From Treponema sp. (GTDB lineage Bacteria; Spirochaetota; Spirochaetia; Treponematales; Treponemataceae), in NCBI GenBank assembly GCA_017619795.1, contig JAFZRP010000011.1, forward strand, positions 62,001-126,000: a stretch of 64,000 bases of DNA, read 5' to 3'. Under the pieces are notes generated by a model. It made no database searches. It was not told the origin of the DNA and was given only the letters and a program-made list of their open reading frames with translations. Position 1 is the first letter of the stretch, and each line of letters opens with the position of its first letter. The translations under genes were made by a program, and so were the position numbers. Below are positions 1 through 64,000 of the stretch, piece by piece.

Positions 1-1162
1 TATTAAGTGCAAAATTGTATTCAAAACCTAACTGTCCTCCTAAACCATCAGGTGTAGATAAAGCCTGCTGACTTCTGCTTCCACCTAAATCAAGAACTTC
101 TGTCTGTGCAAACATTCCGTAAATCCTGAAATTATTTACAGGAACATAATCAAAAGAAATACCAAGATAAGCACAGAAATGACCTTCTCCATAATAATAA
201 ATCTCATTATCGGTCATCTGATAGTCGTGCTGTTCCCAGGAACCAAACGAATGCATAATCATAAGCGGATTCAGATAACGTAATTCAAATGGTGAATTAA
301 GCAGAGAACCTTCTACGGCACTAAATCTGAAGTTTTTGAACGGTCTGAAATCAAGCTGATGAAGATAAAGGAAGGTTTCTGGATCTATTTGGTTTACAAA
401 CATTGTATACTTGTATCTTTTTGTATACAAGTTTAACTCTGAATAAAAGTCTGTTTCAAAGGTTTCGTTGTAGATTATGCTTCCAAGCTCTGTTTTTCCA
501 AGGGTTACGCCTTCTTTTCCCATATGAAAGTTGAAGCCCCAGTTATCAAAGGTTTTTCCAACACTTCCATATGCAAAACGTGGAAACAAAAACTCAACAT
601 CATCTCCAGAAAGAGGAACATTTGTAAAACTGCTGTTGAGCTTTGTCTGGGTATAATTCTTTCCAATAAAAAAATCCGATTCAATCGTAACATAATCAGA
701 AAAGCCCATTATAATCGGAAAAGTAAGTGCAAAATCCTTATAATTATAATCAAAGCTCCACGGAACATTATCAGCAGTTTTGTAATAAAGTTCTGGAGAA
801 AGTTTTACATTTCCAAAAAGCCTTAATTTTTGTTCTTTTGCTTGTTCAAGCTTATCACTTTTTATATATTCGCCATTTAAAAGGTTATAATCCTTCTTTA
901 AAAAATCTGAAACTTTTTTATAAAGCTGTTTTCCACTATCCGACAATTCATCGTAATCAATATCATTAAAATAAAACTTAATTTCTCCAATACTCATTGG
1001 CTGGATATCAGTAAAATGGGAAAGATTTGCTTCTGAAAAAAGTGTATATAAATCATCGTAAAGCCAGTGGCCAGATTGAATCATTATAGTATTGTTCTGA
1101 GGTTGAGCCCAGCATAAACAGATGCTTATGAATAACAAAGTGCAAAATATAAGTTTTTTCAT
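1..1162 (-). CDS. Partial outer-membrane beta-barrel protein, Wzi-like (3' end outside window)
   Basis: An open frame runs from an ATG at 1162 to the left edge without a stop, about 387 codons, so the C-terminus is missing. It begins MKKLIFCTLLF and has a signal peptide ending near CWAQ. The mature N-terminus has the pattern SGHWLYDDLYTLF...LSDSGKQLYKK, followed by long stretches of alternating aromatic and polar residues (for example LNLYTKRYKYTMFVNQ, FRIYGMFAQTE) expected of outer-membrane beta strands. This layout, a short helical head and then an extended barrel, resembles the Wzi capsule-assembly family, which anchors surface polysaccharide. Divergent neighbours are glycosyltransferases and a WbaP-like transferase, which fits. 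A possible promoter TTGTTT-N17-TATTTT lies at 1169-1197 on the minus strand, 6 nt from the ATG. The barrel assignment is fairly safe; the Wzi assignment is inference. Confidence 0.55.
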   Translation of the reverse strand, partial: MKKLIFCTLLFISICLCWAQPQNNTIMIQSGHWLYDDLYTLFSEANLSHFTDIQPMSIGEIKFYFNDIDYDELSDSGKQLYKKVSDFLKKDYNLLNGEYIKSDKLEQAKEQKLRLFGNVKLSPELYYKTADNVPWSFDYNYKDFALTFPIIMGFSDYVTIESDFFIGKNYTQTKLNSSFTNVPLSGDDVEFLFPRFAYGSVGKTFDNWGFNFHMGKEGVTLGKTELGSIIYNETFETDFYSELNLYTKRYKYTMFVNQIDPETFLYLHQLDFRPFKNFRFSAVEGSLLNSPFELRYLNPLMIMHSFGSWEQHDYQMTDNEIYYYGEGHFCAYLGISFDYVPVNNFRIYGMFAQTEVLDLGGSRSQQALSTPDGLGGQLGFEYNFALN

Positions 1163-1263
1163 ATTTATAAAATAACATTTTATTTAGTTTTAAACAATAT
1201 AATTAACTTATGGAAATAAGTTTTGAAAATATATTATAAAATATCGAGAAGGAGAGGAACGGA

Positions 1264-1358
1264 TTTCAAAAACGCTCTGTTGTGCTGCCGCTTTTGCGGC
1301 AAACGTATATAATTACAAGGCACAACAGCGCGTAACACGCAAGCGTGTGGTTTTGAAA
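1264..1358. repeat. Nested inverted-repeat element, possible small mobile repeat or structured RNA
   Basis: Four pairs of inverted repeats are visible. The outer arms are TTTCAAAA (1264-1271) and TTTTGAAA (1351-1358). Inside are CTGTTGTGC (1277-1285) with GCACAACAG (1320-1328). Inside that is a tight hairpin GCCGC-TTTT-GCGGC (1287-1300). Next to it is ACACGC-AA-GCGTGT (1335-1348). The block is richer in GC than its surroundings and could fold as a closed multi-branch structure. Terminal inverted arms enclosing secondary hairpins are typical of REP/MITE-like repeats, but I see no second copy in this window and no target duplication that I can confirm. Confidence 0.5.
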
Positions 1359-1431
1359 GACGTTACTCGACTGGAAGATATTTTTAATAAGTTATTAAAA
1401 ATTTATTTCCATATGTTTCAGTTTTGTAAAC

Positions 1432-1460
1432 TTTATTATATTTTTTTATTATGTTATACT
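1432..1460 (+). promoter_or_regulatory. Promoter for glycosyltransferase at 1467 (leaderless)
   Basis: A TATACT -10 box (1455-1460) is preceded by a weak TTTATT -35 (1432-1437) at 17 bp. Only 6 nt separate the -10 from the ATG at 1467 and there is no Shine-Dalgarno, so the transcript would start at or next to the start codon. Confidence 0.5.
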
Positions 1461-1466
1461 TTAATT

Positions 1467-2558
1467 ATGAAACTTGCTGTTGATTGTCGTATGATTGGAA
1501 GCGGTGGAATCGGCACTTATTTTTTATCTATTCTGCCCTATCTTATGCGTAATTTTGAATGTATCTTATTCGGCGATGAAAAAATTATAAATAAAAGCCT
1601 TGAGGAAATTATTCAACGCAATTTTTCGCAAACTGAGGTTCCGGCTTATAAAGTCGTTTCCTGTAATGTAACGACTTTTTCTTTTAAAGAGCTTTTGTTT
1701 TTTCCATCATCACTTTTGAAAATCCCTAATTCCTGCGATGCTTATTATACTCCTTACTGCAATATTCCAATGGGCTTGAATATTCCTATTTATTCTACAA
1801 TTCACGATGTAGTTTTTCTCGATATCCCAGAAATTACTTCTAAGCTCGGTTATTATGCCAGAAAGTGGTTTTATCAGAGAGCCGTAAAAAAATCCGCAAC
1901 AATTTTTACAGTTTCTCAGTTCTCTGCCGAGCGGATTATTCATCATCTTAAAATAAAAAATAAACCGGTTATTGTTACTTACAATGCTGTTCCTGAATGG
2001 TTTACAAATGAAGCGTTTTTTGATGATGTTGTTAAAGAAGATATTTTGTTTGTCGGTAACATTAAGCATCATAAGGGACTTCATATTCTTGTTCCGGCTT
2101 TTAATAAAGCAGTTGAGCGCGGACTTAATGCAAAGCTTCTTATTGTTGGAAACGCAGAAAACTTCAGGACAGGCGACTCTGCAATTCTAAGTGAGATTTC
2201 TGGTTCAAAGAATATTCTTTTTACAGGTAAGGTTTCCGATGAAAAGCTTCGAACACTTTACCGCAATTCCGCACTTCTTGTTCAGCCGTCTTTATACGAA
2301 GGCTTTGGTATGCCGCCAATGGAAGCTATAGCGTGCGGTACAAATGTTGTTCTTTCCGATATCCCGGTTTTTAAGGAGATTTACAAAGATTTCCCGGTTA
2401 CTTTCTTTAAGTCTGGTGATATTGATGACCTTACGGAAAAGCTTATAGAAAAATATAACTCTCCTTCTCCACCTGTTCCACCTGATATTTACTCTTTTGA
2501 AAAAACGTCTTCAATTATTATAAATCAAATTAAGCAGTCATTTAGCGTGTCTAAATGA
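1467..2558 (+). CDS. Glycosyltransferase family 4 (GT-B)
   Basis: A retaining GT4 enzyme of about 363 residues that would move a sugar from a nucleotide donor to a growing surface glycan in the cytoplasm. The frame is open back to 1347, but I start at ATG 1467 because MKLAVDCRMIGSGGIGTYF is the usual N-terminus of this family (the GGIGTY loop) and a -10 box ends 6 nt upstream. The C-terminal half carries LFVGNIKHHKGLHILVPAF, then LLVQPSLYEGFGMPPMEA, the E-x7-E donor-binding region, then GTNVVLSDIPVFKE. The gene is followed after 22 bp by a second GT4 gene, so the two are probably cotranscribed. Acceptor and sugar cannot be read from the sequence. Confidence 0.88.
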   Translation: MKLAVDCRMIGSGGIGTYFLSILPYLMRNFECILFGDEKIINKSLEEIIQRNFSQTEVPAYKVVSCNVTTFSFKELLFFPSSLLKIPNSCDAYYTPYCNIPMGLNIPIYSTIHDVVFLDIPEITSKLGYYARKWFYQRAVKKSATIFTVSQFSAERIIHHLKIKNKPVIVTYNAVPEWFTNEAFFDDVVKEDILFVGNIKHHKGLHILVPAFNKAVERGLNAKLLIVGNAENFRTGDSAILSEISGSKNILFTGKVSDEKLRTLYRNSALLVQPSLYEGFGMPPMEAIACGTNVVLSDIPVFKEIYKDFPVTFFKSGDIDDLTEKLIEKYNSPSPPVPPDIYSFEKTSSIIINQIKQSFSVSK

Positions 2559-2580
2559 CCATTCCAGCAGGAGGCATAAA

Positions 2581-3675
2581 TTGAAAGTAGCAATTGTACA
2601 TTACTGGCTTGTAACAATGCGCGGTGGAGAAAAAGTTATAGAAGCTTTATGCGACATTTTTCCCGATGCCGACATTTATACTAACGTCTACGATCCGTCT
2701 CATATTTCTGAAAAAATTAAATCTCATAAGATTTATACTACTAAAATAAACAAGTGGCCGATGGCTAAAAAAATGTATCAGAAATATATGCCTTTTATGC
2801 CGAATGCGCTTATGGAGCTTGACCTTACCGGTTATGATTTGATTATTTCAAGTGAGTCTGGTCCTGCAAAAGGTGTTGTACCGGCTCCAAATGCATTCCA
2901 TCTATGCTACTGTCATACACCAATGCGTTATCTCTGGGATATGTATCATGAATACTTCAGGAAATCAAATGCAGTCGTAAAGTTTTTTATGAAGAAGATG
3001 ATTCCTAATCTGCGTCAGTGGGATGTAATGTCAAGCAATCTTGTAGACCACTTTGTCGCAAACTCCCATTATGTTGCGTCCCGTATTCAACGCTATTATA
3101 ACCGTAAGGCAGATGTAATTTATCCTCCATGCGATATTGACCGATTCATTTCCAATCCTCGAAATCCACAGGATTTTTATCTGTTTTTTGGTCAGCTTGT
3201 CGGCTATAAGCGTGCTGATCTTGCAATTGAAGCGTGTATTCAGTCTGGCCGCAAAATTGTAGTTATCGGCGACGGTAAATCAAAGGAAGCAGCTAAATAT
3301 AAAAAATCTGGACTTGTTACTTTTACCGGCCGTGTATCTGATCAGGAAATTGCAAAATATCTTTCTGAAGCAAAAGCCCTTCTTTTCCCTGGAATTGAAG
3401 ATTTCGGCATTATTCCTGTTGAGGCAAATGCGGCTGGTTGTCCTGTTCTAGCCTATAAGGATGGAGGTGCGCTGGATTCAGTTGCTGAAGGAAAAACAGG
3501 TTTATTCTTTGAAGAACAGACAGTTCCAAGTCTTATAGAATGCCTGGACCGCTTTGAAAAAGAAGAAGCATTATTCGCAAATCGCCAGACTTTTACAGAG
3601 CACGTACAGAAATTTTCAATCCAGAACTTTAAGAATTCCATTCAAAAACTCTGTGATGAACGCATAAGACTCTAA
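2581..3675 (+). CDS. Glycosyltransferase family 4
   Basis: A GT4 enzyme of 364 residues with a UUG start (2581) chosen because AGGAGG sits 6 nt before it. Features seen: MRGGEKVIEALCDIFPDADIYT at the N-terminus, the central CYCHTPMRYLWDMYHEYF motif found in mannosyl/rhamnosyl-transferases acting on polyprenyl-linked oligosaccharides, and the C-terminal ALLFPGIEDFGIIPVEANAAG donor-binding region followed by GGALDSVAEGKTG. It probably extends the lipid-linked glycan started by the WbaP-like enzyme encoded next. The donor is unknown; mannose is plausible from family resemblance only. Confidence 0.87.
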   Translation: MKVAIVHYWLVTMRGGEKVIEALCDIFPDADIYTNVYDPSHISEKIKSHKIYTTKINKWPMAKKMYQKYMPFMPNALMELDLTGYDLIISSESGPAKGVVPAPNAFHLCYCHTPMRYLWDMYHEYFRKSNAVVKFFMKKMIPNLRQWDVMSSNLVDHFVANSHYVASRIQRYYNRKADVIYPPCDIDRFISNPRNPQDFYLFFGQLVGYKRADLAIEACIQSGRKIVVIGDGKSKEAAKYKKSGLVTFTGRVSDQEIAKYLSEAKALLFPGIEDFGIIPVEANAAGCPVLAYKDGGALDSVAEGKTGLFFEEQTVPSLIECLDRFEKEEALFANRQTFTEHVQKFSIQNFKNSIQKLCDERIRL

Positions 3676-3716
3676 GGGATTTGTCCTAAAATGGCTTTTT
3701 ATTACTTTGGTAATAA

Positions 3717-3745
3717 TAGACAATTATAATCTTTTGTTCTATAAT
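3717..3745 (+). promoter_or_regulatory. Sigma70-type promoter for WbaP-like gene (leaderless)
   Basis: TAGACA (3717-3722), 17 bp spacer, TATAAT (3740-3745). The ATG at 3753 is 7 nt after the -10 box and no Shine-Dalgarno is present, so transcription should start at the start codon itself. Confidence 0.65.
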
Positions 3746-3752
3746 TAATGTT

Positions 3753-5216
3753 ATGAATGAAGAAGAATTCAAAAAGTATCTTAAAGCAAATTTTCCACGC
3801 ACAAGTAGTTTCTTAAGCGGATTTATGCTTTTTCTCGTAGATATTTTTACACTTATTTTTTGTATTGCAGCAGGCTTCTTTATCATAAACCTTTTTGCAA
3901 CAAGCGACATAAACTTCAAATCCTTTATAAATTATTCAGTTTTTCTTCCTGTCAATCTTATAATTTTTGCAATTATGGGACTTTATCCCGGCATTATGAT
4001 TCCGGCAGCAGAGGAAGTAAAAAAATATTGTGTTTCAACCTTTTTCAGCTTTGCCGCAATCGTTTTAAGTATTTTCTTCTCAGATTTAACAGATACAAAT
4101 CTTACAAAAAACATTACAAAGGACAGTCAGGATTTTGAAATCATGCTTGCCTTTGCAATTGCTTTTCTTTTTGCAACAATTTTGCTTCCTGCCTTTAGGG
4201 AATATTCAAAAAGAATCTTGGGAAAAAAGAAATGGTGGGGAATTCCAGCCGTTATTTATAGCTCAGGAAACAGTGCTGATGAAGTTATTGACCGTCTTGT
4301 AAAGCATACATATCTTGGTTACAGACCCGCAGTTATACTTGATGGTCTTGCTACAGCTCCATATACCTACAATAATATTCCGGTATTTCCTGCTTCCAAC
4401 AACAAAATCATAGATATAATTCACACATATAATATTAAAAATGCCGTTATTTGTGATTATCAGCAGGATATTACACCGATTATGACAACGTACAGATATA
4501 CAATTTCTGTTTCTAAAAAACAGACTTCGTTTACATGTACACAGCATCTTAAGGATATTGCCGGTATAATTGGATTCGCATCGCTTCATAATCTTACTTT
4601 CAAATCTAATCTTTTTATTAAGCGAACCCTTGATATCCTGCTTATTATTATTGCCTTACCAATTCTTATTCCTGTATTCCTTATTTTAAGTCTTATCGTA
4701 AAGCTTACTTCTAAAGGACCTGTTTTTTACAGACATGAACGAATCGGTAAAAACGGAAAGAAAATTAAATGCTGGAAATTCCGTTCCATGAAAATTAACT
4801 CTCAGGAAATGCTAAAAGAAATCCTTGAAAATGATCCTGTAAGACGTGCAGAATGGGAAGCAGAACGAAAGTTTAAGGACGATCCTCGTGTAACAAAATT
4901 CGGTAAATTCCTTAGAAAAACAAGTCTGGATGAACTTCCACAGCTTTTCAACGTACTTGCTGGTGAAATGAGCTTTGTTGGTCCTCGCCCTGTTACTGCA
5001 GAAGAAATAGAAATGTATGGCGATTATAAGGATTTTGTACTTTCTGTTTTACCTGGTATTTCAGGAATGTGGCAGGTTTCCGGCCGTTCAGATGCTACCT
5101 ACGAAGAACGAATTGTTTTTGATACATATTATATTCAGAACTGGTCAATCTGGCTTGATCTTTGGATTCTTATTAAAACTGTATATGTCGTATTAAGAAG
5201 AAAGGGTGCTTATTAG
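3753..5216 (+). CDS. Polyprenyl-phosphate sugar-1-phosphate transferase, WbaP-like
   Basis: Initiating enzyme of glycan assembly: transfers a sugar-1-phosphate from a nucleotide sugar to undecaprenyl phosphate at the inner membrane. The 487 residues show four N-terminal membrane segments (about 25-50, 60-80, 92-110, 130-150), a Rossmann-like middle with GYRPAVILDG, a further membrane or re-entrant helix (LLIIIALPILIPVFLILSL, near 297-315), and the catalytic domain with KCWKFRSM, KFLRKTSLDELPQL, GEMSFVGPRPV and a C-terminal PGISGMWQVSGRSD. The insert NDPVRRAEWEAERKFKDDPR is typical of the WbaP branch (galactose-1-P) rather than WcaJ, but specificity is inference. It precedes an outer-membrane barrel gene by 3 nt. 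Confidence 0.9.
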   Translation: MNEEEFKKYLKANFPRTSSFLSGFMLFLVDIFTLIFCIAAGFFIINLFATSDINFKSFINYSVFLPVNLIIFAIMGLYPGIMIPAAEEVKKYCVSTFFSFAAIVLSIFFSDLTDTNLTKNITKDSQDFEIMLAFAIAFLFATILLPAFREYSKRILGKKKWWGIPAVIYSSGNSADEVIDRLVKHTYLGYRPAVILDGLATAPYTYNNIPVFPASNNKIIDIIHTYNIKNAVICDYQQDITPIMTTYRYTISVSKKQTSFTCTQHLKDIAGIIGFASLHNLTFKSNLFIKRTLDILLIIIALPILIPVFLILSLIVKLTSKGPVFYRHERIGKNGKKIKCWKFRSMKINSQEMLKEILENDPVRRAEWEAERKFKDDPRVTKFGKFLRKTSLDELPQLFNVLAGEMSFVGPRPVTAEEIEMYGDYKDFVLSVLPGISGMWQVSGRSDATYEERIVFDTYYIQNWSIWLDLWILIKTVYVVLRRKGAY

Positions 5217-5219
5217 AAT

Positions 5220-6821
5220 ATGAAAAAGTTATTATTTTTTATCCTCGCTTTGTTTTATGGACTTTTTTGCTATGCTAATAAATATCAAATAACAGAAGTA
5301 AAATATTTAATCATTCCAAGTGAAATAAAGTTTTTAGGCGTAACAAAGCCCTATTGTCTTGAACAAAAGGTTTCTGTAGATAAAAATAAAATCTTCGAAA
5401 CAGAAGAAGAATTTACCGAATATCTTGAGGACTATAAGCAGAGACTTAATAATACGCGAGTTTTTGAAGAGCTTAATGTTGAATTTGTCTGCTTAAGTGT
5501 TGAACCAAAAGAACCGGTTGAAACAGATGAACCTGTAGACATTGAAGATGAAGTAATGAAGGTAAGACTTCATGTATATTTAAAAGATTCTTTTCATATT
5601 TTTGTTTTACCAGGTCCAAAATATGATTCAAATAACGGTTTGAGATTGAAATTCAAAATTAAGGATTTTAACTTTCTTGGAACCCTTAATACTATGAATT
5701 CAGATATCTACTTTCTTATTCCAACCATTGAATCGGATAATAAGAATACAGAGTTTGGACTTAATTTTTCTTTCGACTACCCTTTCAAAGCCGGTATCTT
5801 TGATTCTGCCTGGGTAAATGATCTTGGTATTTCGTATACAATTGGTGATTCAATGCCTGAATGGGATGTAAAAACCGGCGTTCAGTTTAAGCTTCCATTC
5901 GATAAGTATTCCTTTATCTGGGAAATCTATCAGAAATCTATAAATAATTTTGATTATGAAAAGTTTGGAGATTCCCTTTATTTCGCAGAAGAAATAAAGT
6001 TTTCTTTACCGATTAAGTTCTATGAATCTTCTACTTTAGGAACCTTTACATACACACCATATCTTGATACTTATTTCAACTGGGACCTTGACTCAATCTC
6101 TGAAAATAACTCAAGCCTTTCAAGCCCAGTAATTGATTTAGGACACAGTATTTCTTTCGGCCGTGTAGACTGGAATAACAATTTGCGAGACGGTTTGGAT
6201 TTTACACTTTTGAATTATTATATGTATAACTTCCAGAGAAACATGTTTTATCCAATTACAAAAGTTGATTTTAGATTCTATAATTCAATTCCTTTATTAG
6301 ATGCTCCGGTATTCAAACGCTTAGGCATTAACGGTAAAATCTATTCATTTATTTATATGCTTAATCCAGATAAAAATGAATATATACGATATGACGGTTA
6401 TTCTTTTGGAGATGAGCTTAGAGGAATCCGTGACTCTCAGAACTATAAGGATACAGATATTTCTTCCCTTACTTCAACTTCTGCCATAATCGTAAATCTT
6501 GATTTCCCTCTTCATATTTATACAACAAACTTTACCGCTAAGTTCTTTAAATTTTTCAATTTTGACTTACAGATTTCGCCTTTCGTAGATATAGCACTTA
6601 CATATAATAAGTATAACAAGAGCTGGTATAATCCAAAGGATGGTTTTTATTCTGCCGGAGTTGAGTTCTTAGTTTATCCTACAAAATGGAAAGGCATTAC
6701 AGTACGAGCTAATTTTGGTTATGATATTGGACGAAAGTTCCTTAAGAATTATCTTAACATGGATTGGCGTGGCGATTCTTCTAAATACGAGATTTATTTA
6801 GGACTCGGATTGCATTATTAA
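5220..6821 (+). CDS. Omp85/POTRA-like outer-membrane beta-barrel protein
   Basis: 533 residues with a signal peptide (MKKLLFFILALFYGLFCYA). After it comes a POTRA-like unit, with a helix of the type EEFTEYLEDYKQRLNNTRVFEELNVEF (about 62-92). A long barrel follows that starts with a DSNNGLRLKFKIKDFNFLG stretch, the DxNxLG-like pattern at the first strands of Omp85 barrels, and it ends in a C-terminal aromatic residue (GLGLHY), as outer-membrane proteins do. One POTRA and about 420 barrel residues is smaller than BamA or TamA. It starts 3 nt after the WbaP-like gene, so the two are likely coupled; a role in exporting or assembling surface glycan or protein is inference. Its stop overlaps the convergent gene's stop by 4 nt. 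Confidence 0.65.
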   Translation: MKKLLFFILALFYGLFCYANKYQITEVKYLIIPSEIKFLGVTKPYCLEQKVSVDKNKIFETEEEFTEYLEDYKQRLNNTRVFEELNVEFVCLSVEPKEPVETDEPVDIEDEVMKVRLHVYLKDSFHIFVLPGPKYDSNNGLRLKFKIKDFNFLGTLNTMNSDIYFLIPTIESDNKNTEFGLNFSFDYPFKAGIFDSAWVNDLGISYTIGDSMPEWDVKTGVQFKLPFDKYSFIWEIYQKSINNFDYEKFGDSLYFAEEIKFSLPIKFYESSTLGTFTYTPYLDTYFNWDLDSISENNSSLSSPVIDLGHSISFGRVDWNNNLRDGLDFTLLNYYMYNFQRNMFYPITKVDFRFYNSIPLLDAPVFKRLGINGKIYSFIYMLNPDKNEYIRYDGYSFGDELRGIRDSQNYKDTDISSLTSTSAIIVNLDFPLHIYTTNFTAKFFKFFNFDLQISPFVDIALTYNKYNKSWYNPKDGFYSAGVEFLVYPTKWKGITVRANFGYDIGRKFLKNYLNMDWRGDSSKYEIYLGLGLHY

Positions 6822-7945
6822 TCCTGTTTTTCTATCGGTTTAGAAATACCATCAAGTGTATCAAGTTTAATAACAGCTTCCTGCTGCCAGTATTTTTCTG
6901 GAGAATGGAAGGCTAAAATCTCAAGCATTTCCATAGAAAACTTTTTATAGCCTAAATCTGCGCAGATATCGCTGAAAACATTGAAGTTCTTCCAGATATG
7001 ATTTAATTTTCCCCATTCAAGAATATCTGAATATTCAGGAACCTTATCAAAAAACTCAGCTAAATCATAAAAGGTATATTCAGAATCTCTTTTTTCCATA
7101 AGAGAACAGATTCTCGTAAAACCATTGAGCATTGCGAGAGCTGAATAATCAAAAGCTTTTTGTAATTCATTTAATTTATAATAATAATCTGCAAGCTGGC
7201 TGTAAGCATTCAAAGAATAATAATCATAAGTTCTGTAAAGATTGAAAATCTTATTAACATTTTCTTTTTTGTCTGCAGCAACAGTATTTTTCATTGCACG
7301 TACAAGAACTTTGTTTTTATCATTCTGAGTATTTCCAATAATATTTAAGAGACGGATTTCGTACTTTTCATTATCTCCTTTTAAGCGACTTATTTCTGCA
7401 AGGAGATAAAGGATTTCGTACCTTTCATCAGGAATATCAAGTACAGATTGATTAGCAAGAGCTTTTCTATAATATTCTTCAGCAAAATCATATTCACCTT
7501 CAATTCTGTAAATGTCACCTATCAGCTTTTGTGCCTCAGGATATTCTTCCTGCTGTCTTAAATAATTAAGCAATTGAGAAATTGATTCATTAAAGAAAGC
7601 CTGTCCGTTTTTCTTAACATAATGATTTATAATGCTTATACAATCAATTTCACCACGCTCTTCAAGAACAGCCAGAACATCATCAATTCTGTCTCCAGCT
7701 TTTTTAACTTCTTTAGAAGAAAGACTTTTTTCAACAGTTTTTATTTCATAATTGATTTGTTCTTTTTTTAAGGTAATTGCATCCTCTGCATATCTTAAAG
7801 CTTTACCATAATCCTTGTCTTCAAAATAAATGCTTGCGTTTCTAAAGGCAGTTACACTGTTCTGTGTATTTTTCTGTGAATTACTCTGCGAATAAACAGA
7901 CAAAACTAAAAAAGAAAAACAGATGATGGCTAAAGCTTTTTTCAT
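6818..7945 (-). CDS. Periplasmic tetratricopeptide-like repeat protein
   Basis: 375 residues with a cleavable signal peptide (MKKALAIICFSFLVLSVYSQ) and no lipobox Cys, so probably soluble in the periplasm. The body is helical with TPR-like units, for example DKDYGKALRYAEDAITL near 43, YPEAQKLIGDIYRIEGEYDFAEEYYRKAL near 134-162 and YYKLNELQKAFDYSALAML near 250. An AGGA Shine-Dalgarno lies 7 nt before the ATG. It follows ispG after 28 bp on the same strand, so it is probably expressed with it, though nothing in it suggests isoprenoid chemistry. Function is unknown; TPR proteins of this kind usually scaffold envelope complexes. Confidence 0.7.
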   Translation of the reverse strand: MKKALAIICFSFLVLSVYSQSNSQKNTQNSVTAFRNASIYFEDKDYGKALRYAEDAITLKKEQINYEIKTVEKSLSSKEVKKAGDRIDDVLAVLEERGEIDCISIINHYVKKNGQAFFNESISQLLNYLRQQEEYPEAQKLIGDIYRIEGEYDFAEEYYRKALANQSVLDIPDERYEILYLLAEISRLKGDNEKYEIRLLNIIGNTQNDKNKVLVRAMKNTVAADKKENVNKIFNLYRTYDYYSLNAYSQLADYYYKLNELQKAFDYSALAMLNGFTRICSLMEKRDSEYTFYDLAEFFDKVPEYSDILEWGKLNHIWKNFNVFSDICADLGYKKFSMEMLEILAFHSPEKYWQQEAVIKLDTLDGISKPIEKQD

Positions 7946-7973
7946 AATAATTCCTATTTATCTTAAATTATTT

Positions 7974-9071
7974 TCATTCATTTTTCAGAAGCTCATTTAA
8001 TTCTTCTTCAAATACTTTATCGGTTAATTCCGGCCTGATTGTTTGCACTATTTTTCCTTTTTTGAAAATAATTACCTTATCCGCAGCACCGGCAATACCT
8101 AAATCCGCATGCTTCCCTTCTCCAGGACCGTTTACAACACAGCCCATAACCGCAACCGTAATATCCTTGTTGATTGATAAAAGCCTGTTCTGCCAGCGCT
8201 CAACAAAGCTGTGAACATCAAAGCCTTCTCGTCCGCAGCGAGGACAGCTTACTAGCTTTAAGCCTCCCTGTCGCTTTCCGCATTCCTTTAATATATTAAG
8301 GCCTGCAATTACTTCGTTTTCTGCTGATGATGAAAGGCTAACTCTTATAGTATCTCCAATCCCTTCATTTAATAAAGTTGAAAATGCAATAGAAGATTTT
8401 ACAATGCCGCCGATTAATGGACCGGCTTCCGTTACTCCAAGATGAAGCGGATTATTATATTTGTTCGCATAATAGCGGTTACATTCAATTGTTTCCTGAA
8501 CATCTGAGGATTTCATGCTTACAACATACTGTGAAAAGTTAAGCTTTTCAAAAACCTCTGCCTCGCGGCAGGCCGTTTCACATAATCCCTGCGACCGCGT
8601 TATCTCGCCTACCGCAATCTTTGCCTGTAAATCCTTTGGCAGGCTACCGCTGTTTATTCCTATTCTTATTGCTACGCCATTATCCCGGCAAGCCTCTACA
8701 ACCTTTTGTGTATTTTCAAAAGAACCAATATTTCCTGGATTTATACGGATAGCGGCAACATTTCCTTTAAGACATTCGAGCGCAAGTCTATAATCAAAAT
8801 GAATATCTGCAACAAGCGGTATTGAAGTATGAGCCGCAATTTCACATAAGCCTGCAGCACTTTCAACATCAGGAACGGCAAATCGTATTATATCGCAGCC
8901 AAGAAGCTGTAATTGTTCAATCTGGCGTAAAATATCATTCAGCTTTGCAGGATTATTTACAACGTCCTTAATTCCATCCTTCCACATTGTCTGTAAGGAA
9001 ACAGGACTTCCACCCCCGATTGCAATGCGCTTTGTTATTCCCTTGCCGCCTAAAAAAACTTCTTTGGTCAT
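7974..9071 (-). CDS. ispG: 4-hydroxy-3-methylbut-2-en-1-yl diphosphate synthase (IspG/GcpE)
   Basis: Converts methylerythritol cyclodiphosphate to HMBPP in the non-mevalonate isoprenoid pathway, using a 4Fe-4S cluster. The 365-residue length fits the compact bacterial form. The TIM-barrel half contains GGGSPVSLQTM at the start, VADIHFDYRLAL and RINPGNIG. The C-terminal half has the cluster ligands in LVSCPRCGR and MGCVVNGPGEGKHADLG, with the conserved Glu in NGPGE. The next gene downstream encodes a periplasmic repeat protein. The start codon has no Shine-Dalgarno and lies 6 nt after a TATAAC box. Confidence 0.97.
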   Translation of the reverse strand: MTKEVFLGGKGITKRIAIGGGSPVSLQTMWKDGIKDVVNNPAKLNDILRQIEQLQLLGCDIIRFAVPDVESAAGLCEIAAHTSIPLVADIHFDYRLALECLKGNVAAIRINPGNIGSFENTQKVVEACRDNGVAIRIGINSGSLPKDLQAKIAVGEITRSQGLCETACREAEVFEKLNFSQYVVSMKSSDVQETIECNRYYANKYNNPLHLGVTEAGPLIGGIVKSSIAFSTLLNEGIGDTIRVSLSSSAENEVIAGLNILKECGKRQGGLKLVSCPRCGREGFDVHSFVERWQNRLLSINKDITVAVMGCVVNGPGEGKHADLGIAGAADKVIIFKKGKIVQTIRPELTDKVFEEELNELLKNE

Positions 9072-9077
9072 AATTTT

Positions 9078-9083
9078 GTTATA
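9078..9083 (-). promoter_or_regulatory. Putative -10 box for ispG (leaderless)
   Basis: TATAAC on the minus strand, 6 nt before the ispG ATG at 9071; the -35 (TTCTTT, 9101-9106, 17 bp away) is poor. It overlaps the T-run of the V-ATPase operon terminator, so readthrough from that operon could be an alternative source of ispG mRNA. Confidence 0.4.
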
Positions 9084-9126
9084 AAAAAAGGGATGTCTAA
9101 AAAGAATAAATCAGTTTGGACATCCC
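9081..9126 (-). terminator. Intrinsic terminator of the V-ATPase operon
   Basis: On the minus strand GGGATGTC (9126-9119) pairs perfectly with GACATCCC (9097-9090) across a 21-nt loop, and the second arm is followed directly by a T7 run and TAT. It lies 25 bp after the atpK stop and just before ispG. Confidence 0.8.
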
Positions 9127-9150
9127 GTGTATTTCGAAAATAGTTAACTA

Positions 9151-9576
9151 TTAGCAGAATCCAAATGAGAATGCCATAGCGAACAAAGCTACAGTTTCAC
9201 AAAGACCTACAACCATGATGTACTGAGCAAAACCCTTTCCTGTTTCACCCTGAGCATCAGAAGCGGCTGCACCAGCTTTTCCCTGTGCAATTGCAGAAAG
9301 ACACATAGCAATACCAGAACCAATACCAAGACCAAGCAGCTGCCAGCCGTTAGTAACGCCAGAATCAATCATTCTCTTTGTAAGAAGAAAACCATAAAGT
9401 GTCTGAGTAAGTGGAGCACCAGCAAATACAAGAAGAATAAATGGTGCAGGCTTATTATTGATATAACAACGTTTCCAAGCACCAATTGCACCCTGTCCGG
9501 CAATTCCAATTCCAATAGCTGAACCAATAGCAGCAATACCCATACAAATTGCAGCACCTAACATTCCAAAATTCAT
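9151..9576 (-). CDS. atpK: V-type ATPase membrane ring subunit K
   Basis: The c-ring proteolipid that carries the coupling ion through the membrane. The 141 residues form four hydrophobic helices, i.e. two fused hairpins, as in the V-type K subunit (glycine-rich AIGSAIGIGIAGQGAIG at 17-33). The ion-binding Glu is in helix 4 (GLCETVALF); helix 2 has PLTQTLYGF and a Gln lies in SAIAQGKAG, residues that match ligands in sodium-type rings. AAGGAG stands 7 nt before the start. It is the last gene of the operon and is followed by a clear terminator. The coupling ion is inference. Confidence 0.95.
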   Translation of the reverse strand: MNFGMLGAAICMGIAAIGSAIGIGIAGQGAIGAWKRCYINNKPAPFILLVFAGAPLTQTLYGFLLTKRMIDSGVTNGWQLLGLGIGSGIAMCLSAIAQGKAGAAASDAQGETGKGFAQYIMVVGLCETVALFAMAFSFGFC

Positions 9577-9589
9577 ATATTACTCCTTA

Positions 9590-11488
9590 TTATTCATTTC
9601 CCTTTTCAGAGAATGGTTTATATTTTATTCCAGACCAGGACATTCCTAAGTGACTGGAGAATTCCAAAGTATTTAATCGTACACCATGAACAAGTACAGA
9701 AAGCAGGTTCAGTACCATATTCAAGCCGTGTCCGAATACAAGCAGAATGATTCCGATAGCAAATAAAATTGCGTGTCCGAGAATCGGTCCTGCCATAGAG
9801 TTTACTGTAGCAGAAATAGCTGCTCCAGCAAGACCAACTGCCCAAAGACGGATGTATGAAACTATGTCTGAGAAAACGTTTACAACTCCAAGTATTACAG
9901 GAATAATTCCCTTTACACTTGCAAGTATTGATTTTGCCACGCTTCCTTCATAATTAGCAAAGATAAAGCTTAAAACAAAACCAAACGCAATCAGACCAAC
10001 TTCAACATAACCGATTGGAATATTGTAAATAATCTTATCAAGCGCGAAAACTTCTGAGCTTACAACAAGATTAAGAACAATATAATACATACCTATAAGC
10101 TGCAGCAAAGATCCAAGCTCACCAAAGAACTTAAGCGATTTTCTGTTAGCAATCATTCCCTTTATATGAGCAATTGAAAGCTGTAATAAAGCGAGTGTAA
10201 AGCAGAAAATCTGAAGATTCTGGTCAGTTGTAAAGCCTGTCAGCTCGTCTGTATATGCATTAGATAATGGTCGTACAGAAATTGTCTTTAAGAAATCAGG
10301 GAGATTTGCAGCCGGAATACCAAACCAGGTACAAGTTACTGTTCCCCAGATTACAGTTGCAATTCCAAGAATTATTCCTAAGAACAACAATGGAGGATTT
10401 TTCTTCTTTGTTATGCCGTTCTTGATGATAATACCAAGGAATGCAAAAGTAAGAAGAAGTCCATAACCACCGTCTCCAAAAATCATTCCAAAGAATATTG
10501 AGAAGAACAACAGGAACCAGCCGGAAATATCATATTCGTGATAGCCTGGAACTGTTCCCAAGAAGTCTGTAAGCGGATAAATGAGGCTTACAAGCTTATT
10601 GTTCTTAAGCTTGGTTGGAACTTCAATATCTTCATCTTCAGGATCTGCATAACCAACAGCCCAGTTATTCTTTGCACATTCGGCCTTAAAGGCTTCCATA
10701 TTGTCTGTTGGAACATAACCGCTTATCCAGGCAAGGTCTGTATCTGCACCTTCTTCTTCGTGCTCCATACCTGCGTTTATGTTTTCAAACTCAATGTAAG
10801 TCTCAAGCTTGTTCTTATATTTTCTGAGAGCTGGAAGACATTCAGCCTTCTGAACATAGAAAGCATCGATTTCCTTAACAAGCTTTTCATCCTGTACAAT
10901 TTCATCTTCAAGCTGTTGAGTAGACATTCTTGGTTCTGGAACTTCGAAGGCTTCCGGTAAAAGATTTTCTGGACGTCCCTCGCCTCCATTGATTATCATA
11001 AACCGAACAGTCTTTTTGTCTTTATTTACAAGAACTGTTTCAATGTCATCTCCAATGAGAGAATATTTGTCACCAGGAATCTCGTACATTTTAAGCTGTA
11101 CGCCTTTTTCCTTAAGGAATGCAAAGTCCTCAAGACATACACTTCCCCAGTTTTCAAAGCGTTCAAGCTCATTAGAATCTGCGGCAATTTCTTCAAGCAG
11201 CTGTTTCTTTTTGTCAGATTTGGCAACAATCTCATTACACAAAGCAACAACTTCTTCTTCTGTCATTTCAACAGCAGGAGCTTTTTTGTTTTTCTTAGTT
11301 TTGATTTCACCAAGAATGCTTTCGCTTATAAGAAGTGCAGAAGACTGTTCCTTAAACTGATTAAGCTTTTCGGAAGTACCTTCAACTCTTTCAAGATGAA
11401 CAAGCCCAATTTTTCGCAAAGCTTTTAAAGCCTGTTCCTTGTCTCTATTCAATAAAACAATGGAGACTTTTTTCATTTTTTCAATCAT
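9590..11488 (-). CDS. atpI: V-type ATPase subunit I (a-subunit homologue)
   Basis: Stator and ion-channel subunit. The 632 residues have a cytoplasmic N-terminal half of about 310 residues with coiled-coil stretches (EEEVVALCNEIVAKSDKKKQ) and a C-terminal half with about eight membrane helices. The essential Arg is in SDIVSYIRLWAVGLAGAAIS, and the end has GHGLNMVLNLLSVLVHGVRLNTLEF as in other I subunits. The ATG overlaps the atpD stop (ATGA) and has GGAGG upstream, so translation is coupled. It works with the K ring encoded directly downstream. Confidence 0.95.
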   Translation of the reverse strand: MIEKMKKVSIVLLNRDKEQALKALRKIGLVHLERVEGTSEKLNQFKEQSSALLISESILGEIKTKKNKKAPAVEMTEEEVVALCNEIVAKSDKKKQLLEEIAADSNELERFENWGSVCLEDFAFLKEKGVQLKMYEIPGDKYSLIGDDIETVLVNKDKKTVRFMIINGGEGRPENLLPEAFEVPEPRMSTQQLEDEIVQDEKLVKEIDAFYVQKAECLPALRKYKNKLETYIEFENINAGMEHEEEGADTDLAWISGYVPTDNMEAFKAECAKNNWAVGYADPEDEDIEVPTKLKNNKLVSLIYPLTDFLGTVPGYHEYDISGWFLLFFSIFFGMIFGDGGYGLLLTFAFLGIIIKNGITKKKNPPLLFLGIILGIATVIWGTVTCTWFGIPAANLPDFLKTISVRPLSNAYTDELTGFTTDQNLQIFCFTLALLQLSIAHIKGMIANRKSLKFFGELGSLLQLIGMYYIVLNLVVSSEVFALDKIIYNIPIGYVEVGLIAFGFVLSFIFANYEGSVAKSILASVKGIIPVILGVVNVFSDIVSYIRLWAVGLAGAAISATVNSMAGPILGHAILFAIGIILLVFGHGLNMVLNLLSVLVHGVRLNTLEFSSHLGMSWSGIKYKPFSEKGNE

Positions 11489-12108
11489 TCGTCAGCCTCC
11501 TGTTTATCATTTATCTTAGCCTGCAGCTTCTTCTTAGAAATCTTGCTTCGTACAACAGCGGCAACCTGTTCATCTCCAAGGTAAACTGTAATTTTTTTGA
11601 TGTTAGCCTTAGCCTCAGGAATCTTAACCTTTTCAAAAAGATTTACCCTTTGTGTAGTTGAGCGCAATTCCTTAGAAAGAAGTCGAACCTGTTCATCAAG
11701 AACTTCTGCTTCAAGATCTAAAGAAAGTGCCTTTTCCATTCTGTCGGCAGCCATATCAATCCAGAGAGGAGTTTTATATAAATCATAATCACCTCTTCCA
11801 AAATCGGCTCCCTCATACACAGGAATAGTTACACCGGCTATATTTCCAACACCCTTTTTAATGTTTTTTACAGTTACCATATCTGGAGTAAAGGCTTCCC
11901 GTTCACCAAAAACCGCAATCCATTCGTCAAACTCTTTTTCAAGAGCAACTCTTGCGGCCCTTACTTCACGGGCTTTGGCATCTATTGTGCGGATTTCTGT
12001 CTGAAGCTGTTGTTTTTTCAGAATGAGCGTAGGAAGATAACGCTTATACATTTTAAGCGCATCTTTTTGAACCTTAAGCTCGTTCTTTGTCAGCTTTATT
12101 TTTGCCAT
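11485..12108 (-). CDS. atpD: V-type ATPase subunit D (central rotor shaft)
   Basis: 207 residues, almost wholly helical, with long N- and C-terminal coiled-coil arms (LTKNELKVQKDALKMYKRYL at the start; a second around LSLDLEAEVLDEQVRLLSKEL at 130-150) that form the rotating shaft within the A3B3 head. N-terminal LTKNELK and the central KRVNLFEKV-like region (TQRVNLFEKVKIPEA) are family hallmarks. GAGGTG precedes the ATG. Order after atpB and overlapping atpI is the usual spirochaete arrangement. Confidence 0.95.
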   Translation of the reverse strand: MAKIKLTKNELKVQKDALKMYKRYLPTLILKKQQLQTEIRTIDAKAREVRAARVALEKEFDEWIAVFGEREAFTPDMVTVKNIKKGVGNIAGVTIPVYEGADFGRGDYDLYKTPLWIDMAADRMEKALSLDLEAEVLDEQVRLLSKELRSTTQRVNLFEKVKIPEAKANIKKITVYLGDEQVAAVVRSKISKKKLQAKINDKQEADE

Positions 12109-12117
12109 CAGACACCT

Positions 12118-13413
12118 CTAGTTTTTAGGCCAATACTGTTCAATAAGTGATGATTTCAAACCTGTTTCTTCAGGTTCAAAGCATTCTGCAAGAATCTTCC
12201 AGCCTAAATCAAGAGCATCCTCAAGCGGAATATTCTTAGACAAATCCATCATACCGTCTTCAAACTTCTTTCCATAAGTAAGAAGCTTTTCGTCCCATTT
12301 ACTCATCATAAAGCCCATCGATTTTTTCTCGAGTGTATCTTTATAATTTGCATAAAGACGAATCATACCGTCCATAAGTGCACGGTGGTCAGAACGGGTT
12401 GTACCGTTTACATTCTGTTTAAGACGAGACAAAGAACCAAACGGCTCAATTCGTCCGCCCTTAAGATAATACTGACCTTCTGTAATGTAACCAGTGTTAT
12501 CTGGAACCGGGTGAGTAACATCATCGCCAGGCATTGTTGTTACAGCAAGAACAGTAACAGAACCAGCACTATCAAAATCTACAGCCTTTTCGTAACGGCT
12601 TGCGAGCTGAGAATACAAATCTCCAGGATAACCTCGGTTAGAAGGAACCTGTTCCTGTGTAATAGCAATCTCTTTCATTGAGTCTGCAAAGTTTGTCATA
12701 TCAGTAAGAAGAACAAGAACGTCCTTACCTTTAAGGGCAAACTGTTCTGCAACAGCAAGAGACAGGTCAGGAATCTTCTGACATTCTACAGTCGGGTCAG
12801 CAGCTGTATGAATGAACATTACAGTTCTGCTCAAAGCACCGCCGTCTTCAAGTGTTTTCTTAAAATAAAGATAATCGTCGTATTTAAGACCCATACCACC
12901 AAGAACGATTACGTCAACTTCAGCTTGCATGGCAATACGTGCAAGCAGCTGGTTGTAAGGCTCTCCGGAAATAGAGAAAATCGGGAGCTTCTGAGATACA
13001 ACAAGAGTATTGAACATATCAATCATTGGAATACCGGTACGAATCATACGGCGTGCCATAATTCGTTTTGAAGGGTTTACTGATGGACCACCGATTGTAA
13101 CAAGGCTGTCTGCAAGAGCAGGTCCCTTATCTCTTGGTTCAGCAGAACCGTTGAAAATACGTCCAAGCAAATCATCAGAAAAGCTAACCTGCATCTGATG
13201 ACCCAAAAACTTAATATGGTCACCGGTAGAAATACCTCGTCCACCTGCAAAAACCTGAAGCGAAACAACATCACCGTCAATCTTGTTTACTTCAGCAAGA
13301 GACTTACCAAAACGTGTATCAATTTCAGCAAGCTCGCCATAAGCAACATTTTCAGCCTTTACTGTAATTACACTTCCAACGATGGATTCAATTTTACTGT
13401 ATACTTTGTTCAT
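12118..13413 (-). CDS. atpB: V-type ATPase subunit B (non-catalytic)
   Basis: 431 residues; the regulatory head subunit that alternates with subunit A. It keeps the alpha/beta fold ([15 protein letters not shown], then the nucleotide-loop region [15 protein letters not shown]) but lacks a real Walker A lysine loop, as expected for [28 protein letters not shown] and [17 protein letters not shown] are typical. It begins 2 nt after the atpA stop, so stoichiometric expression by coupling is likely. The C-terminus ([10 protein letters not shown]) is complete. Confidence 0.97.
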
Positions 13414-13415
13414 AA

Positions 13416-15185
13416 TTATTCACCATCCTTGAGCATTGCTTCAACTTCATCTCTGACAGCACCCTTAGCACCGGCATAGAAGTCAGCGATATCTTTTTCT
13501 GCAGCCTTAAACTTATCTGAGTTCCATTCTGAATAGTTCCAGTCTATGAACTTCTGTCTTAGCTGGTTAAAGAAGTTTCGTGCAGTATCTTTATCGTGCA
13601 GATCAAAATCTGAACCGAGAACCTTTACTACATTCGCAAAAGTATATTTCTGACGTTCAACACTTACTGCTGCATCAATTTCATCAAAAGAGTTCTGCTG
13701 CATGTAAACAGCATCAAGGAACTCACTCTTAAGATATTCAATGTAATCTTCAGTTGTAGTTCCTTCTTCACCAATAACCTTCATCATCTGGTTTACTTCT
13801 ACACCACTAAGGAATACCTTTCTGGCAAGAGCAACCCATTTTTCAGGAAGTACTGATTTATATTTTGACCAGGAAATAATCGGGTCAATTGCAGGATATT
13901 TACGAGCATCTGAACGTTCGCGTGAAAGTCCGTGGAAAGCACCAACTACTTTAAGTGTAGCCTGAGTTACAGGCTCTTCAAAGTTACCGCCGGCAGGAGA
14001 TACTGTACCACCAATTGTTACAGAACCAATGTTTCCGTCGCGGAGTTTAACAATACCGGCACGCTCATAGAAGGCTGCAATGTAAGATTCAAGATAAGCT
14101 GGGAAAGCCTCTTCACCAGGAATCTCTTCCAGACGACCAGACATTTCACGGAGAGCCTGTGCCCAGCGTGAGGTTGAATCTGCAAGAAGAAGAACATGCA
14201 AGCCCATCTGGCGGTAATATTCAGCAAGTGTAACAGATGTATAAACCGAAGCTTCTCGGGAAGCTACAGGCATTGAAGAGGTGTTACAGATGATGATTGT
14301 TCGTTCCATCAAGCTTCGACCTGTACGTGGGTCTTTAAGCTCTGGGAACTCTTTAATTGTTTCTACAACTTCACCGGCACGTTCACCGCACGCAGCGATG
14401 ATTACGATATCAACGTCTGCGTTTCGTGATGTTGTATGCTGAAGTACAGTTTTACCTGCACCGAATGGACCTGGAATACAATAGGTTCCACCCTTAGATA
14501 CAGGATAGAAGGTATCGATAAGACGAACCTGAGTTACCATTGGCTCACTTGGAGCAAGACGTTCAGCATAACAGTCTACGGCACGTTTTACAGGCCACTT
14601 AAACGACATTTTAAGCTCGTGGTCATTACCCTTTTCATCTGTAACAACTGCAACAACATCCTGAATTGTATAGCTTCCTGCAGCAACTACAGATTTTACC
14701 TTGTACATTCCGAGTAAATCAAACGGAACAAGAATCTTATGTGTAAAAGGACCTTCCGGTACAGTACCGATTGGATCTCCACGAAGAACTGTATCACCAG
14801 CTTTTACAATAGGAGTCCAGTCCCATTTTTTGTCTTTTGGAAGAGGATCTACATAAATACCTCTTTCAAGGAAGAAGCCTGCTTTTTCTGCAACAAGCGG
14901 AAGCGGGTTCTGAAGACCATCAAAGGTCTGTCCAAGAAGTCCAGGTCCAAGCTCTGCACAGAGAAGATCTCCAACAAGATCAACTGTATCGCCGGCTTTA
15001 ATTCCCTGAGTCATTTCAAAAATCTGCATCTGGGCTTTGTTACCGCGAATACGGATAATTTCACCTCTGAGCTTCTTTCCATCTACATTAACGTAACCGA
15101 CCTCGTTCATAGAAACATTACCTTCAAACTCGATGGTAACCATGTTTCCATTAATGCCGACTACTCTTGCTTTTGTATCAGTCAT
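13416..15185 (-). CDS. atpA: V-type ATPase catalytic subunit A
   Basis: 589 residues; hydrolyses or makes ATP in the head. The Walker A loop is [12 protein letters not shown] (about residue 242), the catalytic region is [17 protein letters not shown] and [29 protein letters not shown], and the A-specific non-homologous insert lies around residues 115-205 ([22 protein letters not shown]). GGAG lies 8 nt before the ATG. The subunit follows the DUF2764-like gene after 3 nt. In spirochaetes this enzyme may pump ions at the cost of ATP rather than make ATP, but the sequence does not decide this. Confidence 0.98.
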
Positions 15186-15188
15186 ATA

Positions 15189-15737
15189 TTAACTCCATTT
15201 ATCCTCATTCAGAATCGAATTATAAATCTTATGATAAGAAGTTTTTCCATTCTCAACATCAAACTTGCGCATTCTTTCTACGAGCATAAGCTTAATTCCA
15301 TACGCATAAACCGCATCAATAGAAAAAGAATCAATCGGGCGTAAATCGTCCAGAAGTCTTATTCTATAATCATAAAGAAACTGTTCTGCAGAATAAGGAC
15401 TATCCATACCTACTGCTGTTCTTGCTGCCGAAATAATATCTGCAGTACAGCCAGGTGGCAGAACAAAGGCTTCCTTTTTCATTTTCTGCGCCCTTATCTG
15501 AGCTAATGCAAAACGCAAGTTTCTTTCTTTTTCGTACCAAGTATCTAAGAAAACAGAACCTGTTTTGGCACCGTCCACTGGAGGAACAAGAGAAAGTCCG
15601 TTTATGATTGTCTTTTCATTTTCAGAAATAAAACGACAGCACAATTCCTTAAAGGCTTTTGTATCTAACGGCAGATTGCCTTTTCCTTCCGAGGCTGAGA
15701 TATTTGGTAACTGCGAAACCAAATAATAATATGACAC
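15189..15737 (-). CDS. Spirochaete V-ATPase operon protein, DUF2764-like (probable subunit C equivalent)
   Basis: 182 residues with a GUG start that overlaps the atpE stop (TAGTG). It opens with MSYYYLVSQLPNISASEGKG and is helical, with VFLDTWYEKERNLRFALAQIRAQKM and PYSAEQFLYDYRIRLLDDLRPIDSFSIDAVYAYGIKLMLVERM. This is the protein found between E and A in spirochaete and some other V-type operons, where other bacteria have subunits C and F. A small helical protein encoded there is a candidate for the collar linking rotor shaft and ring, which is subunit C's job. That role is inference from position; family membership rests on memory of the pattern. Confidence 0.75.
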   Translation of the reverse strand: MSYYYLVSQLPNISASEGKGNLPLDTKAFKELCCRFISENEKTIINGLSLVPPVDGAKTGSVFLDTWYEKERNLRFALAQIRAQKMKKEAFVLPPGCTADIISAARTAVGMDSPYSAEQFLYDYRIRLLDDLRPIDSFSIDAVYAYGIKLMLVERMRKFDVENGKTSYHKIYNSILNEDKWS

Positions 15738-16357
15738 TATTCTTGTCCTTTTGCAGCGGCTTTTAATAGTCCGGCAACCTTAGGATTAAGATATGCGCTG
15801 AACATTTCTGCAAGACTTTCGGCAGAATAATCATAATAAGCGGCACCGTTCTTTACACCGATTCTAAAGCCATAAGACAAGGTTTTATCCGGTTTAATTT
15901 CCATACCCTTTGCAATTTCTTCTTTAAGCTCTGTCTTAAAAGCAGACTCAAGAAGCTTTAAATCCTGCTCGCCAAGAAGTACAGAAAGCTCTGAAACCTC
16001 TGATTTCTGAGTCCAGGCTTTTACTGTTGCCGGTACAATTTTAGCAAGAGCTTCGCCGGCGAGTGCTTTTTCAGTTTCCTTCTGAACAAGAGAATCAAGC
16101 TCTGCAACAAGCGAATCTCTGAAAGAAATAAGCATGTTTCTTCCAGCCTGAGCGATTGATTCTTCACCAGCCTTTTCCATTTTTTCAGTTTCAGACTTAG
16201 CCTTTTTTACAATCTCTTCGGCTTCTTCTTTAGCAGCCGCCTTGATGCTTTCGGCCTTTTTTTCTGCTTCACTGATTATCATAGCCGCTTTTTCTTCGGC
16301 AGCGGCTACACCATCCTTCTTGATCTTATCAATCAGTTCTTGAAGTTGAACATCCAT
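15737..16357 (-). CDS. atpE: V-type ATPase subunit E (peripheral stalk)
   Basis: About 206 residues. The frame is open to a GTG at 16372, but ATG 16357 (MDVQLQELIDKIKKDG) is preferred because GTGAGG lies about 9 nt before it. The N-terminal half is a long Ala/Glu/Lys coiled coil (AAAEEKAAMIISEAEKKAESI and on) and the C-terminal half is a small globular domain ending AGLLKAAAKGQE, the standard stator stalk layout. It is the first gene of the V-ATPase operon. I see no separate subunit G/H partner for it here. Confidence 0.92.
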   Translation of the reverse strand: MDVQLQELIDKIKKDGVAAAEEKAAMIISEAEKKAESIKAAAKEEAEEIVKKAKSETEKMEKAGEESIAQAGRNMLISFRDSLVAELDSLVQKETEKALAGEALAKIVPATVKAWTQKSEVSELSVLLGEQDLKLLESAFKTELKEEIAKGMEIKPDKTLSYGFRIGVKNGAAYYDYSAESLAEMFSAYLNPKVAGLLKAAAKGQE

Positions 16358-16384
16358 TACAGAAAACCTCACAAAAAAATATCG

Positions 16385-16390
16385 ATTATA
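16385..16390 (-). promoter_or_regulatory. -10 box of the V-ATPase operon
   Basis: A perfect TATAAT on the minus strand, 27 nt before the atpE ATG, leaving room for the GTGAGG ribosome site in a short leader. No convincing -35 is visible at 16-18 bp. Confidence 0.5.
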
Positions 16391-16422
16391 AATAATAAAC
16401 TCAGAAAAACTATTATTAAATA

Positions 16423-16457
16423 AAGCATTTATTTGTATTTAAATAACAAAAATGCTT
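16423..16457 (-). terminator. Weak hairpin after galM
   Basis: AAGCATT (16423-16429) and AATGCTT (16451-16457) form an AT-rich stem, extended imperfectly by the flanking TTTGT/ACAAA. On the minus strand it sits about 60 nt past the galM stop and is followed by a T/A-rich run, not a clean T-tract. It may end the flagellar-galM transcript, but the T-tract is poor. Confidence 0.35.
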
Positions 16458-16515
16458 CTATATATAATAATAAACATTCAGAGATAATTCAAACACTTTT
16501 TTTAATAATCTTTAA

Positions 16516-17577
16516 TTATATTTTAAACGAATAAACTGTCTTTGCCTTCATTTTCTGGCCTGGATTTAAGATGCAGGATGGGAAATCAGGCTTATTTGGT
16601 GTATCCGGGAAACACTGAGTTTCAAGACAGAAAGCATCGTGAGCCTGGTAGCGCACTCCGTTTTTGCCTAAAATACCTCCGATAAAGTTACCGGTATAGA
16701 ACTGACAGCCTTCCATATTTGTATAAACAGCCATTTCGTGTCCTGAAGCAGGCTCCTTTACAACTGCAAACTCAACTAAATCTGTATCATCTAAAGGACA
16801 ACCGCAACGCTTGTTTTCAGGATCGTACATTTCTGTAACGTAACAGTGATCATAGCCAGGACCAAGTTCTCCAATATCTTTACCGATTGATTTTTCCTTT
16901 GTAAAGTCAAATGGAGTATCCTTTACAGGAAGAAGCTTGCCAGTTGGTATAAGTTTTGGACTAACTTCGAGAATATAGTCTGAGTTCATTTTTACTGTAT
17001 GACCTGTAATCTGTCCGTTTCCAGCAAGATTAAAATATGCATGGTTAGTGATGTTGATTGGAGTTGCCTTATCTGTAATTGCAGAATATTCGCAGGTAAG
17101 ATTGTTTAGCTCGTCCAGAAGATAAGTGATTTCAAGCTTAACTTTTCCAGGGAAACCTTGTTCGCCGTCTGGAGAAGTTCTCTTAAACTTTACACCACAC
17201 TGCTTGCTTCCTTTAATAACCTCAGCTTGCCACATCATTTTATCGTAGCCGTTAAAGCCGCCGTGTAAGGTGTTAGGTCCATCATTTTTATCAAGAGTGT
17301 ATTTTTTGTCGTTCAGAGTAAAGGATGCTTTACCAATTCTGTTTGCAAAGCGTCCAACAATTGCACCAAAGCAGAACTTAGTATTTAAGTATCCTTCCAG
17401 GGTTGAAAAACCAAGCAGAACATCTGTTTTTGTTCCGTTATCGTTATTAAGCACAATGCTTGTTAATGTGCAGCCATAATCTGTACAAGAAAATGACATT
17501 GAATCATTCTGTACCGTATAAAGATGTACCTTTGTTCCGTCAGCTAAAACACCGAACTTCTGCTTGTTAATTTTCAT
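16516..17577 (-). CDS. galM: Aldose 1-epimerase (galactose mutarotase)
   Basis: Interconverts alpha and beta anomers of galactose or glucose. The 353 residues show the family order: FGAIVGRFANRIGKASFTLNDKKY, NDGPNTLHGG (substrate His), INITNHAYFNLAGNG (catalytic His), LIPTGKLLPVKDTPFDFT, and a C-terminal LETQCFPDTPNKPDFP holding the catalytic Glu. GGAGG lies just upstream of the ATG. It follows the last flagellar-cluster gene after 18 bp on the same strand, so it may be cotranscribed, although its function is unrelated. Confidence 0.95.
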   Translation of the reverse strand: MKINKQKFGVLADGTKVHLYTVQNDSMSFSCTDYGCTLTSIVLNNDNGTKTDVLLGFSTLEGYLNTKFCFGAIVGRFANRIGKASFTLNDKKYTLDKNDGPNTLHGGFNGYDKMMWQAEVIKGSKQCGVKFKRTSPDGEQGFPGKVKLEITYLLDELNNLTCEYSAITDKATPINITNHAYFNLAGNGQITGHTVKMNSDYILEVSPKLIPTGKLLPVKDTPFDFTKEKSIGKDIGELGPGYDHCYVTEMYDPENKRCGCPLDDTDLVEFAVVKEPASGHEMAVYTNMEGCQFYTGNFIGGILGKNGVRYQAHDAFCLETQCFPDTPNKPDFPSCILNPGQKMKAKTVYSFKI

Positions 17578-17595
17578 ATTTCCTCCAAACTTTTA

Positions 17596-18333
17596 TCAGC
17601 TGTTCATGTCTATTATAAGCTGAACTTCCGTAATTGAACAGGATAATTCGTTAGCTATCTGTTCGACTGTAAGTCCGTTGTTATATAATTCCTGAACTGC
17701 TTTTGTTATGTTTTTCTTTTTGTTTTTGTTATCAATATCTACAGGTTTTTCATCGTAAACCTTTGTGATGATGAGAGGTACTTCCTTGTAAGCAGCACCA
17801 TCTTCAGTAACGTTTGTTACTGTATCTGTCATTATAATTTTATCTTGAGAAAATAAATCCTGCTGTTCAGATGCTGTAACTCTGTATGTACTTTCAGCAT
17901 CTATCGAGGAATTACCTTTATAATTTGTGCTGTTTTGAATATAGGCATCTATGTTTCTTCTTACTGGCTGTGCAGGAGTAGGCTTTGCTTTTATAACTTC
18001 AATATTCGGATTGTAAATAGGACTTTTTGTTTCGGCATGGCGTGTAAGTCTTTCTGCTTCTGCAATCATTTCTCTTAACCGCTGACCGGCTTCCCTGAAA
18101 AGCTCCATGTTTTTTTCAGCTTCACTTAGAAGCTCTCTTATTCTTTTTTCAGATTCTCTTGTGAGGGACAAATCACGGTCTGTAGCATTATCAATATCCC
18201 TTACGAGTCTGTTCATTTTTTCAGTTGTGGTATCGATTATTTTGTCTGTAGAAAAAAGCTTTTTGAATTTAACAAGAAAGATTACCCATAGGATAATGTT
18301 TATGATACAAATGCACGCTACAAGTATTGCCAT
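17596..18333 (-). CDS. Membrane-anchored coiled-coil protein with C-terminal HTH-like motif (SwrB-like architecture)
   Basis: 245 residues: one N-terminal membrane segment (ILVACICIINIILWVIFLV), a charged coiled coil (about 50-95, DRDLSLTRESEKRIRELLSEAEKNM), a low-complexity linker, and a C-terminal segment ITKAVQELYNNGLTVEQIANELSCSITEVQLII that looks like a short helix-turn-helix. This matches the layout of Bacillus SwrB/YlxL, which is also encoded at the end of a flagellar operon next to the sigma factor and promotes basal-body assembly. I call it an analogue by architecture and position, not proven homology. It follows a small Gln-rich protein gene after 3 nt. Confidence 0.6.
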   Translation of the reverse strand: MAILVACICIINIILWVIFLVKFKKLFSTDKIIDTTTEKMNRLVRDIDNATDRDLSLTRESEKRIRELLSEAEKNMELFREAGQRLREMIAEAERLTRHAETKSPIYNPNIEVIKAKPTPAQPVRRNIDAYIQNSTNYKGNSSIDAESTYRVTASEQQDLFSQDKIIMTDTVTNVTEDGAAYKEVPLIITKVYDEKPVDIDNKNKKKNITKAVQELYNNGLTVEQIANELSCSITEVQLIIDMNS

Positions 18334-18336
18334 ATC

Positions 18337-18669
18337 CTACCTCGTAATATCTATAATCGTTCCAATATAAGAAGAGTCTTTTGAGCTTGAAGGATTGTGA
18401 TTCTGTTCCTTTTCCTGTTCGCCTTTATTATTTTTTTTCTGCTGACCATAAGACATTGTCCCATGATGTCCATTTTCGTTAACATTTCCGGTATCAGATT
18501 TTTCGTTTGTCTGCTGGATTCTCTGGGCATTTATCATATTCTGTTCAATCTGATTCTGCTGCTGCATAGATTCGCTTAATTGAGCTGCCTGCTGTTGCCC
18601 TGCAACTGCTTTTGCAACGTTAGACAGCTGAGAATACATATTCTGCAAATCTATCGGTTGAACACCCAT
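18337..18669 (-). CDS. Small glutamine-rich hypothetical protein in flagellar operon
   Basis: 110 residues; starts MGVQPIDLQNMYSQLSNVAKAVAGQQQAAQLSESMQQQNQ. The first 60 residues are helical and Gln-rich, and the rest is polar and probably disordered (QQKKNNKGEQEKEQNHNPSSSKDSS). It lies between the fapA-like gene and the SwrB-like gene with 15 and 3 nt gaps, so it belongs to the operon. An AGGAGAGAGGT-type ribosome site precedes the ATG. No catalytic motif is visible; I do not recognise the family. Confidence 0.6.
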   Translation of the reverse strand: MGVQPIDLQNMYSQLSNVAKAVAGQQQAAQLSESMQQQNQIEQNMINAQRIQQTNEKSDTGNVNENGHHGTMSYGQQKKNNKGEQEKEQNHNPSSSKDSSYIGTIIDITR

Positions 18670-18684
18670 ACCTCTCTCCTGGTA

Positions 18685-20655
18685 CTATTCGGTTATTCCG
18701 TCAATTTCTTCCTGCTTTAACGATGGCGGCTCATAATCACTGTGTTTAGGAGTTGGGAAGCCCTTATCATAACTGAACGTAAGATGCTTTGTATCCATCT
18801 TAATTTCATCCATCAAATCTCGGACATATATCTTTACACCTGCGTATACAGTTTCTTCAACCTTTACTTTACCTACAGCCTTCAAATCCTTTAAATGAGA
18901 CTGAATCTTATTGATTTCTGCGTTGATATCATCAAGCTGCTCTTCAAGCTCTTTGTTTTCGTTCTTAAGCTTGGTAAGCTTTTCTTCCTTATCCTGTGGG
19001 AGTCTCTTTCTAACCTTCTTTGTCTGTTCAAGGTTCTGAATATCAAGCTCGTTTGTATTATATTTAGAAGTTTTATCTCCCTGCTGCTTTTGAAGCTCAA
19101 CAAGGCGGATTTTTGCTCTCGGGTCAATACCAACTTCAATAATTGTTTCTGTACCACCGCCTGAAGAACCAATGTATTTAGCACAAACCTCTTCCGTTGC
19201 AAGCAGATGTCCACCGTTTATCTGAGCACGCTTACCACGAAGAAGAATATTTCTCATGGCTGTAACATTTGAGTTCATGATGTAGTCATATACAATAACG
19301 TTTTCTTCAACTTCAACGTTTGTCTGGTCAATAAACTTAGCCCACAGAGATTTGCCTGCCTTTATATAACCGGTACCCTTTCCATGAATACCCTGGCGAA
19401 CAATAATATTTTCTGTGGCTATCAATACAGACGGATCTACGTTTCCGTTTACCTCTATGTTTGTTGCTTCTACCTTATAGCCTTCTTCAACTGCACCTTT
19501 TATTACAACCGTACCAACAAACTTAATATCGCCAGTCTTAACATTAACGGCATCAAGATACTTAATTGGTACAACGGTAACTTTACCGTTAACAAGCATT
19601 ACTTCACCGTCAATTGCAGCTTTAATTGTAACTCCATCACGGTCAAGACGAACATTTTCGCCAAGCTGAATCTGAATATCTTTTCCGTTCTTTGCTTCCA
19701 GATAGCGTCCAAAAATTGTCTTTCCGCCCTTTCCTCTTTCTGCAGGAATCTTTACGGCAAGCGGCTGGTCTGAAATAACGTTCTGAATCTGGTTTAATTC
19801 GTGATAGTTTATATTACCTGTTTCTGAAACCTTAGCCTTAAGCTTCTTAGGGTCAATTTCAAAGTTATAGGAAAGATATGCATCCTGTCCGTCTGTCGGC
19901 TGAATTGCGGCTGCAACCTCAAACGGAATATTGTAAACAGGATTATCAACAAACTCGTAAACCTTTTTAAGGTCGATACACTGTTCAATAACACCCTGTG
20001 ACTGAAGCGAACGAACAATAAGCTCCGGAGAAGCTTCCGCACCACTTTTTCCCGGTGGTGAAACAACGATAGAAGCCTTCATTTCATCCTTTGTTACATC
20101 GACTGAAACAAGAGCATCGCCGGCCTGAACATGTTTATAAGTACCAACTACATTGTATTCGTCATCGGTGCCGGACTTAACATATTTCTTAATAAGGGAT
20201 TCGTCAATTTCGAGAGTATCAGGCTGTTTAACAGCGGCAAGGACTTCGTGTAAGTCAACAGGTAAGCCTTCGCCAATTGCAGGAATAACCTTGAGAACAA
20301 TGTCTGAAGCAAAATGGCGGACATAGAAAAGACCGTCTCTGTTTTGAATCTGAACCTGCTCTTCTTCTTCATCATCAATGATAAGACCGTCTGAGGCAAG
20401 CTTTTTAGCTTTAACAACTGTTGTAGGATCCTGGTAAATTTTTAAAGTCCAGTGCTTCTTTCCCATTCCAAGAAAGCCGTCACTACCACGTTCAACAACT
20501 TCGTACTGAAGGTTAGAAACCTTTGAATCAAGCTGGACAGCCGCATCTGCAAGACATTCATCAATCGTGTCAGCCATAACTTCTACTTGACGAATCTCTT
20601 TATCGATTGCGTACTTATTCCTCATGTCCTCCCGAAGTTTGTCCAGCGTTACCAT
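18685..20655 (-). CDS. FapA/DUF342 polymer-forming beta-solenoid protein
   Basis: 656 residues of the DUF342 (FapA, flagellar assembly protein A) type. An N-terminal part of about 80 residues (Jag-N-like, ADTIDECLADAAVQLDSK...GFLGMGKKHW) precedes the conserved core with PAERGKGGKTIFGRYLEAKNGKD, then a right-handed beta-solenoid of short repeats (VKTGDIKFVGTVVIKGAVEEGYKVEATNIEVNGNV), then a coiled coil near 520-600. ATG 20655 has no ribosome site; GGGAGG lies 2 nt before an in-frame ATG at 20625, so the true start may be there. It follows fliA by 8 nt. Probable role: organising flagellar placement at the cell pole; unproven. Confidence 0.82.
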   Translation of the reverse strand: MVTLDKLREDMRNKYAIDKEIRQVEVMADTIDECLADAAVQLDSKVSNLQYEVVERGSDGFLGMGKKHWTLKIYQDPTTVVKAKKLASDGLIIDDEEEEQVQIQNRDGLFYVRHFASDIVLKVIPAIGEGLPVDLHEVLAAVKQPDTLEIDESLIKKYVKSGTDDEYNVVGTYKHVQAGDALVSVDVTKDEMKASIVVSPPGKSGAEASPELIVRSLQSQGVIEQCIDLKKVYEFVDNPVYNIPFEVAAAIQPTDGQDAYLSYNFEIDPKKLKAKVSETGNINYHELNQIQNVISDQPLAVKIPAERGKGGKTIFGRYLEAKNGKDIQIQLGENVRLDRDGVTIKAAIDGEVMLVNGKVTVVPIKYLDAVNVKTGDIKFVGTVVIKGAVEEGYKVEATNIEVNGNVDPSVLIATENIIVRQGIHGKGTGYIKAGKSLWAKFIDQTNVEVEENVIVYDYIMNSNVTAMRNILLRGKRAQINGGHLLATEEVCAKYIGSSGGGTETIIEVGIDPRAKIRLVELQKQQGDKTSKYNTNELDIQNLEQTKKVRKRLPQDKEEKLTKLKNENKELEEQLDDINAEINKIQSHLKDLKAVGKVKVEETVYAGVKIYVRDLMDEIKMDTKHLTFSYDKGFPTPKHSDYEPPSLKQEEIDGITE

Positions 20656-20662
20656 AATTCAA

Positions 20663-21445
20663 TCAGATAATTCCTTTTCTAAGATTTGTGAGCTTAGCTC
20701 TCAATCTGAGGTTTGCTTTTGTATGAAGCTGAGAGATTCTTGATTCACTTACATCAAGAACTTCACCAATTTCTTTAAATGTTAAATCTTCATGGTAGTA
20801 CAGAACGATTACCATTTTTTCTTTTTCCGGCAGTTCGCTAATAGCCTGGGCAATTACCTTTTTAATTTCTTCTCGTTCAGCAATTACATCCGGGTTTAAG
20901 CTTGATGGAGATTCAATGTTGTTACCGATAGACATATTGTCATTATCGTCGCCGGCATACCAAACATCGTTCAAAGAAAGAATGCTTGTACCAGAAACCT
21001 TCATTACCGTACGATGATATTCATCTTCGGTCATATTGAGGGATTCGGCAATCTCTGTATCTGTAGCGGTTCTTCCAAGACGAGACTCAAGTGTTGCAAT
21101 TGCATCTTCAATTTCTCTTGATTTCTGTCTTACAGAGCGTGGAACCCAGTCTAACTGTCGCAATTCATCGAAAATTGCACCACGAATTCTGGTTACCGCA
21201 TAAGTTTTAAACTTAACGTTTTTAGAAGTGTCGTATTTGCTAATAGCATCCAGCAATCCAAACTGCCCAAATCCAACTAAATCATCGAATTCAACACTAT
21301 TAGGCATACCAACAGCTAGCTTTCCCGCTACATATTTTACAAGCGGCATATATTGGCGTATGAATTTATCTCTTATTGCGGGTGATTTTGTTTTCTTGTA
21401 TTCTTCCCAGAGATCATCTTCTTCCTGTTCATCATTAATTGGCAT
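20663..21445 (-). CDS. fliA: Flagellar sigma factor FliA/WhiG (sigma-28)
   Basis: 260 residues with all regions of a sigma-28 factor: region 2 (IRQYMPLVKYVAGKLA...FDDLVGFGQFGLLDAISKYD, then FKTYAVTRIRGAIFDELRQLDWVPRS), region 3 (LESRLGRTATDTEIAESLNM) and region 4 (LPEKEKMVIVLYYHEDLTFKEIGEVLDVSESRISQLHTKA). AAGGTG precedes the ATG. It should direct transcription of late flagellar genes such as flagellins, none of which is in this window. Its placement after flhG and before fapA means it is made from the early operon itself. Confidence 0.95.
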   Translation of the reverse strand: MPINDEQEEDDLWEEYKKTKSPAIRDKFIRQYMPLVKYVAGKLAVGMPNSVEFDDLVGFGQFGLLDAISKYDTSKNVKFKTYAVTRIRGAIFDELRQLDWVPRSVRQKSREIEDAIATLESRLGRTATDTEIAESLNMTEDEYHRTVMKVSGTSILSLNDVWYAGDDNDNMSIGNNIESPSSLNPDVIAEREEIKKVIAQAISELPEKEKMVIVLYYHEDLTFKEIGEVLDVSESRISQLHTKANLRLRAKLTNLRKGII

Positions 21446-21459
21446 GTTCTTTCACCTTT

Positions 21460-22227
21460 TTATGTTTCTTCAGATAAAATTGAGCTAATTGCCTTCGCCA
21501 TAAGCGACGCATCTTGTATATTGTTTGCATTGTCATCTTTATATTTCAATGCTGAGCTAATGAAATCTGTATTATCAGAAATCATTTCGCCTCCACTTCC
21601 AAATCCTGAGTCTGTATCTTCTGACTGTCCAGAAGAAAGATTCAGATTTGCTAAATCCGGTAAATCGAGAGTGCTTGAACTGCTGGCTGCCTTAGAAAAA
21701 GCACTGCCTGCATCAGTCATTGAAGCAAACTGAGCTCCAGAGCCCTTTTTACCATCATTACCAGTTGAAACTGCTTCTGTTCCGGAGAAATTAGCTGCAG
21801 TTTCTTTATCTCTAAGCGGTACGAATTCACCTACCGGTCCAGAGTCCTGTACAATTGTCTGCTGCTGTCTGTAGTCAGATTCATTCAGCATCTGTCTATT
21901 ATTTCCGACATTATAATGATTACTGTTACCTGTAGGCTCCAGATCAAGCTCAGAAATAACAATATCAGCCTTTGCGCCTGCACTGCTCTTATTTCCACCA
22001 GACAGTGCAACGGAATAACCTAAATCTCCGCCAGAACCGTCCAGATTCAAAAACTTGTTGTAAAGGAACGAAACAAGAATGCCCATTATTGCAAAAACAA
22101 TGGCAAACAGCAGCGCTATCAGCAGAATCCTTATAAATGATGAATGAGAGAAAAAGCCGCAGAAAAGCGACAGGACAAATCCAATCCCGGCAGATATAGA
22201 TACAAGCTTAATATTTATATTCTGCAT
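21460..22227 (-). CDS. Hypothetical membrane protein in flagellar operon
   Basis: About 255 residues. The frame opens at 22245, but GGGAGG lies just before ATG 22227 (MQNINIKLVSISAG), which I take as the start. Two adjacent membrane helices (ISAGIGFVLSLFCGFFS, IRILLIALLFAIVFAIMGILVSF) are followed by a long polar, Ser/Gly/Asp-rich cytoplasmic tail and a short helical end with DASLMAKAISSILSEE. It sits between flhG and fliA. I do not know the family; the layout suggests a small membrane anchor recruiting partners through the tail. Confidence 0.6.
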   Translation of the reverse strand: MQNINIKLVSISAGIGFVLSLFCGFFSHSSFIRILLIALLFAIVFAIMGILVSFLYNKFLNLDGSGGDLGYSVALSGGNKSSAGAKADIVISELDLEPTGNSNHYNVGNNRQMLNESDYRQQQTIVQDSGPVGEFVPLRDKETAANFSGTEAVSTGNDGKKGSGAQFASMTDAGSAFSKAASSSSTLDLPDLANLNLSSGQSEDTDSGFGSGGEMISDNTDFISSALKYKDDNANNIQDASLMAKAISSILSEET

Positions 22228-22287
22228 TTTTTCCTCCCATACCATTAATAGACTAATTATACACCATATTTCTAAAAAATAATAGCA

Positions 22288-23211
22288 TTATTTCTTTTTT
22301 CCAAGGAACTTCTTCAAGAAGCTTGCAACTCCTTCATTATATTCAGGCTCATTCTTTTCAATTTTGCCTACAATATGCTTCAAACATACAGCCGGTTTTG
22401 AAGTTGGATTTACAACAATAAACGGCTTTTGTCTGATTACCGAAGCCTGAACAACAGGATCCTCATAAACAAATCCAAGGTACTCAACCTTATAGCCCAG
22501 GAACTGTCCTACAATATTGATAATTCGCTCTGAAATACGTTTTCCTTCATCTGCAGAATGTACACGGTTTACAACAAGTTTAATGTTTACTGTGCGGTCA
22601 ACAATTTCTGTTGTAATGATTTTGATAATACCGTAAGCATCTGTAATTGCAGTTGGTTCTGGAGTTGTTACAACATAAACCTCATCAGCAGCGGCAACAA
22701 ACTGAAGAACGTTATTAGCAATTCCCGCACCTGTATCTATAATGATTATGTCTGCATTTCCAAGAGAAGCGAACTGCTTCGCAAAGTAATCAAGCTCTTC
22801 CACAGTAAGATTGGCAATTTTGGAGAAACCATTTGCACCAGCAATGAACTTAATTCCAAACTCGGTGTCCATAATGATTTCTTTCATTGTTTTTTTCTTA
22901 TTAATTACGTGCATAAGATTGTACTGAGGTACAATGTTAAGAATAACGTTGACATTAGCCATACCCAAGTCACCGTCAATAAGAATTACCTTTTTACCGA
23001 GCTGAGCATATGCAATGGCCATATTAACGGCAAAGTTTGTTTTTCCTACACCACCCTTACCGCTCGTAATGGCAATAATTCTTGTATTATGATTTCTTGT
23101 ACTGACAGCAGGCTGCTCATATTCTTTTCTTTCAGGAGCACGTTCTTCGCTTGAAAAGCTATCTTCCTTCATCAATTCTCTCAGTTCTTCTACCTGTTCT
23201 TCCATAATCAT
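22288..23211 (-). CDS. flhG: FlhG/FleN-type MinD-like ATPase
   Basis: 307 residues. Deviant Walker A SGKGGVGKTNFAVNMA at about 50-65, switch VILIDGDLGMANVNVIL, and DIIIIDTGAGIANNVLQFVAAADEVYVVTTPEPTAITDAY place it in the MinD/ParA class, and the N-terminal tail (VEELRELMKED) is the region that in FlhG stimulates FlhF GTPase. Together with FlhF it sets flagellar number and location. The start overlaps the flhF stop (ATGA), so the two are coupled. Confidence 0.92.
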   Translation of the reverse strand: MIMEEQVEELRELMKEDSFSSEERAPERKEYEQPAVSTRNHNTRIIAITSGKGGVGKTNFAVNMAIAYAQLGKKVILIDGDLGMANVNVILNIVPQYNLMHVINKKKTMKEIIMDTEFGIKFIAGANGFSKIANLTVEELDYFAKQFASLGNADIIIIDTGAGIANNVLQFVAAADEVYVVTTPEPTAITDAYGIIKIITTEIVDRTVNIKLVVNRVHSADEGKRISERIINIVGQFLGYKVEYLGFVYEDPVVQASVIRQKPFIVVNPTSKPAVCLKHIVGKIEKNEPEYNEGVASFLKKFLGKKK

Positions 23212-24434
23212 TTTTCTCCAAATTTATCTTCAATATGAATCCTGTCTACGTCAAAGCCGGAAAGGTTCTTTAAAAATTCAATAACATTTGCAGGTCTTAT
23301 ATTTCTAGGTACACGCTGTCCGTCGCAAATATAAGAAACGCTCTTATGCTTATCCCATAAAACACTTATGATATTGCCATACTGCTTTGTTTCATCGCAC
23401 TTAGTAATAATAACAGATTCATAAGCAAATGGCTCATAATTCCTGAAAATATTCTGTAAATCGCTTGCCTTTGTTGTTGCTGTTACAGAAAGATATACAT
23501 CCGGATTCATATTTACATCGAGCATGTTTTTCATTTCGCTGATGTGTGTTGAATCATTCGGGCTGTAGCCGCTTGTATCTATGAAAATATAATCAACGTG
23601 TTCCTTGTATTCCTCATAAATCTGGCGAACATCTTCAACAGATTCAGCCTTAAGAACAGATTTACCAAGAATATCACCGAACTTAGAAAGCTGTTCCTGT
23701 GCACCAACACGCATTGTATCTATTGTAAGAATACAGATTTCTGGTTTTGGGAGTCCTTTATTTTTTGCATCGAGAATTGTGTTTGAAGCGAGCTTTGCAA
23801 TTGTTGTAGTTTTTCCAACTCCTGTAGGACCAACAATTATATATACGTGAGGCGGTCTGAAGGTTCTTGGCTTTGCAATCTGAATAGATTCACCAATCCA
23901 GTCTACAACATAGCGTTCTACAAGCTTAAAGTCTTCAAGATCTTCAAGAGAAAATTGATTTCTTATTTTTTCTTCAATCATGCGGATATAAGATACAGTA
24001 AACTCATTCTGCTCGAGCAGCTCTTCTATACGTCTTATTGTCTCGTGCTGATCATTACCCGCATTAAGATTCTTTTTAGAAAGCTCCTCTATCTGCTTTG
24101 TCATTTCATCAAGCTTAGTAGAAACCTGATTCATATGCGAAGCCAACAGAATATTATTCTGCTTTTGCAAAATAGCCTCTTTGTTTTTCTGAAGCTGAAG
24201 CTCTTCAGTTTCCCTGTCGTAAAAATTATCAGAATCATAAGCCTTTCTATGATTTACTGTATAATATACAACCTGAACTTCCTTTTGATTCAGCCACAAA
24301 AAACCGCAACGTTTAAACCGTGTTTCTCTGTTCTCAATGCTGTAATCTTTACCATACATCTGGTAAAGTCTTTCTTTGCATTCATCTAGAGTATCGCCTT
24401 CAATTTTTTGTTTTATACCATTTTCTAATGCCAT
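23208..24434 (-). CDS. flhF: Flagellar SRP-like GTPase FlhF
   Basis: 408 residues: an N-terminal B domain (about 1-100), the NG core with G1 loop IVGPTGVGKTTTIAKLAS (about residue 205), ILTIDTMRVGAQEQLSKF, VDYIFIDTSGYSPND and SVIITKCDET, and SYICDGQRVPRNIRPA near the end. FlhF marks the pole where flagella assemble, and this fits the polar periplasmic flagella of spirochaetes. It lies 8 nt after flhA and overlaps flhG. Confidence 0.94.
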   Translation of the reverse strand: MALENGIKQKIEGDTLDECKERLYQMYGKDYSIENRETRFKRCGFLWLNQKEVQVVYYTVNHRKAYDSDNFYDRETEELQLQKNKEAILQKQNNILLASHMNQVSTKLDEMTKQIEELSKKNLNAGNDQHETIRRIEELLEQNEFTVSYIRMIEEKIRNQFSLEDLEDFKLVERYVVDWIGESIQIAKPRTFRPPHVYIIVGPTGVGKTTTIAKLASNTILDAKNKGLPKPEICILTIDTMRVGAQEQLSKFGDILGKSVLKAESVEDVRQIYEEYKEHVDYIFIDTSGYSPNDSTHISEMKNMLDVNMNPDVYLSVTATTKASDLQNIFRNYEPFAYESVIITKCDETKQYGNIISVLWDKHKSVSYICDGQRVPRNIRPANVIEFLKNLSGFDVDRIHIEDKFGEK

Positions 24435-24442
24435 TTTACAGT

Positions 24443-26575
24443 TTAGTCCTCTTCGTTAGTCGATATTTCCCCCAGTATCTCAACGGAGATATTTCTGCCG
24501 GCGGCATTTACTTCCATATCTGAAAGTACAATTATTCCCGGCATATCCCTTTGTACCGCCGATTTCACGAGTTGTCTTACAGTGTTTGCACATAGAATAA
24601 TCGGCTGGAAGCCTTTTTCCTGTATTCTTGTAACACTCTTACTCACACAGTTTACCCATTTTCGGTAATCAGGCGGATCAAAGGCTACAGATGGTCTTGA
24701 ACCATCTGCCGGATAATACGCATGCTCGTTAATAAACTCAGCATAATCCTGCGAAAGAAGAAGCGCTCTGATTTTCTTATCCTGAGAGTCTGCGTATTGC
24801 ATGCAAATCTGGAGTCCTAAAGCCTCGCGTACCTTTTCTGTGAGTACCCACGGATTGTTGGAAATGCCCGCATAGTTTGCAAGTGTCTCAAGAATAGTAA
24901 CAATGTTTCGTATAGAAACATTCTCCTCCAGAAGATTTTGCAGGACTTTTTCGATCTGACCAATAGTAAGCTTGGCTGTATTAAGAACTTCATCAACAAG
25001 TACCGGATTCCGTTCTTTAACAGTATCAAGGATGGCAGAAACCTCCTGTCTTCCAAGCATCTCGGCAGCATGGGCTCGGATTATCTCTGTAAGATGTGTG
25101 GCTATAATTGTGGGTGGGTCAACAACTACATAGCCAGCTTCTTCAGCCTCCGCCCGTCTGTCTTCCGGTAGCCATATTGCATCCATTCCAAACGCAGGGT
25201 CTTTTGTTTTTTCTCCTTTAAGCGGAGTAATAACGGCGCCTGTGTCCATGCACATATAGTAACCGAGTCTTATGTTCGCATGACCATACTCAATTCCCTT
25301 AATCTTAAAGCTGTAATCATTTGGATCGAGAGTCATGTTGTCCTGTATACGTATTTTAGGAATGACAAAGCCCATATCAAGCTTTGCTTCGTTTCTTATT
25401 CGGGTAATTCTTTCAAGAAGCTCTGCTCCTTTTTCCTTGCTTACAAGCGGAATAAGTGCATAACCGAGCTCAAGCGAAAGAGGATCGAGCATTGAAATGC
25501 TTTCTGTATCGAGTGATGAAGATTTCTGGTCTGTTGCCTTTGCCTGCTCTTCTGCCTGTTTGAGTGCCTGCTTTTGTTTAGTCTGATTTCGTGAAAGTCT
25601 GTAGCCAATAAATATAAACAGTGCTCCAACCGGAACAAGCAGAAACTGAGTACCAGCTCTTAAGGCAATTCCAGTTACAGCTAAAACAATACCGACAATT
25701 TCGTAAATATGTCCGTCGCGGGTAAAATCCTGTTTAACCTGTTCTCCAAGATCTTCATCAGACTTAGTACCGGTTACAAGGATACCGGTTGCAAAAGAAA
25801 TGATAAGGGCCGGCAGCTGCGACATTAAGCCGTCACCAATTGTAAGAATAGAATACGACCTGATAGCACTTGAAAAATCCATTCCGTGCATCAGCATTCC
25901 AACAACCAAACCGCCTATAAGGTTTACAACTGTAATAAAAATACCAGCTTTAACATTTCCAGATACGAACTTAGAGGAACCGTCCATATTTGAGTAGAAG
26001 TCAATCTCTTTTCTGATTGAATCCTTAAGTCTCCTAGCTTCCTGATCATCAATCATTCCGCTGTTAAGACGGTTATCTACATCAAAAAACTTCTGGCTCA
26101 TGGAGTCCAAGCTGAAGCGTGCTGCAACCTCAGATACACGACCTGCACCCTTTGTTACAACGAGCACCTGAACAACGATAAGAATAATAAAGATTACAAA
26201 ACCAATTACAATATTATCGCCCGCTACAATTTTCGCGAACGCCTGAACCATTGCACTCTGTTCGTTTGAATATCCACCAGCTGCAATATTTCCAGATTTT
26301 AAAAGAATAAGCCTTGTTGAAGAAATATTTATACCAAGCCCAAACATTGTTTCAAAAAGAATAATTCGCGGGTATGTCTGGAAGTCTGAAGCTCGTGGGG
26401 TTGCAAGTACAGAAAGAAGAATGATGATTGAGAATGCAAGATTCAAAATCATACATAAATCTATAAGCATTTTAGGGATAGGAATAAAAATCAGGAAAAC
26501 GACGAGAACAGCAGTTACGGCAATATAACTATTCTGTAAAAAATTAATTACTTTTCCACGACTTTCGTTTGCCAT
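24443..26575 (-). CDS. flhA: Flagellar type III export gate protein FlhA
   Basis: 710 residues: eight N-terminal membrane helices (from FLQNSYIAVTAVLVVFLIFIPIP), the FHIPEP-like cytoplasmic loop (SFATGILVTGTKSDEDLG, RFSLDSMSQKFFDVDNRLNSGMI), then the large cytoplasmic domain with GYVVVDPPTIIATHLTEIIRAHAAEMLGRQE and a final VLSDMEVNAAGRNISVEILGEI. GGTGGGG precedes the ATG. It forms the export gate with FlhB, FliP, FliQ and FliR encoded upstream. Confidence 0.97.
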   Translation of the reverse strand: MANESRGKVINFLQNSYIAVTAVLVVFLIFIPIPKMLIDLCMILNLAFSIIILLSVLATPRASDFQTYPRIILFETMFGLGINISSTRLILLKSGNIAAGGYSNEQSAMVQAFAKIVAGDNIVIGFVIFIILIVVQVLVVTKGAGRVSEVAARFSLDSMSQKFFDVDNRLNSGMIDDQEARRLKDSIRKEIDFYSNMDGSSKFVSGNVKAGIFITVVNLIGGLVVGMLMHGMDFSSAIRSYSILTIGDGLMSQLPALIISFATGILVTGTKSDEDLGEQVKQDFTRDGHIYEIVGIVLAVTGIALRAGTQFLLVPVGALFIFIGYRLSRNQTKQKQALKQAEEQAKATDQKSSSLDTESISMLDPLSLELGYALIPLVSKEKGAELLERITRIRNEAKLDMGFVIPKIRIQDNMTLDPNDYSFKIKGIEYGHANIRLGYYMCMDTGAVITPLKGEKTKDPAFGMDAIWLPEDRRAEAEEAGYVVVDPPTIIATHLTEIIRAHAAEMLGRQEVSAILDTVKERNPVLVDEVLNTAKLTIGQIEKVLQNLLEENVSIRNIVTILETLANYAGISNNPWVLTEKVREALGLQICMQYADSQDKKIRALLLSQDYAEFINEHAYYPADGSRPSVAFDPPDYRKWVNCVSKSVTRIQEKGFQPIILCANTVRQLVKSAVQRDMPGIIVLSDMEVNAAGRNISVEILGEISTNEED

Positions 26576-26596
26576 TAGTCCCCACCCAGCAATCTA

Positions 26597-27664
26597 CTAA
26601 TTCAAATTAGAGTTATTTAAAATATGACTATAAATTACAGAAATTACTTTCCAATAATCACTAGGTATTATATCACCAATTTCTGTATCTGTATATAGTC
26701 CTCGCGCTACCGGCTTATTTTCTACGATAGGCTTATCGTATTCTTTTGCAAATCTTCTGATTGTAAAAGCCATTTCGTCTTCACCCTTTGCAGTTACCAT
26801 TGGTGCATCTGCAACTGCTGTATCGTATTTAAGTACAACAGCAAAGTGCGTAGGGTTTGTAATTACTACGTCTGCTTCTGATACAGCCTTTGGTATATTC
26901 TGCTGTAAAAGCTGTCTCTGCATCTGCATAAGGCGGCTTTTTACTTCAGGGTCACCTTCGAGTTCTTTGAACTCCTGCTTTACTTCCTGCTTTGTCATCT
27001 TCATTGTTTCCATGAACTCTCGTTTTTGAACAAAGTAGTCTGGAATAGAGATTGCGATAAAAGAAACAGCTACGAAAATAAGAATCTTAGCAGCCATTCT
27101 CGCAATTTTTCCAACAGCAGGCAGAATCTGACCGTTACTTACAATTTCAACAAGAACAGGAATATCTCCTTTTATAAGGATATATGCAATAATGATTATG
27201 ATTGCAACTTTAAGAATTGATTTTGCAATATTAAAAAGTCCTCTACCGGAAAATACGGTTTTCTTAAAATATTCGCCGAACTTTGGAGCAATTTTTGAAA
27301 ACTTTGGTTCAAGCGGCTTCCAGCTGAAAATAAAGCCTTTATTCTGGATGATGTTGGCAATCAAGCCTGCAACTACAGCGACAAGGCTTGTAGGTAGAAT
27401 CATTTTAATATATTCGCGGAAAAATACAGAAGCAAGCTTTCCGTCCGTTACATCCTGATTTGAGCAGCGGGAAAAGTAATAGGTAAAAATATCAATACAC
27501 TGACCAAGAACCCATTTTGCAATAAAAATGAGCACGACAATAGTAAGCAGCAATACAAGTGAGCTGCCTATTTCCTGGCTTTTTGCGACTCTTCCTTCTT
27601 TACGTGCCTTTTCCAGCCTGTACTCCGAAGGTTCTTCGGTACGGCCTTCATCTTCCGCAGCCAA
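26597..27664 (-). CDS. flhB: Flagellar export gate and substrate switch FlhB
   Basis: 355 residues with a UUG start one nucleotide past the fliR stop; GGAGGTGG in the fliR end serves as ribosome site. N-terminal EGRTEEPSEYRLEKARKEGRVAKSQE, four membrane helices, then the cytoplasmic domain with the self-cleaving NPTH (about residue 268) in VVITNPTHFAVVLKYD, and KEYDKPIVENKPVARGLY after it. Cleavage there switches export from rod/hook to filament substrates. Confidence 0.97.
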   Translation of the reverse strand: MAAEDEGRTEEPSEYRLEKARKEGRVAKSQEIGSSLVLLLTIVVLIFIAKWVLGQCIDIFTYYFSRCSNQDVTDGKLASVFFREYIKMILPTSLVAVVAGLIANIIQNKGFIFSWKPLEPKFSKIAPKFGEYFKKTVFSGRGLFNIAKSILKVAIIIIIAYILIKGDIPVLVEIVSNGQILPAVGKIARMAAKILIFVAVSFIAISIPDYFVQKREFMETMKMTKQEVKQEFKELEGDPEVKSRLMQMQRQLLQQNIPKAVSEADVVITNPTHFAVVLKYDTAVADAPMVTAKGEDEMAFTIRRFAKEYDKPIVENKPVARGLYTDTEIGDIIPSDYWKVISVIYSHILNNSNLN

Positions 27665-28471
27665 CTACTTTCCACCTCCGCCAAAAATATCAAAGAGTCT
27701 TTCTATTTCCGAAAAACCGTGTCTGAATGATCTCACAAAGAAATCTGCCATGTACGGCATAAGTGTCATTATCAGGAAGAATGAAACAAGAATCATAATC
27801 GGGAAACCTTCGGACATAAGGTTCATCTGTGGAGCGGCCTTAGACAAAAGACCTGTACAGATTGAAATAAGAAGAAGAGTTCCCATAATAGGCAGCGCAA
27901 TTATAAGAGCATCTGTAAAAAGCTTGGTGAGTCCCCTTAAAAGAAAGCTCATAAAATGCTGCTGATTTTGTATAAGAGAAATTGTTGTCATTGTTGTAAA
28001 GCTTTTTGAAAGTCCGCCAAGAAAAAGCCGCTGAAACCACTGGTTCTGCATAAAAACAAGCATAGCTACAAAATTGAAAAACTGACCGAGCAATGGATTT
28101 TCAACCTGGGAAAGGGCATCATACGTACTTGCGGCAGAGAAACCCATCTGGAAAGCCATAAACTGACCGGCCGAGCTGAACGCTGCAAAGATAATGCTTA
28201 TATAAAAACCGATTATTACACCGATTAGTCCTTCGCCAACTGCTATAAGCAGAAACTGAATTGATAAAGCTCCGTCTTCCGTAATAAAGCCTGAATAAGC
28301 AGAAAAATCGACGGTGTTCATCAGGAAAAAGGACATATAGCCAGCAAGCGCAACCTTTGCGGCCATAGGAACAGCCCTCATTGAAAAAAGAGGCAAAGTC
28401 ATAAGAAGTCCTACACATCTTATGGCAACAAGGAGAAAAATCGGTGCCTGTAATATTACTTTTTCCAGCAT
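27665..28471 (-). CDS. fliR: Flagellar export gate protein FliR
   Basis: 268 residues with about six membrane helices; MLEKVILQAPIFLLVAIRCVGLLMTLPLF at the start and GEGLIGVIIGFYISIIFAAFSSAGQFMAFQMGF in the middle are characteristic. A GGAG site lies before the ATG. It ends in GGGGK, encoded by the sequence that provides the flhB ribosome site. It caps the FliP5Q4R1 export channel. Confidence 0.95.
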   Translation of the reverse strand: MLEKVILQAPIFLLVAIRCVGLLMTLPLFSMRAVPMAAKVALAGYMSFFLMNTVDFSAYSGFITEDGALSIQFLLIAVGEGLIGVIIGFYISIIFAAFSSAGQFMAFQMGFSAASTYDALSQVENPLLGQFFNFVAMLVFMQNQWFQRLFLGGLSKSFTTMTTISLIQNQQHFMSFLLRGLTKLFTDALIIALPIMGTLLLISICTGLLSKAAPQMNLMSEGFPIMILVSFFLIMTLMPYMADFFVRSFRHGFSEIERLFDIFGGGGK

Positions 28472-28490
28472 CGCCGCACTTTATCTCCTT

Positions 28491-28760
28491 TTATTTTGCA
28501 AAATTAGGAATTGTGTTGAATAAAGCAACTGTATATTCTGCAAGAGAAGAAAATGTTTTTCCACCAAAGAGTGCAAGTACAAGAATGATAACGAGCAGTT
28601 TTGGAAGGAATGTTAATGTCTGTTCCTGAATTGAGGTTACTGCCTGTAAAATGGCAACTATAAGACCAACAATAAGCGCAAGACCTAAAACAGGTCCAAT
28701 TGCAGAAATAATTTGAGTAACAGCACCACGCATTAATGAATTAATCTGACCAATCGTCAT
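28491..28760 (-). CDS. fliQ: Flagellar export gate protein FliQ
   Basis: 89 residues forming two membrane helices joined by a short loop: IISAIGPVLGLALIVGLIVAILQAVTSIQEQTLTFLPKLLVIILVLALFGG. The TSIQEQTLTFLPK loop is the FliQ hallmark. It starts 14 nt after fliP and is followed 19 nt later by fliR, the standard order. Confidence 0.97.
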   Translation of the reverse strand: MTIGQINSLMRGAVTQIISAIGPVLGLALIVGLIVAILQAVTSIQEQTLTFLPKLLVIILVLALFGGKTFSSLAEYTVALFNTIPNFAK

Positions 28761-28774
28761 TTATAGCCTCCTTT

Positions 28775-29605
28775 TTAGCGCAAAACTGAAAGGAACAGCT
28801 GATTTGTCAAAAGTCCCCATCCGTCGACAAGTACAAAAAGAATGAGCTTGAACGGCATAGAAATCTGTACCGGTGGAAGCATCATCATACCCATAGACAT
28901 AAGTATACTCGCCACAACCATATCTATGATTATGAACGGTATATAAAGCAGTACACCAATCTTAAAAGCAACTGTTAACTCGTGCAAAATATAAGACGGA
29001 ACAAGAATGTATGTAGGTACGTCGGATGGAGTTGTAGGCTTTTCCATTTTTGCCATACTCATGAACATTTTTATATAGCTTGTGTCATCCGACATTTGTT
29101 CAAACATAAAGTAACGGATTGGTGCTTCGGCTTCCTTGTATGCTTCTTCGAGCCCTATTTCTTCGTTTGCAAGCGGCTTAAACGATTTTTCGTAGATCGT
29201 AGAAAAGGTTGGCCACATTACGAACAGGGTCATAAAAAGTGCTATTCCGTTAAGGACGAGTGTTGGCGGAACCTGCTGAAGAGACAAGGCTCGTTTAATA
29301 AAATCCAGAACAATTGAAAAACGCAGGAAGCATGTAACAAGGATAAGGATGCTTGGCGCAAGAGTCAGCAGTGTGAGTAAAAGTAAAAGCCTTATTGAAA
29401 AAGCAACTTCTTTTCCGGATTGAGGCTGAGTGATTTGTACAGCAACATTCGGTATTTGAACAGGGCTTATATTTCCGTTCATTTCCATAGTACCGGCTGT
29501 TGAGCCCTGCGGAAAAGTATTGCCATTGTTACTCTGGGCCGAAAGAGGCATGCTTAAAAAAAGAAGAACTGAAAGTAAACATAAAGCTCTTATTTTAGTT
29601 TTCAT
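28775..29605 (-). CDS. fliP: Flagellar export gate protein FliP
   Basis: 276 residues with a cleavable signal peptide (MKTKIRALCLLSVLLFLSMPLSAQ), as FliP has. Signature stretches are LSIVLDFIKRALSLQQVPPTLVLNGIALFMTLFVM, IPFIIIDMVVASILMSMGMMMLPPVQISMPFKLILFVLVDGW. The start overlaps the fliO end by 11 nt. Five copies form the wall of the export channel. Confidence 0.97.
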   Translation of the reverse strand: MKTKIRALCLLSVLLFLSMPLSAQSNNGNTFPQGSTAGTMEMNGNISPVQIPNVAVQITQPQSGKEVAFSIRLLLLLTLLTLAPSILILVTCFLRFSIVLDFIKRALSLQQVPPTLVLNGIALFMTLFVMWPTFSTIYEKSFKPLANEEIGLEEAYKEAEAPIRYFMFEQMSDDTSYIKMFMSMAKMEKPTTPSDVPTYILVPSYILHELTVAFKIGVLLYIPFIIIDMVVASILMSMGMMMLPPVQISMPFKLILFVLVDGWGLLTNQLFLSVLR

Positions 29606-30221
29606 TGTTTACCTCGTTATCTTCAGAGCTGTTTTTTATTTGATTCAGTTTTTTTTCTGCATCTGCATAAACATTTACACTGTTTCTTGGTCCGTGAGGC
29701 ATAAAGATATCGAGCACATCGGCAAAGTTCATAGGCTTTTTAGTATTCTGCTTTTTGTCGAAGTTTAGGTTCATTGCCTGAATAAGCTCTTTATCTTCAA
29801 TTTCGCTTATAAGATTTATATTTGAATCGGTAACACCAAGGATATATGCTTTATCAATTAAAGAGACAATTTCGATTGATCTTCCAGGAGAAAGCTGCAG
29901 TGAAGAAACTCGGCGTAAAAAATCATCATCACTTTTTGAAACATTATTCTTTTTCTTAAAGAAAAGCATTATTCCGTAGATTGCGGCTACAACAAGAATA
30001 AGCACTACAACGGTTTTTACAATAAAGCCTGTTGTAGAAGGAGCTTTATATTCAGCTGTGGACTCAGCTTCAGTATTATCGGTATTAAAATATGATAAGC
30101 TTGATTCAAAACTATTTTCCGTACCTTTATTTTCGTTTTGAGTTCCAGCTGACTGAGAAAAAATAAAAAATGAAACTGCTATGAGCAATATCATAGCAAG
30201 AAGAGATTTTTTTGAACTCAC
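29595..30221 (-). CDS. fliO: Flagellar biosynthesis protein FliO
   Basis: About 208 residues. The frame is open to a GTG at 30233, but that GTG is part of the Shine-Dalgarno (GGGTGGGG), so I start at GTG 30221 (VSSKKSLLAMILL), about 6 nt after it. A signal-like first helix ends at FFIFSQSA, a periplasmic stretch follows, then one membrane helix (FIVKTVVVLILVVAAIYGIMLFF) and a cytoplasmic FliO domain with SLQLSPGRSIEIVSLIDKAYILGVTDSNINLI. FliO helps FliP fold. The extra periplasmic part is longer than in enteric FliO. Confidence 0.85.
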   Translation of the reverse strand: MSSKKSLLAMILLIAVSFFIFSQSAGTQNENKGTENSFESSLSYFNTDNTEAESTAEYKAPSTTGFIVKTVVVLILVVAAIYGIMLFFKKKNNVSKSDDDFLRRVSSLQLSPGRSIEIVSLIDKAYILGVTDSNINLISEIEDKELIQAMNLNFDKKQNTKKPMNFADVLDIFMPHGPRNSVNVYADAEKKLNQIKNSSEDNEVNNEN

Positions 30222-30251
30222 CAATTTCCCCACCCTAAAAAATCGGTAATT

Positions 30252-31526
30252 TTAATTTATATCATTCACCCTTTCCATAGGAGAGATAATTTCAGTTACA
30301 CGAACACCGAAGTTTTCATCGATAACTACTACCTCACCCTTTGCAATCGGCTTATGATTTACAAGAATGTCTACAGGCTCACCGGCAAGCTTATCAAGCT
30401 CGATGATGGTACCTTCACCCATTCCAAGAATATCCTTTATGGATTTTTTTGTACGACCAAGCTCTACGGTCATCTCCATAAATACATCCATAATCAGGCC
30501 GATATTTCCCTGTTCGGCTCCGCTTATGTTTGTCTGGAGATTTGGGAACTGTAAAGACTGAACATTTGGAACATTCATTCCAAGGTTTGCACCCATATTC
30601 ATAGCTGGCTGCATTCCCATGCCCATTCCGCCCATGTTCATAGCCATGCCACCCATTCCCATATTAGGCATTCCGCCGCCCATACCGGCATTCATTCCCA
30701 TGCCACCGGCAGCTCCGCCCATTCCCATGTTAGGCATCATATTATTCATTTGTGGCTGAGCAGGCTGTCCGCCCATACCCATATTAGGCATACTCATTCC
30801 ACCAGCAGCACCGCCCATTCCCATGTCGCCCATGTCTATTCCGCCGAGCATTGCAGTTGCATCTTCTGCTTCTGCAGGACCAGCACCAAGAGCATTGGAA
30901 ATCTTTTCTGCAACTTCGCCGCTGATACATTCCCACAAGGTATATGCATTTCCATCCAGAGTAAGAGGATAACTTGTAAAGGCAAACTCACCCTGAGTGA
31001 ACATTACCATTGCTTTAGATTCATTTGAGCTTTCAGGTGTTGCATAAGCAAGTCCAGAAAGCTTTCCAGAACCTTCGAGCTCGAGAATCTGAGCACTAAT
31101 ATGAGTAGCAACGATTTCAGATACTACAGAAAGTACCATATCGTCAACATCAGTAGCTTCTTCATTATTTACAAGAGCAAAAAGTTTTAAAGCAAAATCA
31201 GGCGAAAGCAGATACATATGCTCGCCGCGGATACCTTCGTTGTAATTTGCAACTACAGAAATAACAACTTCAGGCAATCTTGCAAGAACCTTATCTCTGT
31301 CGCTAACTTCTACAACAGGGTTTCCAACACTAAAGCTGGCTCCAGTATATTTATTTATATTTTCTTCAAGCTTTGGCTTTAAGTTATCGGCAAGCTTCTG
31401 CAGAGTAGGAACATCAATATGATAACTAGGTCCCTTTCCTACATGACCAGAGGAGTTTAATCCATCTATTGCAACACCAGACAGTAAAGCATCAATCTCA
31501 TCTTGTGATATAGCACCATCACTCAT
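30252..31526 (-). CDS. fliY: Flagellar switch protein FliY (CheC-like domain plus FliN domain)
   Basis: 424 residues from ATG 31526; the frame opens at 31535, but that ATG abuts the Shine-Dalgarno GGAG, while [17 protein letters not shown] lies 9 nt after it. The N-terminal 17 residues repeat the FliM/FliN docking motif. Residues about 35-215 are CheC-like. Residues 226-318 are an unusual Met/Gly-rich low-complexity linker with 28 Met. The C-terminal FliN domain (about 339-420) carries [20 protein letters not shown] and [20 protein letters not shown]. It forms the base of the C-ring with FliM and controls direction. The start overlaps the fliM stop. Confidence 0.95.
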
Positions 31527-32559
31527 ACGTTTCATCTCCTTCTACAGAAAGTTCTTCAAAATCCTCAGATTCATTATCTTCAATTTTTCCCGTAATCTGT
31601 ACGGCCATTTTTTTGCCTACAACACCGGGCTGACAATAAAACTTCTTTTTATTTCCAACGCTAAGGGTTAAAGGATCTCCAACCTTAATATTTGAAAGCC
31701 TTACAACATCACCAACTCTAAGTGAAAGTACATCTCTAATTGAAAGATTTATTGTACTTACATCAGCAACAATATCCATGTTTACAGTGGAAATCTGATT
31801 TTTGATTACACCAAGATACTGTGTTGTAGAGTTTCTTCTTACAGAAGAGAACCAGAACTGAGATGAAAGCTTTGATACAATCGGTTCAATTACGAGGTAA
31901 GGAATACAAATGTTCATCATTCCTTCTTCGTCGCCGACTTTTGTATCGAGTGTGATAAGTACGACCATCTCGTTTGGTGGTACGATTGAAGCAAACTGCG
32001 GGTTAGTTTCAATCTGCTGGAAGCGTGGTCTAAGTTCAATTACCTGAGTCCAGGCTTCCCTCATATTTGCAAGGATTCTTACAATTACATTTTCCATTAC
32101 CTGCTGCTCAATATCTGTCAATTCTCGGTTTTTATTACCGGTTGAAGCACCTTTTCCACCAAAAAGGCGATCTATCATACAGAAAGTAATGGCAGGGTCA
32201 ATTTCAAGTACGGCAGTTCCTTTCAACGGCTCCATACTGATAATGGCAAGCGTTGTAGGTGTCGGAATAGAACGGATAAATTCCTCGTAGGTCAATTCAT
32301 CTACAGAAGCAACGTGTACATGAACTAGCGAACGCAGCTGTGCAGAAAGGCTTGTCGTTGTTAAACGAGCAAAAGTTTCGTGCATGTTAGATACTGTACG
32401 AAGCTGTTCCTTTGAGAATTTTGACGGACGCTTAAAGTCATAAATTTTTATTTTTCTTGCACTATTGACCGGCTTAAAGTCATCGGCTTCGCCCTCTCCG
32501 CCCTGGCTGATGGCAGTTAATAACTGGTCAATCTCATCCTGTGACAGAACTTCGTTCAT
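31519..32559 (-). CDS. fliM: Flagellar switch protein FliM
   Basis: 346 residues. N-terminal [15 protein letters not shown] binds phospho-CheY. The middle domain has [30 protein letters not shown] and the GGxG-type region [12 protein letters not shown]. The C-terminal FliN-like domain (about 260-335) includes [28 protein letters not shown]. An AAGGTGGAG-like site precedes it. Its last codons give the ribosome site for fliY. Confidence 0.97.
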
Positions 32560-32580
32560 TCACACTCCACCTTTTTTTAA

Positions 32581-33138
32581 TTAGTTTTGCTCGATTACGT
32601 CCAATTGATCAAAACTTATATCACGGATTTTAGAACCGCTTAAAATAAGATCATTTATTCCGTTTCTTATTTCCATTTTTAATTTGTCTTCGTTGTTTGA
32701 GTTCTTAAGCTCAGCTGCAGATTTTCCTCTGAAATAGCGTCTCAGATAATCTTTAAGCTCTACTGTTCTCTGTGTAATTTCTGTAGAGGTTACCTTATCG
32801 TCTTTTTTGTAGCCTAAGAATACGTTTACACGAACTGTAGCAGGATTTTCATCGCAGGTTGTTGTCTGGATTACGCCGATTGACTTATACCAGTCGTAAA
32901 CCTCACGCTGTCCCTGATACTCTTCTGCTGATATTGCGGGATTATAAACTTCTTTAGAATTATTCTTTGTAACGATTTTTACGGTAAAGAAGACAATGAC
33001 AACAATTACAATTACAGAAGCGAGACCAATAATTATCCATTTTAAAAGGCTAGGAAAGATTCCTCCTAATTTACCTTTTTTCGCAGGTGCTGAACTACCA
33101 CTGTCATCCAGGTTCAGATCATCATCATCATTTGCCAT
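32581..33138 (-). CDS. fliL: Flagellar basal-body-associated protein FliL
   Basis: About 185 residues from ATG 33138 (MANDDDDLN), chosen because GGAGGGG lies 4 nt upstream; the frame extends to a TTG at 33162. An acidic cytoplasmic tail, one membrane helix (LLKWIIIGLASVIVIVVIVFFTV), and a periplasmic stomatin-like domain with CDENPATVRVNVFLGYKKDDK and ITQRTVELKDYLRRYFRGKSAAEL. FliL stabilises stators and supports torque. Confidence 0.93.
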   Translation of the reverse strand: MANDDDDLNLDDSGSSAPAKKGKLGGIFPSLLKWIIIGLASVIVIVVIVFFTVKIVTKNNSKEVYNPAISAEEYQGQREVYDWYKSIGVIQTTTCDENPATVRVNVFLGYKKDDKVTSTEITQRTVELKDYLRRYFRGKSAAELKNSNNEDKLKMEIRNGINDLILSGSKIRDISFDQLDVIEQN

Positions 33139-33180
33139 TTTCCCCTCCAGCAAACAAATCAAGTATTATATATAGTAACA

Positions 33181-33909
33181 TTAAAAATGTCCTTCGTCTA
33201 GAATAATTATATCCACTCTTCTATTATATGCTCTGCCCTCTGCAGTTTCATTTGAAAACTTAGAACGGGTGTCCGCATATCCGGCAATGGAAAAATTATT
33301 CTCTCTTACTCCATAATCGGCAAGATAATGAAGAACATTAACAGCTCTTGTTGAAGATAGCTCCCAATTGCTTGGAAATTTAGAATTTCCGTCTACAGGA
33401 GTGTTATCTGTATGTCCTTCTATTCTGAATTTTCTGTTTTTCATTTCATCTGAACGGAAAAACTCAGAAAGTCTGAGAAGTGTATCGCGGGTTTCGTTTA
33501 TATTAAGGTCCGCGCTGCCTTCTTCAAAAAAGTTGTCTGAAAGAAGAGTGATTACAAGTCCTCTTTCATCGCTTGTAATTGTAATTTTATTGCTTTTTAC
33601 ATCAGGCGCAAAAAGACTTACGGCCTTCTTTTTAGCAAGACCAAGGGAATGTCCTTTTTCAAGAGATGGCAAAGAGTTTATGTTATTTCCTAAATCAGAA
33701 AGGCGTCCGGCAGAAAGGGACAAACCGCCGGTTACAGATTCAGTTTCCTGCATCTGAAGGCTCTGGGTAATAGTAGCCAGCTGAGTAACATCAATTTCCG
33801 ATGGATTATAGAGCATGACGAAGAAACAGAGCATAAGGGTGATCATATCACCATAGGTACCTTGCCACGCGGTTGACGGTTTTGCCGGTTCTTTAGCTTT
33901 TTTTGCCAT
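33181..33909 (-). CDS. motB: Flagellar stator protein MotB
   Basis: 242 residues. The single membrane helix near the N-terminus contains the ion-binding Asp in [19 protein letters not shown] (about residue 21). After a linker with the plug region comes the OmpA-like peptidoglycan-binding domain (about 115-240) with [28 protein letters not shown] and GYADTRS...NRRVDIIIL. It anchors the stator to the wall and couples ion flow to rotation with MotA, encoded 26 nt upstream. Confidence 0.96.
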
Positions 33910-33935
33910 AACTTTATTTATTCCCTACAACTCTT

Positions 33936-34718
33936 TTAATCTTTCAGAACGTCAGATTCAATTGCCTTTCTTGTAATTGGATCAAGATAAGTCAAAAGCT
34001 TCTGAGCCATAATTCGTGGGTTCTCACCAGCCTGAATAGCAAGAACACCTTCTATAATCATTTCTTTTGTTCTCATTTCTGCAGTATTGTGTGCAAGAAG
34101 CTTTGTTGAGAATGGAGAAATAAGCCAGTTAGCCATCATAGAACCGTAGAGGGTTGTAATCAAAGCAACCGCCATGTTAGGACCAAGTGAAGACTTATCT
34201 TCGAGGTTACGAAGCATACCAATAAGACCTACTACGGTACCCATCATACCAAAACCTGGTGCAAATCCAGCCCAGGTATTTATAATACTAATCCATTCCA
34301 TATGACGAGCTTCACACTGGTTCATCTCGTTTTCCATAATTGCGCGGATGATGTTACCATCAGTACCGTCTACAACGAGTCGCAAACCGGTTTTCATAAA
34401 CGGATCATCAAGATCATCAAGACTGTCTTCAAGCGCAAGAATACCTTCTCGTCTTGCTTTTTCAGACAAAGCCTGCATGTTGATTACAATATTTTTTTCA
34501 CCAAAATCAGGTACCTTAAAACAGCGTCCCATAATCTTAAAAATTCGGACTGCTTTTCTTAAAGGCGCAGCGATGAACATCGCCATATAAGAACCGCCGA
34601 TTGTCATGAAGACAGAAGCCGGATCCCAGATTCCTCCAATAGAACCACCCGATGAAATAACCGAAACTACGATACAAATCGCACCACCAATAAGACCAAT
34701 TATACTCGCCAAATCCAT
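33936..34718 (-). CDS. motA: Flagellar stator protein MotA
   Basis: 260 residues with four membrane helices (ASIIGLIGGAICIVVSVISSGG; PASVFMTIGGSYMAMFIAAPL; WAGFAPGFGMMGTVVGLIGML; NMAVALITTLYGSMMANWLISPF) and the large cytoplasmic loop with charged RREGILALEDSLDDLDDPFMKTGLRLVVDG and EARHMEWISII that contacts FliG. It starts 1 nt after flbD. Confidence 0.97.
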   Translation of the reverse strand: MDLASIIGLIGGAICIVVSVISSGGSIGGIWDPASVFMTIGGSYMAMFIAAPLRKAVRIFKIMGRCFKVPDFGEKNIVINMQALSEKARREGILALEDSLDDLDDPFMKTGLRLVVDGTDGNIIRAIMENEMNQCEARHMEWISIINTWAGFAPGFGMMGTVVGLIGMLRNLEDKSSLGPNMAVALITTLYGSMMANWLISPFSTKLLAHNTAEMRTKEMIIEGVLAIQAGENPRIMAQKLLTYLDPITRKAIESDVLKD

Positions 34719-34719
34719 A

Positions 34720-34920
34720 TTACAAGACCTCTTGTGTATCTATACCGATTTTCTTTCGATATTCGATGATTTTTTCTATTAAATCTTCGGGGGAATTTCG
34801 AACAATGATTTTTCTGCCTGACAACATTGTGAGTGTTAAATCAGGAGTTGTCTCCATGCTTTCGATCATGTGCGGATTCACCCAATATTTTTTCCCATCC
34901 AACCGCATTACATCAATCAT
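34720..34920 (-). CDS. flbD: Flagellar protein FlbD (swarming-associated)
   Basis: 66 residues, the first gene of this flagellar transcript. MIDVMRLDGKKYWVNPHMIESMETTPDLTLTMLSGRKIIVRNSPEDLIEKII is the full FlbD pattern (RLDGK...N...IE..E..PDT...L..G....V..). In other spirochaetes flbD follows flgE; here flgD and flgE are not next to it, so the operon was split. Its molecular role is not settled; it is usually found next to motA. Confidence 0.93.
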   Translation of the reverse strand: MIDVMRLDGKKYWVNPHMIESMETTPDLTLTMLSGRKIIVRNSPEDLIEKIIEYRKKIGIDTQEVL

Positions 34921-34975
34921 TAGATAATGTCCAATTATGTTATGTATAAAAAGCCTAAACTTTAAACTTATAACT

Positions 34976-35003
34976 ATTATACCCTATTTTTTTTTTATTT
35001 CAA
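34976..35003 (-). promoter_or_regulatory. Sigma70-type promoter of the flagellar operon
   Basis: On the minus strand TTGAAA (35003-34998), a 16-bp A-rich spacer and TATAAT (34981-34976), about 55 nt before the flbD ATG. No sigma-28-like box (TAAA-N15-GCCGATAA) is seen, so the 17-gene operon that includes fliA appears to be an early, housekeeping-driven unit. Confidence 0.7.
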
Positions 35004-35042
35004 CATAAAGATATAATTTTTCATTATCATTTTCTTTTTATA

Positions 35043-35071
35043 TTACCTTTTCTACGCTACAATATTATAAT
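35043..35071 (+). promoter_or_regulatory. Promoter of the two-component pair
   Basis: TATAAT (35066-35071) with a moderate TTACCT -35 (35043-35048) at 17 bp. It leaves a leader of roughly 48 nt that contains the AGAGGAAG ribosome site before ATG 35127. Confidence 0.5.
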
Positions 35072-35126
35072 TTATTCATAAAATAACAAATTTTTACAAA
35101 TGATTAACAAAAGAGGAAGTTTAAAA

Positions 35127-35849
35127 ATGCCAAATGACAAAAATCCACTGGTTTACGTTATAGAGGATGAAGCAGATATTTCTAAGCTCATCTGCCTTTA
35201 TCTTTCAAAATCTGACATTGATACAAAGCCCTTTACAAATGCAGAAGAGGCTCTAGCAAGCCTTAAGGAAAAGCTTCCTGATTTGATTATTCTTGATCTT
35301 AATCTTCCGTGCATGAGCGGTTTTGATTTTCTTGAACATTTCCGAAAGGAGTATTCTCAGTCTGTACCGGTTGTTATTGTTTCTGCGCGTGATGATGATA
35401 ATGACATTATCCAGGGACTTGGCTTTGGTGCTGATGAATTTGTTACAAAGCCTTTTTCTCCAGGTGTACTTGTAGCACGAATAAAAGCAAACCTTCGCCG
35501 TCAGGCTCTCATACATTCTCAGGGAGAGGATTCCATTTCCTTTGATGATTACACTCTCCTTCTCAACAGCTGCGTTCTTAAAAAAGGTCCTAACAAAATT
35601 CCTCTTTCTACAAAGGAATATGAGGTACTTGAATTCCTTGTTAAGCATGCAGGAGAAGTTCTTTTACCTGAAAAGATTTATAATGCTGTATGGAAGGTTC
35701 AGTACGGAGATATTACAGCCGTTGCCGTTTACATTCAGCGCTTAAGAAAAAAGATTGAAAAAGATCCTGCAAAAGCAGAATATATAAAAACAGAATTTGG
35801 CAAGGGGTACGTTTTTTCTAAAGAAGCAATAAATAATCATGACGATTAA
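35127..35849 (+). CDS. OmpR-family response regulator
   Basis: About 240 residues from ATG 35127 (MPNDKNPLVYVIEDEAD); the frame opens at 35100 but AGAGGAAG lies 8 nt before 35127. Receiver: acidic EDEAD, phospho-Asp in DLIILDLNLPCMSGFDF, VIVSARDDDND, and Lys in EFVTKPFSP. The C-terminal winged helix shows LSTKEYEVLEFLVKHAGEVLLPEKIYNAVWK and AVAVYIQRLRKKIE. The kinase gene overlaps its end by 11 nt. Target genes and signal are not evident. Confidence 0.93.
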   Translation: MPNDKNPLVYVIEDEADISKLICLYLSKSDIDTKPFTNAEEALASLKEKLPDLIILDLNLPCMSGFDFLEHFRKEYSQSVPVVIVSARDDDNDIIQGLGFGADEFVTKPFSPGVLVARIKANLRRQALIHSQGEDSISFDDYTLLLNSCVLKKGPNKIPLSTKEYEVLEFLVKHAGEVLLPEKIYNAVWKVQYGDITAVAVYIQRLRKKIEKDPAKAEYIKTEFGKGYVFSKEAINNHDD

Positions 35850-37206
35850 AAAGCAGTTCATACTATTATCCTCAATAATAGTAATAATTCCTATTCTCGC
35901 AATCTGTTTTTTTGTTATTCAAAGCTATATGCGTTCTCCACGTTCTTCAATGATTGAACAATATAATAATCTTGTAGAAGAAAATCAGGATGAATATACA
36001 GAACAAGATCTTGAAATAATTCACCGCACGCTCGAAAGGATTTCTCCAGATTTTGAATTTGTGATTTTTTCTAAGAATAAGGTTGTAATTTCAAATATTG
36101 AAGAGCTTAAAAAAGATGATTTTGTTTCTTTTGAAGTATTGATTAGCATTATCAATAAATCCTCTAAAAAATACATTTACCAGTATAGACGCTTAAATGA
36201 CAGCAAAGAATCGGAAGGGAGAGATTTTTATCTTCTTACGAGAATTATAAGAAGCGGAAAAAAATATAACCGCATGTACACAACTTATACAGTTCTTCTT
36301 TCCTTTATTATTGGATTGATAACTATCTGTATAATTTTAATTATTCTCATTTCTAAAAACATCTTTGATTCTATCGAAAAGCTTGAAAAACAGACTCAGG
36401 CAATTGCAAATGGAAACCTTGATGTAAAAATAGATATTTCTGAAGAACAGCAAAACAATGAAATTACAACAATTACCTCCAGCCTTGAAAAAATGCGTAT
36501 TTCTCTTCTGGAAGCCCAGAACCGTAAATACAAGTTTATTATGGGTTTAAGCCACGACCTCAGAACTCCGGTTTCTATTATTAAAGGTTATACAGAAGCA
36601 ATTCACGATGGAATTATTACAGACAAAGATGAAATTAATAATTCCCTTGAACTTATAAATACAAAAACTACTCAGCTTGAAGAAATGATTGAAACGCTTT
36701 TAAGCTACATCAAGCTGAACAACATTGAACTCAGGAATAAGTTTATTCCTCAATCAATTACAGAATTTATTTCATCCTTTGCCAAGAGTGCAGAAATTAC
36801 AGGAAATATTTTTAAACGAACTGTAAGCTTAAATATTGATCTTCCGTATGATGTAAAGATTCCGTTTGATGCTCAGCTTGTAAACAGAGCCTTTGAAAAT
36901 ATTTTCAGTAATGCAATCCGTTATACAAAAGAAAATGATTCTATTTTTATTTCTTCATATATAAACAGCCGTTCAAAGGTTATTGTTTTTTCCATTAAAG
37001 ATACAGGTGCTGGAATTAGAAAAGAAGATTTAAATAATATTTTTGAGCTGTTTTACAGAGGAACTTCATCAAGACGAGAAGAAGGACTTGGCATAGGACT
37101 TTCTGTTGTAAAGAATATTATTGAAACTCACGGCTGGAAAATTACCGTCCATTCAAAGCTAAATGAAGGCAGTGATTTTGTTATTACAATTCCGTTTGGT
37201 AACTAA
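35839..37206 (+). CDS. Membrane sensor histidine kinase with HAMP domain
   Basis: 455 residues: membrane helix 1 (LLSSIIVIIPILAICFFVIQ), a periplasmic sensing loop of about 115 residues, helix 2 (TVLLSFIIGLITICIILIILI), HAMP (IFDSIEKLEKQTQAIANGNLDVKI), H-box MGLSHDLRTPVSIIKGYTEA, N-box AFENIFSNAIRYT, G1 IKDTGAGIRKEDL, and G2 EEGLGIGLSVVK. It phosphorylates the OmpR-type regulator encoded just upstream. The sensing loop has no recognised domain. The gene ends in a 4-nt stop overlap with hemW. Confidence 0.93.
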   Translation: MTIKKQFILLSSIIVIIPILAICFFVIQSYMRSPRSSMIEQYNNLVEENQDEYTEQDLEIIHRTLERISPDFEFVIFSKNKVVISNIEELKKDDFVSFEVLISIINKSSKKYIYQYRRLNDSKESEGRDFYLLTRIIRSGKKYNRMYTTYTVLLSFIIGLITICIILIILISKNIFDSIEKLEKQTQAIANGNLDVKIDISEEQQNNEITTITSSLEKMRISLLEAQNRKYKFIMGLSHDLRTPVSIIKGYTEAIHDGIITDKDEINNSLELINTKTTQLEEMIETLLSYIKLNNIELRNKFIPQSITEFISSFAKSAEITGNIFKRTVSLNIDLPYDVKIPFDAQLVNRAFENIFSNAIRYTKENDSIFISSYINSRSKVIVFSIKDTGAGIRKEDLNNIFELFYRGTSSRREEGLGIGLSVVKNIIETHGWKITVHSKLNEGSDFVITIPFGN

Positions 37207-38504
37207 AGCTCCAGCTCAGAAAGAAATCTGTTCAAGAAAAGAAGACCGTCTCTATTCATTCTGTAACATTTTACTGTTTGCCCGTATTCCTGCTTGCTGA
37301 ATATTTCAAAGAGTCCTTCTTTTTCCCACTTCTCCGCCAGCCGTAAAAACTTCTCCGGCAGAGCGCTCCCAAACGCATCCTTATATTCCGCCTCAGTTAT
37401 GCCGCTCGCCTTCCGTAAACCCATCATAAAAAATTCATATTTTGAAGCCTCAAGCTCTACAACCTCTTCCAGTTGCGGTAACTGAATCTGTTTGCGTGTA
37501 CCTGTTTGCGTCGACAGCACCAGGTCCCATGTACTCTTCTGTGGCAACTCCAGCTGATCCAGTGTCCCTTTCTTCCCCCAGAACCCAATATATTTTTCAA
37601 TATCAACAGTATTTGTCCAGCGGAAACCGCTTCCATCTTTATTGTAAACTGTTCCAGTACCGCCGCTTCCACATCCAATATACGGCTTATGTTTCCAGTA
37701 AAAAAGATTATGTTTACACTCAAAACCTTCCTTCGCAAAATTAGAAACTTCGTACTGTGTATATCCATTCTTCTCTAAAAGCTCCCTGCCGGAAAGCCAC
37801 ATTTCATCTGCAAAGTCAAAATCATAATCAATCTGGCCGGAAGAAAGCTGTTTTCCCAAGGGAGTTTCTTCTTCAATTGTAAGTGAATAAAGCGAAATAT
37901 GATCAGGATTAAAAGAGATGACTTCGTTTATTCCTTCTTCAAAACTGCTCACCGTTTCCAAAGGCAACGCAGAAATTAAATCTACAGAAGATCTTCCGTT
38001 CCAGTTTTTGCAGATACAATCAAGTGCTTTAAGATTTTCTTCTCTTCCCGCACGACGCTTTACATTTTTCAATACAGAATCGTTCATCGACTGAATGCCG
38101 ACAGAAATCCTGTTTACGCCGTTTGAAGCAAGTGTCTCCAATAACTCAGCATTCACATCATCTGGATTTAATTCAACGGTAATCTCACACTCTGAAATAT
38201 CTTCTCTGCAGAAGTCTTTTATTGCTCCAAATATTTTAGAAAACTGAGATTTTGAAAGTAAGCTTGGAGTTCCTCCGCCAATGTATACAGTTTTTAAATT
38301 AGCCTTATCAATATCATTTAATCTGAAAGTTATTTCGTTACACAACGCGTCTACGTATTTTTCAAGACACGACGCAGATTTCGTTGCAGGAGTATTTTCC
38401 GCAACAGAAACAGTTTCAGTTTTAGAAACCGGAATACTAAAAAAATCACAATAAGAGCATTTAGAGAGACAGAATGGAATATGAATATATAATGCAAGGT
38501 TCAT
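37203..38504 (-). CDS. hemW: Radical SAM heme chaperone HemW (HemN-like)
   Basis: About 433 residues. ATG 38504 begins MNLALYIHIPFC; the frame extends to a TTG at 38516 that overlaps the lepB stop. The 4Fe-4S motif CLSKCSYCDF (CX3CX2C) binds SAM, YIGGGTPSLL follows, and CKHNLFYWKHKPYIGCGSGG has the HNxxYW motif that marks HemW rather than true coproporphyrinogen dehydrogenase. HemW is thought to carry heme to respiratory proteins; whether this organism has heme cannot be seen here. It lies directly after lepB. Confidence 0.9.
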   Translation of the reverse strand: MNLALYIHIPFCLSKCSYCDFFSIPVSKTETVSVAENTPATKSASCLEKYVDALCNEITFRLNDIDKANLKTVYIGGGTPSLLSKSQFSKIFGAIKDFCREDISECEITVELNPDDVNAELLETLASNGVNRISVGIQSMNDSVLKNVKRRAGREENLKALDCICKNWNGRSSVDLISALPLETVSSFEEGINEVISFNPDHISLYSLTIEEETPLGKQLSSGQIDYDFDFADEMWLSGRELLEKNGYTQYEVSNFAKEGFECKHNLFYWKHKPYIGCGSGGTGTVYNKDGSGFRWTNTVDIEKYIGFWGKKGTLDQLELPQKSTWDLVLSTQTGTRKQIQLPQLEEVVELEASKYEFFMMGLRKASGITEAEYKDAFGSALPEKFLRLAEKWEKEGLFEIFSKQEYGQTVKCYRMNRDGLLFLNRFLSELEL

Positions 38505-38512
38505 GCCGGAAA

Positions 38513-39211
38513 TCAATATTTTTTAATGTTTTTGAACGGGAAATAGCACAGAATAATCTGTCCGCCGATATCTTTTTCGTTCACTGATCCCCACAATCTT
38601 GAATCAGAGCAGTTTTTTCTGTTGTCGCCTAAAACAAAATATTCTTTATCGCCAAGAACAATTTCTTCAAAGGAACCTTTAGTACCGATTGACTTATCCC
38701 ACTCTGCAGGAGCTGCATAAAATGTCAGGTTGTATTCTTTTTCTGACACTTCAAACTCAGTAAGATAGTGTTTTTCGCCAGCAGGCTTTACATAAAGAAC
38801 ATAATCGCGCATATAGATTGAATCGCCTGGAATACCAACAACTCTTCTTATGTGAGGCTTAGTTCCAGGATAATTTTTATCTTCTGTAATAGTAACTTGA
38901 GCTCCAGAGAAAAAATACACAAAGCCCTTTGCAATCTTCTTGAAAAATGAAATATCTTCTTTTTTACGTGGTCCTATAAAAACAACATCACCTCTTTCAA
39001 GCCGCGGCACAAAAGAGGTTACAAAAACGTAAGACTGTTCCTGAATATCGGGAAGCATGGAATTACTAACCTGTTTTACAGGAAAAAGAATAAAATGGAA
39101 AAAGAGATTTATAATGGCAATAATCAGAATTATATATAAAATGATTGAAAAGCTTTTTCTTTTTCTTTCTTTACGTAAGCCGTAAGAAAACTCAAGCAAC
39201 TGTCTGTTCAT
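38513..39211 (-). CDS. lepB: Signal peptidase I with an altered catalytic lysine position
   Basis: 232 residues: membrane helix (SIILYIILIIAIINLFFHFILF), box B with the nucleophile Ser in VSNSMLPDIQEQSYVFV, box C GDVVFIGPR, box D KPHIRRVVGIPGDSIYMRD, and box E VLGDNRKNCSDSRLWGSV. In type I signal peptidases box D normally reads KRVVGxPGD, with Lys as general base; here the codons give Arg-Arg, so the catalytic Lys appears replaced. All other boxes are intact and the codons are unambiguous. Either Arg serves here, or this is a paralogue with altered activity. AAGGGTG precedes the ATG. Confidence 0.85.
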   Translation of the reverse strand: MNRQLLEFSYGLRKERKRKSFSIILYIILIIAIINLFFHFILFPVKQVSNSMLPDIQEQSYVFVTSFVPRLERGDVVFIGPRKKEDISFFKKIAKGFVYFFSGAQVTITEDKNYPGTKPHIRRVVGIPGDSIYMRDYVLYVKPAGEKHYLTEFEVSEKEYNLTFYAAPAEWDKSIGTKGSFEEIVLGDKEYFVLGDNRKNCSDSRLWGSVNEKDIGGQIILCYFPFKNIKKY

Positions 39212-39255
39212 TAAACCACACCCTTAAATCCTATATTATTAAAATATTACACGGG

Positions 39256-39284
39256 TTGCAAGCCTTTCTTCTATGATTTATAAT
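39256..39284 (+). promoter_or_regulatory. Strong sigma70-type promoter for smpB (leaderless)
   Basis: TTGCAA (39256-39261), 17-bp spacer, TATAAT (39279-39284), then 8 nt to the ATG at 39293. No Shine-Dalgarno is present. This is the best-defined leaderless promoter in the window. Confidence 0.75.
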
Positions 39285-39292
39285 ATATATTT

Positions 39293-39757
39293 ATGGCAGA
39301 TGGAAAGAAGATTATTGCAGAAAACAGAAAAGCTCGTTTTGACTACTTCATTGAAGAAACTTATGAGTGCGGGATTGCACTTGAAGGAACCGAAGTAAAA
39401 TCTGTTAAAAACGGCAATATTTCTTTTCCAGACAGCTTTGCAGAAATAACAAACGGTGAGGTTTGGGTAAAGAACTTTCATATTTCAGAGTATGCTTATT
39501 CTTCAATCTTTAATCATAATCCTGACCGACCGAAAAAGCTTTTACTGCATAAAGAAGAAATTAAGCGGCTTACAAGAAAAGTTGAAGAAAAAGGTTACAC
39601 TTTGATTCCTATTGAGTTTTATTTAAAGAACGGAAGAGTAAAAGTCATGCTTGGAGTCTGTAAGGGTAAAAAACAGTTCGACAAGCGGGCTACAATAAAG
39701 GATAGAGATTTAAACAGGGAGCTTCAGAGGGAATTTTCCAATAAATTAAAGGGATAA
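39293..39757 (+). CDS. smpB: SsrA-binding protein SmpB
   Basis: 154 residues; binds tmRNA and helps rescue stalled ribosomes. ENRKARFDYFIEETYECGIALEGTEVKSVKNGNISFPDSFAEI, the FHISEYAYSSIFNHNPDRPKKLLLHKEEIKRL stretch and GVCKGKKQFDKRATIKDRDLNREL are the standard core. The tail is short (REFSNKLKG). The start codon follows a promoter directly with no ribosome site. It lies divergent to lepB. Confidence 0.97.
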   Translation: MADGKKIIAENRKARFDYFIEETYECGIALEGTEVKSVKNGNISFPDSFAEITNGEVWVKNFHISEYAYSSIFNHNPDRPKKLLLHKEEIKRLTRKVEEKGYTLIPIEFYLKNGRVKVMLGVCKGKKQFDKRATIKDRDLNRELQREFSNKLKG

Positions 39758-39761
39758 AGCC

Positions 39762-40622
39762 TTGAGAAAGATTTTTTTTGTTTTAATTTTATTTTCTCTC
39801 ACAATCACTTCATTTTTTGCAGAAGAACGCTACAGCATAGACTACTACGGTATAGTTGCAACTGAAATTGATTCTAATATGTCAAAAATGACGAGTGACC
39901 TTTATTACACCCAGCTCTGCGAAATAAATAACTTTGTAATAAATGATAAACGTGTTGAATCTTCCATGAAAGCAGCTCCAGATAAGGCTTCTCTTTCTGC
40001 AGAAAACCTTTCTTTCTATACAGAAATCACAAAAAAAGAAAACAGCTCAAAATGGGTTTCTACCTTAAAGCTTATAAATCCTACGACAAATAAAACTGAA
40101 TCTCAGACAAAAGAATACGATTCCTTCTATAAGATTCTTATGGAACCAAAATCAGTACTTCACGAATCAATTCTTAATCTTCTGGAAAACAAGCAGAACT
40201 CTGCAGCTAACAACGATGATTTTTTAATGCCTGAAAAACAGTCTGGTGATATTGAATCTACCGAGTTTTTATCCGGCACCTGGTCCGGCGAAGATTCAAT
40301 AGACAAAATAGTGATAATGAGAGGCGGACGCGGCTTTGTTATTTTTACAAATGGTGCTTCCATGAATATCACTGTAGAAATTAAAAATACTGCAGAAGGT
40401 AAAAAAATATTGATAAAGCAGAACGGAAGAGCAAATGCATCGTTCTTCCCAGAGCTTTCAAGAACAGTTGCCTTAAAAGAAGCTGTAAATGCTTCACCTG
40501 TAACGTGGCTTTTCTCAATAGTAAATGATAATACTTTATCCGGAACTAAAAATACACTTATAGAAAGTAACGGAGCTGCAATTCGTTCAGATATAAACGT
40601 TACCTGGAAAAAACGCTCTTAG
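39762..40622 (+). CDS. Secreted protein of unknown function
   Basis: 286 residues from a UUG start with AAAGGGA 8 nt upstream. A signal peptide (MRKIFFVLILFSLTITSFFA) with no lipobox Cys predicts export to the periplasm. The N-terminal half is probably helical with polar loops. The C-terminal half, from GTWSGEDSIDKIVIMRGGRGFVIF onwards, has alternating beta-strand pattern like a small lipocalin-type barrel, ending SDINVTWKKRS. It lies 4 nt after smpB and is probably cotranscribed. I do not recognise a family; the barrel idea is inference. Confidence 0.65.
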   Translation: MRKIFFVLILFSLTITSFFAEERYSIDYYGIVATEIDSNMSKMTSDLYYTQLCEINNFVINDKRVESSMKAAPDKASLSAENLSFYTEITKKENSSKWVSTLKLINPTTNKTESQTKEYDSFYKILMEPKSVLHESILNLLENKQNSAANNDDFLMPEKQSGDIESTEFLSGTWSGEDSIDKIVIMRGGRGFVIFTNGASMNITVEIKNTAEGKKILIKQNGRANASFFPELSRTVALKEAVNASPVTWLFSIVNDNTLSGTKNTLIESNGAAIRSDINVTWKKRS

Positions 40623-41221
40623 ATTTTTATAAATCCTTGTCTAATAACTTTATATTCACCATCTTCTACGCGTACAATTGTTGAAGGAACAGAGTTTTTC
40701 CTGTCTCCGTCAGCCACAATAAGCCCAACTTCGCCTTCAAACTCACTTATTATTGCGTTTTCTTCATCAAGTACAGGCTGACCGCTCCTGTTCACGCTTG
40801 TAGAATAAATGGAAGCTCCACACTCACTAATTATTTTTCTAAGCCATTCATCTCCCGGACAGCGAAGCGCGACGGTACCAGTGTTCGCTGCAGATTCAGT
40901 GCCTGTACCGATTCCAGTGTTTTTCTTAGTATTAACAATAATCGTAAGTGGACCAGGCCAGCAGTCTAAAAGCTTTTGCGGAATATCATCATCAGTATAG
41001 TTTTTAATATCTTCAGGAGCAGCAATCAACTGAATAAAAGGCTTATACTCTTCCCTGCCCTTTATTTTTCTTATAACTGCGTCGGTATTAAAATGTGCGG
41101 AAGAATCAACAACTCCAGAAAAACCGTACACTGTATCTGTGGGAATAATCACTATTCCCCCATTTTTCAGTACAGAGACGCATTTTTGAACGGAATCATC
41201 ATCAGATTTGTGGCAAATCAT
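40619..41221 (-). CDS. Sua5/YrdC/YciO family protein (threonylcarbamoyl-AMP synthase type)
   Basis: About 200 residues. The frame opens at GTG 41233, but ATG 41221 has AGGTG 9 nt upstream and I use it. GGIVIIPTDTVYGFSGV, KIKGREEYKPFIQLI, WPGPLTIIV, ALRCPGDEWLRKII and SVNRSGQPVLDEE are YrdC-domain motifs: ATP plus threonine plus bicarbonate to threonylcarbamoyl-AMP for tRNA t6A. It ends in a 4-nt stop overlap with the secreted protein gene. I cannot tell TsaC from YciO without alignment. Confidence 0.88.
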   Translation of the reverse strand: MICHKSDDDSVQKCVSVLKNGGIVIIPTDTVYGFSGVVDSSAHFNTDAVIRKIKGREEYKPFIQLIAAPEDIKNYTDDDIPQKLLDCWPGPLTIIVNTKKNTGIGTGTESAANTGTVALRCPGDEWLRKIISECGASIYSTSVNRSGQPVLDEENAIISEFEGEVGLIVADGDRKNSVPSTIVRVEDGEYKVIRQGFIKI

Positions 41222-41699
41222 AGATTGGAACACCTGTGACCATAGGTTTCTTCTCGTGCTTAAAAGAAATATTGCCTTTATTTAAATCGTACAGGAAAAG
41301 TATTATCAGCCAAAGCGAAGCGAGAATGACTGCTACCATCTTACAGAAACGTTCTGAAACGAAATCAGGATCCTCATGGCGGAGAACTGAGCCTGTATCA
41401 TAAAGAGTTGTCTGAGCAGGCTTAAGACCAGTGATCTTTACAAGCTTTTCACCATCAGAAACATAATCCATCTTTCTGGCATAGGCAGCAATTACTGTCT
41501 TGTCACTTTTTAGAGAAGTTAATTCCAGCTGCAATTCATTATTTATATTCTGAATATCGGTTGTGCGTTTGCTGACAATCCTCTTCTGCTCTTCCATTTT
41601 ATTAAAGCATTTAAGGCTGTTCTGACCAATAGTTGCAGAAAGCAGTACGTAAACTAACGTTCCTATGAATATAACACTTAAATATTTTGCACGATTCAT
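41202..41699 (-). CDS. FtsB/DivIC-like septum protein with a second membrane helix
   Basis: 165 residues. N-terminal membrane helix (YLSVIFIGTLVYVLLSATI), coiled coil (about 35-75, KRTTDIQNINNELQLELTSLK) and the short region AAYARKMDYVSDGEKLVKI resemble FtsB/DivIC proteins, which help assemble the division machine. Unlike them it has a second membrane helix (VAVILASLWLIILFLYDL, about 123-140) and a short cytoplasmic tail. It overlaps the Sua5/YrdC start by 20 nt. The division role is inference from the first 80 residues. Confidence 0.6.
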   Translation of the reverse strand: MNRAKYLSVIFIGTLVYVLLSATIGQNSLKCFNKMEEQKRIVSKRTTDIQNINNELQLELTSLKSDKTVIAAYARKMDYVSDGEKLVKITGLKPAQTTLYDTGSVLRHEDPDFVSERFCKMVAVILASLWLIILFLYDLNKGNISFKHEKKPMVTGVPIYDLPQI

Positions 41700-41752
41700 A
41701 ATTACTTAATTATCGGCAAAATATTCTTGTTTTCTGAATTCAAAATGTGTGA

Positions 41753-41758
41753 TATAAT
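41753..41758 (+). promoter_or_regulatory. -10 box for the 41.9-49.9 kb operon
   Basis: A perfect TATAAT with no convincing -35 (TTTTCT at 17 bp; TTGTTT at 20 bp). It leaves an AT-rich leader of about 85 nt before the ribosome site AGAGGG and ATG 41851. Confidence 0.45.
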
Positions 41759-41850
41759 TAAAAAAATTATATTGAAGAGTACTGTTTTTTTTAGACATTT
41801 CTGCCGATATATAAAGATAGAAAACCAATATCTAAAACAAGAGGGAATAA

Positions 41851-44598
41851 ATGAGCGATTCAACAGACAAAACCAATGAACTTGACAGTTATGGAGTATG
41901 GGTAAAAAAATCACCTGCAGAAAATACTGATGAAAGTTTTGACATTACAGACTCTCTGGATCTTCCAGATTTCGATTCGGAAGAATCCTTTGACGATACG
42001 GACTTTTCCGATATGTTCAAGGACGACAATCAATTTGGAGCAGAAAACACAGAAGGAGATACAACACTCACTTCAGACGAGCTTTTAAATCTTACTAACG
42101 GAATGGATGACGTTCCTGTAGAAGAAGCTTCTGTTGATTTCGATGACATTGCTGAAATCAATGATATTCCAGAAACAGAGGATATTCCTGTTGAAGAAAC
42201 ACCAGTTGATATTCCGGATGTAGACATCCCTGAAGTTTCTGATATTTCAGAAGAAAGCGGTTTTGCTGCAGATTCTAATGAAACTGAAGAAGTTTCTTTG
42301 GATGAATTCGAAGAAGTATCTTTCGATGACTTTACAGGCGATGACAGCTCAAGTGATTCAAGTTCAGACAGTGGTGAAGAAGAAGTTTCCCTCGACGATT
42401 TCATGTCTGACAGCTCTCCTGCCCCTTCAGCTGGCGGTGAAGAAGAAGTTTCCCTTGATGACTTTGTTGATTTAAGCGATTTTGGTGTAGAAGCCGCTCC
42501 TGCTGCACCAAAAGAAGAAGAAATTGTTGATGAAAAACCTCTTAATATGGATATAAGCTTTGATTCTTCTGCTGACAGTGTTCAGACAGTAGAAAATACA
42601 GAAGCTGAAGTTATAGAAGAAGATGATGATGACATTACAGCAGCTTCTTCTGAAGGCTTCGAAGAAGTTTCTTTTGATGATATTGGTTCAAGCGGTTCTG
42701 GAGATAACATTGAAGCAGAAGAAGTTGACCTTGCTGACTTTGGAATCGATTCAGATGCCGAAGAAACACCGGTTACACAGGATGTTGAAGGTTCTAAGAT
42801 TAAAGAACAGGTAGTTGATTATGACCTTTCAGTTGATAACGACAATATGTCTTCAGCTCCAATCGTAAACGAAATTAAATCTGAAGCTGCTCCTGCTGCT
42901 CCAGAACAGCCAGTTACAGAAAGTTCAGGCATTGCTTCTGGTGAATCAGTAGCTGTAGATTCAGTAAGTTCATCACTTCTCCAGCAGATTGTTGCCGATC
43001 TTTCTAGTCTTAAGGAAGAAATCAACTCATTAAAGACAAATCTTGCTGAAATTAAGGCAAAAGAAAGCTCAGGAATCGTTGAAGAACCTGCAGAAGAGCC
43101 TTCAATCGAAGAAAGCACAGATGATATATTCGAAGGAATTGAAGAAGACACAGATCAGGGTGGTTTCTTTGGTTCTCTTGATGATGATGACGACACTCTT
43201 GCCCTCTCAACAGACGACTTGAACAAAATCATGAACACAACTGATTTCGTTACAGAACCTGCTGAATCTGCAGACGCTGACGAAGATGCTTTTGCAACTG
43301 TAGATGAAGAACCTGTTGTAGAAGAAACTTTCACAGAAGAACCAGTTGTAGAAGAAACAATCGTTGACGAACCTGTAATTGAAGAGCCGGTTGAAGAAGA
43401 AGTTGTTGAAGAAAGCTCAGATGAATTGCCAGAAACAATCGAAATTGATGATTTTGAAACAACAACAGAAGAAACTGCTCTTGAAACAGAAGATAATATT
43501 GAACCTGAGTTCTTTAGAGAAGAAGTAACAGAAACTCCTGTTGACGAAGATCTTCCTGAAGAAATTGAAATCCCTAAGGAAGAAGAAGACGATAACAATG
43601 ACCTTCTTAAGGCTGCAGCTATAACTGGTGGTGCCGTACTTGGTGCTGCTGCAATTGCCGCTGTTGCTTCTAACAAGGATGAAGAAGAAGAGGAAGAAGA
43701 AACCTTTGATGATGTATTCACAGACATTGATTCTGAACAGACTGTAGAAGAAACAACAGAAGAAGCTGTTGCCGAAGAATCTTTTGATGATATTTTTGAT
43801 TCAGCTGATGAAATTATAGCAGAAGAAGAGCTTTCTCCTGAAGAAACAGTTGTTGAAGAAGCTGCAGAACCAGAAACTACAGAAGCTCAGGATGATTACG
43901 TTCTTGAAGAATCATTCTTTGAAGAAAAACCTGCTTCTGAATCTTCTGAAGAAGAGCTTTCAGACTTCTTTAGCGAGCCTGTAGAAGAAACTGTTACAGA
44001 AGAAACAATTGTTGAAGAGCCTGTAATCGAAGAACCAGTTGTTGAAGAAGTAATCGAAAACGAAGAACCTCTTATTGAAGAAACCTTCGTTGAAGAACCT
44101 GTTGAAAACAACTTTGTTTCAGAGCCACTTATTGAAACAGAACCTGCAGTTGAAGAAACAGATGACTTCAGCTTTGCTTCTACTGATGACAGCTTTGTAG
44201 AAGAAGCTTTACCAGAAGAAGAACCTGTTGAAGAAATTGCAGAAGAAGTTGAACCAATAGAAGAAATTATCGACGAACCAATTGATGAAATAATTGAAGA
44301 GCCTGTAGAAGAAGAACCAGTTGTTGAACCTGTTGAAGATACTTTCGCAGATACAGATGACCTGGTTGCAGTAAAAGGCAACGATTCATTATCAGACAGC
44401 AACATAAATTATCTTACAGCAAGTGATGATACAGCTGATGATGATTCAAATGCAGAGCTCAAGAAAGACATTAAGTCTGTTCTCCTCTACATGGATCAGC
44501 TGCTTGAAAATCTTCCTGAAGAAAAAATCATTGAGTTTGCGAAATCAGACGAGTTTGCAACATACAAAAAATTATTCTCTGAGTTAGGATTATCTTAA
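41851..44598 (+). CDS. Very acidic repeat protein with one hydrophobic segment
   Basis: 915 residues with very high Glu/Asp and almost no Arg. Residues about 140-300 contain repeats of the motif EEVS(L/F)DDF (for example VSLDEFEEVSFDDFTGDD, EEEVSLDDFMSD, EEEVSLDDFVDL, FEEVSFDDIGSS). Residues about 480-530 and 690-830 are EEPVVEE-type tandem repeats. A short coiled coil (SLLQQIVADLSSLKEEINSLKTNLAEIKA) sits near 372-400, and an Ala/Gly hydrophobic stretch near 585-608 could cross the membrane. The last 55 residues are a folded-looking helical module, ELKKDIKSVLLYMDQLLENLPEEKIIEFAKS. AGAGGGA precedes the ATG. The function is unknown; the layout resembles a scaffold or hub. Confidence 0.75.
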   Translation: MSDSTDKTNELDSYGVWVKKSPAENTDESFDITDSLDLPDFDSEESFDDTDFSDMFKDDNQFGAENTEGDTTLTSDELLNLTNGMDDVPVEEASVDFDDIAEINDIPETEDIPVEETPVDIPDVDIPEVSDISEESGFAADSNETEEVSLDEFEEVSFDDFTGDDSSSDSSSDSGEEEVSLDDFMSDSSPAPSAGGEEEVSLDDFVDLSDFGVEAAPAAPKEEEIVDEKPLNMDISFDSSADSVQTVENTEAEVIEEDDDDITAASSEGFEEVSFDDIGSSGSGDNIEAEEVDLADFGIDSDAEETPVTQDVEGSKIKEQVVDYDLSVDNDNMSSAPIVNEIKSEAAPAAPEQPVTESSGIASGESVAVDSVSSSLLQQIVADLSSLKEEINSLKTNLAEIKAKESSGIVEEPAEEPSIEESTDDIFEGIEEDTDQGGFFGSLDDDDDTLALSTDDLNKIMNTTDFVTEPAESADADEDAFATVDEEPVVEETFTEEPVVEETIVDEPVIEEPVEEEVVEESSDELPETIEIDDFETTTEETALETEDNIEPEFFREEVTETPVDEDLPEEIEIPKEEEDDNNDLLKAAAITGGAVLGAAAIAAVASNKDEEEEEEETFDDVFTDIDSEQTVEETTEEAVAEESFDDIFDSADEIIAEEELSPEETVVEEAAEPETTEAQDDYVLEESFFEEKPASESSEEELSDFFSEPVEETVTEETIVEEPVIEEPVVEEVIENEEPLIEETFVEEPVENNFVSEPLIETEPAVEETDDFSFASTDDSFVEEALPEEEPVEEIAEEVEPIEEIIDEPIDEIIEEPVEEEPVVEPVEDTFADTDDLVAVKGNDSLSDSNINYLTASDDTADDDSNAELKKDIKSVLLYMDQLLENLPEEKIIEFAKSDEFATYKKLFSELGLS

Positions 44599-45425
44599 TG
44601 GATTTTCTCCAAGCTTCAGAAAAATCCAATTCTGTTGGTCTCTTAAGAAAAATCATTCTTATGGACGAAAAAAACAGATTGGATTTTTTTGATTATGTAA
44701 ACAAGTATAAGCTTTCTCAATGTGCAATCTTAAAGCTGCGGAATGGTTATTTTCAGATTTCAAGCTGTTTTGGCTTTGACAGCCAGTCGATTTTAAAATC
44801 AGTTTCAACAGAAGACTTCTGGAAAGGGTTAATTCCAAAAAACAATACCCCTTACCTTTTTTCTCGCAGTGACAATTCAATTCAGCCACTTTATCAGTTT
44901 TTTTCTGATACAATCATAGATTCCATAAGCTCAATTATTCTTTACAAAACAAAGAATGACGTAATTCTTCTTGCTTCGTCAGAATCAATTGAAACGCTTA
45001 TGAAAGATAAAGCTTTTTTCAAGAACTTTAATGAGCTTGATACTTATGATGTAAAATACGCATTTTCTTCAAATCCTGCAGATTTATTTGAAGTAAGCTC
45101 TGCTAAAAATAAATATACTTCCTTCTGTATTTTTACAATTGAGCTATCAGATTCAATAAATGATTTTATGCTAAATAACAAGCAGAATCTTACAGAAGCA
45201 CAGGAAGCTCATTTCAGACAGGTAATTTTTTATAATGTTTATTACACATTAAAAAAATGCTTCCCTGATCACAGACTTGAAGAAGCAGAAACAACAATAA
45301 AACTTTTTGTCCCGGCAGAATATAACTTACCTGAAAAAATGCTTACAAAGCATCTTAAGCTTTTGCTAAAAGAGATTCTTGGAGAAAGCTCACTCCAGAT
45401 AAAAATCACTCAGGCGGATAACTAA
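44598..45425 (+). CDS. Hypothetical protein in Maf operon
   Basis: 275 residues, start overlapping the previous stop by 1 nt (TAATG), so translation is coupled. It is predicted cytoplasmic, with no signal or membrane helix. The middle (SQCAILKLRNGYFQISSCFGFD, then SISSIILYKTKNDVILLASSES) has the alternating strand pattern of a GAF-like or profilin-like sensory fold, but I cannot name a family. The end (EKMLTKHLKLLLKEILGESSLQIKI) resembles the closing part of degenerate GGDEF domains. It is followed 2 nt later by the first DUF115 gene. Confidence 0.6.
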   Translation: MDFLQASEKSNSVGLLRKIILMDEKNRLDFFDYVNKYKLSQCAILKLRNGYFQISSCFGFDSQSILKSVSTEDFWKGLIPKNNTPYLFSRSDNSIQPLYQFFSDTIIDSISSIILYKTKNDVILLASSESIETLMKDKAFFKNFNELDTYDVKYAFSSNPADLFEVSSAKNKYTSFCIFTIELSDSINDFMLNNKQNLTEAQEAHFRQVIFYNVYYTLKKCFPDHRLEEAETTIKLFVPAEYNLPEKMLTKHLKLLLKEILGESSLQIKITQADN

Positions 45426-45427
45426 AA

Positions 45428-46942
45428 TTGAATCTGTCTTTTTCTTCTGCAAAAGATAATAATCAAACTTTTTCAGTAGACAAGCATTTTATTCATTCTC
45501 CCTACTCGCCTGTAAAAGAAGCTGAACGCTTTGTTTCTCTTTTACCTTCCGATGCTGAATACGATGTAATTATTTTAATAGAGCCAGGTCTTTCATATAC
45601 AAAACAATTTCTAAAACAAAAATATCCGAATGCAAAAATCGGAATAATAAGACTAATCCCAGAGCTTTCAAGCTACAATTCTGACTGGGATTTTACAATA
45701 AACTTTGAAAATGTAGATAAACTTCAGAATCAGCTATTATCGCTTTTTACAGAAGAACAGTTACTTTGTTCAATGCTGTGTGACTGGCTGCCAAGCAAAA
45801 ATCTTTTTAATACAGTAAACTTACAAATCTGGCAGGCATATAAGCTTGTTATGGAACAGTGCAAAACAATTCTTATAACAAGGCAGTATTTTGAGAAAAA
45901 GTGGATTATCAATTCGTGCAATTATATAAAATATCTTTCTGAAAAAACTTTATTGGCTCCGCAAAATATTTTACATACAGGAAAACCTGTTCTTATTGCG
46001 GCTTCTGGCCCAAGTTTAAATGCTGTAATTTCAAAAATCCCTTTATTCAGGGAAAAGTGTTTTATTATTTGTCTTTCTTCCGCAATAAAAGCATTTCTTT
46101 CAAACAACATAATTCCTGATTTAATTCTTACGACAGACGGCGGTTATTATGCCGGCCAGCATCTGAAGGCTTTAATAAATACTAACAACTTATTAGTTGC
46201 GGCTCCATGCGAAGCTTTTATTCAAAAACAGCTGCTGGAAAAAATGAACATAATTCCGTGTGCTTATTCAGATGGAGTTTCAAACAAACTGATGGAACAA
46301 AGCGGAATAAAACCTTTAATTCTTGAACGTAATGGTACAGTCAGCGGTACAGCCTTAAAACTAGCCTTATCAATTACTAACAACGAGATTTATTTTTTAG
46401 GTTTAGATCTTGCAGGTAATAAAGCAAATCAGCATACAGAACCGAATGAGCTTGAGCTTAATAACTCAATTAAGGATTTCCGTCTTAATAATAAAGAAAG
46501 CCGCCAGACAAGGTCTCGTTATAATTCAGGTTCACTTGAGATTTATAGAGACTGGTTTAAAAATCAGAAAAACTTAAAAAACAGAGTATTCCGTATAATT
46601 GAAAATCAGGAAGAATTAGGTGAGATTGAAAATATTAGTTTTAATGATTTTGAAAAAAAGCTGTTATTGGAGAAATCTGTTTCTGAAGAAAAAATTATAA
46701 ATAATGCAAACTTTAATGCCGTCAATTCAAACAAGTCATCCAATATCAACAACCTAATCACATTTATAAACGAATACAGCCAGTCCGACGAATGGAAAAA
46801 ACAGATTTTTCCTGTAGATTTTATTTCAATCAAACATGCTAAAACAAAAGAAGAAAAAGAACTTTTATTGCAGAAGCTTTCAGAAAAAAATGATAAGCTT
46901 ATAAAAAAGATAGGGAAGATTTTGAATGGAAAAACAAAGTAA
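45428..46942 (+). CDS. Maf-like glycosyltransferase, DUF115 family (first copy)
   Basis: 504 residues from a UUG start 2 nt after the previous gene. The central DUF115 core shows HTGKPVLIAASGPSLNAVISK (about 180-200), FIICLSSAIKAFLSNNIIPDLILTTDGGYYAG, and RNGTVSGTALKLALSITNNEIYFLGLDLAG. This is the Maf (motility-associated factor) fold, related to sialyltransferases, that adds nonulosonic or other sugars to flagellins in several bacteria. A flagellin target is plausible for a Treponema, but no flagellin gene is in this window. The next gene is a second copy. Confidence 0.8.
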   Translation: MNLSFSSAKDNNQTFSVDKHFIHSPYSPVKEAERFVSLLPSDAEYDVIILIEPGLSYTKQFLKQKYPNAKIGIIRLIPELSSYNSDWDFTINFENVDKLQNQLLSLFTEEQLLCSMLCDWLPSKNLFNTVNLQIWQAYKLVMEQCKTILITRQYFEKKWIINSCNYIKYLSEKTLLAPQNILHTGKPVLIAASGPSLNAVISKIPLFREKCFIICLSSAIKAFLSNNIIPDLILTTDGGYYAGQHLKALINTNNLLVAAPCEAFIQKQLLEKMNIIPCAYSDGVSNKLMEQSGIKPLILERNGTVSGTALKLALSITNNEIYFLGLDLAGNKANQHTEPNELELNNSIKDFRLNNKESRQTRSRYNSGSLEIYRDWFKNQKNLKNRVFRIIENQEELGEIENISFNDFEKKLLLEKSVSEEKIINNANFNAVNSNKSSNINNLITFINEYSQSDEWKKQIFPVDFISIKHAKTKEEKELLLQKLSEKNDKLIKKIGKILNGKTK

Positions 46943-48572
46943 CAATCAACATAATCAGATTGATATTTCAAGCTTTCTAGAAGGAACTCCTCAACTTTAT
47001 TCTTCTTTGTTTACTGCAAAAAATGGTTCTGTTATTCCTGTTTTTTCAAGCAACCGTACTATGGAGTCGCGTTATAATCCTCAAAGCGAAGCAGAACGTC
47101 TTGTAGAAGTTACTCCATCATCATCCTTTTATATTGTTCTTGGAATTGGCGGCGGAATACTTATAGAAAAACTTTTGCAAAAATACCCTTCTTCATTTTT
47201 TCTTTGCATAGAAAAAGATGATGATACCCTTACATTTTTACATCAGTTTCCACTTATTACCGAGCTCAAAAACAACCCGCATGTAAAGCTTACAACAATA
47301 CAAAACCTTTCCTCTGATTTTGAAGCTACATATATTCCTTCTTTGTATGGCGGACTATATGTAGTTGAACAAAAAGGCTGGGTTCAGGAAGTTGAATATC
47401 TTTATCCGTTAATTCAGCGGATTATAAAAGCAAGTCTCAATAATATTTCCGCAGATTTTTCAGTACAAACTCATTTCGGTAAAATGTGGCAGAAGAATAT
47501 TCTTAATAACTTAAAGACTTATTCTTTTATAAACTCAAATGCCTTCAACCTTCTCGAAGCAAAGCTTAAAAATAGTAAACAAAAAAAAGCAGCCATTATC
47601 GCTGCAGGTCCTTCACTTGATAAAACTATCTCAATTCTTTCAAACTCCAGAGACGAGTATTTTATAATTTCTACGGATACAGCTTACACTTCTCTGCTCC
47701 GTAATAACCTTATCCCGGATGTAGTTGTTTCTATCGACGGACAGAATGTTTCGCATTCACATTTTTTCAAAAACAATCCGGACCTTTCATCTACTCTGTT
47801 TGTATTTGATCTTTGCGCCAATCACTCGGCTGTAAATCATATTGCAAATTATACAGCTAACATTCTTTTTTCTGCATCCGGTCATCCCTTTTCTGAGCTT
47901 ATTTGTTCCTACGCGCCACAGACTTTTATTCATCTTTTTTCCGGCTCCGGTACCGTTACAATTTCTGCTTTAGATTTTGCCGTAAAATGCGGTTTTTCTT
48001 CAATTGAAGTTTTTGGTGCAGATTTCTCTTATTACAAAACAAGAACATACACAAAAGGCACTTATCTGGATGATTTATTTTCTGTAAACTCCTCTGCCCT
48101 TAAAACCTTTGAATATAATTTCTTAAAGCTTTTATACAGAACAGAGCTTATTCAAAGTGATGATGATGAAAGAGTTTCAACTACAGTTTTAGACTCATAC
48201 CGTCAATCTTTTGAACAGTACCTTCTTAATAACAATTATTCATTTACACGGGATAATGACAGATACTTTATCACAGTAAATAATAACCAAAGTATTTTTT
48301 CACAAGCTTCTGCTTATTCTCCGCTTACCAAATCAGATTTTACAGAAATAATCAGAAAGCTTCAAAATCAGCTTAAAACTAACGAAAATGAGTTAAAAAA
48401 CTCGCCTGAAATGCAAAAAAATACGATTTTTGAGCTTAATAATCTTGATATTTCGCTTTTACCGTTAATCTCATCACTAAGATTTTACGATAATAAAAAT
48501 AGCAGTTTTCAAGTTTATTTGAAAAAAGCATATCAATTATTGTCAAGGAATCTTAGCCAATATGAAAAGTAA
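46926..48572 (+). CDS. Maf-like glycosyltransferase, DUF115 family (second copy)
   Basis: 548 residues, overlapping the first copy by 17 nt. It carries an extra N-terminal region (SSFYIVLGIGGGILIEKLLQKYPSSFFLCIEKDDDTL) with a Rossmann-like GxGxG loop, then the DUF115 core: KKAAIIAAGPSLDKTISIL, YFIISTDTAYTSLLRNNLIPDVVVSIDGQNVSH, SGSGTVTISALDFAVKCGFSSIEVFGADFSYY. The two Maf copies differ enough to be functional paralogues, perhaps acting on two sugars or two flagellins. It overlaps the next gene by 11 nt. Confidence 0.82.
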   Translation: MEKQSNNQHNQIDISSFLEGTPQLYSSLFTAKNGSVIPVFSSNRTMESRYNPQSEAERLVEVTPSSSFYIVLGIGGGILIEKLLQKYPSSFFLCIEKDDDTLTFLHQFPLITELKNNPHVKLTTIQNLSSDFEATYIPSLYGGLYVVEQKGWVQEVEYLYPLIQRIIKASLNNISADFSVQTHFGKMWQKNILNNLKTYSFINSNAFNLLEAKLKNSKQKKAAIIAAGPSLDKTISILSNSRDEYFIISTDTAYTSLLRNNLIPDVVVSIDGQNVSHSHFFKNNPDLSSTLFVFDLCANHSAVNHIANYTANILFSASGHPFSELICSYAPQTFIHLFSGSGTVTISALDFAVKCGFSSIEVFGADFSYYKTRTYTKGTYLDDLFSVNSSALKTFEYNFLKLLYRTELIQSDDDERVSTTVLDSYRQSFEQYLLNNNYSFTRDNDRYFITVNNNQSIFSQASAYSPLTKSDFTEIIRKLQNQLKTNENELKNSPEMQKNTIFELNNLDISLLPLISSLRFYDNKNSSFQVYLKKAYQLLSRNLSQYEK

Positions 48573-49932
48573 GCTTACCGGTTTTTATTGTTTTTTTGTA
48601 ATCTTAATGTTTCTTGTTTCAATTTTTATTTTTGGATTTAGTGTTTTTTCTGAATACACACAGGCAGAAAAACGCTGCGATTACAGATTTGAACAGATGT
48701 CTTTAAGCCTTAAGCAGCTTACAAACAGAACCGATTTCTTTACTGACCAGTTTGATAACAAGCTTTATGATATTACTTCTCCTTTAGAGGATTTTGCAAT
48801 TCTTCGAATCAAATATAATTCAGAAGATTATTTTACATATTCAGTTACAGAAAACGAACGCGATACAATAAACTCAAAAATCATTTACAATAAGTCTTTT
48901 TCTTTTTCAACTTATGACGGAAATGTAAGCATTTTTGCCGCAATGTACAGAATCAGACCTTCAGAAATTGCACGTTTTGCTAAGATTTCTTTCCTTCTCG
49001 TTCTTATTACAACTATCATAACAATAATTCTCATTATCATCCTTAATCATAATACCAGAAAAATTGATGCTATTAATGCTCCAGAAGATGATGATGAAGA
49101 AAAAAGTTCTAGCAAGCTTAAAACTGCTGATGAAATAATTGCGGACATGAATTATTCAGGAACAGTATTAAATAAAGCCGAGCTTGAAGCAGAAGCCGCT
49201 GCAAATAAAGCTTTTGAGGCTCAGCATATTTCACAGCCAGTTACACGAACTCTTGCAGAACCAGTGTCAGAACCAGTTGTACAGCCAACAGAACAATTTG
49301 TTCCTCAGCCTGAACCTCAAATCCAGGAAGCTCCAAAGCCTCAGCCAGAGGTTAAAGCAGAAAAACCAAAAGAACCTGTTTCCTTCCCTGCTGAAGAAGT
49401 AAAGCCAATGGTAATTAAAGAAAACGAAAACAAAACTCCGGAAGGTCTCTTTTCTCCAGATACAGGACTTGGCTGGGAATCATACTTAAAGGTTAGACTT
49501 GAAAATGAATTAAACAGAGCAATCAGCTCAGAAGTAGACCTTGCACTGTTTTTGTTTAAGATTCCTTGCATTGAAAAAACATCTTCTGTATTTAAAGAAA
49601 TCTGTGAATATCTTACAGTTCAGTTCCAGTTTAAAGATCTTTTATTTGAATACAAAGAAGATTCAATCGCTGCAATCAAAATAAATACAGATGTTGATCA
49701 GGCACTTTCTTTTGCAGAAAAACTTCAGTCAGATATTAACGAGCTTTTAAAAGATTATCCTTCAAAATGCTATATTGGTATTTCAACACGTACAGTAAGA
49801 ATGATGTCTGCAGAAAGACTTATTAAAGAAACAGACGAAGCTCTTATACATGCTCAGGAAGATGATGATTGTCAGATTATTGCTTTCCGTGCAGATGCTA
49901 TAAAATACCGTCAATTCCTGGAAAATAATTAA
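48562..49932 (+). CDS. Membrane protein with degenerate GGDEF domain
   Basis: 456 residues. Membrane helix 1 (7-29), a periplasmic loop of about 110 residues, membrane helix 2 (142-162), then a Pro/Glu-rich linker (200-290) and a C-terminal domain (about 300-452). That domain follows the GGDEF layout: GWESYLKVRLENELNRAISSEVDLALFLFKI, LLFEYKEDSIAAIKI where GG(D/E)EF should be, AEKLQSDINELL, CYIGISTRTVRMMSAERLIKETDEALIHAQED. The active-site motif is gone, so it cannot make c-di-GMP; it may bind a nucleotide or protein instead. It is the last gene of the Maf operon. Confidence 0.65.
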   Translation: MKSKLTGFYCFFVILMFLVSIFIFGFSVFSEYTQAEKRCDYRFEQMSLSLKQLTNRTDFFTDQFDNKLYDITSPLEDFAILRIKYNSEDYFTYSVTENERDTINSKIIYNKSFSFSTYDGNVSIFAAMYRIRPSEIARFAKISFLLVLITTIITIILIIILNHNTRKIDAINAPEDDDEEKSSSKLKTADEIIADMNYSGTVLNKAELEAEAAANKAFEAQHISQPVTRTLAEPVSEPVVQPTEQFVPQPEPQIQEAPKPQPEVKAEKPKEPVSFPAEEVKPMVIKENENKTPEGLFSPDTGLGWESYLKVRLENELNRAISSEVDLALFLFKIPCIEKTSSVFKEICEYLTVQFQFKDLLFEYKEDSIAAIKINTDVDQALSFAEKLQSDINELLKDYPSKCYIGISTRTVRMMSAERLIKETDEALIHAQEDDDCQIIAFRADAIKYRQFLENN

Positions 49933-50567
49933 GCTTCCGGAACTTCAGTTTTTGTTTCTTCAGATTTTTCTTCTTCTGTTATAGCACCAGTTTCTTTTCC
50001 GAGCTTTTCAATTTCTTTTTGAAGCTTTTCGCCGTTCTGATTATCTGGGAACTGCTGTTTAAAAGTTTCAAAATATTTTACACTCGATTCATAATCCTTT
50101 TGCGCAAGATAAACGGCAATAATATTCTGATAGTATTCTGCATTTTCAGGATTATTTTTTATAAGATCTTCGTACGTTTTTATTGCTTTGTCTGTTTCAT
50201 TACTCATTGCATAAATATAAGCAATAGAAACCTTAAGTGCATTGTTTTCCGGATCTCTCTTAAGCAATGTTTCATACATTGGTAAGGCTTCGTTCCATTT
50301 TGACTGTAAGGTATACGTTCTTGCAAGCTTATAATAAACACCCCAGTAGTTTTCCTTGCTGTTTAAGGCAAGCTTATAATACTCTACAGCTTTGTCGTAT
50401 TTCTCCATTCCAAAATAAATATCAGCAATTGAAAGATATTCATTATAGATTTTTTTTGTTTCAATAGTTGACTTACCGGGAATTAAACCACCGTTAGAAG
50501 CACAACCTGTAATTGTAACAAAAAGAGAAATACAACTTACTAAAATTAAACAAAGCCTTTTTATCAT
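49929..50567 (-). CDS. Tetratricopeptide lipoprotein
   Basis: 212 residues. A lipoprotein signal peptide ends in VTITG-C, so the mature N-terminal Cys is lipidated. About four TPR units follow (IADIYFGMEKYDKAVEYYKLALN; YYKLARTYTLQSKWNEALPMYETLLKRDPEN; SIAYIYAMSNETDKAIKTYEDLIKNNPEN; IAVYLAQKDYESSVKYFETFKQQFPDN), then a Glu/Lys-rich tail. It would act as an envelope scaffold, for example in an outer-membrane assembly complex, but nothing names its partner. It is last in the ileS-led transcript. Confidence 0.8.
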   Translation of the reverse strand: MIKRLCLILVSCISLFVTITGCASNGGLIPGKSTIETKKIYNEYLSIADIYFGMEKYDKAVEYYKLALNSKENYWGVYYKLARTYTLQSKWNEALPMYETLLKRDPENNALKVSIAYIYAMSNETDKAIKTYEDLIKNNPENAEYYQNIIAVYLAQKDYESSVKYFETFKQQFPDNQNGEKLQKEIEKLGKETGAITEEEKSEETKTEVPEA

Positions 50568-50589
50568 GCTTATTATGTCCAGGATGTAA

Positions 50590-51624
50590 TTAGCCTAAAA
50601 CAACCTTTTCAATTTCGTAAAGCTGACTTCTGTAAAGACCAGAAATGTTGCTACCGTAGTCTGCAATAAGCTGGATAATGTTACGTGGAGCATCCTTTGT
50701 ATCGCAGCCATTAAGTCTGTCTCCGGCATCACCAAGACCTGGCATAATATAAGCTTTCTCATTCATTACAGGGTCAAGCCACAAAGTATAGCAGGTACAG
50801 TTTTCAAGAGCTCTTGTTACACGAATACTTCCCTTTAATGTAGAGATTGTGTTAAAGAACTTAATTGATTTTGGATGAACGCCCTGGCTCTGAAGATATT
50901 TTACAACAGTTACAAGAGAACCTCCTGTTGCGTTCATAGGGTCAGCAAAAATCAAATCTTTACCGTCAAGTTGTTCAAGGTTAAAGAAGGATTTATTCAA
51001 ATCCATTATGTATTCCATATCGTTTTCGTTCTTTGAATCATTTCTGCTGATTTTGAACAAAGCAAAAGGAGTGATATATCCGTTAGAAGAATATTCCTGA
51101 ATCTCCTTTGACATAATCATACTTGGAAGAAGAGCACCACGGAGCATAACACACATAACAGAGTTTTCAAGCTTGTGGTCAATTGCCGGAATCTTATGAA
51201 CTGCATAGTTCTGAACAGGGAATGTAACAGGAGTTCTTACTACGATAAAGCCTTTTTTATCTGTATGCTGGTCTGTATAAGCCATTCTGAAAAGCATTTC
51301 ATATGCACGCTGGCTGTAATACATAAACTCCTGATGATCTGTTCTTTCGTCGCGGAGTTTTGAAATTACACGGGAAGCTTCTGCATGAGCACCCTCTTCT
51401 GTAACAAACGAATATACCCTTACATTCGGATGAGAAGCACAGATTTCCTGCATTGCATGACCCATCTTATCATAGCCTTCAATGATTTTTGCTTCATCTA
51501 CCGGATCAAAAGATTTCATTGTTTCCTTGAACATTTTGTCCAGTCTTTCCAAGTCAAGCAAATCCTGTCTTGTAAGATAACCATCCAAATCTTCTGCTTT
51601 AAGAATAATTTTGTCGTTTGCCAT
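50590..51624 (-). CDS. upp: Uracil phosphoribosyltransferase-like protein with long N-terminal extension
   Basis: 344 residues, longer than the usual 210. The C-terminal part carries the PRPP loop [18 protein letters not shown] and a uracil-binding region [16 protein letters not shown], plus [15 protein letters not shown] and FKISRNDS, as in UPRTase. About 110 N-terminal residues ([20 protein letters not shown]... [25 protein letters not shown]) are not part of classical UPRTase. A salvage role, uracil plus PRPP to UMP, is likely; the extension may regulate or oligomerise. AGGAG precedes the ATG. Confidence 0.82.
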
Positions 51625-51645
51625 TTTCTGCTCCTGTATATTTTT

Positions 51646-52593
51646 TTATAAACTCAATAATTTATATATCTGTTCCTTGCTTATCTGTACATTCTGTATA
51701 ATAAGCTCAGAATCATCACCGTCTTCAACTTCTTTGTTACTGAATCCAAAAGCAAGCTTAAGAATTGCCCTTCCCGCCTTTAAGAACTTATTGCTTGAGA
51801 ACTTAAACATAAGCTTCATCTTGTACTTAGTGGTATCTTCATCATCCTTAACTATTGCACCAGCTATAGTCAGAATCCTTAAATCAACATTAACACCAAT
51901 AAGGTAAGATAAAAATGTATTTGGATTATTTGTAAAGAATCTGATTTCGTCATTTGATTCCAATAAATAATTATAAAAATACTCATTCTTCAGCATTATG
52001 CTTTCATTTTCTTCCTGCATTTCCGGTAAAAAATCAATTGAAGAAAAATCATCATAACGGGAAAGCATTTTTTCTATATCTCGTCCAGCACAAGCAATAT
52101 TATTCGAAGGGAAAGCAACATTTATATATTCATCTGAACCTTGAATAATCTGCTTTGTATAAATCGGATGTTTTTTAGCACATTCAGAGCTGCAGGTAAT
52201 TACTTCCCAACCGTTCTTTTTGTTCAAAAGCTTTGGAACCATTTTTTTAGGAATATTTCCGTCAACCGAAATCTGAACTGCATCTGTAGAAAAGATTCTT
52301 CTTGAAATATCAATACCAGCATATACTGTATTAATTCTGGTCAGGATTCTTTCAATTTCTTTTTCTGTAATACCAGAAACTCTTTCCTTCAGGATTTTCT
52401 CCAAAAGCTCATTATCAACATTATTTGGAATTGAAAAATAAAGATTACTATTGTCATCAAGCAGAGAAAGAGCTTCAACCTTTCTTGCATTCGGCATAGA
52501 AATACACGATGAAAATAAAATTATAACTGTACAAAAAATAACCGACAGCCCGAATAATTCAGACCATCGGTTACAGGAATTATGCTTTTTCAA
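51646..52593 (-). CDS. Lipoprotein of unknown function
   Basis: 315 residues. The lipoprotein signal (LSVIFCTVIILFSSC) predicts N-terminal lipidation at the Cys after FSS. The body has no recognised motif: helical SIPNNVDNELLEKILKERVSGITEKEIERILTRINTVY, then mixed strands including VQISVDGNIPKKMVPKLLNKKNGWEVI, and LRILTIAGAIVKDDEDTTKYKMKLMFKFSSN. The start overlaps the ileS stop by 14 nt, so it is coupled to ileS. Signal peptide and coupling are visible; function is not. Confidence 0.7.
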   Translation of the reverse strand: MKKHNSCNRWSELFGLSVIFCTVIILFSSCISMPNARKVEALSLLDDNSNLYFSIPNNVDNELLEKILKERVSGITEKEIERILTRINTVYAGIDISRRIFSTDAVQISVDGNIPKKMVPKLLNKKNGWEVITCSSECAKKHPIYTKQIIQGSDEYINVAFPSNNIACAGRDIEKMLSRYDDFSSIDFLPEMQEENESIMLKNEYFYNYLLESNDEIRFFTNNPNTFLSYLIGVNVDLRILTIAGAIVKDDEDTTKYKMKLMFKFSSNKFLKAGRAILKLAFGFSNKEVEDGDDSELIIQNVQISKEQIYKLLSL

Positions 52594-55500
52594 TTAAGAA
52601 ACTCCATATTTTATCATCAGCTTCTACTGTTACAGCACCAGCTAAAGAATCTTTCCAGGCTATATCAACTGCAAGAGTTTCACTTGAAATGAACTCCGCA
52701 AACATTGTATAGGCATCTTTAAGCTTGTCATCGCCGGAAAGGGTTATCTTAATTCTGTCTGTTACATTGTAGCCGTTTTCCTTGCGCTGATTCTGAATAC
52801 CGCGGATAAGGTCACGAACATAACCTTCCTTCTTAAGCTCGTCGGTAACCTTTGTATCAAGACCAACTGTAAGAGTTCCGTCATTAAGAACCTTAAGGTT
52901 GTCTTTTTCAAAGCGTTCAACAATAACCTTTTCAGAATCAAGTTCAACGGAAGTTCCGCCAACATCAATTGAAAGCTTAATGCCTTCAATAATTGACTGA
53001 ATCTGTTCGCTTGTAAGTGTTGCAATTATTCCGGCAGCCTGCTTCATAAGAGGTCCAAGCTCTTTTCCAAGCACCTTAAAGTTTGCTTTTGCCTTATACT
53101 CAACAAGCTCATCTTCTCTTTCGTGGAAGATAACTTCCTTTACGTTAAGCTCTTCGCGGATACAGTCTTCCATTTCTGCAAGAACCTTTTTCTCATCTGC
53201 ATTGCGTGTAACAAGTGCTACGCTTGCAAGAGGCTGACGGTTCTTAAGATTAAAGGTATTTCTAAGGCTGTGTCCCATAGAAACTGCTTTCTGAACAGAA
53301 GCCATCTTAAACTCAAGGGCTTCGTTTATCCAGTCTTTATTTGGTACCGGATAATCACAGAGATGTACAGATTCTTTATCCTCAGAAGTTCTAAGATTCT
53401 GATACATTTCTTCTGTAATGAACGGTACAAATGGAGCTGCAGTTTGTGCAAGAGTCTTAAGAGCAATATACAAAGCTTCGTAAGCTTCGTTTTTATCGTT
53501 ATCGTTTTCGGATTTCCAGAAGCGTCGGCGGCTGCGGCGGATATACCAGTTATTAAGCTCATCAATAAACTTAACAATCGGATCAATTGAAGCAGACAAA
53601 TCGTATGCATCAAGGGCAGCAGAAACTTCTTTAATAAGATTCTGTGTGATTGAAAGCAGCCAGGCATCAAGAGGATTTGATGGTGTATGATCGTCGAATA
53701 AATGACCTGTAGGACTTACCTTATCAATATTTGCATAAGTTACAAAGAATGAATAAGAGTTCCACCAAGGAATGATTATTGACTTAAGAACATCTCTAAC
53801 ACCTTCATCTGAGTAGCGGATTTCATCTGCCTTAACAACAGCTGAATGCATTAAGAACAAACGGATTGCATCTGCACCAAACTGATTGATTGCATCAACA
53901 GGGTCTGTATAGTTTTGCAGAGATTTACTCATCTTGCGTCCGTCGTTTGCAAGAACAATACCGTTTACAATACAGTTTTCAAAGGCTGGCTTGTCAAAAA
54001 GCTGAGCGGCAAGAACTGTAAGTGTATAGAACCAGCCTCGTGTCTGATCAAGACCTTCGGAAATAAAGTTTGCTGGGAAATTAGCCTCAAACTTTTCTTT
54101 ATTTTCAAACGGATAATGTACCTGTGCGTAAGGCATTGAGCCTGATTCAAACCAGCAGTCAAAAACTTCTGGGATTCGGTGCATTGTACCTTTTTTACAC
54201 TTTGGACAGGTAAAGGTAATTTTATCTACAAACTGCTTGTGCAAATCATCTGGATAAGTTCCGCTAAGGTCTTTAAGCTCCTGGCGGCTTCCTACACAAA
54301 GTGTATGCTTACATTCAGGGTCATCACAGCGCCAGATTGGCATAGGATTTCCCCAGTAGCGGTTTCGGCTTACAGCCCAGTCTCTTGAACCGGCGAGCCA
54401 TTTTCCAAAACGTCCTTCTTTAATGTGAGAAGGCTGCCAGTTGATTTTAGCATTAGCATTCAAAAGCTTGTCGTGATAGTCTGCAACCTTTACAAACCAG
54501 CTGCCGATTCCTCTGTAAATAAGTGGAGAACCACAGCGCCAGCAGTGAGGATATGAGTGAACAACTGTATCTCTCTTAACAAGCTTACCTTCGTTCTTAA
54601 GACGAGCGATTATGTCTTTATCACATTCCTTTACAAAACGACCAACATAATCAGTTACTTCAGAAGTAAACTTACATTCTGCGTCGATTGGTTCTACATT
54701 TGGAACTCCAGTGCCCTTGAATACCTTGTTATCTTCTTCACCAAAGGCAGGAGCAATATGAACAATACCAGTACCGTCTTCTGTAGAAACATATGCTGCA
54801 TTGAACATTCTGAAGGCACCTTTTTCGCACTTCTGATTTGTTTCTTCAGCGCATACTGCAGGATCCTTAAGCTTAGCAAAATACGGGAACAATGGCTCGT
54901 ATTCAGCATCAACAAAATCCTTACCTTTTGCACGGTAAATTATCTGATAGCCTTCTTCGCTCTTGTAATAAGCAGAAAGACGAGCTTCAGCAAAAATATA
55001 ATAGTCGCCGCTTTCTTTATCGAGGATTTTTACGTAATCAATATCAGGACCCATACAAAGACCAAGATTGCTTGGTAATGTCCAGGGAGTTGTTGTCCAG
55101 GCAAGGAAATATGTTTTTCCGTTTGCCATATCTGGATCTTTTACGCCAGCCGGAGCCTTTGTAATCTTAAAGCGTACAGTTACAGTAGGATCCTGAACAT
55201 CCTTATAGCCCTGTGCAAGCTCGTGTGTAGAAAGAACTGTAGAACAGCGTGGACAGTATGGAAGGATATATTTTCCTTCGTAGATAAGGCCTTTATCCCA
55301 GAGAGCTTTTGCAACCCACCAGATAGATTCCATATATTCAGGATTCATTGTCTTGTAGTCGTTGTCAAAATCTACCCAGCGGCCCATTCTTGTGATTGTT
55401 TTTCTCCACTCTGAAGTATATTCCAATACAGAATTACAGCAGGCTTCGTTAAATTTATCTATACCAAGAGCTTCAATTTCGTGCTTTGAGTTAAGACCAA

Positions 55501-55801
55501 GTCTTTTTTCAATAAGATTCTCTACAGGAAGGCCGTGACAGTCCCAACCAAAACGGCGTTCAACGTGCTTTCCTTTCATTGTCTGATAACGAGGAATAAT
55601 ATCTTTAATTGTTGACGGAATAAAATGTCCGAAATGTGGAAGACCTGTAGCAAATGGAGGTCCATCATAGAAAACGAACTCTTCAGCCCCTTCTCTCTGG
55701 CTTAAAGATTTTTTAAAAATGTCGTTATCTTCCCAAAACTTAAGAACTTCTTCTTCCTTTTGTGGAAAACTAACCTTTGGATCAACTGGTTTAAAACTCA
55801 T
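52580..55801 (-). CDS. ileS: Isoleucyl-tRNA synthetase, eukaryotic-like (IleS2) type
   Basis: 1073 residues; charges tRNA-Ile. Class I motifs are [12 protein letters not shown] (HIGH equivalent, about 48-59) and [11 protein letters not shown] (KMSKS). The editing domain has [14 protein letters not shown], and the end includes [27 protein letters not shown] and a long C-terminal domain. The start ([33 protein letters not shown]) and the length fit the type shared with eukaryotes and some bacteria that resists mupirocin. AGAAAGGA precedes the ATG. It leads a four-gene minus-strand transcript. Confidence 0.96.
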   Translation of the reverse strand: [1073 protein letters not shown]

Positions 55802-55824
55802 TTATTTTTTCCTTTCTGTTTGTT

Positions 55825-55840
55825 ATTCAAAATTTTGAAT
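55825..55840. promoter_or_regulatory. Perfect 16-bp palindrome in ileS leader
   Basis: ATTCAAAATTTTGAAT is a perfect dyad 24 nt upstream of the ileS ATG, just after a possible minus-strand -10 (TATGAT, 55852-55857). It could be an operator or just AT-rich symmetry; no T-box elements are visible. Confidence 0.3.
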
Positions 55841-55900
55841 CAAAATATATTATCATATAAGAGGATTTTATTCTATAAGTAGACAAAAATATGTTTGGTA

Positions 55901-55929
55901 TTGTAATAGTTTTCAATTATTACTATAAT
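55901..55929 (+). promoter_or_regulatory. Sigma70-type promoter for plsC-like gene
   Basis: TTGTAA (55901-55906), 17-bp spacer, TATAAT (55924-55929). Transcription would begin near 55936 and give a leader of about 26 nt that contains AAGAGGGG before the GTG start at 55962. Confidence 0.7.
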
Positions 55930-55961
55930 TAATATAAATTAAAAAGAAGAGGGGCTTTTTA

Positions 55962-56840
55962 GTGGGAAAAGATAATACGGATACTAGAACTATAGAAAAA
56001 GCGCCGGACCGTCTTAAGGTTCTACAGCGAATAGACGAATACGAACGTAACGGATGGTGGTCTCAAGATGTTGAAGATGACCCTCCTACAATTCCATTAA
56101 CTCCAGACAAAGTAGATTATCTTAATAAAAAGCCTATAAATAAGATTTTAAGTAAAATAATTACACATAAAGCCGAAAAATTCATAGACAGCCTTATTGC
56201 AAGCAAAAAGCTCATCATAAAAGATGTACGCGGAATTGAAAACTTTACATCGCTTGCCAACAAAGGTACCGTCATTACCTGCAATCACTTCAATGCCTTT
56301 GACAATTTTGCTATTCATCATGTTGTACTGCCCTACCTTCACAAAGAGCACAGGGAGCTTTATAAAGTAATTCGAGAGGGTAACTTCACCAATTTCCCGG
56401 GTCTTTACGGACTATTTTTCCGTCATTGTCACACACTTCCATTAAGCAGTAACTATTCAACAATGAAAAAGTTTATGGAAGCGATGGATGTTTTGTTGAG
56501 GCGCGGAGAAAAAGTACTTGTTTATGCCGAACAGGGAATGTGGTGGAACTACAGAAAACCAAGACCTCTTACAAGCGGTGCATTCAGCTTTGCAGTAACG
56601 AGCAATGTACCGGTGCTTCCAATGTTCATCACAATGGAAGATTCAGACCTTATAGGAGATGACGGTTTTCCAATTCAAGAATATACGTTGCATATTCTTA
56701 AACCCATCTTTCCGGATCCAGCAAAATCCAGGAAGGAAAACATTAACTTCATGAAGGAGAAAAATTATCAGATGTGGAAGGAAACCTACGAAAGCTTCTA
56801 CGGTATTCCACTTGAGTATCTGAAAAAAGAGGACTCTTGA
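55962..56840 (+). CDS. PlsC-like 1-acylglycerol-3-phosphate acyltransferase family protein
   Basis: 292 residues from a GUG start with AAGAGGGG upstream. The acyltransferase HX4D motif is CNHFNAFDNFAIHH (about 106-119). Then come VIREGNFTNFPGLYGLFFRHCHTLPLS and VLVYAEQGMWWNYRKPRPLTSGAFSFA, the family variant of the PEGTRS block, and NVPVLPMFITME. The protein has about 75 extra N-terminal residues with no signal. Substrate may be lysophosphatidate or a glycolipid; its GT8 and CrtO-like neighbours suggest glycolipid. It is followed by a GT8 gene with its own promoter. Confidence 0.82.
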   Translation: MGKDNTDTRTIEKAPDRLKVLQRIDEYERNGWWSQDVEDDPPTIPLTPDKVDYLNKKPINKILSKIITHKAEKFIDSLIASKKLIIKDVRGIENFTSLANKGTVITCNHFNAFDNFAIHHVVLPYLHKEHRELYKVIREGNFTNFPGLYGLFFRHCHTLPLSSNYSTMKKFMEAMDVLLRRGEKVLVYAEQGMWWNYRKPRPLTSGAFSFAVTSNVPVLPMFITMEDSDLIGDDGFPIQEYTLHILKPIFPDPAKSRKENINFMKEKNYQMWKETYESFYGIPLEYLKKEDS

Positions 56841-56866
56841 TTCTACCATTTGATAAATGATATTAT
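56837..56866 (+). promoter_or_regulatory. Promoter for GT8 gene (leaderless)
   Basis: TTGATT (56837-56842), 18-bp spacer, TATTAT (56861-56866), then 6 nt to ATG 56873. It overlaps the end of the plsC-like gene. No Shine-Dalgarno is visible. Confidence 0.5.
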
Positions 56867-56872
56867 TTTAAT

Positions 56873-57955
56873 ATGAACAAAAAATACAAAGAAATACCAA
56901 TCTTTTTTGCTTCGGACAACAATTACGCACCTTATCTTGTTGTAGCACTCAAATCACTTTTAGCAAATGCTTCAAAAGATTATTTTTATAAGATCCATGT
57001 TCTTACATCAAACATGTCCGACGATCACAAGCTTGTTCTTCTTAAACAGCTTACACCAAATGCATCAATTGAGTTTATAAATCTTTCTAAAGAAATTGAA
57101 TCTATCAAGGATAAGTTCCATCTTAGAGATTATTATTCAATCGATACATATTTCCGCTTTTTCATTGCAGACTTGTTCCCAGAGTATGATAAAGTAATCT
57201 ACCTTGACAGCGACATCATCGTTCTTGGTGATATTTCTGACTTGTACTTTACAAACATTTCTAACTATCTGCTCGGTGTTGTACAGGAACAGGTAATGTC
57301 TCACAATGAATGCTTCTCTGATTATGTAGAAAAGGCTCTTGGCGTTAAATGCAAGAATTACTTTAATGCCGGAATCCTTCTTATGAACTCTAAGATGTTC
57401 AGAATCTGCAATATTCAGACTAAGTTCTTTAAGCTTATGGAACGCTTTAAGTTCCGTGTTACTCAGGATGAAGATTATCTCAATGTTATTTGTAAAGATA
57501 AAGTTAAATATCTTGAGCTTGGCTGGAACAAAATGCCTTTTGAAGAAACAGGCTTTGATGATGTAGATTTGAGAATCATTCACTACACTCTCGGCTGGAA
57601 GCCCTGGCACTACGAAAATGTTCGCTATGAAGAATATTTCTGGCAGTATGCTGCTCAGACAGAGTATTACGAGCTTCTTAAAGATCAGCTTAATAGTTAT
57701 GATGATGAAAAGAAAAAGAAGGATGCTGAAAGCTACGAAAGACTCAGACAGCTTGCTATAAGCGATTCACTTGATTACAACAATTACAAGAAAACAATTG
57801 AACGTGAACAGAGAAGAAATTATATTTCAAGAGGTCTGAAAACCTTCATCAATATTCCTGGAATCAGATTTATTTCTAGATTTATTGGTACACAAAGCTA
57901 CAGACTGTTCAATTTCTATTTAAGATTTAGAAACAGAGTAAAGAACGCTTCTTAG
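56873..57955 (+). CDS. Glycosyltransferase family 8 (GT-A, DxD)
   Basis: 360 residues. GT8 core: IPIFFASDNNYAPYLVVALKSLLANAS at the start, DTYFRFFIADLFPEYDKVIYLDSDIIVLGDISDLY with the metal-binding DSD near residue 112, and NYFNAGILLMNSKMFR. RIIHYTLGWKPWHYENVRYEEYFWQYA follows. The C-terminal third (EKKKKDAESYERLRQLAISDSL and RNYISRGLKTFINI) is basic and may touch the membrane. It probably glycosylates a lipid or surface glycan with a UDP-hexose. It is followed 10 nt later by the CrtO-like gene. Confidence 0.9.
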   Translation: MNKKYKEIPIFFASDNNYAPYLVVALKSLLANASKDYFYKIHVLTSNMSDDHKLVLLKQLTPNASIEFINLSKEIESIKDKFHLRDYYSIDTYFRFFIADLFPEYDKVIYLDSDIIVLGDISDLYFTNISNYLLGVVQEQVMSHNECFSDYVEKALGVKCKNYFNAGILLMNSKMFRICNIQTKFFKLMERFKFRVTQDEDYLNVICKDKVKYLELGWNKMPFEETGFDDVDLRIIHYTLGWKPWHYENVRYEEYFWQYAAQTEYYELLKDQLNSYDDEKKKKDAESYERLRQLAISDSLDYNNYKKTIEREQRRNYISRGLKTFINIPGIRFISRFIGTQSYRLFNFYLRFRNRVKNAS

Positions 57956-57965
57956 TGAGATTATT

Positions 57966-58586
57966 ATGGCTCTATATTTGATTTCCATCATCGGTGGCGA
58001 TGCGCTGATTATTCTTTTTAATCTTCTTTTCAGCAGGAATTATTTTCCTGAGCTTTCAGTGCTTTATATTGTTATTGCTTCAATTCTGGCTGCAGTTCTT
58101 GTAATTGCAATTGACGGAGTTTTAGCAACCTTTATAAGGCGCTGTCTGCCGGAAAAATGGTTTGCTTATAACGTAAAGCTTCACAATGTTTCTCAAAAGG
58201 AATGTAAGCTTTACGAAAAGCTTGGCATTAAGCACTGGAAGGATAAGGTTTTAGAACTTGGAGTTTTTACAAACTTCAGTAAAAAGACAATTGCAGACCC
58301 ACACAGCCGTGAATATATGGAAAGATTTATTCTTGAATGCAATTATGGAGCCGTAATTCATCTTTCAAATGCAATTCTTGGTTTTCTTCTGATTTTCTGC
58401 TATCCGCTTAAATACTGGCTTTTGTTTGCTTTCCCTGCCTGTATCATAAACTTTGTTTTAAGTATGCTTCCTTATATGATTCTCCGCTATAACGTACCAC
58501 GTTTACAGAGAGCAAGAAACATTCTGGAGAAAAAAGAAGAGCGCGAAAAAGCAAAGTCAGAAGCTGCAGCTGAGACTAAAGAATAA
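57966..58586 (+). CDS. CrtO-like (glycosyl-diaponeurosporenoate acyltransferase-type) membrane protein
   Basis: 206 residues. Two N-terminal membrane helices (LYLISIIGGDALIILFNLLF; VLYIVIASILAAVLVIAI), then a cytoplasmic stretch with CKLYEKLGIKHWKDKVLELG, the hallmark of the CrtO acyltransferase family that acts on sugar-carotenoid in staphylococci. Two more helices follow (AILGFLLIFCYPLKYWLLFAF; CIINFVLSMLPYMIL), and a basic/acidic tail ends it. GTGAG lies 6 nt before the ATG. Treponemes are not known for carotenoids, so I infer an acyltransferase for a glycolipid, with the GT8 as partner. Confidence 0.65.
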   Translation: MALYLISIIGGDALIILFNLLFSRNYFPELSVLYIVIASILAAVLVIAIDGVLATFIRRCLPEKWFAYNVKLHNVSQKECKLYEKLGIKHWKDKVLELGVFTNFSKKTIADPHSREYMERFILECNYGAVIHLSNAILGFLLIFCYPLKYWLLFAFPACIINFVLSMLPYMILRYNVPRLQRARNILEKKEEREKAKSEAAAETKE

Positions 58587-58590
58587 TTCT

Positions 58591-61500
58591 TTATTTTTCC
58601 CAAAGCTTCATCTTCATTTTAATTAACTCAGTACACTGGTTGTTTATTTCAATCATTCCCATTTTGATGATGTTCTCACGCATTTCTTCCCAGTTTGCAT
58701 CAAAATCTTTTTCAGGCGCAACTATCATCTTTATAAGCCTGTCTTTTACATATTCATCAACTTCACTAATTACCTTTGTCATTTGTGATGAAAGCGGATA
58801 CTGCCAGACCTGGCCATGCTTTGAAACTCCAAGCTCCTGCGAAGTTGGGAAAAGCTCTGTCCAAAGCTCTGCTCCGTAAGCGGATAAGGTTTCTTTTTCC
58901 GCAGAAGAATAGTTTTCAATTATGTTTTCTTTGTACAACTTTGCCAGAGGATTTCCTGTTGAATCTATAAATCCGCCACCGGCTTCCGGGAAAGGATAAA
59001 TATATCTTCCTACCCCATCATTTTCATCAATATTCTGGTAAGAGATTCTTCGTCCATTTTTATCGTAATAGTAATGCTTTCCTTCAATTCCCCAGTTCAC
59101 TAAAATCTGAGCTTCTTCAGAACACATCCAGTCAAGAAACTTAAAGGCTCTTACAGGATCCTTGCAATCCTTAGAAATTGCAATTCCCCAGCCGCCGGAA
59201 TAACCGTAATCTTTTAAGGCCGGATCCTTATAATTTTCATCATAAGAAACTGGAAGAAAAGCAAAAGTCCTTTGCTCCAGATCATTCTGTACAAGATACC
59301 TGTTTATATCTTTTAAGCCCCAATAAGGATAACTTGTTCCAAGCACATACCCATCCATAAGCTTTGAGTTCCATACATCTATATCCTGGGTAAAGCTTTC
59401 CGGATCAAGAAGTCCTTCATGATAAATCTTATTAAGCCACTTATAAAACAATTTCATTTCCGGGTACAGGAACTTATAGGTTGCTTCCATTGTTTCCTGG
59501 TCTACAATCCACTGTCCGTCATCAGGATAACCTATAACATAATTTCCGGGATTTGAAAGCCCCAGATACCAGTACCAGCTGTCTGTAATAAGCGAAATAC
59601 CAATTGTTTTATGTCCGTTTATTTCCGGATACTTTTTGATATATGCCAACAGAATATTTTCGTAATCTTCCAGAGTTTTAATTCGCGGATAGCCAAACTC
59701 TTTTAGTACAGCATTCTGAATCGGCATGTTACCGGAAACTTCCATAATTTTATTTTTAATTTCATAAGTGCCTACTGAATAAATATATGGATTATCGAGA
59801 GTGTACCTTAAACGGGAAAGCTGGTCGCCATAAAGCTTTTTCATATTCTGACCATATTTTTCTATGTAATCATCAAGCTTAAGCACTGCATTCTGTTCAA
59901 TAAGTTTTGTAAGGTTTCCTTTTGCATAAATAAAATCCTGATAGTTTGCGTTAGCAATCATAAGGTTTATTGCGTCATCAGGATTTTCTGTAGAATACTC
60001 AAACTTTAGCGTCACCCCAGTTTTTTTTGTAATTTCCTTTGCGATCATATCGTTGAAATACTGAGGCTTTGATAAATCAGATGAGAAAAATGTAAAAGTT
60101 ATAGGTTCTGCAACAGACTCCTGTGCCTTTTTACTGCATGAAATAAAAACACAGACAAGCATAAAAAGCATAAGGATTAGTGATTTTTTTCCGGAACCTT
60201 CTGTGTTTTCTGAGTCCTTTGAGTTTCTGCTTTTAAACTCTTTAGGAGTCATTCCTGTACTCTTTTTGAACTTCATAAAAAAGTAATCGGTATTTGTGTA
60301 GCCTACAAGCTTTGAAATCTGATAAATCTTTAAGTCAGTATTTAAAAGCTTGTTTTTAGCATCTTCAATTCTCAGGTTATCAATATATGTATTAAACTGC
60401 TCGCCAGTGTATTTTTTAAACCTTTTCCCTAAGTAAGCACTGTTACAGTTGAACATTTGCCCAAGAGCTTCCAGTTTCAAATCCTGGGTATAATTTGCTT
60501 TTACGTAGGCAATTACTTTTACAATTACAGAATCAGCGGTATTGAAATTAAAGTTTTCAATAAAGTCATCAAGTATATTTGTAAAATATTCAAACATACT
60601 TTCAAAAGTTTTCTTTTCAAGAATATTTGGAACAACATCAAAGGTTGAACCGTCAGCTATATCTCTCTGTGGATATTTTGAAGTAATTCTGTTCCTTAGC
60701 TCAAGAATACAGTAAATAAGATTTTTCTTTGTTTCTGCTTCAGAAAGAAGCGGCTTAAAAAAGGTCTCGTATAATTCTTTCTTTGTTTCCTCAAGCTTTT
60801 TTTTGTCATAAGTTTCAATGCAGAAAATTAAATCTTCAATATATTTATTGATAGTTTGCTTAAAATCCTTGTTACCAGCTTCTTCCAAAAGCTTTTCATT
60901 TTGTTCTGCAAGCTCCGGACTTATGCATTTTTCTTTATCAAAGTAAAATAAAAACTTTTTATTATCCGTTGCTTCGTTGTAAGATTTAACAAGACCATCC
61001 AGTCCCATGTAATTATTTCCACAGGTTATGAAAGTTCTTGCTTCATGAAGTGATGTAATTCTTTCGATACAATTCTGGACACCTTTTGTGTTTGAAGTTT
61101 TCAGAATCAGCAAGATATTTTCATTTTGCTCTATAATTACTTTTGTAAAAAAAGAAAAATAATTTTGTATTACCTTATTAAGTTCTTTTTTATATTCTGA
61201 TTGATAATAATCAAGATTAAAAATAATTGCCTGATAAAAGGATTTTTCCGAATCCTCAAAAAAAACAGAATCAGTTGGATTTTTCATTTCCGAAAATGCT
61301 TCTGTCCGGATCAGTTTTAAGAGATAATCTTTAGTTTCAAGCTCCTTAGCATTTTTTGAGTTTTCTTTAAGATTATTCTGTTCGTTAATTTCTTTAGCAA
61401 TATTCCTTACGTTTTTTTCAAGTTCATCTTCATCTACAGGTTTTAGAAGATAAGCTTTAGCACCATAATTAAGCGCATCCTTAGCAAACTCAAACTCAGA

Positions 61501-61770
61501 AAAACCTGTAAGAATAATAAAGGCAGGAATTGTCAGATTGTTTTTTGTAAAATATTCACTTACTTGTTTTATAACATCAATTCCGCTCATACCCGGCATT
61601 TTTATATCAAGCATTACAAGATGAGGACGCAAATCAATAATCTGGCTGACAGCATCTTTTCCGTTAGAAGCTTCTCCGCAAAGCATAAAGCCGCAGTCTT
61701 TCCAGTCAATTATGCATTTTAATCCGTTGCGAATAATTTCTTCATCATCTGCAATAAAATAATTCAGCAT
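58591..61770 (-). CDS. Fusion: response regulator receiver + AraC HTH + membrane segment/lipobox + extracellular solute-binding protein
   Basis: 1059 residues in one frame. Receiver (1-120): acidic DDEE (8-11), phospho-Asp 55 in LVMLDIKMPG, FIILTGFSE and Lys in AYLLKPVDE. A YesN-type linker fills 130-410. The AraC pair of HTHs (about 415-514) has LKLEALGQMFNCNSAYLGKRFKKYTG and IYQISKLVGYTNTDYFFMKFKKSTGMTPKEFK. A hydrophobic segment (531-544) ends at Cys 545 (VFISC), like a lipoprotein signal. Residues 551-1059 are a LipO/YtcQ-type sugar-binding protein (SSDLSKPQYFNDMIAKEITKKTGVTL; GYSGGWGIAISKDCKDPVRAFKFLDWMCSEEAQIL). GGAGGCGG precedes the ATG. A cytoplasmic DNA-binding half joined to an exported receptor is highly unusual; signal detection in cis is inference. 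Confidence 0.88.
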   Translation of the reverse strand: MLNYFIADDEEIIRNGLKCIIDWKDCGFMLCGEASNGKDAVSQIIDLRPHLVMLDIKMPGMSGIDVIKQVSEYFTKNNLTIPAFIILTGFSEFEFAKDALNYGAKAYLLKPVDEDELEKNVRNIAKEINEQNNLKENSKNAKELETKDYLLKLIRTEAFSEMKNPTDSVFFEDSEKSFYQAIIFNLDYYQSEYKKELNKVIQNYFSFFTKVIIEQNENILLILKTSNTKGVQNCIERITSLHEARTFITCGNNYMGLDGLVKSYNEATDNKKFLFYFDKEKCISPELAEQNEKLLEEAGNKDFKQTINKYIEDLIFCIETYDKKKLEETKKELYETFFKPLLSEAETKKNLIYCILELRNRITSKYPQRDIADGSTFDVVPNILEKKTFESMFEYFTNILDDFIENFNFNTADSVIVKVIAYVKANYTQDLKLEALGQMFNCNSAYLGKRFKKYTGEQFNTYIDNLRIEDAKNKLLNTDLKIYQISKLVGYTNTDYFFMKFKKSTGMTPKEFKSRNSKDSENTEGSGKKSLILMLFMLVCVFISCSKKAQESVAEPITFTFFSSDLSKPQYFNDMIAKEITKKTGVTLKFEYSTENPDDAINLMIANANYQDFIYAKGNLTKLIEQNAVLKLDDYIEKYGQNMKKLYGDQLSRLRYTLDNPYIYSVGTYEIKNKIMEVSGNMPIQNAVLKEFGYPRIKTLEDYENILLAYIKKYPEINGHKTIGISLITDSWYWYLGLSNPGNYVIGYPDDGQWIVDQETMEATYKFLYPEMKLFYKWLNKIYHEGLLDPESFTQDIDVWNSKLMDGYVLGTSYPYWGLKDINRYLVQNDLEQRTFAFLPVSYDENYKDPALKDYGYSGGWGIAISKDCKDPVRAFKFLDWMCSEEAQILVNWGIEGKHYYYDKNGRRISYQNIDENDGVGRYIYPFPEAGGGFIDSTGNPLAKLYKENIIENYSSAEKETLSAYGAELWTELFPTSQELGVSKHGQVWQYPLSSQMTKVISEVDEYVKDRLIKMIVAPEKDFDANWEEMRENIIKMGMIEINNQCTELIKMKMKLWEK

Positions 61771-61799
61771 CTGCCGCCTCCGTTTTCTTATCTCCTGCT

Positions 61800-63608
61800 T
61801 TATAAAACCGGAATCCTTATACGAACTGAAGTACCTTCTCCAAGCTTACTGCTTATAGAAATACCGTATTCCTGACCATAAAATATTTTTATTCTTGATT
61901 GAACATTTATCAATCCTATTGAAGAAGAATATTCTTCTGGTTTACCGCAATTAAGCTTTTTATTTAAATCATCAAGCTTTTCTTCCGGAATACCACATCC
62001 ATTATCTTTAACTTCAATATTTAAAATATTCTGTCCATTTGCTTCATTAGTTTCCATATTTATGATGATATAAATAAAACCGCCCGAAACTTTATCTTCA
62101 AGGCCATGACTGAAGGAGTTTTCTACAATCGGCTGAATCAAAAACGGAAGGACATTTATGTTATTTATATCACACATAGTCATAACATCATATGACACAC
62201 GTTCTCCAAAACGCATATGCTGTATGGTAAGATAATTCTGAACTGCATTTAATTCGTCAATAAGAGGACCAGGCTGTCCCTTTACAGAAAGATTGTATCT
62301 TAGTAATGAAGCCAGAAGCTTGAGCATAAGGGCAACTTCTTTTTCTCCGGAAGCGATTACTTTCATTCTTATAGTTTCCAGAGTATTAAAAAGAAAGTGA
62401 GGATTTATCTGAGTAGAAAGCATTTTGAGGCTTATTTCATTCTGCCGTGCTGCCAGCTGTTCCTTTTCAAGATTCTGAACATAAAGCTTGTTGATTAAGT
62501 CTTTAAGGTTTACTGCCATTTCGTAAATTGATTCATAAATCTGCTCAAACTCATCTTTTCCGCCAATTGTAGGTTCAATTTCAAGATTATTATCTACAAC
62601 TTTTGTAATTCCAATCTGAACCTTACTAACACGTTTATCTATGTAGTTTGAGAAAATTGTAAGTACAAGGAAAGAAAAACTGATTAAGAGAAGAATAACA
62701 ACAATAAGAATCGCAAGGATTTTTAAGGTTACCTTGGTAAGCTCAAAAATTGGAATAATATAAATAATTGAAAAATAGATTGAAATTGTATTTTTGGGAA
62801 CAAACTTTTCGTGGAAGAGTCCTACCTTTTCGTTGTTTAATTTTATAGTTTGTATTTTCTTACTCGTTACAGGATTTTTTGTATATTCAATAAGTATTTT
62901 TTCATCTTCTTCTGCAAGATCTTCTATTGAGGTATACAAAATAGAATTATCGTAAGTAATTACAGTTTTATAAAAGAGGTTTGAAAGATTTTTTTCAATT
63001 ACATCAGGTGCAATATTTATAACAAGTACACCGCAGAATTGTCCGGTTGAAGTACTCCATATTGAACGGATTAAAGAAAGATATTTCTTTTTTGAAATGC
63101 TGTCTGTTTTATAAACCCAATAAGCCTGTCCGCTATATAATTTTGCATTCTGGTACCAGTCTTCTGCCATTATATTTTTATCAGCCTTAATTATAAACTG
63201 ATTGTCTAGCAAGGTTTGATTTTCTGTATAGATTCTGTAGCTTTCAACTTCATTGTAGGTCTGCAGGTAATTTTCAAAAAAGGTCATTGATGCGTAATCA
63301 GAATAAAGGTCCTGGATATCCTTATATTCTTTTAGCATTACAGCTTGAAGCTGCTTATTTACATAGATTCTGTCGGAAAGCTTTTTTATTTGACGCAGCG
63401 TATTATCAAAAACAAGTTCTGTCTGTTCAAGATTTTTCTGAATATCGCTCATTTCCTTTTTAAGCATTTCATCAAAAAGAAAAAAACAGCAGATTGAAGA
63501 AACAGTAATTACTGGAACAATAAAGAATAGAAGAAATAAAATGCGGATACTTTTTCTTATAGGAATATCATTCAGCTTATAAAAAAAATGATTATGCTTT
63601 CCCTTCAT
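61800..63608 (-). CDS. YesM-type sensor histidine kinase
   Basis: 602 residues. Membrane helix 1 (IRILFLLFFIVPVITVSSICCFFLF, about 22-46), an extracellular sensing region of about 240 residues with a dCache-like WYQNAKLYSGQAYWVYK stretch, helix 2 (LKILAILIVVILLLISFSFLVL), HAMP, and a His_kinase (LytS/YesM) core: QINPHFLFNTLETIRMKV with the phospho-His, LPFLIQPIVENSFSHGLE, and EVKDNGCGIPEEKL. A TATAAT lies 9 nt from the ATG with no ribosome site. It is directly upstream of the fused regulator (29 nt), the usual YesM-YesN pairing. The signal is probably an oligosaccharide. Confidence 0.92.
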   Translation of the reverse strand: MKGKHNHFFYKLNDIPIRKSIRILFLLFFIVPVITVSSICCFFLFDEMLKKEMSDIQKNLEQTELVFDNTLRQIKKLSDRIYVNKQLQAVMLKEYKDIQDLYSDYASMTFFENYLQTYNEVESYRIYTENQTLLDNQFIIKADKNIMAEDWYQNAKLYSGQAYWVYKTDSISKKKYLSLIRSIWSTSTGQFCGVLVINIAPDVIEKNLSNLFYKTVITYDNSILYTSIEDLAEEDEKILIEYTKNPVTSKKIQTIKLNNEKVGLFHEKFVPKNTISIYFSIIYIIPIFELTKVTLKILAILIVVILLLISFSFLVLTIFSNYIDKRVSKVQIGITKVVDNNLEIEPTIGGKDEFEQIYESIYEMAVNLKDLINKLYVQNLEKEQLAARQNEISLKMLSTQINPHFLFNTLETIRMKVIASGEKEVALMLKLLASLLRYNLSVKGQPGPLIDELNAVQNYLTIQHMRFGERVSYDVMTMCDINNINVLPFLIQPIVENSFSHGLEDKVSGGFIYIIINMETNEANGQNILNIEVKDNGCGIPEEKLDDLNKKLNCGKPEEYSSSIGLINVQSRIKIFYGQEYGISISSKLGEGTSVRIRIPVL

Positions 63609-63617
63609 CAGGATAAC

Positions 63618-63647
63618 ATTATATCACAAATAATTTAAAAAGTGTAA
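63618..63647 (-). promoter_or_regulatory. Promoter for the sensor kinase/fusion operon
   Basis: On the minus strand TTACAC (63647-63642), 18-bp spacer, TATAAT (63623-63618), then 9 nt to ATG 63608. The predicted start site is within about 3 nt of the ATG, so the mRNA is nearly leaderless. Confidence 0.5.
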
Positions 63648-63661
63648 TTCGTGTGTTTTAT

Positions 63662-64000
63662 TCAGCGTGGAGGATTAAGTTCTTTTCCACGTAAGCCAAA
63701 GGCTCTTTGTCTTTCCCTAACCTTTTGAACCTGTTCATTGTCTTTTTCAAGCAGGTCAATTAAGTCCCAGTGCCAGTCTAAGTTTGATGGAGGAAAAAGT
63801 GGCGGCGGATCAGGTTTTCTTCTTGAGTTTGCAGCCTTTACAATTTTCATAAGCGCTTCAAAATCATCTTTATCTGCAAGCTTTCTTAAATAACAGGAAT
63901 CCTTTTTAGCCATAACAGTTTTGTCAGCATTAAAGTAATAGTCAGCTTCATTAAAAACTGTATAACCTTGAGGATTTCTTATTCTTTTACTTCTTCCAGT
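63662..64000 (-). CDS. Partial hypothetical protein (5' end beyond window)
   Basis: The frame from the stop at 63662 is open to the right edge: an ATG at 63913 is preceded by 29 more sense codons (TGRSKRIRNPQGYTVFNEADYYFNAD...) and no Shine-Dalgarno, so the real start probably lies outside. The visible part is polar, with helix LADKDDFEALMKIVKAANSRRK, a Pro-rich PDPPPLFPPSNLDWHWDLIDLLEKD and a basic C-terminus. No family recognised. It is upstream of the kinase promoter and on the same strand. Confidence 0.5.
   Translation of the reverse strand, partial: TGRSKRIRNPQGYTVFNEADYYFNADKTVMAKKDSCYLRKLADKDDFEALMKIVKAANSRRKPDPPPLFPPSNLDWHWDLIDLLEKDNEQVQKVRERQRAFGLRGKELNPPR

What the first reader, a model, noticed from the sequence alone, without database searches (positions are those of the whole stretch)
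58591..61770. A single protein joins a response regulator and AraC DNA-binding domain to an exported sugar-binding lipoprotein
The frame runs 1059 codons without a stop: receiver with Asp 55, YesN-like linker, AraC domain ending near residue 514, a 14-residue hydrophobic segment, a lipobox-like Cys 545, and a full LipO-type solute-binding protein. The known YesM/YesN scheme has these as separate proteins on opposite sides of the membrane. The topology (N-in, C-out) is consistent: the DNA-binding half would be tethered at the inner membrane and the receptor half would face the periplasm. If signal peptidase II cuts before Cys 545, ligand-binding protein and regulator would be made in a fixed 1:1 ratio and the regulator released; if it does not, this is a membrane-bound transcription factor with a cis receptor, a one-polypeptide sugar sensor.
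Basis: partly seen in the sequence, partly recalled or inferred. Interest (0 to 1): 0.93.

Follow-up and report, generated by a model that had tools for sequence, protein, structure and literature searches.

The report
Regulator fused to sugar-sensing lipoprotein
In one Treponema genome and two relatives a single unbroken gene joins a response regulator to a predicted exported sugar-binding lipoprotein, where 21 of 37 related loci examined keep the two as neighbouring separate genes and none fuses them; the cell would likely cut the product in two at the membrane, making sensor and regulator from one message.

Summary
The 1059-codon frame is real (61770 to 58591, minus strand). Pfam finds receiver, AraC DNA-binding and solute-binding (SBP) domains in that order. 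A sequencing error is unlikely: two further protein clusters (P0001, 1068 aa; P0002, 1075 aa), about 90% identical, have the same architecture, with junction linkers differing by whole codons, and neither other frame at the junction offers an SBP start. None of 37 related loci is fused; 21 have the SBP gene directly after the regulator, always in another frame. The upstream gene is a sensor kinase with a predicted extracytoplasmic domain. The locus therefore looks like a CuaDSR-type three-component sugar sensor whose regulator and SBP have become one polypeptide. The junction keeps a lipoprotein-type signal (KK, 14 hydrophobic residues, Cys545) between two hypervariable stretches, so a cut by lipoprotein signal peptidase is my leading reading. 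Cleavage, ligand and partner binding are untested.

The parts
58591..61770 (-). Fusion gene: response regulator - AraC - internal lipoprotein-type signal - solute-binding protein, 1059 aa
   Evidence: ORF; Pfam; two other full-length clusters
61408..61758 (-). Receiver domain, residues 5-121, with D8, D9, D55, T88, K110
   Evidence: Response_reg 72 bits; these residues are invariant in the three fusions; their role as switch residues is recalled
60229..60459 (-). AraC-type DNA-binding domain, residues 438-514
   Evidence: HTH_18 64 bits
60184..60228 (-). Junction linker, residues 515-529; variable in sequence and length among the three fusions, always in frame
   Evidence: alignment A1; 512-529 under pLDDT 50 in the model
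60136..60189 (-). Internal lipoprotein-type signal, residues 528-545: KK, S, 14 hydrophobic residues to S544, Cys545 (codon 60136-60138)
   Evidence: the most hydrophobic stretch of the protein
58594..60135 (-). Solute-binding protein part after Cys545, residues 546-1059
   Evidence: SBP_bac_8/SBP_bac_1; PDB 9pmy E 9e-114; fold like FusA, 5gub and AlgQ2
61800..63608 (-). Partner sensor histidine kinase, 602 aa, predicted membrane helices near 23-45 and 297-320, extracytoplasmic part about 46-296
   Evidence: His_kinase and HATPase_c; hydrophobic runs; model and fold matches

Best explanation
A single Treponema gene encodes, without a stop, a response regulator with an AraC DNA-binding domain followed by a predicted lipoprotein signal and a predicted sugar-binding protein, and its product is likely cut by lipoprotein signal peptidase into the regulator and sensor halves of a three-component sugar sensor. 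Shown: the continuous frame, its presence in three diverged sequences, the separate adjacent genes in relatives, and the kinase gene just upstream. Inferred: the regulator half stays in the cytoplasm while the internal signal threads the sugar-binding half across the inner membrane; Lgt would lipidate Cys545 and LspA would cut before it. The lipid-anchored sugar-binding protein would then dock on the extracytoplasmic domain of the neighbouring kinase when it holds an oligosaccharide, and the kinase would phosphorylate Asp55 of the regulator. The regulator would keep the hydrophobic stub 531-544, so it would sit at the inner membrane beside the kinase unless a site-2 protease (one M50 gene is present) trims it free. 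The fusion probably arose by a frame-changing indel across an overlapping gene pair, which would fix sensor and regulator at 1:1 synthesis.
For: Frame and domains. Two more full-length fusions, each 90% identical over the alignment, linkers differing by whole codons. Among the three fusions 15 of 22 positions are identical at 527-548 (GKK, hydrophobic run, Cys545, KK), against 0 of 13 at 514-526 and 0 of 7 at 549-555: the signal is a conserved island. Related free SBPs carry the same kind of signal at their N-terminus, L052 with the same FIS-Cys. 21 of 37 related loci have the SBP gene directly after the regulator, in another frame in 21 of 21, with a possible start overlapping the regulator stop in at least 16 of 21 (the script listed only five starts a locus, and one search shows overlapping starts in L056, which looks like the same contig as L082, making 17). 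Two permease queries hit nothing in L050-L061, and the permease search of the own genome hit nothing on the window's contig C95. Locus L065 (L079) lacks the SBP and keeps only a 245-aa kinase core, as if SBP and kinase sensor form one unit. LspA, Lgt and an M50 protease are in the genome. CuaDSR of Ruminiclostridium cellulolyticum is a studied system of SBP, kinase and YesN/AraC regulator with a predicted lipoprotein SBP (PMC10384115; abstract, passages and Discussion seen).
Against: No experiment shows cleavage, and I know of no measured LspA substrate with a 530-residue cytoplasmic domain before its signal (recalled; the listing showed none). The 17-residue uncharged stretch could also be a short stable anchor. 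Residue -3 to the Cys is Phe, outside the strict lipobox as I recall it. Five loci with more than 2 kb of sequence downstream (L098, L100, L101, L103, L107; regulator 38-40% identical) have a full-length kinase and no SBP found, so the SBP is not obligatory in the wider family, and the joint loss in L065 is one case. Four of 37 loci have permease genes between regulator and SBP, so the SBP of the wider family can serve uptake. A 1:1 ratio is unusual for an SBP (recalled).
Confidence: 0.55

Rival explanations
1. The protein is not cut: it is a membrane-tethered response regulator with the sugar-binding protein as a permanent periplasmic domain, held beside the kinase by SBP-kinase contact, and it binds DNA from the membrane as CadC and ToxR do.
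For: One strong hydrophobic run, with KK before and after it; topology precedent CadC/ToxR (PMC7593790, passages only).
Against: The run is less hydrophobic (best 19-residue mean 2.07) than the kinase's two helices (3.35 and 2.71); Cys545 and the residues before it are kept in all three fusions while the flanks drift, which an anchor alone would not need.
Confidence: 0.25
2. The sugar-binding half serves uptake, feeding a permease encoded elsewhere, and the fusion only reflects a coupled operon; it is not a sensor.
For: Loci L090, L092, L093 and L094 have LplB- and MalG-type permease genes between regulator and SBP (L062 looks like the same contig as L093); the own genome has other permeases of this type, best 48% identical on C118.
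Against: No hit of two permease queries in L050-L061 and none on the window's contig; SBP gene directly after kinase and regulator genes in most of the 21 adjacent loci.
Confidence: 0.12
3. A second translation start inside the gene (Met499 or Met507) makes a separate sugar-binding lipoprotein besides the long protein.
For: In-frame ATG codons at 499 and 507; from 507 a 38-residue signal ahead of Cys545 would result.
Against: Ribosome-binding energy is -2.4 at 507 and 0 at 499, within the range of the other in-frame ATGs tested in the regulator part (0 to -3.3), against -9.5 at the regulator's own start and -4.8 or stronger at the best candidate SBP start in 11 of 14 relatives (L052, L055 and L064 are weak: 0, -3.2, -2.1).
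Confidence: 0.06
4. Sequencing or assembly error joining two normal genes.
For: The assembly is fragmented (123 contigs, 6.41% contamination), the junction holds a run of seven A, and one base less or more there would end the regulator at 530 or 546 residues.
Against: Two other clusters, of 25 and 3 member sequences, carry the full fusion; in both other frames a stop comes before any start codon, so an indel there would leave the SBP without a start.
Confidence: 0.02

Closest known systems
CuaDSR three-component system, Ruminiclostridium cellulolyticum (PMC10384115)
   Same: SBP with predicted lipoprotein signal, two-helix sensor kinase (627 aa) and YesN/AraC regulator (538 aa, D55) encoded together; the SBP senses while another SBP serves uptake
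   Different: Three separate proteins; mature SBP of 410 aa specific for cellobiose; here SBP and regulator are one polypeptide and the ligand is unknown
Geobacillus stearothermophilus sugar systems (GanS kinase 6swj/6swk, AraT regulator 6swb)
   Same: GanS gives the only solved-structure match by sequence for the kinase (6swj, E 1.3e-27; name); AraT is among the closest receivers
   Different: Separate proteins. PMC10384115 mentions a three-component carbohydrate system in that species; that GanS and AraT belong to such systems is recalled
RsiV anti-sigma factor of Bacillus subtilis (PMC6066255, abstract)
   Same: Membrane regulatory protein with an extracytoplasmic receptor part, in which signal peptidase makes the first cut after ligand binding
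   Different: Type I signal peptidase and lysozyme; anti-sigma factor, not a response regulator
CadC/ToxR membrane-bound transcription factors (PMC7593790, passages)
   Same: Cytoplasmic DNA-binding part and periplasmic part in one membrane protein
   Different: No receiver, lipobox, SBP domain or partner kinase (recalled)
Cytochrome b/c1 polyprotein (fbcH) of Bradyrhizobium (recalled; one search found no paper)
   Same: Two proteins from one precursor with an internal signal
   Different: Not a lipoprotein, not regulatory

Membership tests
SBP-kinase-YesN three-component sugar sensors (CuaDSR type) | Sensor kinase with two membrane helices, extracytoplasmic domain, His_kinase and HATPase_c | tested here: met
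   domains; hydrophobic runs; model (topology is a prediction)
SBP-kinase-YesN three-component sugar sensors (CuaDSR type) | YesN/AraC response regulator with phosphorylatable Asp | tested here: met
   D55 invariant in three fusions
SBP-kinase-YesN three-component sugar sensors (CuaDSR type) | SBP encoded beside kinase and regulator | tested here: met
   no permease hit on the window's contig
SBP-kinase-YesN three-component sugar sensors (CuaDSR type) | SBP is a separate polypeptide | tested here: not met
   fused in window, P0001, P0002; cleavage could restore it, untested
SBP-kinase-YesN three-component sugar sensors (CuaDSR type) | SBP binds the kinase's sensor domain and ligand changes output | not testable with these tools
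   only the joint loss in L065 points to it, one case
Lipoproteins processed by signal peptidase II | Basic residues, hydrophobic run, small residue then Cys | tested here: met
   GKK, hydrophobic run, S-C in all three fusions; -3 residue is Phe, outside the strict recalled lipobox
Lipoproteins processed by signal peptidase II | Signal at the N-terminus | tested here: not met
   signal is internal, from residue 528
Lipoproteins processed by signal peptidase II | Cleavage and lipidation | not testable with these tools
   genes for LspA and Lgt are present
Membrane-bound one-component regulators (CadC/ToxR) | DNA-binding part inside, one membrane segment, periplasmic part, uncut | tested here: inconclusive
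   layout predicted; whether it stays uncut is unknown
Hybrid two-component systems (kinase, receiver and AraC in one chain) | Kinase domain in the same polypeptide | tested here: not met
   no kinase domain in the fusion

The most novel reading that the evidence does not exclude
Sugar binding itself gates the cut: the ligand-bound SBP half, docked on the kinase, exposes Cys545 to lipoprotein signal peptidase, and an M50 protease then frees the regulator, so that lipoprotein maturation serves as the signalling step of a response regulator.
Probability: 0.08. Interest if true: 0.92.

Novelty: new variant of a known kind. Interest (0 to 1): 0.62.

Why it matters
It is a natural fusion of a transcription regulator with a predicted extracytoplasmic sugar receptor, present in three diverged sequences, with the separate-gene state visible in relatives. 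If it is cut by signal peptidase II, it would be a regulatory precursor matured by the lipoprotein pathway that fixes sensor and regulator at equal synthesis. If it is uncut, it is a membrane-tethered response regulator carrying a receptor domain. A western blot with tags at both ends would tell the two apart, and it makes the question whether LspA accepts an internal signal directly testable.

Tried and rejected
Assembly error: set aside because of two separate clusters and the absence of a start codon in the other frames. Internal translation start: unsupported by ribosome-binding energies; the kinase value printed there rests on a coordinate I did not verify and is not used. Stand-alone one-component sensor: not the lead because an intact kinase gene lies upstream.

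Fusion as a widespread architecture: three protein searches gave only P0001 and P0002 as fusions: 2 of 12 hits for residues 420-720, 2 of 49 for the SBP part, 2 of 12 for the regulator part, where only the 7993 candidates sharing most words were scored. They see only relatives that share short exact words and have 0.55 to 1.75 times the query's length. A search of 200 genomes of the genus with residues 361-760 gave one alignment over all 400 residues only in the own genome. One other row (G177) runs from query residue 142 without a stop, but regulator and SBP lie in different frames there (L091). That list was cut, as was the list of 59 relatives, so weaker rows were not seen.

Joint loss of SBP and kinase sensor as a rule: rejected, one case only. 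The script misread the minus-strand loci L042-L046 and L048; those rows are not used. The fusion model has very low confidence over 362-501, perhaps from the mixed fragment rows of A2 (31 rows: the three fusions, 11 of 15 regulators, 10 of 14 SBPs and 7 P proteins), so nothing is concluded there. Papers: none held all of SBP, response regulator, Treponema and YesN; none for 'membrane-bound response regulator'; one unrelated paper each; none for the fbcH polyprotein; some searches were used as listings apart from the papers named above. The library holds only open-licence papers, so absence there is weak.

Full report
What is there. The minus-strand frame from 61770 to 58591 is open for 1059 codons. 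Pfam places a receiver at 5-121, an AraC DNA-binding domain at 438-514 and a solute-binding protein at 567-888. The most hydrophobic stretch is 531-544, preceded by KKS and followed by Cys545. The gene starts 29 bases after a 602-aa sensor kinase gene (61800-63608). The genus is inferred from relatives: the named loci are Treponema or Spirochaetaceae records.

Is it an error? One base less or more in the run of seven A at the junction would end the regulator at 530 or 546 residues, but in neither other frame does a start codon precede the SBP before a stop. A protein search with residues 420-720 gave 12 hits, of which two are full-length fusions: P0001 (1068 aa, cluster of 25 sequences, source ncbi) and P0002 (1075 aa, 3 sequences, source lgn). 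Each is 90% identical to the window protein over the alignment. I cannot tell whether the 25 include a record of the window's own species. The junction linker is 4 and 10 residues longer in them, with no loss of frame. Trees of both halves put the three together with full support.

Conserved island. Between invariant K513 and P556 the three fusions share 0 of 13 residues at 514-526, 15 of 22 at 527-548 and 0 of 7 at 549-555. The kept part is what a lipoprotein signal needs.

Relatives. In 21 the SBP follows the regulator directly as its own gene, in another frame in 21 of 21 (13 in +1, 8 in +2). In at least 16 of 21 a possible start codon overlaps the regulator's stop. In 4, two permease genes lie between. 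In 2 the SBP is about 9 kb away. In 10 no SBP was found; 4 of these have under 500 bases of sequence downstream. None is fused. The trees place L050 and L052 nearest.

Same place in the genome. The window's neighbours recur wholly or in part around L050-L055, L064 and L065: a ThiI-like gene, a 347-aa protein, kinase, regulator, then CrtO-type, glycosyltransferase and acyltransferase genes and IleS. CrtO is from Pfam; the other neighbour names are my reading of the sequences. So the orthologous place has separate genes elsewhere. In L065 (L079) the SBP is missing and the kinase gene is reduced to a 245-aa kinase core without its membrane and sensor part. This joint loss suggests that SBP and kinase sensor act together, but it is one case, and five other loci with more than 2 kb downstream keep a full kinase without a detected SBP.

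What it works like. The sensor part of the kinase model resembles chemoreceptor and kinase sensor domains (8w7p, Tlp3, Mlp37, PctA), a fold I recall as dCache. The one sequence match in the PDB is GanS, and a close receiver is AraT. The SBP half matches PDB 9pmy at E 9e-114 and folds like FusA, the chondroitin-disaccharide-binding protein 5gub and AlgQ2, all oligosaccharide binders. In CuaDSR of R. cellulolyticum a sensing SBP binds the kinase and feeds a YesN/AraC regulator, while another SBP serves uptake (PMC10384115). The window cassette has the same three parts in two genes. No permease of the MalG type was found on the window's contig.

Fate of the fusion. LspA, Lgt and one M50 protease gene are in the genome. 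Cleavage before Cys545 is the most economical reading of the kept signal; the stub 531-544 would remain on the regulator. Signal peptidase making the first, ligand-dependent cut in a regulatory membrane protein has precedent in RsiV (PMC6066255, abstract; PMC7593790, passages), which is the model for my novel case. No call shows cleavage. Internal initiation is poorly supported.

Verdict.

Noticed in passing
L065:3697-4434 (same gene in L079): Orthologous kinase gene reduced to a 245-aa kinase core, with no SBP gene found beside the regulator; a natural loss of the sensing side while regulator and kinase core remain.
   Followed up: partly
L073 and L074 (own genome, C118 and C57 ends): A permease pair at the end of C118 and a truncated LipO-type SBP at the end of C57 may be one operon split by the assembly, near esterase- and glycosidase-like genes (names are my reading, no call).
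   Followed up: partly
   Followed up: no
window 63662-64000 (continues in L066 to 9206): 347-aa protein of unknown function upstream of the kinase, found at 39-46% identity in the orthologous loci; no Pfam hit for the 83-aa piece tested.
   Followed up: no
rows G009:C76 and G017:C14 (L014): SBP-type matches in unusually long open frames (729-830 aa) in other genomes of the genus; may be other extensions.
   Followed up: no
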